This document shows, one piece after another, positions 1 through 44,707 of a stretch of 44,707 bases of DNA. A program made the translations under genes and the position numbers. The notes under the pieces are model-generated. The model did not search any database, was not told the origin of the DNA, and was given only the letters and a program-made list of their open reading frames with translations. Origin of the DNA: Mizugakiibacter sp. (GTDB lineage Bacteria; Pseudomonadota; Gammaproteobacteria; Xanthomonadales; Rhodanobacteraceae); NCBI GenBank assembly GCA_003233305.1, contig QILI01000169.1, positions 1-44,707 of the forward strand, given 5' to 3'. Numbering within the stretch: position 1 is the stretch's first letter; each line of letters begins with the position of its first letter.

Positions 1-1
1 T

Positions 2-469
2 GAGCCGCGCAGCATGCAACAGCACCCTCATTACGATGATGTGGTCGGTGAGGTGTATCGGTTTCTTGCTGACCGGCTGCTGGCGTGTGAGTTTGCGGGT
101 ATTGCCCACTCGCGGATCCTGGTTGATCCCGGCTTTGGCTTTGGCAAGACCCTTGAGCACAATTTGCAACTACTGCAGGCATTGCAGCGTTTTACTGACC
201 TGGGTATCGGGGTTTTGGCTGGCTTATCCAGAAAATCGATGATCGGGGTACTGACCGGTCATGAAGACCCGCAGCAACGGGAAGCGGGTTCGGTTGCGGC
301 AGCATTGCTTGCAGCACAACGCGGGGCTCGTATCGTCCGAGTTCACGATGTGGCGGCAACCCGGGATGCCCTTCGGGTCTGGCAGGGCTTGCTTGAATAT
401 GCGCCCCCGATGGGTGAAGGACGTGCAGACGGGAATTCGCAAAAAATATGGGCTGATGACGATGAATAA
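2..469 (+). CDS. folP: Dihydropteroate synthase, C-terminal part (5' end outside window)
   Basis: Condenses 6-hydroxymethyl-dihydropterin diphosphate with p-aminobenzoate to give dihydropteroate in folate synthesis. The reading frame is open from base 2 and begins inside the family motif GEPRSMQ (seen as EPRSMQ), so only the C-terminal ~155 residues are present. Further motifs seen are DPGFGFGKTLEHN, GLSRKS and the late RVHDV that helps hold the pterin and phosphate. The stop codon overlaps the start of glmM, and folP-glmM is the usual pair in gammaproteobacteria. The 26-residue tail after the last motif is rich in G, D and E and probably unstructured. The assignment is firm; only the missing 5' part limits it. 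Confidence 0.95.
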   Translation, partial: EPRSMQQHPHYDDVVGEVYRFLADRLLACEFAGIAHSRILVDPGFGFGKTLEHNLQLLQALQRFTDLGIGVLAGLSRKSMIGVLTGHEDPQQREAGSVAAALLAAQRGARIVRVHDVAATRDALRVWQGLLEYAPPMGEGRADGNSQKIWADDDE

Positions 470-1874
470 GCCGCTTTCCTGTCCGCCTGCGGACATTTCC
501 GGCCCGCCCCGTAAGTATTTCGGAACGGACGGAATTCGTGGTTGCGTAGGGGAGTGGCCGGTTACCCCGGACTGTATGTTGCACCTTGGGTATGCTGCCG
601 GACGCGTTCTTGGCAACGGTCAGCAGCGACCACTGGTGCTGATCGGCAAAGATACCCGGGTATCGGGTTACATGTTCGAATCGGCGCTCGAAGCCGGATT
701 GGTGTCAGCCGGTGCGGATGTGCGCTTGTTGGGTCCTCTACCCACCCCGGCGGTGTCATGGCTGACTCGATCCATGTCGGCCAGTGCCGGTATTGTAATC
801 AGCGCCTCGCACAATCCCTATACCGATAACGGAGTGAAGTTTTTTGGTGCCGACGGGGAGAAGTTGGCTGACCAGATCGAGCGGGATCTGGAAACGATGC
901 TTGAGCAACCCCTGCGCTGCGTGGCATCGCGTGAGCTTGGCAAGGTGAGTCATTGGGCCGATGCCATCCATCGCTATGCCGAATTCTGCCTGTCTACCGT
1001 AGGCGAGGGATTTTCCTTGCGCGGGCGGCGGCTGGTCCTTGATTGTGCGCATGGGGCAACCTATCAAGTTGCGCCCCAGGTTTTTGCCGAGTTGGGTGCT
1101 GAGGTACAGCTTATTGGTGCCGAGCCGAACGGATTCAATATCAATGCCGGCGTTGGCTCGACCTACCCGCAGGCCTTGAGTGATGCAGTACGTGCCGCAC
1201 ATGCCGAGTTGGGTATTGCCTTCGATGGTGATGGCGACCGGGTAATGATGGTCGATCATAGGGGGCGGGTGGTTGACGGTGATGATCTGTTGTACATCCT
1301 GGCCTGCAGTCGCTTGTCGCACGGGCACTTGCAGGGGCCGGTGGTCGGCACGGTGATGAGTAATCATGCTCTGGATTTGGCGTTACGAAAACTGGGGGTC
1401 GAATTTCTGCGTGCTCCAGTAGGTGACCGTAATGTACGCCATGTGTTGTGTGAGCACGGTGGTCTGCTTGGGGGGGAGACCTCAGGGCATTTGCTGTGTC
1501 TCGACCGGTCTCCTGCCGGGGATGGTTTGATTGCGGCGTTGGCGGTGCTCGAAGCCTTGCAATCGCTGGATTGTGCCTTGGACTCACCGCGCGTGTTGCT
1601 GCATAAACTGCCACAGAGGATGATTAACGTACCGGTACGCTTCCAGGCCGAAGCGGTGCTTGCTGCAGAGTCGGTGATAGGCGTCCGGAACGAGATTGAG
1701 CAGATATTGGGTGCTTCAGGGCGGGTGGTGCTGCGGGCCTCGGGAACTGAACCACTGGTTCGGGTAACCATTGAGGGGCTCGATGCTGAGCAGGTTCAAC
1801 AACTGGCAGAACGTCTGGCTATCGTAGTTCGTGCAGCCGCTAAGAATCTTCTATTGAAAGAGGAGAGAGCCTGA
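456..1874 (+). CDS. glmM: Phosphoglucosamine mutase
   Basis: Interconverts glucosamine-6-phosphate and glucosamine-1-phosphate on the way to UDP-GlcNAc for peptidoglycan and LPS; cytosolic. Visible motifs are KYFGTDGIRG near the N-terminus, the phosphoserine loop ISASHNPY (Ser at about residue 118), the metal loop DGDGDR at about residue 257, and the phosphate-binding loop RASGTEPLVRV near the C-terminus. The start is ATG 456 or ATG 462, both inside the folP end, so the genes overlap by 8-14 bases. There is no start codon closer to KYFGTDG, so this copy carries about 22-24 extra N-terminal residues compared with E. coli GlmM (445 aa). Its stop codon overlaps the start of the following decayed gene (TGATG). 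Confidence 0.95.
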   Translation: MTMNKPLSCPPADISGPPRKYFGTDGIRGCVGEWPVTPDCMLHLGYAAGRVLGNGQQRPLVLIGKDTRVSGYMFESALEAGLVSAGADVRLLGPLPTPAVSWLTRSMSASAGIVISASHNPYTDNGVKFFGADGEKLADQIERDLETMLEQPLRCVASRELGKVSHWADAIHRYAEFCLSTVGEGFSLRGRRLVLDCAHGATYQVAPQVFAELGAEVQLIGAEPNGFNINAGVGSTYPQALSDAVRAAHAELGIAFDGDGDRVMMVDHRGRVVDGDDLLYILACSRLSHGHLQGPVVGTVMSNHALDLALRKLGVEFLRAPVGDRNVRHVLCEHGGLLGGETSGHLLCLDRSPAGDGLIAALAVLEALQSLDCALDSPRVLLHKLPQRMINVPVRFQAEAVLAAESVIGVRNEIEQILGASGRVVLRASGTEPLVRVTIEGLDAEQVQQLAERLAIVVRAAAKNLLLKEERA

Positions 1875-2446
1875 TGACATGGGCAGTGCCCACAGTGGAT
1901 AGGCGCTGTTATGCAAGCGATCGCAAAACTTATGTTGCCGAACATTGGTGCGGTTTACCGGGAGTTTAGTTTTTGCTGTATTCGTGGCCATGGTATTCCG
2001 GTGCATTTGATTAACAGTGGAAACGAATACCCACCCATCGAGAATCTCGATAGACCCAATGTTCGGGCTGGTAGCCACGAGGACATCAATCTCATCACTC
2101 CTCTGGTGGGAGCGAGTGCAGCCGGCTTAGAGGTGCTTACGCGGCAAGGAACCTGGCTACCCATTACCGTGCGGCAGAGGATGTCATCGTGGTCAATGTT
2201 GGTGACATGCTGCAACGCCTGACCCATCATATGTATCCCTCTACCATGCATCGGGTGGTCAATTCATCAGGTGGGGATGCGCACAAGCCTCGTTACTCCG
2301 CATCTTTCTTTTTGCATTCAAACCCAGATTTCCTTATTGATGTGCTGCCTGCTTGCATTGATGCGGAACCCCCCAATCGCTATCCCGAAGCAATCACGGC
2401 GCAAGCCTCCTTACAGCAGCGGCTGCACGAGATTCGCTTGATTTGA
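1874..2446 (+). pseudogene. Decayed 2-oxoglutarate/Fe(II)-dependent oxygenase (isopenicillin N synthase-like)
   Basis: Pieces of one oxygenase gene lie in two alternating frames. Frame A starts at ATG 1874, behind a purine-rich AGAGGAGAG stretch and overlapping the glmM stop, and reads AVPTVDRRCY...YVAE. The text continues from about 1942 in another frame as IGAVYREFSFCCIRGHGIP. It then jumps to YPPIE...VRAGSHEDINLITPLVG, and from about 2170 returns to the first frame as NVGDMLQRL...RVVN...RYSASFFLH...EAITAQ. The HxD iron ligands (HED), the distal His and the RxS 2-oxoglutarate motif are still recognisable. About 150 residues expected between GHGIP and the HxD region are missing. Two frameshifts plus an internal deletion make a working enzyme unlikely. 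Sequence between the lesions is well kept, suggesting recent loss. Family assignment is from recalled motifs. Confidence 0.85.
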
Positions 2447-2613
2447 TCGAGTCCCGGCCACGCGTATCTTCTGCCAGGTATTGAGTCGGATGGCCAGTCA
2501 ATTAACCACGAGTTTCCCCCGTCTTGCTACGTTGTTCAGGATGTTACGAAATGACCTGCGTTGCCGGATGGGAGTGACATGGTTATCCTGCGCACTATTC
2601 GCCCCAGGATCCA
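2447..2613. other. Non-coding gap before tpiA
   Basis: No ORF with recognisable content. It lies between the decayed oxygenase gene and tpiA and probably contains the tpiA promoter, but I see no clear -35/-10 pair. The end of the gap holds an AGGA just before the tpiA ATG. Confidence 0.4.
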
Positions 2614-3366
2614 ATGAACATGCGCCGAATGTTGGTTGCGGGTAACTGGAAAATGCAGGGTTCGATGCACTCGACCCGTGAGTGGATAGACCGGGTCAAG
2701 GTAACATCGTCCCCGAGCTGTGATCGGGTCGTGTTTCCACCCTTTCCATATTTGGGCGCCGCGGTTGAGGCGGCGACTACCGGTGAGCTTGCAGTGGGTG
2801 CTCAGGACCTGAGTGAACATGCCGAGGGGGCCTACACCGGAGAGGTGGCGGCCTCGATGTTGCGGGATATGGGTGCCGAGTACGTGCTGGTAGGGCACTC
2901 GGAACGGCGTCAATACCACGCTGAAAGTGATGCCGTGGTTGCCGCCAAATTCCTGGCTGCGGTGTCAGCCGGCTTGCAACCGGTACTGTGCCTCGGCGAA
3001 ACCCTTGAAGAGCGTGAGGCCGGGAAGACCGAAGAAGTGATTCAACGACAGCTAGGCACGGTTCTTGAGCAGTGTGGATTGAGCGCTTTCACCGCTGCGA
3101 TCATTGCCTATGAACCCATCTGGGCGATTGGGACCGGGCACACCGCCCGTCCCGATCAGGCCCAGCAGATTCATGCATTCATCCGTAGCCAACTGGCCGG
3201 GCGGGATGCTAAACTTGCCCGGATGACGCGGCTTCTTTATGGCGGTAGCGTCAAGCCGGACAATGCCGCTGAGTTGTTTTCTGAGGCGGATATCGATGGT
3301 GGTCTCGTGGGCGGCGCCTCACTGCAGGCGGCGGATTTTTTAGCGATCTGTGCAGCAGCTTGTTAA
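2614..3366 (+). CDS. tpiA: Triosephosphate isomerase
   Basis: Interconverts glyceraldehyde-3-phosphate and dihydroxyacetone phosphate in glycolysis and gluconeogenesis; a cytosolic TIM-barrel enzyme of about 250 residues, the normal length. Seen in the sequence: AGNWKMQG with the catalytic Asn/Lys near residue 10-13, VLVGHSERR with the catalytic His around residue 94, AYEPIWAIGTG with the catalytic Glu around residue 168 and the following flexible loop, and the phosphate-binding LYGGSVKPDN. ATG 2614 encodes MNMRRMLVAGNWK; the second or third Met could also serve, but the first has an AGGA at a workable distance. It is followed by secG after about 30 bases, the usual tpiA-secG pairing, and the two are probably co-transcribed. 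Confidence 0.97.
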   Translation: MNMRRMLVAGNWKMQGSMHSTREWIDRVKVTSSPSCDRVVFPPFPYLGAAVEAATTGELAVGAQDLSEHAEGAYTGEVAASMLRDMGAEYVLVGHSERRQYHAESDAVVAAKFLAAVSAGLQPVLCLGETLEEREAGKTEEVIQRQLGTVLEQCGLSAFTAAIIAYEPIWAIGTGHTARPDQAQQIHAFIRSQLAGRDAKLARMTRLLYGGSVKPDNAAELFSEADIDGGLVGGASLQAADFLAICAAAC

Positions 3367-3399
3367 ACGCTGCAGGCGCAGACTGAAGACTTCAATTTC

Positions 3400-3831
3400 A
3401 TGTTTACTCTGTTTTCCATTGTGTACATCCTGGTCGCTGCGACGATGATCGTGTTGATTCTTTTGCAGCGTGGTGAGGGTGCCGATGCAGGTGCCGGATT
3501 TGGTGGTGGAGCATCGGGTACAGTATTCGGGGCGAGTGGTTCGGCCAGTTTTCTCAGTCGGGCAACCGCCGCCTTGGCGGCCATTTTTTTTGTAGTCAGT
3601 CTGGTTATGGCGATCTACCTCAGTCACCAGGGTTTGCAGAAAGTACGTCCTGGCCTTGGCGTCATGGCCGGGCAGACGGTACAGCCCACTGCCAGGAAAG
3701 CGACCCCGGCACCGGTATCTGCACCCCAAACAGCGACGTCACGGGCGGCGCCGCCCGTGCGCGTGGAACAACCTCCTTCGGCCCCCGTTGAAGCAAAGTC
3801 CAAGCCGAAGCCCAAGAAGACGAGGCCCTGA
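3400..3831 (+). CDS. secG: Preprotein translocase subunit SecG
   Basis: Small inner-membrane subunit of the SecYEG translocon. Two hydrophobic segments are visible at about residues 2-22 and 50-72, joined by a cytosolic Gly/Ala-rich loop containing LLQRGEGADAGAGFGGG, the family signature. The C-terminal ~60 residues are rich in Pro, Ala and Lys and end in KPKPKKTRP; such low-complexity tails are common in this family and make the protein longer (143 aa) than E. coli SecG (110 aa). The ribosome-binding site before ATG 3400 is weak. The gene sits between tpiA and tRNA-Leu, the classic gammaproteobacterial order. Confidence 0.93.
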   Translation: MFTLFSIVYILVAATMIVLILLQRGEGADAGAGFGGGASGTVFGASGSASFLSRATAALAAIFFVVSLVMAIYLSHQGLQKVRPGLGVMAGQTVQPTARKATPAPVSAPQTATSRAAPPVRVEQPPSAPVEAKSKPKPKKTRP

Positions 3832-3868
3832 ATTCGAGTACCCAGTAATCAATAATCAGTGTAACCCT

Positions 3869-3953
3869 GCCCAGGTGGTGGAATCGGTAGACACGCTATC
3901 TTGAGGGGGTAGTGGCGCAAGCTGTGCGGGTTCGAGTCCCGCCCTGGGCACCA
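3869..3953 (+). tRNA. tRNA-Leu (anticodon GAG)
   Basis: An 85-base class II tRNA with encoded CCA. The acceptor strands GCCCAGG and CCTGGGC pair perfectly. The D-arm reads TGGTGGAATCGGTAGACA. The anticodon stem is CTATC/GGTAG (one T-G pair) around loop TTGAGGG, with the anticodon GAG at 3903-3905. A short hairpin variable arm (GGCGCAAGCTG) is followed by the T-arm GCGGGTTCGAGTCCCGC. The long variable arm and the GAG anticodon identify leucine (CUC/CUU codons). It lies between secG and nuoA, a position typical of gammaproteobacteria. Confidence 0.97.
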
Positions 3954-4019
3954 TATTTAACCCGGCCGTTTATTGTTGGCGGCCATTGATGCGCATCATT
4001 GCGCGAAGGGAGTGCGAAC
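3954..4019. promoter_or_regulatory. tRNA-Leu/nuoA intergenic region with small hairpins
   Basis: Contains an inverted repeat GGCCG/CGGCC (3964-3968 and 3980-3984), a 10-base palindrome GATGCGCATC (3988-3997) and the nuoA ribosome-binding site AAGGGAG. The first hairpin has no following T-run, so it is at best a processing or weak termination signal after the tRNA. I see no clear promoter, so the nuo operon may be read from upstream. Confidence 0.3.
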
Positions 4020-4382
4020 GTGAGCGTACTTGCCGAATATTGGCCTGTAGTTCTGTTCCTGGCCGTGGCAGCCGGTCTTGGTATCGTTCTGATTGGCATC
4101 GGAATTCTGGCTGCGCCACACCGGCCAGAGCCCGAAAAACTCTCACCTTATGAATGTGGCTTTGAGGCTTTTGAAGACGCGCGCATAAAATTTGATGTGC
4201 GCTATTATCTGCTGGCGATTCTGTTCGTTATCTTCGATCTTGAAATTGCTTTCATGTTTCCCTGGGCAGTAGTGTTTGAGCGCGTGGGGCTGATCGCACT
4301 GATCGAGATGGGCCTGTTTATCGGTTTGCTGGCGATTGGTTTCATCTATATCTGGAAAAAAGGAGCGTTGGAATGGGAGTAA
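4020..4382 (+). CDS. nuoA: NADH-quinone oxidoreductase subunit A
   Basis: Membrane subunit of complex I. Three hydrophobic segments are visible (about residues 8-30, 62-82 and 88-110), with the conserved loop [14 protein letters not shown] and the helix start [19 protein letters not shown], which are the family signatures of NuoA/ND3. GTG 4020 is chosen because AAGGGAG lies 7-8 bases upstream; an in-frame TTG at 3999 would add seven residues with no ribosome-binding site. The resulting 120 residues match the compact NuoA type. Its stop overlaps the start of nuoB by ten bases. First gene of a 14-gene operon. Confidence 0.95.
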
Positions 4383-4927
4383 TCCAATCCATCGATCGGG
4401 TGATGCACAACCCGGCGCCTCTTGATTTTGTAGACGATATTCTTCGACCCACTCCCGACAATCCGGTTCTGCAACGTGGTGTGGTAACGACCTCGGTCGA
4501 TGCCTTGATGAATTGGGCACGCACCGGATCGATGTGGCCGGTAACCTTCGGGTTGGCCTGCTGTGCGGTGGAAATGATGCATGCGGGTGCTTCGCGTCTT
4601 GATCTGGATCGTTATGGAGTGGTGTTCCGTGGCTCCCCCCGTCAATCGGATGTGATGATTGTCGCTGGAACCTTGGTCAACAAGATGGCCCCGGCATTAC
4701 GCAAGGTCTATGACCAGATGCCTGACCCGAAGTGGGTCATTTCCATGGGCTCTTGTGCCAATGGCGGGGGCTACTACCACTATTCCTATTCAGTGGTTCG
4801 CGGTTGTGATCGTATTGTCCCCGTCGATATCTATGTGCCGGGGTGTCCCCCGACTGCCGAGGCATTGATTCACGGTATTCTGCAGTTGCAGAAGAAAATC
4901 CGCCGTACCCAAACTATCGCGCGCTGA
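4373..4927 (+). CDS. nuoB: NADH-quinone oxidoreductase subunit B
   Basis: Peripheral-arm subunit carrying the terminal N2 [4Fe-4S] cluster next to the quinone site. The ligand set is visible: the paired cysteines in [10 protein letters not shown], the Cys in [11 protein letters not shown] and the Cys in [11 protein letters not shown]. It is 184 residues, the normal length. ATG 4373 has AAGGAG upstream and overlaps the nuoA stop, so the two are probably translationally coupled. The N-terminal ~35 residues are variable, as in the family. NuoC and NuoD follow as separate genes rather than the NuoCD fusion of E. coli. Confidence 0.97.
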
Positions 4928-4939
4928 GAAGGATTCGCT

Positions 4940-5674
4940 ATGAGTGCAACATCTGCGAGAACTCTTGCCGAACGGCTTACCGCCCGGTTTGGCTCGAAAC
5001 TCGAATCGGTCTGCGAGACCCTGGGTGAAACCACCATTGAAGTCCCTGCCGAGGATTTGTTGGAAGTGGCCATGGCACTACGTGATGAGTCCGAATTCCA
5101 TTTCGAACAGCTCGCCGATTTGTGCGGGGTCGACTATCTTAACTACGGTGAAGATGAATGGGCGACTTCCGAAGAGGTGACCGGACAAGGTTTCTCGCGC
5201 GGGGTCGAGGGTCAGGGGCCGGGACGTTTTGACTGGAACGAGCGACAGCGCGATGTACAGATGTCGCGGCGTTTCGCCGCAGTATTGCATTTGCTCTCTC
5301 TGGAGCACAATTGGCGTTTACGAGTACGCGTATATTGTGTGGATGATGCGGTGCCACGAGTGCCCTCGGTGACCGGCATTTGGCCGGGTTCCAACTGGTT
5401 CGAACGCGAGGCATTTGATCTGTTCGGTGTCGTTTTTGAAGGGCATACTGACTTGCGGCGGATCCTGACCGATTACGGTTTCGTAGGGCATCCATTCCGT
5501 AAGGATTTTCCATTGATTGGCAATGTCGAGGTTCGCTACGACCCGGAACAACGTCGAGTCGTGTATCAACCGGTTTCGATCGAGCCGCGAATCAACGTAC
5601 CGCGTGTGATCCGGCAAGATTCGCGTTACCAGCAGGCCAGTGCCGAGGCAGCTGATCACTGGCAGGAGAATTGA
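4940..5674 (+). CDS. nuoC: NADH-quinone oxidoreductase subunit C
   Basis: Peripheral-arm 30-kDa subunit of complex I. Recognised by the C-terminal signature [16 protein letters not shown] (about residues 148-163), followed by [27 protein letters not shown]. The N-terminal half contains the family's [10 protein letters not shown]. It is 244 residues and a separate polypeptide from NuoD. A loop at about residues 73-95 ([20 protein letters not shown]) looks like an insertion within the N-terminal domain. ATG 4940 follows GAAGGA. The stop abuts the nuoD start with no gap. Confidence 0.96.
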
Positions 5675-6931
5675 GTGGTGCAGGAAATCCGTAATTACAC
5701 GTTGAATTTTGGCCCCCAGCATCCGGCTGCTCATGGCGTGTTGCGTCTGGTGCTGGAGATGGATGGTGAAGTAGTGGTGCGAGCCGACCCGCATATCGGC
5801 TTGCTGCATCGAGGCACCGAAAAGCTGGTCGAATCCAAACCCTTCAATCAGTCGATCGGCTACATGGATCGACTGGATTATGTCTCGATGATGTGCAACG
5901 AACATGCCTACGTTCGGGCTATCGAGAAACTGTGTGGGATAGAAGCTCCGCTTCGGGCGCAATACATCCGCACTATGTTTGATGAAATTACTCGTATTCT
6001 CAATCACCTGATGTGGCTGGGGTCCAGTGCTCTTGACTTGGGTGCGATGGCGGTTTTTCTCTATGCCTTCCGCGAGCGAGAGGAACTGATGGACTGTTAT
6101 GAGGCCGTTTCGGGGGCACGCATGCATGCCACCTATTATCGGCCCGGGGGTGTTTACCGTGACCTTCCCGAGCAGATGCCGCAATATCACAAATCGCCTT
6201 GGCATAAGGGTGCCGACCTCGAACGCCTGAACGGCTGGCGTGAGGGCTCGATGCTGGATTTTCTCGACGCCTTTACCGACGCATTTCCGGGACGCGTCGA
6301 CGAGTATGAAAACCTGCTTACAGAAAACCGCATCTGGAAGCAACGTACCGTAGATATTGGTGTGGTCAGTCCTGAGTTGGCACGTGCCTGGGGGATGTCC
6401 GGTCCGATGTTACGTGGTTCCGGTATCGTTTGGGATCTCCGCAAGAAACAGCCGTATGCCACCTATGCCGATATGGATTTTGACATTCCCGTAGGTGTCA
6501 ATGGTGACTGTTACGATCGGTATCTGGTACGTATCGCCGAGATGCGCCAGTCCAACCGGATCATCCGTCAGTGTGTGGATTGGTTGCGCCGCAATCCCGG
6601 GCCGGTGATGGTGGGCAACAACAAGATTGCACCACCCTCGCGCGAAGCAATGAAGCGGGATATGGAATCGTTAATCCACCACTTCAAATTGTTCACCGAG
6701 GGGTATTGCGTACCCCAGGGTGAGGTCTATTCCGCAGTAGAGGCTCCGAAGGGCGAGTTTGGCGTGTACATGATTTCAGACGGTGCCAACAAGCCCTTCC
6801 GGGTCAAGTTGCGAGCCCCCGGTTTTGCCCACCTGTCTTCCATGGATGCAGTCATCCGGGGCTACATGCTGCCCGATGTGGTAGCCATGATCGGCACCTA
6901 TGACATCGTCTTTGGCGAGATAGATCGCTGA
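5675..6931 (+). CDS. nuoD: NADH-quinone oxidoreductase subunit D
   Basis: The 49-kDa subunit that, with NuoB, forms the quinone-binding cavity of complex I; evolutionarily related to the large subunit of [NiFe] hydrogenases without the metal site. The motifs [18 protein letters not shown] near the N-terminus, [29 protein letters not shown] and the C-terminal GDVVAMIGT-type ending (seen as [19 protein letters not shown]) make it unambiguous. It starts with GTG at 5675 (a second GTG lies at 5678), preceded by AGGAG about 9 bases upstream inside nuoC. It is 418 residues, full length. Confidence 0.97.
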
Positions 6932-6949
6932 GTCTGTGTGGAGTAACTG

Positions 6950-7477
6950 ATGAAGGCTACAGGCCATTTTGCACAAGTGAAGAATGTTGATCCAACGACG
7001 CTTCTCAGCACTGCAACTCGGGAGCGGATCGATTATTGGGCGGCCAAATTTCCACCCGATCGTAAGCGCTCGGCCGTTATCCAGGGATTGGCAGCGACCC
7101 AAGACCAGAACGGAGGACATCTTACTGATGAGCTGATTACCGCTGTGGCCCGGTATCTGGATATCCCCCCGATATGGGCTTATGAAGTGGCCAGCTTTTA
7201 TTCGATGTTCGAGCTGGCGCCCGTAGGTCGCCACCACATAGCGATATGCACCAATATTTCCTGCTGGTTGAATGGTGCCGAAGACATCGTGCGCCATTGT
7301 GAGGCCAAGTTTGGTATCCGCCTGGGTGATAGTACGCCTGATGGGCGTATCTATCTGAAGAAAGAAGAAGAGTGTCTGGCCGCCTGTTGCGGGGCCCCGA
7401 TGATGACGGTCGATGGCCATTATCATGAAAATCTGACCACCCAGAAGGTGGATCGTATTCTTGACGAGTTGAAGTGA
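6950..7477 (+). CDS. nuoE: NADH-quinone oxidoreductase subunit E
   Basis: The 24-kDa thioredoxin-fold subunit of the NADH-oxidising module, carrying the N1a [2Fe-2S] cluster. The four ligands are seen as CTNISC (C-x4-C) and CLAAC (C-x3-C), with an additional Cys right after the second pair ([10 protein letters not shown]). The N-terminal helical part contains [16 protein letters not shown]. It is 175 residues, normal length. ATG 6950 follows GGAGTAACTG. The last bases overlap a possible GTG start of nuoF, but the better nuoF start is nine bases further on. Confidence 0.96.
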
Positions 7478-7485
7478 GGCGAAGC

Positions 7486-8799
7486 ATGGCTGTCGGTCCC
7501 GCTCCCGAAGAACATCAGGTCTGTCTGACCACACTGCATTTTGATAAGCCGTGGTCCTTGGAAAACTACCTCAAGATAGGTGGTTATCAGGCGTGGAAGA
7601 AAATTCTTGCTGACCAACCCGACCCGGCTTCCATTATCAATGCGGTCAAGGAAAGCGGTTTGCGTGGTCGCGGGGGGGCCGGCTTTCCCACTGGTCTCAA
7701 GTGGTCATTTATGCCGCGAAATACAACCGAGCAGAAATACATACTCTGCAATTCGGATGAATCCGAACCGGGTACCTGCAAGGATCGCGATATCCTTCGT
7801 TACAACCCCCATGCAGTCATCGAAGGCATGGCCATTGCCTGTTATGCCACCGGTTCGAGCGTAGCCTATAACTATCTGCGCGGTGAGTTTCACCATGAGC
7901 CTTTTGAACATCTGGAAGAAGCTCTCGGCGAAGCCATTGCCGCGGGCTTACTTGGCACCAACATCCAGGGTTCGGGCATCGATTGTGAAATCCATAATGC
8001 GCTGGGAGCCGGGGCCTACATTTGTGGTGAAGAAACGGCCTTGATGGAATCGCTCGAAGGTAAGAAGGGACAGCCACGTTTCAAACCGCCATTTCCGGCC
8101 AATTTTGGTTTGTATGGCAAGCCGACTACGATCAACAACACCGAGACCTATGCCTCGGTACCGGTGATTCTTCGCAACGGTAGCGAGTGGTTTTTGAATC
8201 TTGGCAAGCCCAACAACGGAGGCGCGAAGATCTTTTCGGTTTCTGGTCAGGTTTGCAAGCCGGGAAATTACGAAATCCGTCTGGGTACACCCTTTAAGGA
8301 TTTACTGACATTGGCCGGTGGAGTACGCGAAGGCCGTACCATGAAAGCGGTGATTCCGGGTGGTTCTTCAATGAAGGTGCTACCTGCCGAGGTCATGTTG
8401 GCTTGTGCCATGGACTATGATTCGCTGCAGAAAGCCGGCTCGGGTCTGGGTTCCGGTGCAGTCATCGTGATGGATGACAGCACCTGCATGGTCAAAGCCT
8501 GTCAGCGGATCAGTCGTTTCTATTATGCCGAGTCCTGTGGTCAATGTACCCCGTGCCGGGAAGGTACCGGTTGGATGTACCGGGTGTTGACACGGATCGT
8601 CGATGGCCAGGGTACGGTCGAAGATCTGCATCGGCTCAAGGCTATTGCAGGGCAGATTGAGGGCCACACTATCTGTGCGTTCGGTGAAGCGGCAGCTTGG
8701 CCGGTGCAGGGATTCCTACAGCACTTCTGGAATGAATTCGAGTACTACGTCACCCATAAGCGCTCCATGGTCGAAGAGCAGTTGGGACAGGCGGCCTGA
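7486..8799 (+). CDS. nuoF: NADH-quinone oxidoreductase subunit F
   Basis: The 51-kDa subunit that binds NADH and FMN and carries the N3 [4Fe-4S] cluster. Visible are [15 protein letters not shown] (NADH/FMN glycine-rich loop, about residues 58-72), [33 protein letters not shown], and the cluster ligands [12 protein letters not shown] plus the distal Cys in [16 protein letters not shown] 7486 is preferred because a GAGG lies seven bases upstream; an in-frame GTG at 7474 overlapping the nuoE stop would add four residues and is the main alternative. With the chosen start the protein has 437 residues. Confidence 0.96.
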
Positions 8800-8828
8800 G
8801 CCGGCTCTGAAGGAAACAGCACACAGTC

Positions 8829-11162
8829 ATGAGCGCACAAGCAAATACCACTCCGGCCCCTGAGCTGGTCAATATCGAGATCAATGGCCAGGCTCTGCAA
8901 GTGGCCAAAGGCAGCATGATTATCCAGGCGGCCGATATTGCCGGGATTGCCATTCCTCGTTTTTGCTATCATCACAAATTGCCCATCGCGGCCAATTGCC
9001 GTATGTGCATGGTCGAGGTAGAGAAGATGCCCAAGCCGGCCCCTGCCTGTGCAACGCCGGTCATGGAGGGGATGAAAATCTTCACGCATTCCCAACGCGC
9101 GCTCAAGGCGCAGCGTAACGTCATGGAATTTTTACTGATTAACCATCCACTGGACTGTCCAATCTGTGACCAGGGTGGTGAGTGCGAGTTGCAGGATTTG
9201 GCCTTGGGCTATGGTCGGTCGGTATCCCGCTTTATTGAGCGCAAGCGGGTGTTGGCCGATGAAGACATAGGGCCGTTGATTGCTACCGATATGACCCGCT
9301 GCATCCTGTGTACGCGTTGTGTGCGCTTTGTCAGCGAGATTGCCGGCACTTACGAGCTTGGGGGTATGGGTCGCGGCGAGCATCTTGAGATCGGTACCTA
9401 CATCGGCAAGAACCTCGACAGTGAGCTTTCCGGAAACATCATCGATGTATGCCCGGTCGGCGCCTTGACCAACAAGGTCTTCCGCTTTCGGGCCAGAGCC
9501 TGGGAGTTGATTGCCAAGCCGTCGATTGGTTACCACGATGCATTGGGCTCCAACCTCTGGGTGCATAGTCGCCATGGTGAGGCGTTGCGCGTTGTGCCTC
9601 GCGACAACGAAGCGATTAATGAGTGCTGGCTTTCCGACCGTGACCGCTATAGCCACCAAGGTCTGGTGGCTGGTGATCGCCTTACCCAACCTATGGTCAA
9701 GCGCGACGGTACCTGGCAGGAGACTGATTGGGACCATGCTTTAGAGTTTGTCGTAGCCGGGTTAGGTCATTTTCCCTGTGCCAATGTAGGAGCATTGGTA
9801 CAGCCGGGGGTGTCGTGCGAAGAAGGCTGGCTTTTATCCCACCTCATGCAGGGTCTTGGTAGTCCACATATCGATCACCGTCTGGATGTTCTGGATTTTG
9901 CCGATGCCCCGGTAGGACAACCTTTTGAGTTGCCTGCAGCAAAACTGCAGGAGGTACAGGTCGCCCTGTTAGTGGGTTCTGATCTTCGGTATGAAATTCC
10001 TCTGGTCAACCATCGCTTACACCAGGCAGCTAAGCGTGGGGCACACATCTATGCCCTGAATCCGGCACGGTTCGATGCTAATTTCAAGTTTGCCTCGGAG
10101 ATGGTCGTTGCTCCCCAACAACTGGTGGATCGATTGGCAGCCCTGGTGCGGGTCGCTTCAGAACGCGATCATGCACCCCAGATCGATGCAGGATTGCGTG
10201 ACCGTGTCGCTATGGTTACCGCGGATGATGACGACCGGGTATTGGTCGAGGCTTTGGCTGGGGCGGAACATGCAGTAGTAATGTTCGGCCATGCCGCTGC
10301 CCAGCATCCCGAAGCATCCTGGTTGCGGGCACTGCTGCACTATCTGGCGACGGCAACCGGAGCAGATTTCAATGAGCTGCCACTCGGTGCCAATGACTTG
10401 GGTCTGGCTCGGGCTGGAGTACTGCCGGGGCAGGATGGTTTGAATGCACGGTCCATGCTGGCCGCACCGCGTCAGGCCTACCTTCTGTATAACGCTGAGT
10501 TGGAAGATTTTGCTGACAGTGGAACCGCGCTCAAGGCTCTCTCCAGTGCCGAGTTGGTGGTGGCTTTCTCCGCTTTTTCTAACGAACGCTTGCGTGAAGT
10601 CGCCAACGTACTTCTACCGATCGGCTTGCTACCCGAAGTGGATGCGACGCTGGTGAATCTGGATGGTATGGTTCAGCAGGTGGCTAGTGCGGCTCGCCTG
10701 CCGGGTGAAGCGCGGCCTGGATGGCGTGTTTTGCGGGCTCTGGGTGAGCGACTCAAATTGCCCGGCTTCGGCTTTACCCGACTCGAGGAATTGCGTGGGG
10801 AGCTGCATCCTGTACTGGAACAGACCGTGACAGCGGGTCATGGCCTAGCAGAATTTACATGGCCTACAGTCGGTCTGGTGCGCTTGGCAACGCGACCGAT
10901 TTACCGCACCGATCCGGTACTGCGTCGTGCCGCGGCATTGTCTCGACATCCTCTCAGTCGACCCGCAGAAATCGCTATGCATATCGATGATATCGCCGCC
11001 CAAGGCTTGCAGGATGGCGCTTCGGCCCAGGTGGATGGCGTGACCCTTCCGGTGCGAGCCGATCCACGAGTGCCGTTGGGTACCGTGTGGATCGAATCGC
11101 ACCATCCCGAGACCCTGACCTTGCCGGAGTACGGCCAGGTCCTCACGATCAGCAAGGTATAA
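8829..11162 (+). CDS. nuoG: NADH-quinone oxidoreductase subunit G
   Basis: The large iron-sulfur subunit of complex I's electron-input arm. Domains in order: an N-terminal ferredoxin-like [2Fe-2S] domain (ligands in [15 protein letters not shown] and PACATPV), a His-Cys-liganded region ([18 protein letters not shown]), a [4Fe-4S] region (CILCTRC and later CPVGAL), and a long molybdopterin-oxidoreductase-like C-terminal domain that is structural here. At 777 residues it is shorter than E. coli NuoG (about 908) but normal for beta- and xanthomonad-type enzymes. The second half is less conserved, as expected. ATG 8829 begins [20 protein letters not shown]. Confidence 0.96.
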
Positions 11163-11166
11163 ACAC

Positions 11167-12180
11167 ATGGCATCGGATCTGCTGCTCATCCTATGGACTC
11201 TTGCGAAAATCCTCGCGATCGTTCTTCCTGTGGTACTTGCGGTAGCCATGTTCGTGTATTGGGAACGCAAGGTCATTGGCTGGATGCATGTACGCTTGGG
11301 CCCAACCCAGATAGGTCCGCTGGGATTGATGCAGGCTTTTGCAGATGTGGTCAAGTTACTGATCAAGGAAATGATCGTTCCAACCAATGCCGATAAGCCG
11401 CTGTTCTTTCTGGCGCCGCTGCTGGTGCTGACGCCGGCCTTGGCCGCCTGGGCGGTTATTCCCTTCGACCAGGGCCTGGTATTGTCCAATGCCAATGCGG
11501 GTATTTTGTATCTGCTGGCGATGACTTCACTGGGGGTGTACGGCATCATTATTGCTGGCTGGGCATCCAATTCCCGTTATGCGTTACTGGGTGCGATGCG
11601 CTCGGCGGCTCAGGTTATTTCTTACGAATTAGCCATGGGTTTGGCTCTGGTTAGTGTCCTGGTGTTGGCGGGAAGCCTGAATCTGAGCCGTATTGTCGAG
11701 GCTCAGGCGGGTGGAGTGCTGCACTGGTTCTGGTTACCCCTGTTACCGGTATTGGTGATCTATTTCGTTTCCGGGGTGGCTGAAACCAATCGCTCACCCT
11801 TTGATGTCGCCGAAGGTGAGTCAGAGATTGTGGCCGGTTTTCATGTTGAATATTCGGGGGCAACCTTCGCCCTGTTTTTCCTCGCCGAATACGCGAACAT
11901 GATTCTGGTGAGCTTTCTGGTACCGATTCTGTTCTTCGGTGGCTGGGCCAGTCCGTTTCCTGAAACCTGGGGTTGGATCGGTGCCGGCAGTTTCTTCTGG
12001 CTGTTCGCCAAAGCCTTTATTGTTGCCTTCCTGTTCTTGTGGTTTCGTGCCACCTTTCCACGTTACCGCTATGACCAGATTATGCGTCTGGGGTGGAAGG
12101 TCTTTATCCCGATCAGCCTGGCCTGGGTTCTGGTTGCGGGGGTTCTGAAGTTTTTCCACATTGTCACACCAGGGGCTTGA
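11167..12180 (+). CDS. nuoH: NADH-quinone oxidoreductase subunit H
   Basis: Membrane subunit that links the peripheral arm to the proton-pumping arm and lines the quinone channel. Eight or so hydrophobic segments are visible. The signatures [19 protein letters not shown] near the N-terminus and [20 protein letters not shown] around residue 200, rich in the acidic residues of the quinone-chamber loop, identify it. It is 337 residues. It starts four bases after the nuoG stop. Normal member with no oddities seen. Confidence 0.97.
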
Positions 12181-12184
12181 ATCG

Positions 12185-12673
12185 ATGTCTCGTGTCATCC
12201 ATTATTTCAAGAGTTTAATGCTGCTCGAACTGCTGAGTGGACTTGGGCTCACCCTGGGCTATCTGTTCAAGCGCAAGTACACCATGCGCTATCCAATGGA
12301 ACACATTCCCAAATCACCCCGTTTCCGGGGCTTACACGCATTGCGTCGCTACCCTAATGGTGAGGAGCGCTGCATCGCCTGCAAGTTGTGCGAGGCAGTG
12401 TGTCCGGCTCTGGCCATCACTATTGATTCGGCACCGCGTGAAGACGGTCAGCGACGGACCACCCGCTACGAAATTGATCTTTTCAAGTGTATTTATTGCG
12501 GCTTTTGTGAGGAAAGTTGCCCGGTTGATTCCATCGTAGAGACCCATGTCCACGAATACCATTTCGAACATCGCGGAGAGAATGTGTTGACTAAGCCGCA
12601 ATTGCTGGCCATCGGTGACCGGTTCGAAAAGGACATTGCCGATAACCGTGCCAAGGATGCGGCATACCGCTGA
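12185..12673 (+). CDS. nuoI: NADH-quinone oxidoreductase subunit I
   Basis: The ferredoxin-like subunit carrying clusters N6a and N6b, which pass electrons towards NuoB. Two 8Fe-type motifs are visible: [12 protein letters not shown] and [12 protein letters not shown]. An amphipathic N-terminal stretch anchors it to the membrane arm. ATG 12185, with AGGGG about ten bases upstream inside the end of nuoH, gives 162 residues; the longer TTG-initiated frame (12161) would overlap nuoH and lacks a binding site. The text [20 protein letters not shown] is very typical of xanthomonads and beta-proteobacteria. Confidence 0.96.
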
Positions 12674-12689
12674 TCGAGGAACTATTAGT

Positions 12690-13304
12690 ATGACGATACA
12701 GCTCGCCGCCTTCTACTTTTTTGCCAGCATCTCAGTGCTTGCCGCCCTGGGGGTGATTGGCCTGCGCAACCCCGTGCATGCGGTGTTGAGCCTGGTACTT
12801 ACGTTTTTCAGCACAGCTTGTATCTGGATGTTGCTGCAGGCTGAATTTCTCGCACTGGCCCTAATCGTGGTCTATGTGGGTGCAGTCATGGTGCTGTTTT
12901 TGTTTGTGGTAATGATGCTGGATATCCAGGTTGCCGAAACCCGAGAGGGCTTTGTCCGTTATCTTCCCATAGGCTTGGGTGTTGCCGTGGTCATGCTGCT
13001 GGAGATTCTGGCTCTGATCGGGATACGGGCCATGCAAGTGGTACCCCCAGCCAATCCGGCCCGTGTAGATGGCTTGTCCAATGTGGCCTGGATCGGACAG
13101 GCTCTGTACACCGAATATCTGCTGCCGTTTGAGGTTGCAGCGCTGATTCTCACAGTTGGCATGGTTGCTGCGGTGGCTTTGACCTTACGGCGTCGGAAGG
13201 GCGTACGCCACCAATTCCCCTCCCAACAGGTCCAGGCCAAGCCTCGTGAACGGGTACGCCTGGTCAGTATGCCTGCAGAATGCAAAGAGGAGCCCAAGTC
13301 ATGA
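12690..13304 (+). CDS. nuoJ: NADH-quinone oxidoreductase subunit J
   Basis: Membrane subunit (ND6-like) of the proton-pumping arm with five hydrophobic segments. Family markers are [11 protein letters not shown] near residue 25 and the third helix [25 protein letters not shown] 12690 follows CGAGGAAC, giving 204 residues; the frame is open further upstream but that part only shadows nuoI. The C-terminal ~35 residues after the last helix are basic and cytosolic. The stop codon overlaps the nuoK ATG (ATGA). Confidence 0.94.
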
Positions 13305-13606
13305 TCACCCTGGCACATTACATCGTGTTTGCAGCAGTACTGTTCTGCATTGCCCTGGCAGGGATCTTCATCAATCGTAAGAACGTTATTGTGCTGTTGA
13401 TGGCAATCGAATTGATGTTGCTGGCAGTCAACGTGAACTTTATCGCCTTTTCACGCTATCTCGGTGATGTCGGCGGGCAGGTATTCGTGTTCTTTATCCT
13501 GACGGTTGCCGCCGCTGAATCGGCGATTGGTCTGGGCATACTTACACTTATTTTCCGTAACCGGCGCACCATCAATGTCGCCGAAATCGACGATTTGCAC
13601 GGTTGA
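13301..13606 (+). CDS. nuoK: NADH-quinone oxidoreductase subunit K
   Basis: Small three-helix antiporter-associated membrane subunit (ND4L-like). Seen: [27 protein letters not shown], which contains the conserved membrane Glu (in MAIELMLL) thought to take part in proton transfer, and [13 protein letters not shown] with the second Glu. It is 101 residues, exactly the family length. ATG 13301 follows AAGAGGAG inside the nuoJ end and overlaps the nuoJ stop in an ATGA, so translational coupling is likely. Confidence 0.96.
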
Positions 13607-13615
13607 GGAAACCCT

Positions 13616-15631
13616 ATGTTGTCCATGCACACTCTGCTTATCATTGCTCTGGCACCACTCGCCGGCGCCGCACTGGCCGGCCTGTTGGGACGGCAGATCG
13701 GTCGCGTTGGTGCGCACAGCGTGGCTACGCTTAGCGTAGCTGTATCCTGTGTATTGTCATTCTGGGTCTTCTACCAGTTGGTATGGGGTGGGGCGCATAG
13801 CTTTAATGAAAACCTCTACACCTGGTTTCAGGTGGGGAGTTTCAGTGCCCATGTCGGTTTTCTGGTTGATCGGTTGACTGCACTCATGATGGTGGTAGTC
13901 ACCTTCATCTCGCTGATGGTGCACATTTACACTATCGGTTACATGGCCGATGACCCCGGTTACCAGCGTTTTTTCAGCTATATCGCCCTGTTTACCTTTT
14001 CCATGCTCATGTTGGTGATGAGTAACAACTTCATGCAGCTGTTTTTTGGCTGGGAAGCGGTCGGTTTGGTGTCCTATCTACTGATCGGTTTCTGGTACAA
14101 GCGACCGACGGCGATCTATGCCAATCTCAAAGCATTCCTGGTTAACCGTGTCGGCGATATGGGTTTTGTGCTGGGTATTGCAGCCGTCGTATATTTTCTC
14201 GGTACCCTGGATTACGCGCAGGCCTTCCAGCGGGCGCCGGAGCTGGTCGGACGGACCATCCAGATTTTGCCAGGCCACGCCTGGTCAGCAGCGACCCTGA
14301 TCAGCCTTCTGTTGTTCGCCGGCGCCATGGGCAAATCGGCCCAGGTTCCTTTACATGTTTGGCTGCCGGATTCAATGGAAGGTCCTACCCCGATTTCGGC
14401 ACTGATCCATGCTGCCACTATGGTGACCGCCGGGGTGTTTATGGTGGCGCGTATGTCACCTTTGTTCGAGCTTTCCTCGACGGCGTTGAGCTTTGTATTA
14501 GTGATTGGTGCCACTACGGCATTATTTCTAGGCCTGGTCAGCATCGTTCAACATGACATCAAGCGGGTTATCGCCTACTCCACACTTTCCCAGCTTGGCT
14601 ACATGGTGGCGGCACTCGGTGCCTCCGCATACGCCGCCGGTATTTTCCATCTGATGACTCATGCCTTCTTCAAGTCGCTGCTGTTTCTTGGGGCCGGCTC
14701 AGTCATTATCGCCATGCATCATGAGCAGGATATGCGCCACATGGGTGGCTTACGCAAATATATGCCGATCACCTATATCACCATGTGGGTGGGTTCGCTG
14801 GCCTTGAGCGGAATTCCTCCGTTCGCCGGGTTCTACTCTAAGGATTCAATTATCGAGGCAGTTAGTAATGCCCATCTGTGGGGGTCGGGTTATGCCTATT
14901 GGAGCGTGCTTCTGGGGGTGTTTGTGACGGCGACCTATACCTTCCGAATGATGTATCTGACCTTTCATGGCAAGGAGCGTTTCCGGGTCGATCCACATGC
15001 TGTCAAGGGTGATGAACATGCTTCACACGAGCCGGGTGTGCTTGCCCATCCTCCCCACGAATCGTCATGGGTGGTGACACTGCCACTGATTTTGCTGGCC
15101 ATTCCCTCACTGTTGATTGGGGCGGTAGCTATCAAGCCGCTGCTGTTCGGGGGATTTTTTGGTAGCTCGATTTATGTCTTGCCGGCACACAATGTATTGG
15201 CGGAGATGGCTGGGCACTTCCAGGACTGGGAGTCTTTCACCCTGCATGCTTTCGTAAGTGCCCCGTTTTGGGTGGCTATGGCCGGTATCGCGGTAACCAG
15301 CTATGTGTATCTGGTCAAGCCGAGTCTTGCCGGGCGTATTGCCAAGGGGCTCGGTCCACTGTATCGCGTCCTTTGCAACAAGTTCTATTTCGATGAGCTG
15401 TACTTCGCCCTGTTTGCCAAGGGTGGGGTACGTTTGGGACGCGGTTTATGGAAAGCCGGGGACAGTACCTTGATCGATGGAGCGATGGTCAACGGTTCCG
15501 TTTCGCTGGTTGCCCGTCTGGCTCGATTCTTCCGTGTCCTGCAGTCGGGATATGTCTATCACTACGCCTTTGCAATGATCCTGGGCCTGATCCTGCTGCT
15601 TGCCGGATTTGTGTTCACAGGACATGCCTGA
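13616..15631 (+). CDS. nuoL: NADH-quinone oxidoreductase subunit L
   Basis: Largest antiporter-like subunit (ND5) of complex I, with about 16 membrane segments and the long lateral helix near the C-terminus. Motifs seen: LFFGWEAVGLVSYLLIGFWY (conserved Glu), GKSAQVPLHVWLPDSMEGPTP (conserved Lys), ISALIHAATMVTAGVF and the later HDIKRVIAYSTLSQLGYM. It has 671 residues; a hydrophilic stretch rich in His, around residues 455-480 (KGDEHASHEP region), accounts for part of the extra length over E. coli NuoL (613). Starts ten bases after nuoK with a GAGGAA binding site. Confidence 0.97.
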   Translation: MLSMHTLLIIALAPLAGAALAGLLGRQIGRVGAHSVATLSVAVSCVLSFWVFYQLVWGGAHSFNENLYTWFQVGSFSAHVGFLVDRLTALMMVVVTFISLMVHIYTIGYMADDPGYQRFFSYIALFTFSMLMLVMSNNFMQLFFGWEAVGLVSYLLIGFWYKRPTAIYANLKAFLVNRVGDMGFVLGIAAVVYFLGTLDYAQAFQRAPELVGRTIQILPGHAWSAATLISLLLFAGAMGKSAQVPLHVWLPDSMEGPTPISALIHAATMVTAGVFMVARMSPLFELSSTALSFVLVIGATTALFLGLVSIVQHDIKRVIAYSTLSQLGYMVAALGASAYAAGIFHLMTHAFFKSLLFLGAGSVIIAMHHEQDMRHMGGLRKYMPITYITMWVGSLALSGIPPFAGFYSKDSIIEAVSNAHLWGSGYAYWSVLLGVFVTATYTFRMMYLTFHGKERFRVDPHAVKGDEHASHEPGVLAHPPHESSWVVTLPLILLAIPSLLIGAVAIKPLLFGGFFGSSIYVLPAHNVLAEMAGHFQDWESFTLHAFVSAPFWVAMAGIAVTSYVYLVKPSLAGRIAKGLGPLYRVLCNKFYFDELYFALFAKGGVRLGRGLWKAGDSTLIDGAMVNGSVSLVARLARFFRVLQSGYVYHYAFAMILGLILLLAGFVFTGHA

Positions 15632-15652
15632 TCGAAAGGAAGTCAACCGCCG

Positions 15653-17161
15653 ATGTCACACTGGCCTTTGCTTAGTCTGTTGATCTGGGTACCCATTGCG
15701 GGTGCCATTCCTGTGCTTTTTGCCGGTCAAAATCGACCTTCAACAGCACGTTGGCTGACCCTGCTGATCAGCTTGGTAACCTTTATTCTCAGCCTGGCGT
15801 TGTTGTTTGGTTATAACTACAACAGCGGGGCTATGCAGTTCGTGGAATCGCATGCCTGGCTCCCAGCCATCCATTCCCGCTATGGGCTGGGTGTCGATGG
15901 TATCTCCATCGCCCTGATCATACTCACCAGTTTCACTAACGTACTGGTTGTCGTGGGGGCCTGGGAAGTGATCCGCGACAAGGTTCATCAGTACATGGCG
16001 GCAATGCTGGTACTGACTGGGTTGATGATCGGGATTTTCGCTGCAACCGATGCTTTGTTGTTCTATGTGTTCTTTGAAGCCATGCTGATACCGATGTTCA
16101 TCATCATCGGTGTCTGGGGTGGTCCACGGCGGATATACGCCACGATCAAGTTTTTCCTGTTCACGATGTTCGGCTCGATCTTCATGCTGTTGGCGCTGAT
16201 TTTTCTATATTTGAAGACGGGTAATTTTAGTATTGCGGCAATGCAACATGTGCCGCTGACCATGACCGAACAGACCTGGATCTTTTTCTCCTTCCTGATC
16301 GCTTTTGCCGTCAAGGTGCCGATGGTGCCGGTACACACCTGGTTGCCTGATGCACACGTCGAGGCACCGACCGGGGGCTCGGTAGTATTGGCTGCGGTGA
16401 TGTTGAAGATCGGCGGGTACGGCTTCATTCGATTCGCCTTACCGATCACCCCCGATGCCGCCGATCATTTTGCCTGGTTAGTGATCACATTGAGCCTTAT
16501 CGCCATCATTTACATCGGCTATGTGGCCCTAGTCCAGGAAGACATGAAAAAACTGGTGGCCTATTCCTCGGTTGCGCACATGGGCTTCGTGACCTTAGGT
16601 CTGTTCATTGTTTTCATACTGATACGCGACGGTTCGGTTGATATGGCCAAACTTGGTATCCAGGGATCGATGGTACAAATGATCTCGCATGGTTTTATCT
16701 CCGGTGCCATGTTTACCTCGATCGGGGTGATGTACGACCGAATGCACACGCGAATGATCAAGGACTACGGTGGTCTGGCGAATGTGATGCCGTGGTTTGC
16801 ACTGTTTATGGTGTTCTTCGGGCTGGCAAATGCCGGCCTACCGGGAACCTCAGGATTTGTGGGTGAATTTATGGTTATCATCGCCAGTTTCCATGCCAGT
16901 CCGTGGATAGGACTGGCGGCGGCCTTCACCTTGGTGATTGGAGCGGGTTACACGCTTTGGCTGATTAAGCGGGTGGTTTGGGGCGAAGTTCGTAGCCCCG
17001 AAGTTGCCGCCATGAAGGACATTAGTGCGCGCGAAATTTTCGTATTGGCATCTTTTGCCTTGCTGGTTTTATGGCTGGGCTTCTGGCCTGAACCGCTGGT
17101 GCACCTGATCCACGCCCCCATTACCGAGTTGGTGCATACCCTCGGCCATAGCAAGCTCTAA
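15653..17161 (+). CDS. nuoM: NADH-quinone oxidoreductase subunit M
   Basis: Second antiporter-like subunit (ND4) of the proton-pumping arm. About 14 hydrophobic segments are present. Family text includes YVFFEAMLIPMFIIIGVWGG (conserved Glu), FAVKVPMVPVHTWLPDAHVE (conserved Lys), EAPTGGSVVLAAVMLKIGGYG and QEDMKKLVAYSSVAHMGFVTLG. It is 502 residues, normal length. ATG 15653 follows GAAAGGAAG. Nothing unusual. Confidence 0.97.
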   Translation: MSHWPLLSLLIWVPIAGAIPVLFAGQNRPSTARWLTLLISLVTFILSLALLFGYNYNSGAMQFVESHAWLPAIHSRYGLGVDGISIALIILTSFTNVLVVVGAWEVIRDKVHQYMAAMLVLTGLMIGIFAATDALLFYVFFEAMLIPMFIIIGVWGGPRRIYATIKFFLFTMFGSIFMLLALIFLYLKTGNFSIAAMQHVPLTMTEQTWIFFSFLIAFAVKVPMVPVHTWLPDAHVEAPTGGSVVLAAVMLKIGGYGFIRFALPITPDAADHFAWLVITLSLIAIIYIGYVALVQEDMKKLVAYSSVAHMGFVTLGLFIVFILIRDGSVDMAKLGIQGSMVQMISHGFISGAMFTSIGVMYDRMHTRMIKDYGGLANVMPWFALFMVFFGLANAGLPGTSGFVGEFMVIIASFHASPWIGLAAAFTLVIGAGYTLWLIKRVVWGEVRSPEVAAMKDISAREIFVLASFALLVLWLGFWPEPLVHLIHAPITELVHTLGHSKL

Positions 17162-17171
17162 GGAAGCCGTG

Positions 17172-18608
17172 ATGAGCTGGAATGACGTAATAGTACTGTT
17201 ACCGGAAATTTTTCTTACCGGCTCCATTTGCATGCTGCTGCTACTGGACGCGTTCAGCGACGACCGTTCTGCGATGGGCTTGCACCGGCTTTCCATGCTG
17301 GCGCTGGTGCTTACTGCAGGGTTGGTCGTTTGGGGCCATGGCGAGGCGGCGACCAGTGCTTTCTATGGCATGTTTATCAACGATACGCTGGCCGAGATTC
17401 TCATCCTGTTCTCGATTCTCTGTACGGCGATCGTACTGGTGTTGGCCAGCCCCTACTTACGCCAGCGGCGCATTGCCATTGGGGAATTTCACACTCTGAC
17501 GCTGTTTGCCCTGCTCGGCGTGATGTTTCTGGTTTCGGCCGGCAACCTGGTCATGATCTATCTAGGTTTGGAACTGCTAACCTTGTCATCGTATGCCCTG
17601 GTAGCACTTGATCGGGATTCGCGGCTCTGCTCCGAAGCGGCGATTAAGTATTTTGTGCTGGGTGCACTGTCATCGGGGATGCTGCTGTATGGGATGTCCC
17701 TGATCTATGGTGCAACCGGCTCACTGGATCTGGCAACAATCAATGCGGCGATTGCACAGACTCCTCACATGACCTTGATGCTGATTGGTCTGGTGTTCCT
17801 GATGGTGGGTATTGCCTTCAAATTCGGGGCTGTGCCGTTCCATATGTGGCTTCCAGATGTATACGAAGGCGCCCCAACGGCCGTAACGATTTTTATCAGT
17901 TCGGTGTCCAAGCTGGCGGCGGTAGGCATGGCGTTACGCTTGCTTGATCTGGGATTGGGAAACATGGGCCCGTATTGGCAGCAAATGTTGGCGGTATTGG
18001 CGGTGTTGTCACTGGTTATTGGTAGCTTAGTTGCCATTGTGCAAACCAGTCTCAAGCGCATGCTGGCTTACTCGACCATTGGCCATATGGGCTACCTGTT
18101 CTTGGGCCTGTCAGCGGGCACTGCATTTGGCTACGCCAGTGCGGTGTTCTATGCCGTGGCTTATTCGCTAATGGCTACCGCCGCATTTGGGATCATTCTG
18201 GCCATGTCTCGTGCTGGCTTCGAAGCGGATCAGATTGCTGATCTCAAGGGGCTCAATCAGCGTTCGCCTTGGTTCGCCGGGATGATGTTGATTGTGATGT
18301 TCTCACTCGCCGGCGTACCGCCGCTGTTTGGTTTCTTTGCCAAGCTGCTCGTTTTGCAGGCGGCTATCCAAGCCGGTATGTTGTGGCTGGCGATTGTTGG
18401 GGCGGTGTTTGCGATCATCAGTGCTTATTATTACCTGCGTGTCGTCAAGGTTATGTACTTTGATGAGCCCGCGGATGATACCAAGCTGGCTCCCAATTCC
18501 GACCTTTCCTTACGCTGGGTACTTTCCGCCAATGCTCTGGTACTGCTGGTGCTTGGGGTCACCTGGAGCCCTCTGTTAGAGTGGTGTTTGCGGGCATTTA
18601 CTTCTTGA
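17172..18608 (+). CDS. nuoN: NADH-quinone oxidoreductase subunit N
   Basis: Third antiporter-like subunit (ND2) and last gene of the operon. Seen: MIYLGLELLTLSSYALVALDRD (conserved Glu), AFKFGAVPFHMWLPDVYEGAPT (conserved Lys) and QTSLKRMLAYSTIGHMGYLFLG. ATG 17172 is favoured over the preceding GTG (17169) because AAGGAAG ends five bases before the ATG and only two before the GTG. It is 478 residues with this start. The C-terminus ends after one last hydrophobic helix. It is followed by 56 bases and then prfB. Confidence 0.96.
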   Translation: MSWNDVIVLLPEIFLTGSICMLLLLDAFSDDRSAMGLHRLSMLALVLTAGLVVWGHGEAATSAFYGMFINDTLAEILILFSILCTAIVLVLASPYLRQRRIAIGEFHTLTLFALLGVMFLVSAGNLVMIYLGLELLTLSSYALVALDRDSRLCSEAAIKYFVLGALSSGMLLYGMSLIYGATGSLDLATINAAIAQTPHMTLMLIGLVFLMVGIAFKFGAVPFHMWLPDVYEGAPTAVTIFISSVSKLAAVGMALRLLDLGLGNMGPYWQQMLAVLAVLSLVIGSLVAIVQTSLKRMLAYSTIGHMGYLFLGLSAGTAFGYASAVFYAVAYSLMATAAFGIILAMSRAGFEADQIADLKGLNQRSPWFAGMMLIVMFSLAGVPPLFGFFAKLLVLQAAIQAGMLWLAIVGAVFAIISAYYYLRVVKVMYFDEPADDTKLAPNSDLSLRWVLSANALVLLVLGVTWSPLLEWCLRAFTS

Positions 18609-18620
18609 ACCAAGACAGAA

Positions 18621-18638
18621 GCTAACTGATTTGTTAGC
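18621..18638 (+). terminator. Small hairpin between nuoN and prfB
   Basis: Perfect 6-bp inverted repeat GCTAAC/GTTAGC around the loop TGATTT, 13 bases after the nuoN stop. There is no immediate T-run; only a broken CTCTTTT follows about 8 bases later. It may end the nuo transcript weakly, protect the 3' end, or mean nothing. Confidence 0.3.
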
Positions 18639-18664
18639 ATCCACGCTCTTTTGAGTAGTATTTT

Positions 18665-19793
18665 ATGATGATCGAAACCAATCCAATTCGAACCCGGATC
18701 GCTGGGTTGCGGGAGCGCGTGAGTGCGCTTAGGGGGTATCTTTGACTACCCGGGCAAACGCGAGCGGCTTGAAGAAGTAAGTCGCGAGCTCGAACTTCCC
18801 AATATATGGAATGATCCCCTGCGGGCTCAGGACTTGGGTCGGGAGCGGGCTCGATTGGAGCAGGTCGTTACAGGACTTGATCGGATGGACACCTCTCTTG
18901 AGGATGCAGCCGATTTGCTCGGCCTGACTGAGGCCGATGGCGATACCGATATGCTTGCCATCGTAGCCCGGGATGTGGCGGCACTTGAAACTTGGATCGA
19001 GAAGCTTGAGTTTCAACGGATGTTCTCGGGCGAGATGGATGCTTGCAACGCGTTTGTCGACATACAAGCTGGAGCCGGGGGAACCGAGGCCCAGGATTGG
19101 GCGGAAATGCTCTTGCGCATGTATCTCCGTTGGGCCGAATCACGGGGCTGGAAAACCGAGCTGATCGAAGTTAGCGGCGGGGAAGTGGCCGGCATTAAAT
19201 CCGCCACAATCCGTATCGAAGGCGATTATGCTTACGGTTGGCTCAAAGCCGAGATCGGGGTTCATCGTCTGGTCCGCAAGAGTCCGTTTGATTCGGATAA
19301 TCGACGCCATACCAGCTTTACTTCGGTCTTCGTTTCTCCTGAAGTGGACGACAAAATCCACATCGACATCAACCCCGCTGACCTGAAGACTGATGTGTAT
19401 CGATCTTCCGGTGCCGGAGGTCAGCACGTCAACAAGACCGAATCAGCGGTACGTATCACCCATCTCCCCAGCGGGGTGGTGGTGGCCTGTCAGACGGAAC
19501 GCAGCCAGCACGCCAATCGTGATCGATCTATGAAGATGCTGGCTGCCAAGCTGTATGAAATTGAGGTACGCAAGCGTAATGCCGAAAAAACGGCATTGGA
19601 GGCTACCAAATCCGATATCGGCTGGGGTAGCCAGATTCGTAATTACGTACTTGACCAGTCTCGCATCAAGGATTTGCGTACCGGAGTGGAACGCACCGAC
19701 ACCCAGCGGGTGCTGGATGGTGATCTGGATGAGTTTGTCGAGGCGGCCTTGAAACAAGGATTGCAAGCGGGTGCCAGACGGGTCGATAACTGA
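18665..19793 (+). CDS. prfB: Peptide chain release factor 2 (programmed +1 frameshift)
   Basis: Releases finished proteins at UGA and UAA codons. The zero frame starts at ATG 18665 (or ATG 18668) and reads [20 protein letters not shown]-type text for 26 codons to RGYL, where an in-frame TGA occurs at 18743-18745. Translation must shift +1 and resume at GAC 18744, giving join(18665..18742,18744..19793), about 375 residues (E. coli RF2 is 365). Seen after the shift: the stop-codon-recognition tripeptide SPF in [15 protein letters not shown], the catalytic GGQ in [19 protein letters not shown], and [12 protein letters not shown]-like text ([18 protein letters not shown]) typical of RF2. lysS follows, the classic prfB-lysS pair. 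Confidence 0.97.
18731..18746 (+). promoter_or_regulatory. prfB +1 programmed frameshift site
   Basis: The Shine-Dalgarno-like AGGGGG (18731-18736) is followed by TAT and the slippery CTT TGA C (18740-18746), identical in layout to the E. coli prfB site. The internal pairing with 16S rRNA and slow decoding of TGA by scarce RF2 make the ribosome slip, so RF2 regulates its own synthesis. Mechanism is established for the family; the element is read directly here. Confidence 0.97.
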
Positions 19794-19876
19794 ACCCCGG
19801 TACCTAGCCAATTCACCATCACCCTATTGCACGGATTACTTTTCCCGTTCAATCTTGTTTGTAACTCTCAACCAGA

Positions 19877-21406
19877 ATGACTCCATCCATGACTGACGCC
19901 CCTGTGCCTTCCTCTACCGAAAATCGCCTTATTGCCGAGCGTCGTGACAAGCTGCAGACTATCCGGGAGCAAGGCCCAGCCTTTCCGAACGATTTCCGAC
20001 CCGATTGCCTTGCCGGTCAGTTGCAGCGGGAATTTTCTGATCGTCAGCGTTGGACTGTTGAAGCCGTAGAGGGGACGCAACGTCGCGTTGCCGTGGCCGG
20101 TCGGATCATGCTCAAGCGGGTCCAAGGTAAGGTCAGTTTTGTGCAGATTCAGGATCGTAGCGGCCGTATCCAGCTGTTTGTTCACAAGACTACGGTGGGA
20201 GAGGACCGCTACGATGCTTTCAAAAGCTGGGATGTCGGTGACATTGTTGGGGCTGAAGGAACCTTGATGCGCACTCGGACCGGTGAATTATCGGTTCGGG
20301 TCAGGATCCTGCGTTTGCTGACCAAGAGTCTGCGTCCATTACCTGATAAATGGCATGGCCTGGCCGATGTCGAGCGCCGCTATCGGCAGCGTTACGTTGA
20401 TTTGATCGTCACCGAGGCAACCCGCGAAACCTTTAAGAAGCGTTCGCGAATTGTCGGTTTCATGCGTTCATGGCTGGAAGCCGAATCCAGAGGCTTCATG
20501 GAAGTGGAAACCCCTATGATGCATCCGATTCCAGGTGGGGCGACGGCTCGGCCATTCGCCACTCACCATAATGCGCTGAACATGGATTTGTTCTTGCGGG
20601 TGGCTCCCGAGCTCTATCTCAAGCGCTTGGTGGTTGGGGGGTTTGAGCGGGTATACGAAATCAACCGTAATTTCCGTAATGAGGGGGTCTCGACCCGGCA
20701 CAATCCCGAATTTACGATGCTCGAGCTGTATCAGGCTTATGCCAGTTACACTGAAATCATGCAGCTTACAGAAAATTTAATTCGCGACACCGCTGAGGCT
20801 GTGCTGGAACGTACCGCACTCACCTGGGAAGGGCGTGATATCGATCTGGGTCCCCCCTTCCGAAGGTGGGCATTGGCTGAGGCGGTACAGCATCATAACC
20901 CCGAGCTGGACGTGGCGGCGTTGCGTAATGTTGAGAGTTTGCGTAGCTATTGTGATCGTCGTGGGATTGCCTATCAGCACGACTATGGCTGGGGCAAACT
21001 GCTATTGGAAATCTTTGAGAAAACTGTCGAGGCAGACTTGCTGCAGCCAACATTTATTACCCATTACCCCACTGAAGTCAGTCCCTTGGCTAGGGCTTGC
21101 GAACAGGATCCGGAAGTGACGGATCGCTTTGAGCTGTTCATTGCTGGCAAGGAGATTGCCAATGGTTTCTCCGAACTGAATGATCCTGAGGATCAGGAGG
21201 CGCGTTTTCGTGCCCAGGTCAAGGCCAAGGATGCGGGGGACGATGAAGCCATGCATTTCGATGCCGACTATATTCGAGCGTTGGAATTCGGTATGCCGCC
21301 CACCGGCGGGCTGGGCATTGGTATTGACCGGTTGGTCATGCTGTATACCGATTCTGCGTCGATTCGTGATGTGTTGTTGTTTCCCCATATGCGTCCTGAG
21401 CATTAA
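19877..21406 (+). CDS. lysS: Lysyl-tRNA synthetase, class II
   Basis: Charges tRNA-Lys. An N-terminal OB-fold anticodon-binding domain (about residues 60-150, with [21 protein letters not shown]) precedes a class II catalytic domain. Motif 1 surrounds [22 protein letters not shown], motif 2 is [24 protein letters not shown], and motif 3 is [12 protein letters not shown] near the C-terminus. It is 509 residues, the normal length. ATG 19877 is used; an internal ATG four codons later (MTDAPVPSS) is an alternative. Found directly downstream of prfB. Confidence 0.97.
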
Positions 21407-21407
21407 C

Positions 21408-21545
21408 ATGCGCAAGCTCCGAGTTATTCACGGCGTGCGGGTACAGCCTGAACAGCCTGGTCTGGCCATTTGCCACCGAGTCCGGGGTTCTTGGAGATAT
21501 CGTGTGAAGCGGGCGGCTATGCTGCCTGCTGGTTTCGAGGTCTGA
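21408..21545 (+). CDS. Possible 45-aa ORF between lysS and yciI
   Basis: An open frame starting ATG one base after the lysS stop region and ending just before yciI; it encodes an Arg-rich peptide (begins MRKLRVIHGVRVQPEQPG). It has no recognisable family, no ribosome-binding site apart from whatever lysS termination provides, and could be only spacer sequence. Listed because it exactly fills the gap. Confidence 0.2.
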   Translation: MRKLRVIHGVRVQPEQPGLAICHRVRGSWRYRVKRAAMLPAGFEV

Positions 21546-21548
21546 GTT

Positions 21549-21848
21549 ATGTGGTATGCGATCATGGCTCTGGATGTTTCCGACTCGGGGTCGAAAAGAC
21601 AGGCCGTACGGCCTGCCCACCTGGCCCGTTTGCAGGCTTTGCACGAGGCCGGTCGCTTATTGTTGGCCGGACCATTCCCGGCTATTGACGCCGAAGACCC
21701 GGGTCCTGCCGGCTTTGACGGGAGTCTGATGGTGGCTGAATTTGCGGATCTTGAGGCAGCACGTAGTTGGGCCGATGCAGATCCCTACGTGGAGGCTGGG
21801 GTGTATCAAGAGGTGCAGGTCCGGCCATTTCGTAGGGTCCTGCCATGA
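21549..21848 (+). CDS. yciI: YciI family protein
   Basis: A 99-residue dimeric alpha/beta-barrel protein of the YCII superfamily. Seen are the N-terminal [13 protein letters not shown], the family's [23 protein letters not shown] (with the conserved His of the putative active-site pocket), and the C-terminal [21 protein letters not shown]. Its biochemical function is not established in general. It overlaps bolA in an ATGA (21845-21848), so the two are almost certainly translated together; yciI close to bolA is a recurring xanthomonad arrangement. Confidence 0.9.
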
Positions 21849-22126
21849 ACCGTCTGCAACGTATCCGGGCAAGTATCGAAGCCGCTTTTGATCCTCAACA
21901 GCTTGAAGTCATTGACGAGAGCCAGCAGCATGTCGGCCATGTCGGGGCCCGTGATGGACGCGGCCATTTTCGGGTACGGATTGCCAGTCGGGCCTTTACC
22001 GGTAACTCGCCGGTACAGATTCATCGAGCCATTTATACTGCCCTGGGCACCATGATGGTGACTGATATTCACGCCTTGGCAATCGAGGTATTGCCTGTCC
22101 AAAAGGTGGGGAAAACAGCGTGCTGA
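21845..22126 (+). CDS. bolA: BolA family protein
   Basis: A 93-residue BolA-like protein: a class II KH-like fold that partners monothiol glutaredoxins in iron-sulfur trafficking and can act as a DNA-binding stress and morphology regulator. Seen: [35 protein letters not shown] and the C-terminal IHALAIEVL. The canonical family position reads HAG...; here it is HVG. The conserved His of the C-terminal IHALAI segment is present. It begins at ATG 21845 inside the yciI stop. Nothing follows in the same direction for more than 300 bases. Confidence 0.92.
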
Positions 22127-22459
22127 CAGCCTGCCCAGGCTCATAACATTCATTTTTTCAGTGGATCACGGCTGATTGCGGGTATTGCCGGCTCAGTGAA
22201 AGGGGTTGTGCAGCAGAACCCATTCATGACAGCCGGTTGACTTCTTGATCTATGCACTCATGGCATATCATTTTACCTATATGATTTCATTGGAAAATAA
22301 TGATTCTGTTGGGGGCAGACTTGGATGTTCATAAGATGCTTGCCGGGCTCGGGCAGATTTGTAGCCGGTTGGTGATTGCTTCCCGCTGTCTTATTTGGCA
22401 AAGTGAGCAGTCTTCCGCGTTGGTGGAAGATGGATTCTTTGCTCAGGCCTGGACCTCGT
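22127..22459. other. Gap between bolA and smc, AT-rich in its middle
   Basis: No convincing gene; the smc frame is open back to 22376 but that part does not look like SMC. Around 22237-22310 base composition shifts to AT. This stretch contains TTGACT (22237-22242), TTGATC (22245-22250), TATCAT (22266-22271) and TATGAT (22280-22285). No pair has ideal 17-base spacing (TTGATC to TATCAT is 15), but this is the probable site of the smc promoter. Confidence 0.35.
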
Positions 22460-25400
22460 ATGCGTCTTACCTCCATCAAGCTGGTTGGTTTTAAGTCCTT
22501 CGTCGATCCGACGGTGTTATCACTGCCCTCCAACCTGAGCTGCGTGATGGGGCCCAACGGTAGCGGTAAGTCGAACATCATTGATGCGGTACGTTGGGTG
22601 CTGGGGGAAAGTGCGGCCAGCCGGCTGCGTGGGGATGCAACGACCGATGTGATTTTTTCAGGGTCCACCGGGCGCAAGCCGGTGGGTCAGGCCAGCGTTG
22701 AGCTGGTTTTCGATAACAGCGATGGCACCATTGGTGGCGAGTTCGCCCAGTTTGGCGAGATTTCGGTCAAACGATTGGTCAGCCGTGACGGACAGTCGGC
22801 CTATTATCTCAATGGTACGCGTTGTCGGCGCCGGGATATCACTGATTTATTCCTTGGCACCGGCCTTGGAGCGCGTAGTTACTCCATCATGGAGCAAGGG
22901 GTAATTACCCAGATCGTCGAATCGCATCCTGAGCAGTTACGTGTGCATCTGGAGGAGGCGGCCGGTATTTCCAAGTACAAGGAACGCCGCAAGGAGACCG
23001 AATCGCGCATCCGTAGTACCCGGGAAAACCTCGATCGGGTGCGTGATGTACGGGATGAAGTGGATAAACAGCTCGATCACCTCAACCGCCAAGCCCGTGC
23101 CGCAGAGCGCTGGAAGACCCTGAAAGCCGAGCAGGCACGGCATGAAGCCGAGTTGAGCGCGCTGGAATATCGGGCCTTGCAGGCAGATCGTGTGGGTCAA
23201 GGTGAGCGCTTGCGGGAGATTGAATTGTCGATTGAGCGTGAGCTTGCTTCACAGCGCCAGGCCGAATCCGATCTGGAGTTGGCCCGGGTTCGCCAACACG
23301 AGGCCAATGAAAATCTCAACACGACCCAGGGCAAGGTTTACAAGGTGGGTGCCGAAATTGCCCGGGTGGAGCAGCAATTGTCCCATCACCGGGAACTGGG
23401 TGAGCGCTTGCAGAAGGAATTGCTTGAAACAGAGAAATCGCTCGTCGAGTTAGATTCACAAAGTGCTGAGGATCGAAGCCAGCTGGAGCAATTGCAGCAT
23501 ATTCTGGAGGTCGGAGCCCCGGAGCTGGAAGCCTTGCGCAAGGCTGAAGAAGATACCCAACGGGCCTTGCAGGAGGCTGAGAATGCCCAGTCGCAGTGGC
23601 AGCTACGTTGGGACCAGTATGCACAACAGGCCGGTGAAGCCAGCCGGTCGATTGAAGTTGAACGAACCCGGATTGAGCATACGGAGCGGGAGTCGCTGAG
23701 CCTGACCCAGCGTCGACAGTCATTACTGGATGAGCGCCAGACTATCGATCTGGCTGCGTTGCAAGCGGCTGAGCGTGAGATCGAGCGGGCTCACGCGAAC
23801 CAGCAAGCGGCTGTGCAAGGTCATGAAAAAGAACAATCCGCCATTCGTGAACAGCTCGAAGTGGCGCTGGCACAGGAACGCTCCGCTCAGGCCGAACTCG
23901 ATGCGTTGCGACAAAGCCAGCTTGATGCACGAGGCCGGTTGGGTGCCCTCGAGGTTTTGCAGCAGGAGGCACTTGGCAAGAATGATGCAACGGCCCAGAG
24001 CTGGCTGGAACAGCATGAATTGGCCAATGCCACCCGTCTTGCCGGCATGCTGCGTGTTCGAGACGGATGGGAGCATGCGGTTGAGATCGTCCTCTCCGGC
24101 CTGCTGGAGTCGGTTCTCGTGGCCGAGCCACAGAGCCGGGCCGAGGCTCTTTTTGCTGTTTCCAAACTAAATCTAACCTTGCTGGATCCGGCCATCGGCA
24201 CTGCGTTTCCAGGGACACTTTCCGAGCAGGTTGAAGGCCCCGCCGCAGCGATGGTTCTGTTGAGTTCAGTACGTGTGGCCGACAGTCTGCAACAAGCGCA
24301 ACAGGTATTACCGGAGCTGAGTGCGGGCGAGTCGGTTATTACCCCGTCAGGTGAGTGGCTGGGACCTGGCATGGTCTGCGCACGACGCACCCAGGATTCT
24401 CAGGTCGGAGTGTTGGCAAGGGCGCGGGAGATTGAACAACTGCAGCAGCAGGTGCAAGAGCTGGAGCAACAGGTCGCTGCTATAGGGCAAACCCTCACTC
24501 TGCAGCGTAACGCCAGAATTGAGCTTGAACAGCGGCGCGATGCCCTGCAGCAGACCCTGTATCAGGCGCATCATGGATTATCCGAACTGGCCGGTCAGCG
24601 CCAGGGTCATACGGATAAGCTGGCCATGACCCAGGCCAGGTTGACCCGAGTCACTGAAGAACTCGAGCAACTCGGCATTCGCCTGGAAGAGCTGCACCAG
24701 CAGACGCGCGAAGCGCGCGAACGTCTCGATAGCACGCAGCGGCAAATGACCGAATTGGAAAACTTGCGTGGGCTCCTCGAGGCCGAGCGGCGCAAGGTTC
24801 TGGAACAACGCGAAGAAGCCCGCTTCAACCAGCGTGAAGCGGTAGAAAAATCCCGGACGGCTGCTCTCGCAGTGGAATCGCGGCGCACCTCTCTGGCCGC
24901 GGTCGAACAGGCGTTGCAGCGCAGCCAGACCCAGCATGACGAAACCCTTAAACGCTATGAATCGATTGCTGCGCAGATCGCCTCAGCCGATGCCCCATTG
25001 GAAGAATTTGAAGTGCAGAGGCAACGGCAACTCGAACAAAGGCTACGGGTGGATCGCCAGCTTGTCGAAGCCCGTCGGGTACTTGAAGAAGCTGAAACTA
25101 AAGTACAAGGTTTCGAGCAGCGGCGGGCTGTGTTTGAGCAAAAATTGGCTGGCTTGCATGAAAAGGCCAATGAAATCCAGCTGGCCGATCAGGCCTTGCG
25201 CTTGCGTGCCGAGCAGCTTGCAGCAGATATTCTTGCCGCCGATCAGTCCCTGGATAATTTGTTACAGGAACTCGATGCCGAGGTTACTGCTGAGGATGGT
25301 CAGCGGCGTTTGGAAGCCCTGGCCATAAAAATTCAGCGGCTGGAACCGGTCAATCTGGCCGCAATCCGGGAGCACGCCGAGCAGGCCGAGCGCAAGCAGT

Positions 25401-25957
25401 ATCTGGATGCGCAGCTCGATGATCTTGAATCGGCACTGGATACCCTGCAAGGGGCCATTCGTAAAATTGATGGGGAATCGCGGCAACGTTTTCGCGATAC
25501 CTTCGACAAGGTCAACCTTGGTATCCAGGAACTGTTTCCCCGACTATTCGGTGGAGGCGAGGCCCATCTGGAACTGATCGGTGAGGATATCCTGCAGGCT
25601 GGAGTACAAATTATGGCCCGCCCACCGGGGAAACGGGTCAGTAACATCATGCAGTTGTCGGGCGGCGAGAAGGCACTCATAGCCGTGGCCCTGATCTTTG
25701 CTATCTTCCGGCTTAACCCGGCACCGTTTTGTATATTGGATGAAGTGGATGCACCACTGGATGACGCCAATGTGGATCGTTTCAACCAATTGGTACTTGA
25801 GATGAGCGAGCACGTGCAGTTTCTCTATGTAACCCATAACAAGGCCAGCATGGAAATGTGCCATCAGCTTTGTGGAGTAGCGATGCGTGAGCCGGGTGTT
25901 TCGCGCCTGGTCCAGGTCGATATTGAAGAAGCAGCTAAACTGGCAGGCGCGGCCTGA
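22460..25957 (+). CDS. smc: Chromosome segregation protein SMC
   Basis: Condensin ATPase that loops and organises chromosomal DNA with ScpA and ScpB. Order of parts: N-terminal head with Walker A GPNGSGKSNIIDAVRWVLGE (about residues 31-50); a long coiled coil rich in Glu, Gln and Arg (about 170-510); a globular hinge (about 515-650, around AGMLRVRDGWEHAVEIVLSG); a returning coiled coil (about 650-1000); and the C-terminal head with signature LSGGEKALIAVALIFAIF (about 1066) and Walker B FCILDEVDAPLDDANV. ATG 22460 begins MRLTSIKLVGFKSFVDPT, the family N-terminus. The protein is 1165 residues. Having SMC rather than MukB separates this organism from enterobacteria. zipA follows after 13 bases. 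Confidence 0.97.
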   Translation: MRLTSIKLVGFKSFVDPTVLSLPSNLSCVMGPNGSGKSNIIDAVRWVLGESAASRLRGDATTDVIFSGSTGRKPVGQASVELVFDNSDGTIGGEFAQFGEISVKRLVSRDGQSAYYLNGTRCRRRDITDLFLGTGLGARSYSIMEQGVITQIVESHPEQLRVHLEEAAGISKYKERRKETESRIRSTRENLDRVRDVRDEVDKQLDHLNRQARAAERWKTLKAEQARHEAELSALEYRALQADRVGQGERLREIELSIERELASQRQAESDLELARVRQHEANENLNTTQGKVYKVGAEIARVEQQLSHHRELGERLQKELLETEKSLVELDSQSAEDRSQLEQLQHILEVGAPELEALRKAEEDTQRALQEAENAQSQWQLRWDQYAQQAGEASRSIEVERTRIEHTERESLSLTQRRQSLLDERQTIDLAALQAAEREIERAHANQQAAVQGHEKEQSAIREQLEVALAQERSAQAELDALRQSQLDARGRLGALEVLQQEALGKNDATAQSWLEQHELANATRLAGMLRVRDGWEHAVEIVLSGLLESVLVAEPQSRAEALFAVSKLNLTLLDPAIGTAFPGTLSEQVEGPAAAMVLLSSVRVADSLQQAQQVLPELSAGESVITPSGEWLGPGMVCARRTQDSQVGVLARAREIEQLQQQVQELEQQVAAIGQTLTLQRNARIELEQRRDALQQTLYQAHHGLSELAGQRQGHTDKLAMTQARLTRVTEELEQLGIRLEELHQQTREARERLDSTQRQMTELENLRGLLEAERRKVLEQREEARFNQREAVEKSRTAALAVESRRTSLAAVEQALQRSQTQHDETLKRYESIAAQIASADAPLEEFEVQRQRQLEQRLRVDRQLVEARRVLEEAETKVQGFEQRRAVFEQKLAGLHEKANEIQLADQALRLRAEQLAADILAADQSLDNLLQELDAEVTAEDGQRRLEALAIKIQRLEPVNLAAIREHAEQAERKQYLDAQLDDLESALDTLQGAIRKIDGESRQRFRDTFDKVNLGIQELFPRLFGGGEAHLELIGEDILQAGVQIMARPPGKRVSNIMQLSGGEKALIAVALIFAIFRLNPAPFCILDEVDAPLDDANVDRFNQLVLEMSEHVQFLYVTHNKASMEMCHQLCGVAMREPGVSRLVQVDIEEAAKLAGAA

Positions 25958-25970
25958 CTTGGAGATTCTC

Positions 25971-26708
25971 ATGTACTGGAATCCTGCTGTTGGCATTCCA
26001 TTATTGCTGCTCAGCGTGGTTATTTTTGCGGCTCTGTATTTTTATGCCCGGCCACAGCGGACGATGGCGAAAAAATATAGGTCCAAAACCGATAGCCAAT
26101 CCCGGATCGAACCGGACATGTATCGTGAAGATGATCCCGATCGCCCCGCTACTGAGGTTTCAGAAGGCCAGGAAACTGACCCAGGTGTTGCTGTACCGCA
26201 GCATCTGGATTCCACAGGACCGGAAGGCGTGCTTGGGCAGCGCCCTGACGAGCACCCGATTGAGCGCATTGTCACCTTGTTTGTGGCAGCTCGGGAAGAG
26301 CGTAGTTTCATGGGTTCCGATCTGGTGGTGGCTGCTGAGAAGGTGGGTCTTGAGTACGGAGATATGGATATCTTCCACCGGCTTGATGAAGCGCACCCAC
26401 AAGCTGGCCCGATGTTCAGTGTGGCCAATATGGTCAAGCCGGGGAATTTCGATTTCTCCGACCTCGATCATCTCAATACCCCCGGCCTGGGTTTTTTTAT
26501 GACCCTCCCCGGTCCACTGCCGGCCCTGGACGCCTGGGAGATCATGCTGCCTGCCGCTCAGCGCATGGCTGAGCTGCTTGATGGAGTGGTGCTTGATGCC
26601 GAGCGTAATGCGCTTGGACGGCAGGGTATCGCCTATATTCGCGATCAACTGCGCGGCTGGGATCGTAGTCGTACCGGCACTGAAATCCATTTGGATTCGC
26701 ACCGCTGA
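25971..26708 (+). CDS. zipA: Cell division protein ZipA
   Basis: Inner-membrane protein that anchors FtsZ filaments at the division site. An N-terminal transmembrane segment (about residues 7-26, GIPLLLLSVVIFAALYFYA), a charged, Pro/Asp/Glu-containing linker (about 27-95), and the FtsZ-binding ZipA C-terminal domain (about 97-235) containing MFSVANMVKPGNFDF and the nearby TPGLGFFMTLPGP. ATG 25971 follows TTGGAGA; upstream open frame is smc overlap. 245 residues. smc-zipA is the xanthomonad order, but the NAD-dependent ligase gene ligA that commonly follows zipA is absent here. Confidence 0.92.
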   Translation: MYWNPAVGIPLLLLSVVIFAALYFYARPQRTMAKKYRSKTDSQSRIEPDMYREDDPDRPATEVSEGQETDPGVAVPQHLDSTGPEGVLGQRPDEHPIERIVTLFVAAREERSFMGSDLVVAAEKVGLEYGDMDIFHRLDEAHPQAGPMFSVANMVKPGNFDFSDLDHLNTPGLGFFMTLPGPLPALDAWEIMLPAAQRMAELLDGVVLDAERNALGRQGIAYIRDQLRGWDRSRTGTEIHLDSHR

Positions 26709-26747
26709 CGGCAGTTTGTTGCTCTGGACGCAGGGTGTCCGTAAGCA

Positions 26748-26772
26748 GGTGACACCGTAGAGTAGCGTCACC
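26748..26772 (+). terminator. Weak hairpin after zipA
   Basis: Inverted repeat GGTGAC/GTCACC with a 13-base loop, about 40 bases after the zipA stop in the gap between convergent zipA and the acyl-CoA-binding protein gene. No T-run follows, so termination activity is uncertain. Confidence 0.25.
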
Positions 26773-26844
26773 AGAAATAACAAGCAGTGACAATGAATTT
26801 GTCAAAGTCGCGGCAGCGTTTGCGATGGCGCTGAATGATTACGT

Positions 26845-27105
26845 TCAACCCTTGAGTTCTTTCACCAGCTCAATGTATTGCCGACAGGCTTCATTCTGAT
26901 CCAGGCTGCGGAGCTTCGCCCAGGACTCATATTTGGCAGTACCGACAAAGTCAAAAAATCCTGGTTTGGGTCCGTAGACATCCCCATGGGAACCCTGCTT
27001 ATACAACGCATAGAGTTTGAGCAGGGTATCGTTATCCGGGCGCTCAGGCAGTTGCTTGACGGACTCGGCTGCTTGTGTAAAACGAGCCTTCAGATCGTCG
27101 TTCAT
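26845..27105 (-). CDS. Acyl-CoA-binding protein (ACBP)
   Basis: An 86-residue four-helix protein that binds medium- and long-chain acyl-CoA esters in the cytosol. The text LYALYKQGSHGDVYGPKPGFFDFVGTAKYESW is the unmistakable family core, with the ligand-contacting Tyr and Lys residues of LYALYKQ and the Lys of GTAKYESW. ACBP is nearly universal in eukaryotes and scattered in bacteria, including several xanthomonads. The start ATG at 27105 has GGGGA upstream. It lies 111 bases downstream of aat on the same strand and could be the last gene of that transcript or have its own promoter. Confidence 0.93.
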   Translation of the reverse strand: MNDDLKARFTQAAESVKQLPERPDNDTLLKLYALYKQGSHGDVYGPKPGFFDFVGTAKYESWAKLRSLDQNEACRQYIELVKELKG

Positions 27106-27216
27106 TGCCGTCCCCGTAAGTTCATGGAGTGGATTTATCTGTTGCGGCTTGTAGCACGTGGCCCGGCTCGGGTCAACGCGAGTTCGGGCTGAGGTAGATC
27201 CATGGCGGCTTGGACT

Positions 27217-27975
27217 CTAGCCCCCCTGCTTATGCGGAGGCGAGAGCCATGCACTCAAGGCCTGGGTATTCGGCCAAGGCGTGCGTAGCTTGCCTACACC
27301 CGGAAGTCCGGCTTGGTCACGCAAGCGTTCGAGTTCATACAAGAAATGCTCGCGTGGGTATTCCTTCGCCCCCAGACTTAGCGTATGACTATTGGATACC
27401 TGGGCATCCAGCCATGGGCAACCGTATTGGGCTAGCATGGCGCAGGCGTAGAATAGGGCGGCTTTGGAGCCATCCCGAACCCGCCCGAACATCGATTCGC
27501 CACTGAACAGACCCCCCACGGCCACACCATAGAGTCCGGCGACTAATCGACCTTGTTCCCAGACTTCAAAGGATCGGGCCTGTCCCTGCCGGTGTAACTG
27601 CAGGTAAGCCTTGCGCATGGCCGGAGTAATCCAGGTGCCATTTGCATCCTGCCGGGGTTGTGCGCAGGCCTCAATGACCTCAGCGAAGGCCCGATCCATG
27701 CTCAAAGTCCAGGCCTTGTTGCGAAAAGTACGCAGTAGGCGCCTTGGTATTTGCAGATTTTGGGTGTCAAACAGGCATCGAGGATCGGGCGACCACCAAG
27801 CGATAGGCTCGCCTTCGGAATACCATGGGAAAATACCATGCCGGTAGGCTTCCAATAGACGCTGGGAATGCAGATCACCGCCGATGGCGAGTAAACCCGG
27901 TGGACTGTACAGAGCCTGATCTGCAGGAGGAAACCCGCAATGCTCAGGATCGAGTTGGTATAGCGTTTGTGACAT
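27217..27975 (-). CDS. aat: Leucyl/phenylalanyl-tRNA-protein transferase
   Basis: N-end-rule enzyme that adds Leu or Phe to proteins starting with Arg or Lys, marking them for ClpS/ClpAP. Seen: the N-terminal FPPADQALYSPPGLLAIGG, GIFPWYSEGEPIAWWSPDPR, the W-x-G-x-LVAGLYGVAVGG-type stretch (EVWEQGRLVAGLYGVAVGG), GESMFGRVRDGSKAAL and the later WLDAQVSN region. ATG at 27975 (MSQTLYQLDPE) gives 252 residues; the open frame extends 32 codons further but that part lacks family similarity. No clear ribosome-binding site. In many bacteria aat sits with clpA/clpS or infA; here it follows ispA. Confidence 0.95.
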   Translation of the reverse strand: MSQTLYQLDPEHCGFPPADQALYSPPGLLAIGGDLHSQRLLEAYRHGIFPWYSEGEPIAWWSPDPRCLFDTQNLQIPRRLLRTFRNKAWTLSMDRAFAEVIEACAQPRQDANGTWITPAMRKAYLQLHRQGQARSFEVWEQGRLVAGLYGVAVGGLFSGESMFGRVRDGSKAALFYACAMLAQYGCPWLDAQVSNSHTLSLGAKEYPREHFLYELERLRDQAGLPGVGKLRTPWPNTQALSAWLSPPHKQGG

Positions 27976-28163
27976 CGTCGGAGAACGAATGGGCTTGCAG
28001 GGTACCGCGATACAGCATAAGTGCCGGGGATTGCTATGGCGAGGGTTTCTGAAGCGCAGCATGAAAACCAAAGTGTCTCAGATAATGCCTCGGGTGGATA
28101 ATAGCGGGAAGGTATCCGTGGCTGTTCCTGTTGCGGCCGTTCGAGCTATTTGGGCTTGGTTAT

Positions 28164-29066
28164 TCAGCGTTCTCTCGATACTGCGTAATGGGCCAGTTCG
28201 GCCAACAGAGCGGTGTCAGCATCAAGCTCATCCAGGGTAACGAGTGCAGTTTGGGTGAGTTGCTCCAGCCGTTGTCGTGATGTTGCGAGGCCGAGTACGG
28301 AGGGAAAGGTGGGCTTGGACTGAGCCGCATCCTTACCGGCAGTTTTACCAAGAACTTCGGTAGCCGCTTCGACGTCGAGTAGGTCGTCGCGGATCTGAAA
28401 AGCCAAGCCGAGTGCACTCGCATATCGGTCGAGAGCCAGTAATTCTGGTTCCGTTGCGCTGGCCGCCAATCCACCGAGGTGTACAGCGGTACGGATCAGT
28501 GCGCCGGTTTTCATGCTGTGCATGGCTTCCAGCTCGGCCTCATCCAAGGTTCTGCCGGTGGCCTTCAGATCCATGACTTGACCACCGGCCATACCCTGGG
28601 CCCCACAAGCCTGGCCGAGACAACGTAACATGAGTAAACGGGTTGCTGGTGGCACCTGCAGGGCCGGATCTCCGGCCAGTACTTCAAAGGCCAGCGCTTG
28701 CAGCGCATCCCCGGCGAGGATGGCCATGGCTTCGCCATAGACGATATGAGTGGTGGGCTGGCCACGGCGTAGTTCGTCATCGTCCATGGCCGGGAGATCG
28801 TCATGGACCAGCGAATAGGCATGGATAATTTCCACCGCACAGGCCGGGGTATCGAGTTGCATAAGGGACGCACCCAGTGCCTTGCCGGTTGCATAGGTTA
28901 GCATTGGGCGCAGCCGTTTACCGCCTCCCAGCAGGGCATGGTGCATGGTGGCACGTAACGGGGTGATAGCGCTGGAAAACGGCGGCAGTCGTTGGCCAAG
29001 CACGTGCTCGGTGTGGTCACGCAGTGCCTGCAATCCCGGACTTAGCTCAGGTAACATCGGGTTCAA
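28164..29066 (-). CDS. ispA: Polyprenyl (farnesyl) diphosphate synthase
   Basis: Condenses IPP with DMAPP and GPP to make farnesyl diphosphate for quinone side chains and undecaprenyl carriers; cytosolic, all-alpha prenyltransferase. The two Asp-rich motifs are visible: HDDLPAMDDDELRRG (about residues 86-100) and IRDDLLDVEA (about 223-232). GGGKRLRPML binds IPP. 300 residues. The start could be TTG at 29066, with GAGGGG five bases upstream, or ATG at 29057; both overlap the 3' end of xseB, so the two are translationally coupled. dxs, which follows xseB-ispA in many proteobacteria, is not next to it here. Confidence 0.95.
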   Translation of the reverse strand: MNPMLPELSPGLQALRDHTEHVLGQRLPPFSSAITPLRATMHHALLGGGKRLRPMLTYATGKALGASLMQLDTPACAVEIIHAYSLVHDDLPAMDDDELRRGQPTTHIVYGEAMAILAGDALQALAFEVLAGDPALQVPPATRLLMLRCLGQACGAQGMAGGQVMDLKATGRTLDEAELEAMHSMKTGALIRTAVHLGGLAASATEPELLALDRYASALGLAFQIRDDLLDVEAATEVLGKTAGKDAAQSKPTFPSVLGLATSRQRLEQLTQTALVTLDELDADTALLAELAHYAVSRER

Positions 29067-29298
29067 TATTACCCCTCACCTCGGAATTTTCGGGTTCCAG
29101 CACCTGTTTGACCCGCAATTCGGCAGAGTCCAACGCGCCTTGACACTGCTTATACAAGCTCATGCCGCGCTCGAATGCGGTCAGTGAGTCATCCAGGCTC
29201 AGTTCACCTTGTTCGATCTGCGCGACCAGTTGTTCCAGTTCATCCAGGGACTGTTCGAAACGAGCGACAGGTTGGGGGTTGGACGATGTTTCTTTCAT
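29047..29298 (-). CDS. xseB: Exodeoxyribonuclease VII small subunit
   Basis: Small subunit of ExoVII, which degrades single-stranded DNA in both directions with XseA. The helix-hairpin core FEQSLDELEQLVAQIEQGELSLDDSLTAFERGMSLYKQCQ is the complete family signature. ATG 29298 (MKETSSNPQ) with AAGG upstream gives 83 residues; the longer frame to 29334 adds twelve unrelated residues. The 3' end overlaps ispA. The large subunit xseA is not in the window. Confidence 0.94.
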   Translation of the reverse strand: MKETSSNPQPVARFEQSLDELEQLVAQIEQGELSLDDSLTAFERGMSLYKQCQGALDSAELRVKQVLEPENSEVRGNIEPDVT

Positions 29299-29308
29299 GC
29301 CTTGCACG

Positions 29309-30661
29309 CTAGCGCATGGTGAGGGCAGGATCAATCACTGATGTCATTTCTTGCTGCGTGCAGCGGTCCCAACGAGGTCGAGTTTGCAGTTCATCGAAGC
29401 GTTGCAAACCGGTTGCGGTGAAAGCCAGATCGGCAACTGCAAGCAGGTGGCCTTGCCAATCCTCGATCATCGGACAGCGACGGCGCAGCCAGGGGGGGAC
29501 ACCGGCCTGCTGGAATAGCTTGTTCAGCGTGGTGTGGTGCTGGTGGCCCTGTCGCAGCATGGTCTCGCCGGGGTGTGGCGAGCGGACCCGCAGCGGCACC
29601 GGTACGGCTTGCTCTGGGAGCAGATACAAAGTGCCACCACCGGGCAAGGCGAGCTGTTCTCCTGCCCATGGTAAGGTCCAGTCGGATATGGGCGCGGGTT
29701 GCGGAGGCATGGCATAGATCCAGCCTCGCCAGATCCGCAGCTCGGCCCCCTTCCAGGTGATCCTTGGAACCCGATCGGCTGCGGCTTCATCCACTTGGCG
29801 CTCCAGGTTGTTACGTTGCACCGTACTCGGTGCCGGCAATTCCTGGGCATGCAGCCAATGCTCTAAAACCAGGCCGCGCAAGGCGTCATCCAGGGCTCGC
29901 CAGGGTGCCGCATGCAAGGTGTGCGGATCGACGCCCTGCAGCAGGGTGAGGGCATTGCGGGCATGTCGGTCGATGAAATGAGCGGCCGTCCGGGATAGCT
30001 TGGCGCTGTGGGCCAGGGCCGCATGAACTTCGGGCCAGTGGCGGGTAAGGCTGGGCAGTACGGTGGTTCGCAGATAGCTGCGGGCTAAATCGGGCTGTTG
30101 GTTGGCGGGATCTGAGATGGTGCTCAGGGCATGGTGCTGCACATAGCGTTGCAGGACCTCGCGAGGACAGTCGAGCAGGGGCCGCCACAGCTGGATGTGT
30201 GCATACGGGCGTAAGCCGCGCATGCCCCCCAGGCCTTCGGGACCTGCGCCGCGCAGCAATTTCAGTAAAACGGTTTCAGCCTGGTCCTCACGGTGATGAG
30301 CGAAGGCGAGCAGGGTACCTGTGGCAAGATGTTGCGAAAAGGCCTGATAACGCGCCTTGCGTGCCGCGGCTTCGATTCCCTGACCGGAGGCGCCCTCGAC
30401 GTGCACGGGCAGTACCGTGACCGGTACCTCAAGTTGCTGGCAAAAGGCCTGCACCTGTTCGGCCCACTGTGAGCTATGGGGGTGTAAACGGTGATCGACA
30501 TGCACGGCACTCAGGTCCCGGTCCCGGGCCGCAGGGAGCTGGGATAATGCGTGCAGTAGGGCACTCGAATCCGGACCCCCGCTGAACGCTACAACGAGCG
30601 GACCGGCAGGCGCAGCAGCCAGAGCGTGTTCGAGTCGAACGGGAAGAGAATCGCCGAGCAT
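29309..30661 (-). CDS. tilS: tRNA(Ile)-lysidine synthetase
   Basis: Converts C34 of the CAU-anticodon tRNA-Ile to lysidine so that it reads AUA. The N-terminal ATP-pyrophosphatase P-loop is FSGGPDSSALL (about residues 26-36), followed by AVHVDHRLH, EAAARKARYQAF and LAFAHHREDQAETVLLKLLRG, all family hallmarks. The substrate-binding middle domain and a C-terminal TilS domain (around VRSPHPGETM and KLFQQAGVPPWLRRRCPMIED) are present, so it is a full-length three-domain enzyme of 450 residues. ATG 30661 is chosen; further upstream the frame is open but dissimilar. It is divergent from folC, with 116 bases between them. Confidence 0.95.
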   Translation of the reverse strand: MLGDSLPVRLEHALAAAPAGPLVVAFSGGPDSSALLHALSQLPAARDRDLSAVHVDHRLHPHSSQWAEQVQAFCQQLEVPVTVLPVHVEGASGQGIEAAARKARYQAFSQHLATGTLLAFAHHREDQAETVLLKLLRGAGPEGLGGMRGLRPYAHIQLWRPLLDCPREVLQRYVQHHALSTISDPANQQPDLARSYLRTTVLPSLTRHWPEVHAALAHSAKLSRTAAHFIDRHARNALTLLQGVDPHTLHAAPWRALDDALRGLVLEHWLHAQELPAPSTVQRNNLERQVDEAAADRVPRITWKGAELRIWRGWIYAMPPQPAPISDWTLPWAGEQLALPGGGTLYLLPEQAVPVPLRVRSPHPGETMLRQGHQHHTTLNKLFQQAGVPPWLRRRCPMIEDWQGHLLAVADLAFTATGLQRFDELQTRPRWDRCTQQEMTSVIDPALTMR

Positions 30662-30777
30662 GAATATATCAGGCCAGAGCTGCAGGTATATTTCAATGTT
30701 GCAGAGTAGTCGCCTTGCTGCCGGCTTGCTCGCACGCCGAATCTGGCGCATGCTGCGCGCCTTTTCCGGGGCTGTTC
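30662..30777. promoter_or_regulatory. Divergent tilS/folC promoter region
   Basis: The 116-base gap must hold promoters for both directions. On the minus strand a TTGAAA (plus-strand 30693-30698) lies upstream of an AT-rich GATATATTC next to the tilS ATG, but the spacing to a -10 is not clear. No confident plus-strand promoter seen. Confidence 0.3.
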
Positions 30778-32055
30778 ATGGCGCACTCACTGGACCATTG
30801 GTTGAGCTATCTGCATCACCTGCATGGTCGGGATGTGGAACTGGGTCTGGAGCGGATTCGTCAGGTCTGGCAAGCCTTGGATGCGCCGTCACCAGCACCC
30901 TGTGTGATCAGCGTAGGTGGCACCAATGGCAAGGGCTCGACCGTGGCCCTGCTGCAGGCCATGTTGGCGGCTTCGGGACGGCGCGTGGGCACCTATACCT
31001 CGCCGCACCTGATTCGCTATACCGAGCGGGTGCAGATTGCCGGAGTCGAGGTCAGTGCCGAGGATTTTTGTATCGCCTTCGAGCGGATCGAACAAGCTCG
31101 GGGGCAGGTTACCCTGACTTATTTCGAGTTTGGTACTCTGGCAGCTTTTCTATTGTTCGCCAAGAATGATCTTGATGTGGTCGTACTTGAGGTGGGCCTG
31201 GGCGGTCGCCTCGATGCCGTCAATCTGCTCGATGCCGATGCCTCGATCGTCACTACGGTGGCTTTGGACCATCAGGATTGGCTTGGCACGAATCGCGACA
31301 GTATCGGCCGGGAAAAGGCCGGTATTTTCCGGGCTGGACGGCCCGCTTTGGTCGGCGATCATGCTCCTCCGAACGGCTTGATCGATATGGCTGCGGTCAT
31401 GCAGGTGGATCTGCTCTGCGCTGGGGTGGCGTTTCAGGCCGAGGCGGAGGGTGAAAACTGGCGGTTTCGCTATGGCAGTACTGATTTGCTATTGCCCTGG
31501 CCGGCGTTGCCGGGGGTACGGCAACTGGATAACGCTGCCGTGGCCGTGGCTTGCCTGCACGCCCTGCGTAAGCGGCTTGGCTGGCAGCCCGAGGCTCTGG
31601 CTGAGGGGTTGCGTTCGGCACGTCTGGCGGGACGCTTACAGGTGCTGGCAGACACCCCCCAACTGCTGGTGGATGTCGCACATAATCCGCAAGCGGCACA
31701 CGTCTTGGCAACCTGGCTTCGGGACCATCCCCGCGCTGGCCGTAGCGTGGCGGTGTTCAGTGCCCTGGCTGACAAGGACATTGCTGGTATTGCGCTGGTT
31801 TTACACACGCTGATCGAGACTTGGCACGTAGTACCGATCCTGGATGCCGGGCCGCGTGGACTGGATGCGGCGAGCGTTGCCACACGGCTGGGTGAAGTTG
31901 TTGGGGCTGAGCGTATCCGTATCTATGATGCCTTGCCCGAGGCTCTGGCAGCGGCTCGTGGAAGCTGCAGTACGAGCGACCGGATCGTGGTGTTTGGATC
32001 GTTTCATGTGGCCGGTGCGCTGCTTGCACAGATTGCCGCCGAGGCGGCGCTATAA
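30778..32055 (+). CDS. folC: Bifunctional dihydrofolate/folylpolyglutamate synthase
   Basis: Adds L-Glu to dihydropteroate and polyglutamylates tetrahydrofolate. Mur-ligase-like fold: P-loop VGGTNGKGSTVALL (about residues 47-60), TYTSPHLIRYTERVQI, the central EVGLGGRLDAVNLLD, TTVALDHQDWLG, KAGIFR and the C-terminal DVAHNPQAA. ATG 30778 (MAHSLDHWLSYL) gives 425 residues, matching E. coli FolC (422); the upstream open frame lacks similarity. folC-dedD-cvpA-purF is the conserved gammaproteobacterial order. Confidence 0.96.
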   Translation: MAHSLDHWLSYLHHLHGRDVELGLERIRQVWQALDAPSPAPCVISVGGTNGKGSTVALLQAMLAASGRRVGTYTSPHLIRYTERVQIAGVEVSAEDFCIAFERIEQARGQVTLTYFEFGTLAAFLLFAKNDLDVVVLEVGLGGRLDAVNLLDADASIVTTVALDHQDWLGTNRDSIGREKAGIFRAGRPALVGDHAPPNGLIDMAAVMQVDLLCAGVAFQAEAEGENWRFRYGSTDLLLPWPALPGVRQLDNAAVAVACLHALRKRLGWQPEALAEGLRSARLAGRLQVLADTPQLLVDVAHNPQAAHVLATWLRDHPRAGRSVAVFSALADKDIAGIALVLHTLIETWHVVPILDAGPRGLDAASVATRLGEVVGAERIRIYDALPEALAAARGSCSTSDRIVVFGSFHVAGALLAQIAAEAAL

Positions 32056-32056
32056 T
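32051..32056 (+). promoter_or_regulatory. Possible -10 box before the dedD-like gene
   Basis: A perfect TATAAT overlapping the folC stop. Candidate -35 boxes TTGCAC (32024-32029, spacing 21) and TTGCCG (32033-32038, spacing 12) are both off the ideal 17, so an internal promoter for dedD-cvpA-purF is only possible. Confidence 0.3.
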
Positions 32057-32085
32057 CGGCGTGTTCTCATCAATTGGGACTGCCT

Positions 32086-33096
32086 GTGGATTCCGCCTTG
32101 AAACAGCGTTTGATCGGTGCCGGCGTTCTGCTTGCCCTGATTGTAATTGTGGTGCCGATGCTTTTTTCCGGTCATTCCGGAAAATCCAGCAAGGGTAAGG
32201 TGAGCCTGGCGATCCCGGCCCAGCCCCAGCCACGGATGCAGACTAAAATCCTCGATTTGGCGGTGCCAGCGAGTGTGTCGCGTGGGGCCCCGGTGAGCGT
32301 ACAGAAAAGCCTTGGCCTGGCCAGAGTGGAGGTTCACAAGGTTCCGGCGGTAGTAGACGGTGCCAGGCCGGTCATCTCGTCGGCGCCACCTGCGGCCGTT
32401 TCCAAACCGGCCTCCAGAGCTGTTCCCAAGACCAAGGTGCCGGTGCAAGCGTCCAGGAAGACGGCTCGTGCTGCTGCCACCCGGGTGGCAGCGAAATCCC
32501 ACGCCAGACCTATCAAACCGGTAGTGCGGCCGGTCAAGCCGGCAGTCAAACCATTGGCGGCGGGTACCGCAGCGCAAAAATCCTATATTGTCAGCTTGGG
32601 AGCCTACGCTAATCGGGCTAATACCAAGCGCTTGCTTACCGGCCTGCACAAGCTGGGGATTGCGGTTCACGCTGAGCCCCTGAAGATCGGTGGCAAAGCG
32701 GTGCAGAAAGTGTTTGCCGGGCCGTTTGCTAGCCGTGCGGGTGCGGAGGATGCGCGGCTGCGTATTCGTCGTCTGTATCCCAGGATTCCTGCTGTGTTGT
32801 TGACCCAGGCCCGCACCGTCAAAACCAGTCAGGCTAGTACCGCACTGCCTGCCAAGCAGCCCGGCGCCTGGGTGGTGCAGGTCGCCGCGTTTCGTCACCA
32901 TCCTGTTGCAGAAAAGCTGGTCAAGCGCCTGCGCGAGGCGGGTTTTGCTGCGTACAGTGATTCGGTGAAAACCTCTCGAGGCACCTTCTGGCGAGTCCGC
33001 GTGGGACCGGAAACCCGGCGTGCCGCGGCATTTTCCGTGCGTGATCGCATTGCCGCAACACAACATCTGCGCGGTGTGGTGGTAAGCAATCGTTGA
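32086..33096 (+). CDS. DedD-like cell-division protein with two SPOR domains
   Basis: An inner-membrane protein of the DedD position and type. A single N-terminal transmembrane segment (about residues 9-27, LIGAGVLLALIVIVVPMLF) is followed by a long linker rich in Ala, Pro, Lys and Val (about 40-160). Then come two peptidoglycan-binding SPOR domains: about 165-242 (YIVSLGAYANRANTKRLL to the following GPFASRAGAEDA) and about 258-334 (WVVQVAAFRHHPVAEKLVKR to GPETRRAAAFSVRD). E. coli DedD has one SPOR domain. GTG 32086 gives MDSALKQRLIGA, as in DedD; the alternative TTG 32074 has no binding site. SPOR domains bind glycan strands stripped of stem peptides at the division septum. It lies between folC and cvpA. 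Confidence 0.88.
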   Translation: MDSALKQRLIGAGVLLALIVIVVPMLFSGHSGKSSKGKVSLAIPAQPQPRMQTKILDLAVPASVSRGAPVSVQKSLGLARVEVHKVPAVVDGARPVISSAPPAAVSKPASRAVPKTKVPVQASRKTARAAATRVAAKSHARPIKPVVRPVKPAVKPLAAGTAAQKSYIVSLGAYANRANTKRLLTGLHKLGIAVHAEPLKIGGKAVQKVFAGPFASRAGAEDARLRIRRLYPRIPAVLLTQARTVKTSQASTALPAKQPGAWVVQVAAFRHHPVAEKLVKRLREAGFAAYSDSVKTSRGTFWRVRVGPETRRAAAFSVRDRIAATQHLRGVVVSNR

Positions 33097-33117
33097 TGGC
33101 CCGAGGAGTGTAGCGGG

Positions 33118-33699
33118 ATGAACATCGCCGATTACATCATTCTCGCCGTAGTTGCCTTGTCGGTACTGATCGGCCTGTGGCGCGGCTTGGTCGCTGAAGT
33201 ACTGGCTTTGGTGGTATGGGGGGTGGCGTTGTGGTCAGCCTGGGTGTTTGGTAATGCTGTGGCAGAGCATCTTCCAGACGGCATTCATGAGCCATCAGCA
33301 CGTATTTTCATTGCCTGGGGATTGATCTTTGTTGCCGTACTGGTACTGGGCGCCCTGTTATCGTGGCTGCTACGCATGTTGGTTGAGAGCACCGGACTTT
33401 CCGGTAGCGATCGCATGCTGGGGATGGTGTTCGGACTGACGCGGGGCTTGGTGATAGTGACCCTGACGGTGCTGCTGCTCGGATTTACACCCTTTCCGCG
33501 GGATACCTGGTGGCAACATTCGACCTTGATCCCAACTTTCCAGAGTGCCGCAACGATGATTTCCCGGCGTATGCCGGCCAAAGTTTCAAGATATATCGAT
33601 TTTCGTCCGCCCCCATTGCCCGTGCTTCCGAGGCCGGCCTTGGTGGCGCCCCCCGCTGCGCCGTCAGCTTCAGGGCGCAGTGCACTTCATGAGCATTGA
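33118..33699 (+). CDS. cvpA: Colicin V production family protein
   Basis: Inner-membrane protein of the CvpA family with four hydrophobic segments (about residues 4-24, 28-48, 62-84 and 102-124). The N-terminal NIADYIILAVVALSVLIGLWRG and the internal DRMLGMVFGLTRGLVIV are family signatures. Its precise role is not settled; in E. coli it is needed for colicin V production and affects envelope and bile resistance. The ~60-residue Pro/Ala-rich C-terminal tail is cytosolic and variable. It lies three bases upstream of purF, the standard pair. Confidence 0.93.
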   Translation: MNIADYIILAVVALSVLIGLWRGLVAEVLALVVWGVALWSAWVFGNAVAEHLPDGIHEPSARIFIAWGLIFVAVLVLGALLSWLLRMLVESTGLSGSDRMLGMVFGLTRGLVIVTLTVLLLGFTPFPRDTWWQHSTLIPTFQSAATMISRRMPAKVSRYIDFRPPPLPVLPRPALVAPPAAPSASGRSALHEH

Positions 33700-33702
33700 A
33701 CC

Positions 33703-35178
33703 ATGTGTGGAATTATAGGTATCGTAGGTCGTGGCGAGGTTGCCCCGGCTCTGTATGACGGACTGACGGTATTACAACATCGGGGTCAGGATGCGGCGGG
33801 AATTGCCACCATGGATGGTGCGCGTTTGCGCTTGCGTCGGGCCAGCGGGCTGGTGCGTGATGTGTTTCACCAAAAAGATATGCTCAAGTTACGCGGCACG
33901 GTCGGTATTGGCCATTGCCGCTACCCTACAGCCGGTAGTGACGAAGCCGAGGAAGCCCAGCCGTTTTATGTCAATTCCCCTTTTGGCATCGCCTTCGCCC
34001 ACAATGGCAATCTGACCAACACTGCGGCCTTGCGCAAAGCGTTATTTGAACGGGATTGGCGCCATATCAATACCGAGTCCGATTCCGAGGTGTTGCTCAA
34101 CGTGTTGGCTCATGAACTGCATGTGACAGATCGAAATGCTTCGCTGGCCGAACCGCTGTTCCAGGCAGTCACCAAGGTGCATAAACGCGCCCGCGGTGGG
34201 TATGCGTGTCTGGCCATGATCCTGGGCCATGGCCTGCTGGCGTTTCGTGATCCCAATGGCATTCGCCCGCTGGTGTTGGGGGAACGGATCGGTCCAAACG
34301 GCACGGAATACGCGGTGGCCTCAGAATCCGTAGCGCTCGATGTACTTGGTTTTCGCCGATTGCGCGATGTGGCGCCGGGTGAAGCGGTGTTCATCAGCCT
34401 GGATGGACGCATGCAGACCCGAATCTGTGCCCATGGTGCGGTCCACGCGCCGTGCATATTCGAGTATGTATATTTGGCGCGACCGGATTCGATGATCGAG
34501 GATGTTTCGGTCTACAAGGCGCGGTTGCGTATGGGTGAAAAGTTGGCGGTACGGATCATGGAACAGTGTCCCGACCACGGTATCGACGCGGTCATCCCGA
34601 TCCCCGACACTGCTCGCACTGCCGCCAGTTCGCTGGCAGGTAAGCTGGGGGTGCCGTTTCGTGAGGGTTTCGTGAAGAACCGCTATGTTGGCCGCACCTT
34701 CATCATGCCCGGCCAGAGCGAACGAGCCAAGTCGGTACGCCGCAAGCTCAATGCGATCGAACTGGAGTTTCGCGACAAGAACGTATTGCTGGTGGATGAT
34801 TCCATCGTTCGCGGCACCACCTCCAAACAGATTATCCAGATGGCCCGCGAGGCGGGTGCACGCAAGGTGTATTTTGCCTCGGCGGCACCACCGGTACGCT
34901 ATCCAAATGTGTACGGGATCGATATGCCGGCGGCCAGTGAACTGGTTGCCCATGGTCGTGATGAAAAAGCTCTGCAGAAACTGCTTGGTGCCGACTGGTT
35001 GATCTACCAGCGGCTGGATGATCTGATCGATGCGGTAGCTGAAGGCAATCTCGATCTGCAGCACTTCGATACGTCTTGTTTTTCGGGTGAGTACGTTACC
35101 GATTTTGAACCGGATTATCTTGAGAATCTTGAACGGGCTCGCTCCGACCAGGCGCGCAGTCGTCTTCGGGCTGGCTGA
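33703..35178 (+). CDS. purF: Amidophosphoribosyltransferase
   Basis: First committed step of purine synthesis: transfers glutamine amide to PRPP, giving phosphoribosylamine. Seen: MCGIIGIVG with the catalytic N-terminal Cys2 (Ntn glutaminase), [21 protein letters not shown], the central [22 protein letters not shown], and the PRPP-binding loop [14 protein letters not shown] (about residues 361-373). 491 residues, class with no Fe-S cluster (as in E. coli). Cys2 directly after the initiator Met fixes the start. Four bases upstream is the cvpA stop. Confidence 0.97.
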
Positions 35179-35186
35179 TACGGGTC

Positions 35187-36038
35187 ATGGAGGTACCTTG
35201 TACGGACGAACCCGGTAGCCTGCAAGCCCTGCCGGATAGTAACGGCCTGTTCGAGCTTGCGGCGCATTGTCTGGCCACCCGTAGCGTGGCCTGCAAACTG
35301 GCCTGGACCGAACAGGTCCACGCCGCCTGGCAGGCAGGGTGTTTGCATCGTGAGACCCCGACCCCAGTAGCGCCGATCGCTGATCCGGGACGCCCCGCAC
35401 GGCCCCGGCTGGTGGCATCGCGCGATGTGCCCCATCGCAAACTCGGTACCACGGTGGGCCGCGCAGCACTGCTGCATGCCGTGGTACATATCGAATTCAA
35501 TGCCATCCAGCTGGCCTGGGATGCAGTCTATCGGTTTCGTGATATGCCCGAGGCGTATTACCACGATTGGGTACAGGTCGCCCTGGATGAAGTCCGGCAT
35601 TTTCGGCTGTTGTCACAGCGGCTTGCCGAATTGGGCTACGCCTACGGCGACTTCGATGCCCACCACGGTTTGTGGGAGATGGCCGTCAAGACAGCCGCTT
35701 CATGTCGGTTGCGTATGGCCCTGGTGCCGCGGGTCTTGGAGGCCCGTGGGCTGGATGTCACGCCGGGCATGATTCAGCGTCTGCGTACCGTTGGCGATAA
35801 CCAAACGGCAGCGATTTTAGAGGTCATTCTGAGTGAAGAAGTGGCCCATGTGGCAGCGGGTTCGCGCTGGTTTCGGTTTACCTGCGAGCGTGAGGGCCTG
35901 GTACCGGAAATCACCTTTCAGGCGGTGCTGGCCGAGTATCTGCCCGGAGGCTTGAAAGGCCCGTTCAATATCGAGGCAAGGCGTCAAGCGGGTTTTACGG
36001 ATAAGGAGCTGGCGCAACTCGGCTCCAGTCCGACCTGA
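35187..36038 (+). CDS. Ferritin-like DUF455 family protein
   Basis: A 283-residue predicted four-helix-bundle protein of the DUF455 family (related to di-iron ferritin-like proteins). Di-iron-type Glu/His residues are in ordered helices: HIEFNAIQLAWDAVYR, DEVRHFRLLSQRLAELGY and SEEVAHVAAGSRWF. The first ~85 residues are more variable. Typical phrases such as FNIEARRQAGFT near the C-terminus match the family. No enzyme activity is firmly assigned. It starts ATG 35187, eight bases after purF, so it is probably co-transcribed with it. Part of this gene (35510-35588) is repeated at 36323-36401. Confidence 0.87.
   Translation: MEVPCTDEPGSLQALPDSNGLFELAAHCLATRSVACKLAWTEQVHAAWQAGCLHRETPTPVAPIADPGRPARPRLVASRDVPHRKLGTTVGRAALLHAVVHIEFNAIQLAWDAVYRFRDMPEAYYHDWVQVALDEVRHFRLLSQRLAELGYAYGDFDAHHGLWEMAVKTAASCRLRMALVPRVLEARGLDVTPGMIQRLRTVGDNQTAAILEVILSEEVAHVAAGSRWFRFTCEREGLVPEITFQAVLAEYLPGGLKGPFNIEARRQAGFTDKELAQLGSSPT
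35510..35588 (+). repeat. 79-bp segment of the DUF455 gene, first copy
   Basis: Corresponds to residues 109-134 of the DUF455 protein (LAWDAVYRFRDMPEAYYHDW and on). A second copy with four mismatches is at 36323-36401, 813 bases downstream in the same orientation. Confidence 0.9.
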
Positions 36039-36072
36039 CCCCATTCTGCGCTTTGTCTCGCATAGGGATAGA

Positions 36073-36322
36073 TCACCCGTAGGGCAACACGGGATGTTCA
36101 TCGCTGGTGAGCAGACGGGCAAAATGGGGGTTGATGAACAGTTTTTCATGACCGGCCTTGATCTCGCGCAACATGCCCAGGTCGGTCAGTTGCTTGAGAT
36201 ACACCGAGGCGGTCTGGCGCTTGGCGATGTCCGCTTTCACCAGGTTCTGGATACGGCTGCACAAACAGCATGTCGACCAGTTCGCGCGTGTAGATCTTAC
36301 TGGCACGTGTTTTGACGAAATG
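36073..36322 (-). pseudogene. C-terminal remnant of a Fic-family protein gene
   Basis: On the minus strand the frame ending at the TGA at 36073-36075 reads RIQNLVKADIAKRQTASVYLKQL, DLGMLREIKAGHEKLF and NPHFARLLTSDEHPVLPYG. This is the C-terminal winged-helix region typical of long Fic (AMPylase-family) proteins with the RQTASVYLKQL signature. Just upstream another frame reads KIYTRELVDMLFVQPY, the preceding family text, so a small deletion/frameshift lies near 36250. The catalytic HxFx(D/E)GNGR Fic core is gone: the remnant ends abruptly at about 36322 where a DUF455 gene fragment begins. Not functional. The family call is from memory of the C-terminal motif. Confidence 0.75.
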
Positions 36323-36401
36323 GCTGGCCTGGGATGCAGTCTATCGGTTGCGCGATATGCCCGAGGCGTATTACCACGACTGGGTACAGGTCGCCCCGGA
36401 T
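36323..36401 (+). repeat. Displaced second copy of a DUF455 gene segment
   Basis: Differs from 35510-35588 at four of 79 positions. Three of the four changes fall in third codon positions (Phe to Leu, and silent changes in Arg and Asp codons), one in a second position (Leu to Pro). It is flanked by the Fic remnant on one side and unrecognised sequence on the other, so it is an isolated gene fragment, not a gene. Confidence 0.9.
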
Positions 36402-36472
36402 TTCGCTCGTACTCCATTCGGGCTACGCGTGCTCACCTGCAACCTACCCATTTCCACTGGATCGATCCCGGT
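36402..36472. other. Short unrecognised sequence after the fragment
   Basis: About 70 bases between the displaced DUF455 fragment and the stop codon of the next minus-strand ORF. No similarity recognised on either strand. Confidence 0.3.
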
Positions 36473-36781
36473 TCAAACGTCGTCCCCGAATAACAGATCC
36501 CAGCTGTGGACGTCACCGGCCAGCAGCTCCAGCCCGGACCGTATGGGTCGCAGGCAGGGGTTGGCTGCAAAGTGATGAGCAAGATCCCCGGCAGCAGGAG
36601 AAAAATAGGCGGTGACTGTACAATGCAGGCTATGTTCCAGCTCGTGGCGCTTGAATACGGCCAGGTCTGCCTGACATCCGGATGATGCGTAGAGATCCCG
36701 GTAGCGTTGCTCAATTTCCCCAATGGGGAGATCGGCGAGCAGGCCGTCACCCAACGATAGCTGAAACCAGGTTTGGGTCAT
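36473..36781 (-). CDS. Hypothetical 102-aa protein
   Basis: I do not recognise this protein. It is a small, slightly acidic, soluble-looking polypeptide without signal peptide or membrane segment, beginning MTQTWFQLSLGDGLLADLPIGE. Notable is the run FKRHELEHSLHCTVTAYFSPAA, with closely spaced His, Glu and Cys residues that could bind a metal, and a C-terminal Cys-Leu-Arg-Pro segment followed by SGLELLAGDVHSWDLLFGDD. ATG 36781 has AAAGG about eight bases upstream, and the base composition is like neighbouring genes, so it is probably real. It lies alone on the minus strand, next to gene debris and pointing into it. Confidence 0.6.
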   Translation of the reverse strand: MTQTWFQLSLGDGLLADLPIGEIEQRYRDLYASSGCQADLAVFKRHELEHSLHCTVTAYFSPAAGDLAHHFAANPCLRPIRSGLELLAGDVHSWDLLFGDDV

Positions 36782-37185
36782 GCTGGGAACCTTTAGTCAA
36801 AGTTTTGTGAGCTGGCTGTGAGGGCCCCAGTTCTGTTGGGGTGAGAATCGTGGTTAACTCCCGACCAGCTTGACTGTTACCAGTCATTTCATGCTGAGTA
36901 CCGGGGTCGGGCGGTACTCGGATGTGCACCCAATCTGACCTACAGGGTACTATCTCCCGTGAGTCTCCGAAGCTGTAGCCAGAATCATTGCCGACCTGGC
37001 CTATGGATCGAGCTCCAGCGTACCGGTTAAATCTTGGTGCGATGTTGCACTTTGCGATGTTGCACTTTGTGATGGAATTGTCCGCTTGGCCGGCATGGAA
37101 GAAATGGCGGTTCAAAAGTACGCAGGGAAGCCATTGCGGATTTCTGTATCGAATGCATCGCCTCCTTCCGGACTGAGAATTCTTC
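36782..37185. other. 404-base gap before ggt
   Basis: No convincing gene. It contains a small hairpin CCCCA/TGGGG (36825-36841) without T-run and a perfect 15-base tandem duplication, GCGATGTTGCACTTT at 37039-37053 and 37054-37068. Short open frames here have no recognisable content. Promoters for the hypothetical gene (minus) and ggt (plus) should lie here, but none is clear. Confidence 0.4.
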
Positions 37186-38961
37186 ATGCGAAAGCTTGCC
37201 CTCCTATTGATCGCCTGGCTCATTTTTGTTGCCGTGCCCATGCCGGCCATGTCTGCCGGGCGCGATATCCAATCCCCCATTTCTACCCAGGCGCTGGATT
37301 TTAGTACCGGGGTGGCGACACTTAAAACGCTGGATGGACTGAAGCCCGTCGTGGCGCGCCATGCCATGGTGGTCACGGCCCAGCATCTGGCTACACGGGT
37401 CGGTGTGGATATTTTGAAAAAAGGGGGCAATGCCATTGATGCTGCTGTAGCTATTGGCTATGCCCTGGCCGTCGTACACCCGTGTTGCGGCAACATTGGT
37501 GGGGGTGGATTCATGATCCTGCACCGCGCCAACGGCCAAAACATTTTTCTCGACTTCCGCGAGAAGGCCCCGCTCAAGGCGTATCCAACCCTGTATCAAA
37601 ATGCCCAGGGCAAGGTGATACCCGGACTGAGTACCGAAACCTATTTGGGGGTGGGGGTGTCCGGTACCGTGATGGGTCTGAATGCCGCGTTGGCTAAATA
37701 TGGCACGATGAGTTTGCAACAGGTCATGGCGCCGGCTATCGCCTTGGCCAGTAAGGGCTATATCCTCGAACCGGGAGATGTCCATATCCTCAATGAACGG
37801 ATCAAGGACTTCTACAAGCATGCCAATGTAGGGGCGATTTTTCTAAATCATGGCAAACCGTGGCAGGTGGGCCAGCGCCTGCGGCAACGACAACTTGCTC
37901 ATACCCTGAAGCTGATTGCCCAAGGTGGCACCCGGGCCTTCTATAAGGGCTCGATTGCGCGAGCCATTGTCGCTTCCAGCAAACGTCATCACGGCCTACT
38001 CACGATGCAGGATTTCGCTGACTACAGTGTGGTCTGGGCCAAACCCATCGAGTGCGAGTATCGCGGCTACACCATTGTTTCCGATCCACCGCCAAGTTCC
38101 GGTGGCACCACGATTTGTGAGATCTTGCAGATCATTAAGCCCTACCCACTGGCTAAATGGGGTTACGCTTCAGTGGATAGTCTGCATTACCTGATTGAGG
38201 CTGAACGGCATGCTTTCGCCGATCGCAACACCTATCTCGGCGACCCTGCGTTTGTGCACAATCCGATTCAACGCCTGCTTTCGCCGGAACATGCCGCGAA
38301 GATTCGCGCTGCTATCCATCCCCATGCCGCCACGCCGTCATCACAGGTGAAAGGCAGTCTGGGTCCGGCCGAAGGTAGGCACACGACACAGTTTTCGGTC
38401 GTCGATGCCAAGGGTAATGCCGTCAGTGTTACCTACACCATCAATTATCTGTTTGGATTGGGGCAGATTGCCGGCAACACCGGCTTCTTTCTCAACAACG
38501 AGATGGACGACTTTACCTCCAAGCCCGGTGTACCCAACAGCTTTGGCCTGGTTCAGGGGCGTATCAACCAGATCGAACCGGGCAAGCGTCCACTCAGTTC
38601 CATGTCCCCAAGCATGGTGTTACGCAAGGGCAAGCTATTTATGGTAACCGGTAGTCCTGGGGGGTCGACCATCATTACCACCACCTTGCAGACTATGCTC
38701 AATGTGATCGATTTTGGCATGAACATGCAGCAATCAGTCGATGCGCCGCGTTTTCATGAACAGTGGTTGCCCTCCAGGGTGATGGTTGAACCCGGGTTAC
38801 TTACAGCGGCCGTAAAAGCACGTCTGGAGCAGATGGGCTACCGGTTCAAGCCGGTGCATGCCTGGGGTGCAGCAATGGCTATTCTAGTCAATCCGAAGAC
38901 CGGCTGGATCGAGGGGGCGGCTGACCGTCGGCGCCCGGCAGCGTTGGCTGAAGGCTATTAG
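37186..38961 (+). CDS. ggt: Gamma-glutamyltransferase (periplasmic)
   Basis: Cleaves the gamma-glutamyl bond of glutathione and related compounds in the periplasm; made as a proenzyme that cuts itself into large and small subunits. A signal peptide is visible at residues 1-24 (MRKLALLLIAWLIFVAVPMPAMSAG). Large-subunit motifs include GGNAIDAAVAIGYALAVVHP, CCGNIGGGGFM and the FREKAP glutamate-binding Arg. The autocleavage/catalytic Thr is the first Thr of TTQFSVVDAKGNAVSVTYT (about residue 400). PLSSMSPSMVL and TGSPGGSTIITT in the small subunit bind the substrate. 591 residues, full length. It stands alone and converges on the S53 peptidase gene. Confidence 0.95.
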   Translation: MRKLALLLIAWLIFVAVPMPAMSAGRDIQSPISTQALDFSTGVATLKTLDGLKPVVARHAMVVTAQHLATRVGVDILKKGGNAIDAAVAIGYALAVVHPCCGNIGGGGFMILHRANGQNIFLDFREKAPLKAYPTLYQNAQGKVIPGLSTETYLGVGVSGTVMGLNAALAKYGTMSLQQVMAPAIALASKGYILEPGDVHILNERIKDFYKHANVGAIFLNHGKPWQVGQRLRQRQLAHTLKLIAQGGTRAFYKGSIARAIVASSKRHHGLLTMQDFADYSVVWAKPIECEYRGYTIVSDPPPSSGGTTICEILQIIKPYPLAKWGYASVDSLHYLIEAERHAFADRNTYLGDPAFVHNPIQRLLSPEHAAKIRAAIHPHAATPSSQVKGSLGPAEGRHTTQFSVVDAKGNAVSVTYTINYLFGLGQIAGNTGFFLNNEMDDFTSKPGVPNSFGLVQGRINQIEPGKRPLSSMSPSMVLRKGKLFMVTGSPGGSTIITTTLQTMLNVIDFGMNMQQSVDAPRFHEQWLPSRVMVEPGLLTAAVKARLEQMGYRFKPVHAWGAAMAILVNPKTGWIEGAADRRRPAALAEGY

Positions 38962-39079
38962 CGAGGCGTACTACAGACCAGGTTGTACCCGGTCCTGGCA
39001 TGTCTCCTCACGGGTCGATCTCATGGTGACCCGGTTGCTGCCATTATCCTGCTGAGAGTGGCTCTTCCCCATAACGGGT

Positions 39080-39110
39080 AAAGAAAACCCCGCGGCTTAC
39101 GCCGCGGGGG
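39080..39110 (-). terminator. Intrinsic terminator of the S53 peptidase gene
   Basis: A perfect 9-bp GC-rich stem CCCCGCGGC/GCCGCGGGG (39088-39096 and 39101-39109) with the loop TTAC. Read on the minus strand it is followed by TTTTCTTT, so it acts on the S53 peptidase transcript, whose stop codon is about 27 bases earlier. On the plus strand no T-run follows, though the stem may still slow ggt read-through. Confidence 0.85.
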
Positions 39111-39136
39111 ATACAAATTATCGACAACCTATGAAA

Positions 39137-41500
39137 TCAAGGATGCTGTAAGCAGAGTGTGTAGCTGCCACTTCCTGAATAGGAGGACACATCCCAAGTG
39201 TAGTAGCCGGATGCACCGTAATAATTGATCGACTCACTGGAGGTCGGACCGGTTGAGCTGGCGACCTGAGTCCATCCATACCAACTCGACCACTGGTACA
39301 GGTTCAAGTCGAAGTCGGCAGAACTTGGGCCGGACAAAATACCTTTTTCAGCCCCGCCGGCGGCATAGTAGTAACTACCATTAGGCTGGGTCTGATCGGT
39401 ACCGCTACCGGATAGGCTACCGGTGTACTTGGTGTAACCACTGGGGCAACCTGTTGCGACCACCACTTGCTTGATCGTAATCGATTCGGTTGCGGCGTTG
39501 GAGACATTGCCAACACTGTCGGTTGCGGTAAACGTAAACGAATCGCTGCCGTAGAAATTTACAGTCGGCGTGTAGGTAAACGCACCGGTTGCGGTGTTGG
39601 TGATCGACACCGTTCCGTGTGAGGGTTGACCGGCGATAGCAAAAGTTAGCGTATCGCCATCAGAGTCCGATGCCGAAAGCGTACCCGCTACGGCCTTGTT
39701 CTCATTGGTGCTGACCGAACCATTGCTGGCAACCGGAGTCGCGTTGGTGGGCGGCGGTGGTGTGCTGCCACCGGCTGCGGTCACGATATCGCTGATCAGG
39801 TTGGTGGCATTGGGGGTGCCCCAGCCGGTGGGGTGATCCCAGCCGATACCAGCAGTGAAAGCACCATTGCTACCGGAAGTGACGTCATGGAAATCACTGC
39901 TGTAGTGACCCGCATTGGCATCATTGTAGACGGCCGAATTAGCCTGACCGAGACGGGTGCCACTATTTTGCGCCACCCCATCGGCCCACAAGCCGGCCAG
40001 TTCAGGAGCGACGAAGCTGGTGCCGCCATAAACGGCCCAAGAACCATTAAGAAGGACCGAATAGCCAGTGCTGGGATCGGCATTCATAGACAGGTCGGCC
40101 GTGTTGCGCTTGTTGTTCTGGGGTACGCCGGTTCCGGTTTGCCAAGTGGGCTCGCTGAATACGGAACTTTCGGCGCCACCGCCATTCGTCCAAGCAGTTT
40201 CATTGGAGATTGTGTTGCTTGAGGTAAGCACCAGGTTGGTGCCGCCCGCAGCCAACACGTAGGGGTCCGAAGAAGGATAGTCGGCCGTATCGGTATTGCT
40301 AGTGCTGTCCGCTGAGCCATTATCACCGGCAGCAGCAAACACTGAAATACCCTGGGCCGAGGCCTGCTTGAAGATATTGTCATCAGCCGTCATGGTGGCC
40401 GAACTCATGTTTGATTCGGCGGTACCCCAGCTGGTCGTCATGACCTGCGCGGTGTTGTCGGTGACAATCTTGTTGTACGTATCGGTGAAATCAGTCAGCG
40501 ATGAGCTGTTGGCATCGTAGACGACCAGGGTGGCCCCCGGTGCCATGGCGCCACTACGCTCCACATCGATGGTGGTTTCGCCGGTACCGGAGGTGGCTGC
40601 AGCACTGCCATCGACGTTGATCATCTGCACGGTGTGGGTGGGCAGCCCGTACTGGTTCCAGAAGCCGTCGTAGTCACTGGCCGCCAGATTGGTGCTCTGG
40701 GCGGTAGCAATGGCGATGGTGACGCCGTTGGCGTTAGCAGTATTAGTGATCGATGGCCAGTTGTAGGCCGTCGCGATCTGCAGTGGCGAAAAGCCTGACG
40801 GGGTGCTGTTGGCCGTAGCGTGTGAGCTGCCACCAATGCGGTGGGCACCCGTATGACGACCACCGGAGGGCATACCTGGCTCACGAATGATGTGCGCGCG
40901 CCGATAATGCGGCTGCAATTTCGCCGCATTGCTCAGACCGATAATCGACTGCACGGTTCCCGCCAGGGCCACCGGTACTTTGGGACGAACGGCCGGGGCA
41001 AAAAATTGCTTGCCACGCAGGCTGTAATCATTGATCTGCGTGCTGAAGGCGCGTTCAAGTCGAGCGGTGCTGCCGCTGGCGCGGATCAGCAGACGATTGC
41101 TGGCCACCGAGCGAACCTGCAGGCCTTGTGAACGGAGATATTTGCTAACGGCACGAACCTGCTTCTGAGTTGGACCGTACATCGCGGTAAACTGCGCAGG
41201 AGTCAGAAAATGATGATATTCAGGACTGGCTGGGTTATGCACTGCGCGCAAAAACGCATTGAGCTGGGCCGTATGGCGCAGTTTCAGACTGACCAGGATA
41301 TGAATCGGGCTGGACGAGATATGTCGACCCACCATACGGGCCTGGCCGACGATAGAAGGAACTTTCTGGACCGCCATTCGTTCGGTGGTGGTCTGGGTAG
41401 AAGGAGCACGGGCAAAAGCGACACTGCACAATAGCAACGCGGCAATTCCCGTAGTGGTAGTGAGCCAACTTATATGGGTGCCATTCTTTATTATTTGCAT
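39137..41500 (-). CDS. Secreted S53 family (sedolisin/kumamolisin) serine-carboxyl peptidase
   Basis: A 787-residue exported acid-type protease precursor. Signal peptide about 1-31 (hydrophobic IAALLLCSVAFARA). Prokumamolisin propeptide about 45-195, with HHFLTPAQFTAMYGPTQ and the later LIRASGSTARLERAFSTQI. Catalytic domain about 240-585: Glu308 and Asp312 in GETTIDVERSGAMAPG, Asp393 of the oxyanion site in FAAAGDNGS, and Ser495 in YGGTSFVAPELAGLWA; the calcium-site region is FHDVTSG...GWDHPTGWGTPN. Then a cadherin/VCBS-like bacterial Ig repeat about 605-695 (NENKAVAGTLSASDSDGDTL and YTPTVNFYGSDSFTFTATDS). Last comes a ~95-residue Ser/Tyr/Gly-rich C-terminal domain, resembling pre-peptidase C-terminal domains. 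AGAGGAAAC precedes ATG 41500. The four active-site residues are all kept. Confidence 0.92.
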   Translation of the reverse strand: MQIIKNGTHISWLTTTTGIAALLLCSVAFARAPSTQTTTERMAVQKVPSIVGQARMVGRHISSSPIHILVSLKLRHTAQLNAFLRAVHNPASPEYHHFLTPAQFTAMYGPTQKQVRAVSKYLRSQGLQVRSVASNRLLIRASGSTARLERAFSTQINDYSLRGKQFFAPAVRPKVPVALAGTVQSIIGLSNAAKLQPHYRRAHIIREPGMPSGGRHTGAHRIGGSSHATANSTPSGFSPLQIATAYNWPSITNTANANGVTIAIATAQSTNLAASDYDGFWNQYGLPTHTVQMINVDGSAAATSGTGETTIDVERSGAMAPGATLVVYDANSSSLTDFTDTYNKIVTDNTAQVMTTSWGTAESNMSSATMTADDNIFKQASAQGISVFAAAGDNGSADSTSNTDTADYPSSDPYVLAAGGTNLVLTSSNTISNETAWTNGGGAESSVFSEPTWQTGTGVPQNNKRNTADLSMNADPSTGYSVLLNGSWAVYGGTSFVAPELAGLWADGVAQNSGTRLGQANSAVYNDANAGHYSSDFHDVTSGSNGAFTAGIGWDHPTGWGTPNATNLISDIVTAAGGSTPPPPTNATPVASNGSVSTNENKAVAGTLSASDSDGDTLTFAIAGQPSHGTVSITNTATGAFTYTPTVNFYGSDSFTFTATDSVGNVSNAATESITIKQVVVATGCPSGYTKYTGSLSGSGTDQTQPNGSYYYAAGGAEKGILSGPSSADFDLNLYQWSSWYGWTQVASSTGPTSSESINYYGASGYYTWDVSSYSGSGSYTLCLQHP

Positions 41501-41925
41501 GGGCGTTTCCTCTGGCTTGAATTAGGAAGGTTGTGGCAGCCAGCGGGGTAGGCTTCGATACGACGAACTGTCCGCAAGCTCACGGACAGCGCGTAAATAC
41601 GAATCCCGACGCAGTGGTGTAGATAGATAAAAACGCGCTAGCCCATCCCTGTCATATCATCCACAACCACGGATGAAGCGACAGCACTATTACGCGTATA
41701 ACTCCCTGGTATTGAGCTCCCCCACCAGTCGATTTCCCCTCGGCGGCGTGCCAATAACTACGCTAGTGGAAGGCCGTGTAGGGATTCAATATCAAAAATT
41801 TACAATATCATTACAATTTCAATTTTTGTGAATTCTGTCCGATTCTCATCTTGATAACCGCGAACATCGACACAACCAACTGTTTTACGGGCTTTGCATT
41901 CTTCCGTTCTGAATCAAACGATTGA
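41501..41925 (-). promoter_or_regulatory. Leader and promoter region of the S53 peptidase gene
   Basis: 425 bases with no gene. Reading towards the peptidase (minus strand): an AT-rich block at about 41790-41835, containing the inverted repeat CAAAAATT/AATTTTTG (41793-41800 and 41821-41828), likely carries the promoter or an activator/UP site; candidate -35/-10 boxes are too many to choose. About 220 bases further on lies a perfect 7-bp hairpin CTGTCCG/CGGACAG with an 8-base loop (41568-41589), inside the long untranslated leader if transcription starts in the AT block. The leader hairpin could influence translation or RNA stability. No known riboswitch recognised. Confidence 0.45.
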
Positions 41926-43383
41926 TCAATGCAACAGAAACGGATGGGGGCGGTGTTGGAAGGTATGCCAGTAGCGTCGCACCAAGGTGGTGTTGATTAA
42001 GAAGAACAGCGACCAGCAGACTGCCAGAGTCCATAGCAAGAGAAGCCCGGTTTCTACTGAAAAAATGGCGGACTGCAAGCCATACACCAGGGTGAGGAAA
42101 AGCAGCGCTATGCTCAGGATCACCAACATTGCCCGAGTCAACAAATGCCAGCTGCTCGTGACCTCGACGAACTGACCAGCCAAGATGGCCAGGATAACTG
42201 TGGCGCACACCCCGATCATGCCGAGGCCGGTCAGGAGGATAGCAACCAGAAAGAACACTGGTGCGGCTAGTAGCTCTGCAGTGCCCAGCATGAGCAGAGT
42301 ACCCAAGATGATTTGCTGTGCGATATGGCCGATGGTGGCACGTAGCAGCAACGACCGGTGCTTGGCCGCATTTCCAAGACCGGGCAGCAGGGCCAGTTCG
42401 GCGATCTCACCATTGCTAGATTGTGTATACAGTGTGGACAGCTGTTTGGTCACAAGTAGGGGATAGAGGATTATTCCCGTGAAGACGATCCATACCAGGC
42501 TCGTCAGGGCGGTTGCGTTCCAATGCTGTGCACGCGAAACAAGCACAAGCACAAGCGCGGCTAGGCCGAGAACCGGTAAGAGCCAGCCGATCAGGCGTAG
42601 GCTCAGAGTCCGTGGTGTGAACAGCCCGCCCAGCCACACCCGTAAGGTCGCTACGGGTTGCTCAGGACCCAGTCCGGTAAGTCGCGGTCGAGTTTGCGGC
42701 AAACCCAGGCCGATCTTCATGTTGCTGATCGAGAGTGATTCTTCACCGTATGCTGCACGCAGGGCAAACACAACAGGTCGGCTGTTTTTGGAGTAGCTTG
42801 CTGGATCCATGTTAAGTAATTGCTGCCAGCGCCACGCCAGCGCTACCGCTGCGAGCATTATCCATTTCGCAGCAAAGGATACGAAGCCTGGATCACCGAG
42901 ACCGGGCCAACCAATTTGGGTTCCAAAGGTCACACCCACCACTAAAAGGAGCGGAATGGTGAGGGACAACCATCCGGCCAGGAACGTCCAGAGTAGAGTC
43001 ATTGATGCGAATAAGGTGGAAATCAGGAACCAGTGCAGCCAGTTACCGCCCAACAGAAGGACCAGTACAGTGGCGGGAAGTGCCGTCGTCAATGCCATAG
43101 CAACGGCCAGAGTGCTTAGTACGGTTAGGCTTGCATGAGGCACACGCAAGGCATGCATATTACGGTGTAGTAACAGCAGTCGCGGACCTGATAAGTACCA
43201 CAATATTGCACTGGTAATGGCTATAAGGCCCCCGATTCCGTAGATATTGCCCGGCGAATTAGAACCAAAAAACCAGGCCAGCAAAAGGGTGCCTGCCAGG
43301 AGTACAAAAAATATGAGGTTCAAAACCCTGGTTACATGATCGGTCGTATACCAGAGTGCTCGTAGCACGTTGTGTAGCTTCAT
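41926..43383 (-). CDS. ABC transporter permease (multi-span membrane protein)
   Basis: A 485-residue integral membrane protein with roughly twelve hydrophobic segments in two clusters: about residues 15-190, and about 290-470 after a soluble stretch (around SKNSRPVVFALRAAYGEESLS). It follows the ATPase gene, overlapping its stop in ATGA (43380-43383), so it is the partner permease of an ABC exporter-type system rather than of a solute importer, as no binding-protein gene is present. ATG 43383 gives MKLHNVLRALWYTTDHV; the open frame continues upstream through the ATPase gene but is a shadow. The substrate is unknown. Membership in a specific permease family is not claimed. Confidence 0.8.
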   Translation of the reverse strand: MKLHNVLRALWYTTDHVTRVLNLIFFVLLAGTLLLAWFFGSNSPGNIYGIGGLIAITSAILWYLSGPRLLLLHRNMHALRVPHASLTVLSTLAVAMALTTALPATVLVLLLGGNWLHWFLISTLFASMTLLWTFLAGWLSLTIPLLLVVGVTFGTQIGWPGLGDPGFVSFAAKWIMLAAVALAWRWQQLLNMDPASYSKNSRPVVFALRAAYGEESLSISNMKIGLGLPQTRPRLTGLGPEQPVATLRVWLGGLFTPRTLSLRLIGWLLPVLGLAALVLVLVSRAQHWNATALTSLVWIVFTGIILYPLLVTKQLSTLYTQSSNGEIAELALLPGLGNAAKHRSLLLRATIGHIAQQIILGTLLMLGTAELLAAPVFFLVAILLTGLGMIGVCATVILAILAGQFVEVTSSWHLLTRAMLVILSIALLFLTLVYGLQSAIFSVETGLLLLWTLAVCWSLFFLINTTLVRRYWHTFQHRPHPFLLH

Positions 43384-44273
43384 TCGGCGATCTCCACAAA
43401 CAGGTCTTCCAACCCCAGTACTTCCAGTCGGGCCCCGGCTTGCTGGCTGGCTTCGGGCCATTGTCCGTTGATCTGTTCGACCACCAGTGACCAGCCACCG
43501 AAGGCGTTTTGCGGACGCCGTGACAGCTCACCGGGAATGCGTGCCGGCGTGGCGCTGCCGGGTAGCCACAGGCGGGCATAGCGTTCCTTGAGATCGTCTA
43601 TCGAGGCCTGCAGCAGCAGCCGTCCCTGGTGCAGAAAGGCCACATGTGAAGCGACCCGTTCCAGATCGCTGACGATATGGGTGGAGAACAGGACCGAGGT
43701 GCCCGCTTCGCCGGCGCGCATAGCAATGTCGCGCAGCAGGGTGCGCCGCGCCACAGGATCGAGGGCGGCCGCTGGTTCATCCAGCACCAGCAGCCGCGGT
43801 TGTACCGCCAGGGCCCGGATCAGTGCTACCTGTTGACGTTCACCTGGAGAAAGCCGGGCCAGGGTGCGGTCACGGGGCAGGCCGGCCCGCTCCAGTGCGG
43901 CGTCGACATAGGCCGGGTCCCAACGTGGGTAGAATGGCCGTAGTAGATCCAGCATCTCGTCGATGCGTAGCCAGCCCAGTGCCTCCGGCTGCTGCGGCAC
44001 GTAGCCGAGCTGTTCCTTGATGGGATCGCTCATAGCCAGCGAAGGTTTGCCCAGTACCCAGGATTTACCCGCATCGGGTTCGATCAGCCCCATGAGAATA
44101 CGGATCAGGGTCGATTTGCCGGCACCGTTGCGGCCGATCAAGCCCACCACCGCGCCTTCGGGCAGTGCAAAATCAACATTTTCTAGAACGTTGCAACCGG
44201 CGTAGGTTTTACTGATGCCCTGGGTTTGCAGGGGTGCTCCGGTGGTGGCTACTTCCTTAAGCATGGCGTTCAT
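43380..44273 (-). CDS. ABC transporter ATP-binding protein
   Basis: A 297-residue cytosolic ATPase that powers the adjacent permease. Walker A is GRNGAGKSTLIRIL (about residues 48-61), the Q-loop is YVPQQP, the ABC signature is LSPGERQQVALIRAL (about 143-157), Walker B LLVLDEPAAALDP, and the switch His is in FSTHIVSDLERV. The C-terminal ~80 residues after the core are variable and may contact the permease or regulate it. GGAGG lies six bases before ATG 44273, which overlaps the end of the regulator gene by 17 bases, so regulator, ATPase and permease form one operon. Similar YtrA-regulator/ABC operons in other bacteria respond to cell-envelope stress. Confidence 0.92.
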   Translation of the reverse strand: MNAMLKEVATTGAPLQTQGISKTYAGCNVLENVDFALPEGAVVGLIGRNGAGKSTLIRILMGLIEPDAGKSWVLGKPSLAMSDPIKEQLGYVPQQPEALGWLRIDEMLDLLRPFYPRWDPAYVDAALERAGLPRDRTLARLSPGERQQVALIRALAVQPRLLVLDEPAAALDPVARRTLLRDIAMRAGEAGTSVLFSTHIVSDLERVASHVAFLHQGRLLLQASIDDLKERYARLWLPGSATPARIPGELSRRPQNAFGGWSLVVEQINGQWPEASQQAGARLEVLGLEDLFVEIAE

Positions 44274-44655
44274 CTTGATCCTCCAAAAGTTGATTTAAAC
44301 GGTCGAGCACGTGAGGGGTGGATAATTCCAGTTCCCGTATGGCACGGGCCAGATCGTGCAGTCGCGGTTCAAGCAGTTGCATCCGTTCATGGGCTGAATG
44401 GGTGCTACGGGTTGCGGCCACCGTCATACCGGTACCACGCTGCCGTACCAGTAGACTTTCGCCTTCCAACAGGCTGTAAGCGCGAGATACCGTCATCGGG
44501 TTGATGGCGTGTTGACCGGCGACGTCACGTACTGAGGGCAGACGCTCACCTGGCTTGAGCTGGCCACTGACGATCATCCGTCGCAGTTGTTCGACGATCT
44601 GCCGGTAGATGGGCTCGGGCGCCGCCGGGGCAATAGTGAGTAGTGCAGCATCCAT
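44257..44655 (-). CDS. GntR family transcriptional regulator, YtrA subfamily
   Basis: A short (132-residue) winged-helix repressor of the YtrA branch of GntR regulators, which lack a large ligand-binding domain. The N-terminal DNA-binding part reads PIYRQIVEQLRRMIVSGQLKPG, ERLPSVRDVAGQHAINPMTVSRAYSLLEGESLL and QRGTGMTVA; the C-terminal ~45 residues form a predicted helical dimerisation tail (about 88-132). ATG 44655 is preferred over an in-frame TTG at 44664. There is no ribosome-binding site in front of this ATG, and the promoter lies so close that the mRNA may be leaderless. It is the first gene of the regulator-ATPase-permease operon and most likely represses it. Confidence 0.92.
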   Translation of the reverse strand: MDAALLTIAPAAPEPIYRQIVEQLRRMIVSGQLKPGERLPSVRDVAGQHAINPMTVSRAYSLLEGESLLVRQRGTGMTVAATRSTHSAHERMQLLEPRLHDLARAIRELELSTPHVLDRLNQLLEDQDERHA

Positions 44656-44692
44656 GTGTATCAATACAACAATACACTAGGAAAAATGTCAA
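44656..44692 (-). promoter_or_regulatory. Promoter and probable operator of the GntR/ABC operon
   Basis: Read on the minus strand, a perfect -35 TTGACA (plus-strand 44687-44692) is followed after 17 bases by a weak -10 TTGTAT (44664-44669); the start point would fall about 0-3 bases before the regulator ATG at 44655. Over the -10 and spacer lies the inverted repeat GTGTAT-N10-ATACAC (44656-44677), the kind of site YtrA-type regulators bind, so the regulator would block its own promoter. Confidence 0.65.
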
Positions 44693-44707
44693 GTACTTTC
44701 GCTCTTC

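What the first reader, a model, noticed from the sequence alone, without database searches (positions are those of the whole stretch)
36323..36401. A 79-bp displaced copy of the neighbouring DUF455 gene
The segment matches 35510-35588 with four mismatches, in the same orientation, but without the rest of the gene. Three of the four changes are at third codon positions, which suggests that the fragment diverged while still under protein-level selection, i.e. it may come from another (allelic or foreign) DUF455 gene, not from a recent local duplication. It looks like a scar of homologous or illegitimate recombination and could in turn support deletion of the 813 bases between the copies.
Basis: partly seen in the sequence, partly recalled or inferred. 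Interest (0 to 1): 0.5.

Follow-up and report, generated by a model that had tools for sequence, protein, structure and literature searches.

The report
DUF455 gene patch at recombination scar
A roughly 71-base piece of a ferritin-like (DUF455) gene has been pasted a short way downstream, between the broken end of a fic gene and a short repeated palindrome; it looks like a small scar of sloppy DNA recombination, not a functional element.

Summary
The repeat is real: 35510-35588 and 36323-36401 match over 79 bases with four mismatches and are the only two places found in the draft genome. Its edges explain it. On the left the copy joins the 3' part of a minus-strand fic gene (36067-36320) that is intact in same-genus genome G001; fic and DUF455 share TGGCCTGGG at that join. 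On the right, the last eight bases belong to a REP-like palindrome (36394-36426) with seven places in the genome against none for the control pattern. The DUF455-derived patch is therefore about 71 bp with three changes; the fourth is the palindrome's own base. The site is a synteny breakpoint relative to G001. Best reading: a short DUF455 patch used as filler in an illegitimate recombination that broke fic. The codon argument for a foreign allele is weak: three third-position changes of three has p about 0.04, and one is a Phe-to-Leu change seen in 0 of 22 relatives. A donor allele is not excluded. Ordinary in kind; low interest.

The parts
35187..36038 (+). Intact DUF455 (ferritin-like) gene, 283 aa, the likely source of the patch
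   Evidence: PF04305 E 5e-98; a purF-like gene lies upstream (named by me; Pfam GATase and Pribosyltran), as in 5 of the 9 DUF455 loci compared
35510..35580 (+). Source stretch matching the patch (71 bp, three differences)
36067..36320 (-). 3' part of a truncated fic gene (stop codon at 36073-36075), lacking 8 bases near 36250 relative to G001, a frameshift
   Evidence: PF21248 SoFic-like_C E 2e-17; 7 of 254 compared bases differ from the intact 375-aa fic of G001
36325..36333 (+). Left join: TGGCCTGGG, present in both the fic gene (G001 copy) and DUF455; ATGCAGT (36334-36340) is shared too, after one extra T in fic
   Evidence: a random fic/DUF455 breakpoint pair touches an exact run of 9 or more with frequency 3.2e-5
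36323..36393 (+). Displaced DUF455 patch
36394..36426 (-). REP-like palindrome (GTAG head; arms CCCGAAT and ATCCGGG); its CCCCGGAT end (plus strand) matches DUF455 CCCTGGAT in 7 of 8 bases, the right join
   Evidence: head and arms as in the P. mendocina REP of PMC2817692 Table 1 (passage)
36473..36781 (-). Small ORF of 102 aa without a Pfam match, next to the gamma-glutamyltranspeptidase gene here and in G001; right side of the synteny breakpoint

Best explanation
A short DUF455 stretch was copied or captured as filler DNA when the fic region was rearranged. A DNA end or strand in the 3' part of fic paired with DUF455 at the shared TGGCCTGGG, copied or carried about 71 bases, and was then joined at CCC(T/C)GGAT to a REP-like palindrome. 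The product lost the rest of fic and linked the purF-DUF455 side to the orf102-GGT side. Shown: the three blocks, the shared sequence at both edges, the truncation of fic relative to G001, and the synteny break relative to G001. Inferred: that it was one event, its direction, and that the source was the neighbouring gene itself and not a close allele. The patch itself most likely does nothing.
For: Only two places in the genome; 74 of 78 codon bases shared with the neighbouring gene against at most 59 of 78 with 22 relatives. fic intact in G001 and continuing past the join. Exact 9-bp sharing at the left join and 7 of 8 at the right (2 of 845 DUF455 positions match the palindrome's end that well). 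REP-like family, 7 places against 0 for the reversed control. G001 has DUF455 tail-fic-dacC and amtB-glnB-orf102-GGT, whereas the window's genome has DUF455-fic tail-patch-orf102-GGT and amtB-glnB-dacC.
Against: Shared 9-mers between fic and DUF455 are no more frequent than chance (4 starting positions in DUF455, about 3.7 expected), and the longest shared word, a 10-mer at 35501-35510, pairs with another part of fic and is not at the join; only the position of TGGCCTGGG at the join is telling. The join carries the DUF455 base (C, 36324) just before that word, so the switch was not simply inside it unless the ancestral fic differed from G001's. The right-hand sharing is short. G001 is an 81%-complete draft on small contigs and its own DUF455 is only a tail, so it is an imperfect ancestor. 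That patch and rearrangement were one event is not shown. An assembly error at the join cannot be excluded without reads.
Confidence: 0.62

Rival explanations
1. The patch came in with foreign DNA: a fic-bearing piece from a related strain, anchored in DUF455 sequence, entered the cell and was joined illegitimately (homology-facilitated illegitimate recombination), leaving a stretch of the donor's DUF455 allele.
For: The fic tail differs from G001 at 7 of 254 bases (2.8%), far less than the 10-21% of five other stretches of the two genomes (Fisher p 0.006 to 1e-11), so fic probably moved recently; the patch differs from the local gene by a similar 3 of 71 (4.2%, 95% CI 0.9-11.9). At the two silent sites the patch has the majority codon of relatives.
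Against: The Phe-to-Leu change is in 0 of 22 relatives; no genome examined carries a closer DUF455; the confidence interval also fits local drift; the passages seen speak of inserts of 3 to 10 bases for this process (PMC6382021).
Confidence: 0.24
2. The patch is what remains of a former second, tandem DUF455 gene.
For: Same orientation, 813 bp away.
Against: The DUF455 match ends at the fic and palindrome joins, and none of the 12 other genomes of the genus has two DUF455 matches.
Confidence: 0.05
3. Assembly or binning artefact: a chimeric join in a draft of 172 contigs.
For: Draft genome; the join itself has no second witness.
Against: The copy carries three differences, which a chimera of the same gene would not show unless strains were mixed; DUF455 tail next to fic, and orf102 next to GGT, are each seen in G001.
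Confidence: 0.09

Closest known systems
Homology-facilitated and double illegitimate recombination in naturally transformable bacteria (Acinetobacter baylyi, Streptococcus pneumoniae, Pseudomonas stutzeri); 'short-patch double illegitimate recombination' is recalled, not found in the library
   Same: DNA is set into the chromosome with one or both ends joined illegitimately at a few shared bases (PMC3240628 abstract; PMC6382021 passages; title of Hulter and Wackernagel 2008 in a reference list)
   Different: Here inferred from one sequence; the patch is about 71 bp, whereas PMC6382021 speaks of 3-10 bp segments; competence, RecA dependence and donor unknown
Microhomology-mediated template switching / templated insertions (MMBIR; in the listing, of which titles and abstract starts were seen, studied in eukaryotes)
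   Same: Filler copied from other DNA between two short homologies at a rearrangement join
   Different: Bacterial; enzymes and timing unknown; the copy differs from its source at three bases
REP elements (GTAG-headed palindromes, RAYT-associated)
   Same: GTAG head and CCCGGAT/ATCCGGG-type arms, as in the Pseudomonas mendocina REP GTAGCCCGGATGCAATCCGGG of PMC2817692 Table 1 (passage)
   Different: Longer loop; only seven places found at up to three mismatches, five of them with exact GTAG; no REP-like copy found within 1.5 kb of a Y1-transposase match

Membership tests
DUF455 (PF04305), for the patch | Sequence match to the family over its length | tested here: not met
   The 87-aa frame over the patch matches profile positions 80-108 of 247, 28.3 bits, below the cut-off of 34.3: a fragment, not a gene
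[quoted passage not shown]
   36394-36426 minus: GTAG, then arms CCCGAAT / ATCCGGG that pair at 6 of 7 positions (G-T on the plus strand at the seventh). The predicted single-strand DNA fold of 36385-36435 is not stronger than shuffles (z 1.11, 177 of 200 shuffles as stable)
REP element | Dispersed, high copy number | tested here: inconclusive
   7 places at up to 3 mismatches, 0 for the reversed pattern; the pattern was written with two own-genome copies in view. PMC2817692 abstract: usually over 100 copies
REP element | Cognate RAYT (Y1 transposase) gene | tested here: inconclusive
   8 Y1_Tnp matches in the genome, 6 over the cut-off; no REP-like copy at up to 7 mismatches in the 8 loci around them
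Microhomology-mediated illegitimate recombination | Shared short sequence at the joins | tested here: met
   9 of 9 at the left, 7 of 8 at the right, with the caveat that the base before the left word already follows DUF455
Microhomology-mediated illegitimate recombination | Parental sequences of all blocks known | tested here: inconclusive
   fic parent taken from G001, DUF455 parent local, palindrome's parent place unknown
Homology-facilitated illegitimate recombination | Foreign donor DNA, RecA-dependent, one end homologous | not testable with these tools
   needs strains and experiment

The most novel reading that the evidence does not exclude
A natural case in which transferred fic DNA was installed by one-sided homology in DUF455 and closed by a short patch of a donor DUF455 allele onto a REP-like palindrome, so that such palindromes act as preferred landing points for illegitimate joins and rearrangement in this genus.
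Probability: 0.15. Interest if true: 0.4.

Novelty: new member of a known kind. Interest (0 to 1): 0.17.

Why it matters
It is one well-resolved scar showing how short shared words and a REP-like palindrome can sit at the break of a gene and the re-linking of neighbouring regions. It also shows why third-position differences in a short displaced fragment do not by themselves prove a foreign origin: the intact gene may be the one that changed, and a base at the edge may belong to the neighbour. It has no wider consequence unless many such patches are found at REP-like sites.

Tried and rejected
Functional reading of the patch: no RNA family in 35000-37300 at E<=1, the local DNA fold is not stronger than shuffles, and the frame across the patch is only a partial DUF455 match below the cut-off; rejected. 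Mobile carriage of the unit: no relative of DUF455 confirmed in viral contigs and only partial matches in plasmids (5 of 72,556 records, 67-71% identity, none covering 80% of the query). A close named relative: the one scan of genome contigs gave five loci at 48-61% protein identity (records very near the window's genome may be left out there), so the silent sites could be polarised only with distant relatives.

Dating the patch by divergence (3 of 71) was tried; the interval is too wide to place it before or after the G000/G001 split.

Polarising the rearrangement with other genus members failed at E<=1e-3: none of ten GGT regions fetched from nine other genomes and none of 14 dacC-like loci (L103-L116: 13 from 11 other genomes, one from the window's own) shows orf102, glnB, fic or DUF455 nearby. 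A blastn (E<=0.5) of the glnB-dacC spacer of own contig C20 against the window and the two G001 contigs found only one match, to the glnB upstream region of G001, and nothing of fic, DUF455 or the window's palindrome.

Literature: seven searches were run, all on mechanism, gene fragments or REPs and none on this locus, so no claim is made that it is not in print. The phrase 'short-patch double illegitimate recombination' had no occurrence in the papers listed, and the two papers listed for 'SPDIR' showed none in their main text.

In one search, loci L007, L014 and L018 (same genes as L026, L025, L030), L062, L064 and L065 (named hits outside the set used), L031 (tail only) and L032 (partial) were left out before counting the 22 relatives.

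Full report
Observation. The window holds two copies of a 79-base sequence, 35510-35588 inside the DUF455 gene and 36323-36401 downstream, same strand, four mismatches. They are the only places found in the 2.66-Mb draft genome G000, in which the window is contig C11, and the only repeat pair printed for the window at E<=1e-2 (E 5e-29).

Right edge. The bases 36394-36426, read on the minus strand, are GTAGCCCGAATGGAGTACGAGCGAAATCCGGGG. A pattern of this kind has seven places in the genome at up to three mismatches and none for the reversed control pattern (the pattern was written with the window's copy and the C71 copy in view). Twenty first-order random sequences made from the window give no hit even at five mismatches. 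Five of the seven have the exact GTAG head; all have arms of the same kind, and their outer flanks differ. A published REP of Pseudomonas mendocina, GTAGCCCGGATGCAATCCGGG, has the same head and arms (PMC2817692, passage), and a palindrome preceded mostly by GTAG is how REPs are described in PMC8266576 (passages). DUF455 has CCCTGGAT where the palindrome has CCCCGGAT; 2 of 845 positions of the gene match that well. The predicted fold of the stretch is not stronger than shuffles.

Left edge. On the left lies the 3' part of a fic gene on the minus strand (SoFic-like C-terminal domain). Of the 13 held genomes of the genus, G001 has a 375-aa fic with all three Fic-family domains next to the 3' tail of a DUF455 gene and to a D-Ala-D-Ala carboxypeptidase gene, here called dacC. 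Its fic continues past the join. fic and DUF455 share TGGCCTGGG there, followed, after one extra T in fic, by ATGCAGT. A random pair of breakpoints in the two genes touches an exact run of nine or more with frequency 3.2e-5. Against this: shared 9-mers as such are at chance level (4 positions, 3.7 expected) and the longest shared word, a 10-mer, is elsewhere. The join carries the DUF455 base just before the shared word, so the switch was not purely inside it unless the ancestral fic differed. The window's fic tail also lacks eight bases that G001 has, a frameshift.

Wider context. G001 has DUF455 tail-fic-dacC on one contig and amtB-glnB-orf102-GGT on another; the window's genome has DUF455-fic tail-patch-palindrome-orf102-GGT on contig C11 and amtB-glnB-dacC on C20 (families Peptidase_S11, P-II and Ammonium_transp confirmed, the gene names are mine). 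The patch is thus at a synteny breakpoint between the two genomes. Which order is older could not be decided. Divergence between the two genomes is 10.6% for the DUF455 tail, 21.1% orf102, 13.9% GGT, 10.1% dacC, 18.3% glnB, but 2.8% (7 of 254, the 8-base gap not counted) for the fic tail, a significant difference from each (p 0.006 to 1e-11). As the window's fic is already broken, recent transfer of fic between the lineages is the likeliest reason; this is inference.

The codon argument. With the palindrome's base set aside there are three differences, all at third positions: probability 0.037 by chance; with four differences, three or more at third positions, 0.11. TTT to TTG changes Phe to Leu; among 22 relatives the site is Phe in 21 and Tyr in one. 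CGC and GAC, the patch's codons at the other two sites, are the majority in relatives (17 and 20 of 22). The patch is closer than the gene to 17 of the 22, equally close to 4, farther from 1 (counted from the rows, which differ only at the four mismatch sites). A simple account is that the intact gene took two silent changes after copying and the patch one change. A donor allele with those codons is compatible too, so the foreign-allele idea is not established but not excluded. The gene next door remains the best source by far (74 of 78 bases against at most 59 of 78).

Mechanism. Blocks with short shared sequence at both joins, a lost remainder of one gene and a synteny break are the marks of microhomology-mediated illegitimate recombination with templated filler. 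In bacteria the nearest described processes are homology-facilitated illegitimate recombination, with one end homologous and the other illegitimate (PMC3240628, abstract; PMC6382021, passages, which speak of segments of 3-10 bases), and double illegitimate recombination during transformation (title seen in a reference list). Which of these, or a replication template switch, was at work cannot be told from one sequence. A RAYT route is not supported: eight Y1-transposase matches exist in the genome but no REP-like copy was found in the loci around them.

Verdict. The scar reading is supported, the codon-based inference of foreign origin is not established, and the deletion idea is untested. It is ordinary in kind and of low interest.

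Noticed in passing
window 36067-36320 and L034 1675-2799: The broken fic tail is far closer to the intact fic of G001 (2.8%) than five other stretches of the two genomes are (10-21%), which suggests recent transfer of fic between the lineages.
   Followed up: partly
window 36032-36045: GACCTGACCCCATT, across the DUF455 stop codon, is identical to the edge of a dispersed repeat copy at G000 C6 (L085); related copies with ACTGACCCC lie at C1 and C21, the C1 copy 59 bases from a Y1-transposase match. G001 lacks CCCCATT after its DUF455 tail, so a further join may lie here.
   Followed up: partly
L034 (G001 contig C301) 3055-3195: G001 keeps only about the last 32 codons of DUF455, followed by about 45 other bases to the contig end; no other DUF455 match was found in that 81%-complete genome.
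   Followed up: no
L089 3355-4009 (own contig C20): The spacer between glnB and dacC, the other side of the rearrangement, holds GCCCCGGATTTCAC...GCATCGGGGTAAC, a palindrome that resembles the REP-like family by eye but was not hit at up to five mismatches.
   Followed up: no
window 39137-41500, minus strand: A 787-aa protein with a pro-kumamolisin activation domain and Ig- or cadherin-like repeats, so probably a secreted sedolisin-type peptidase.
   Followed up: no
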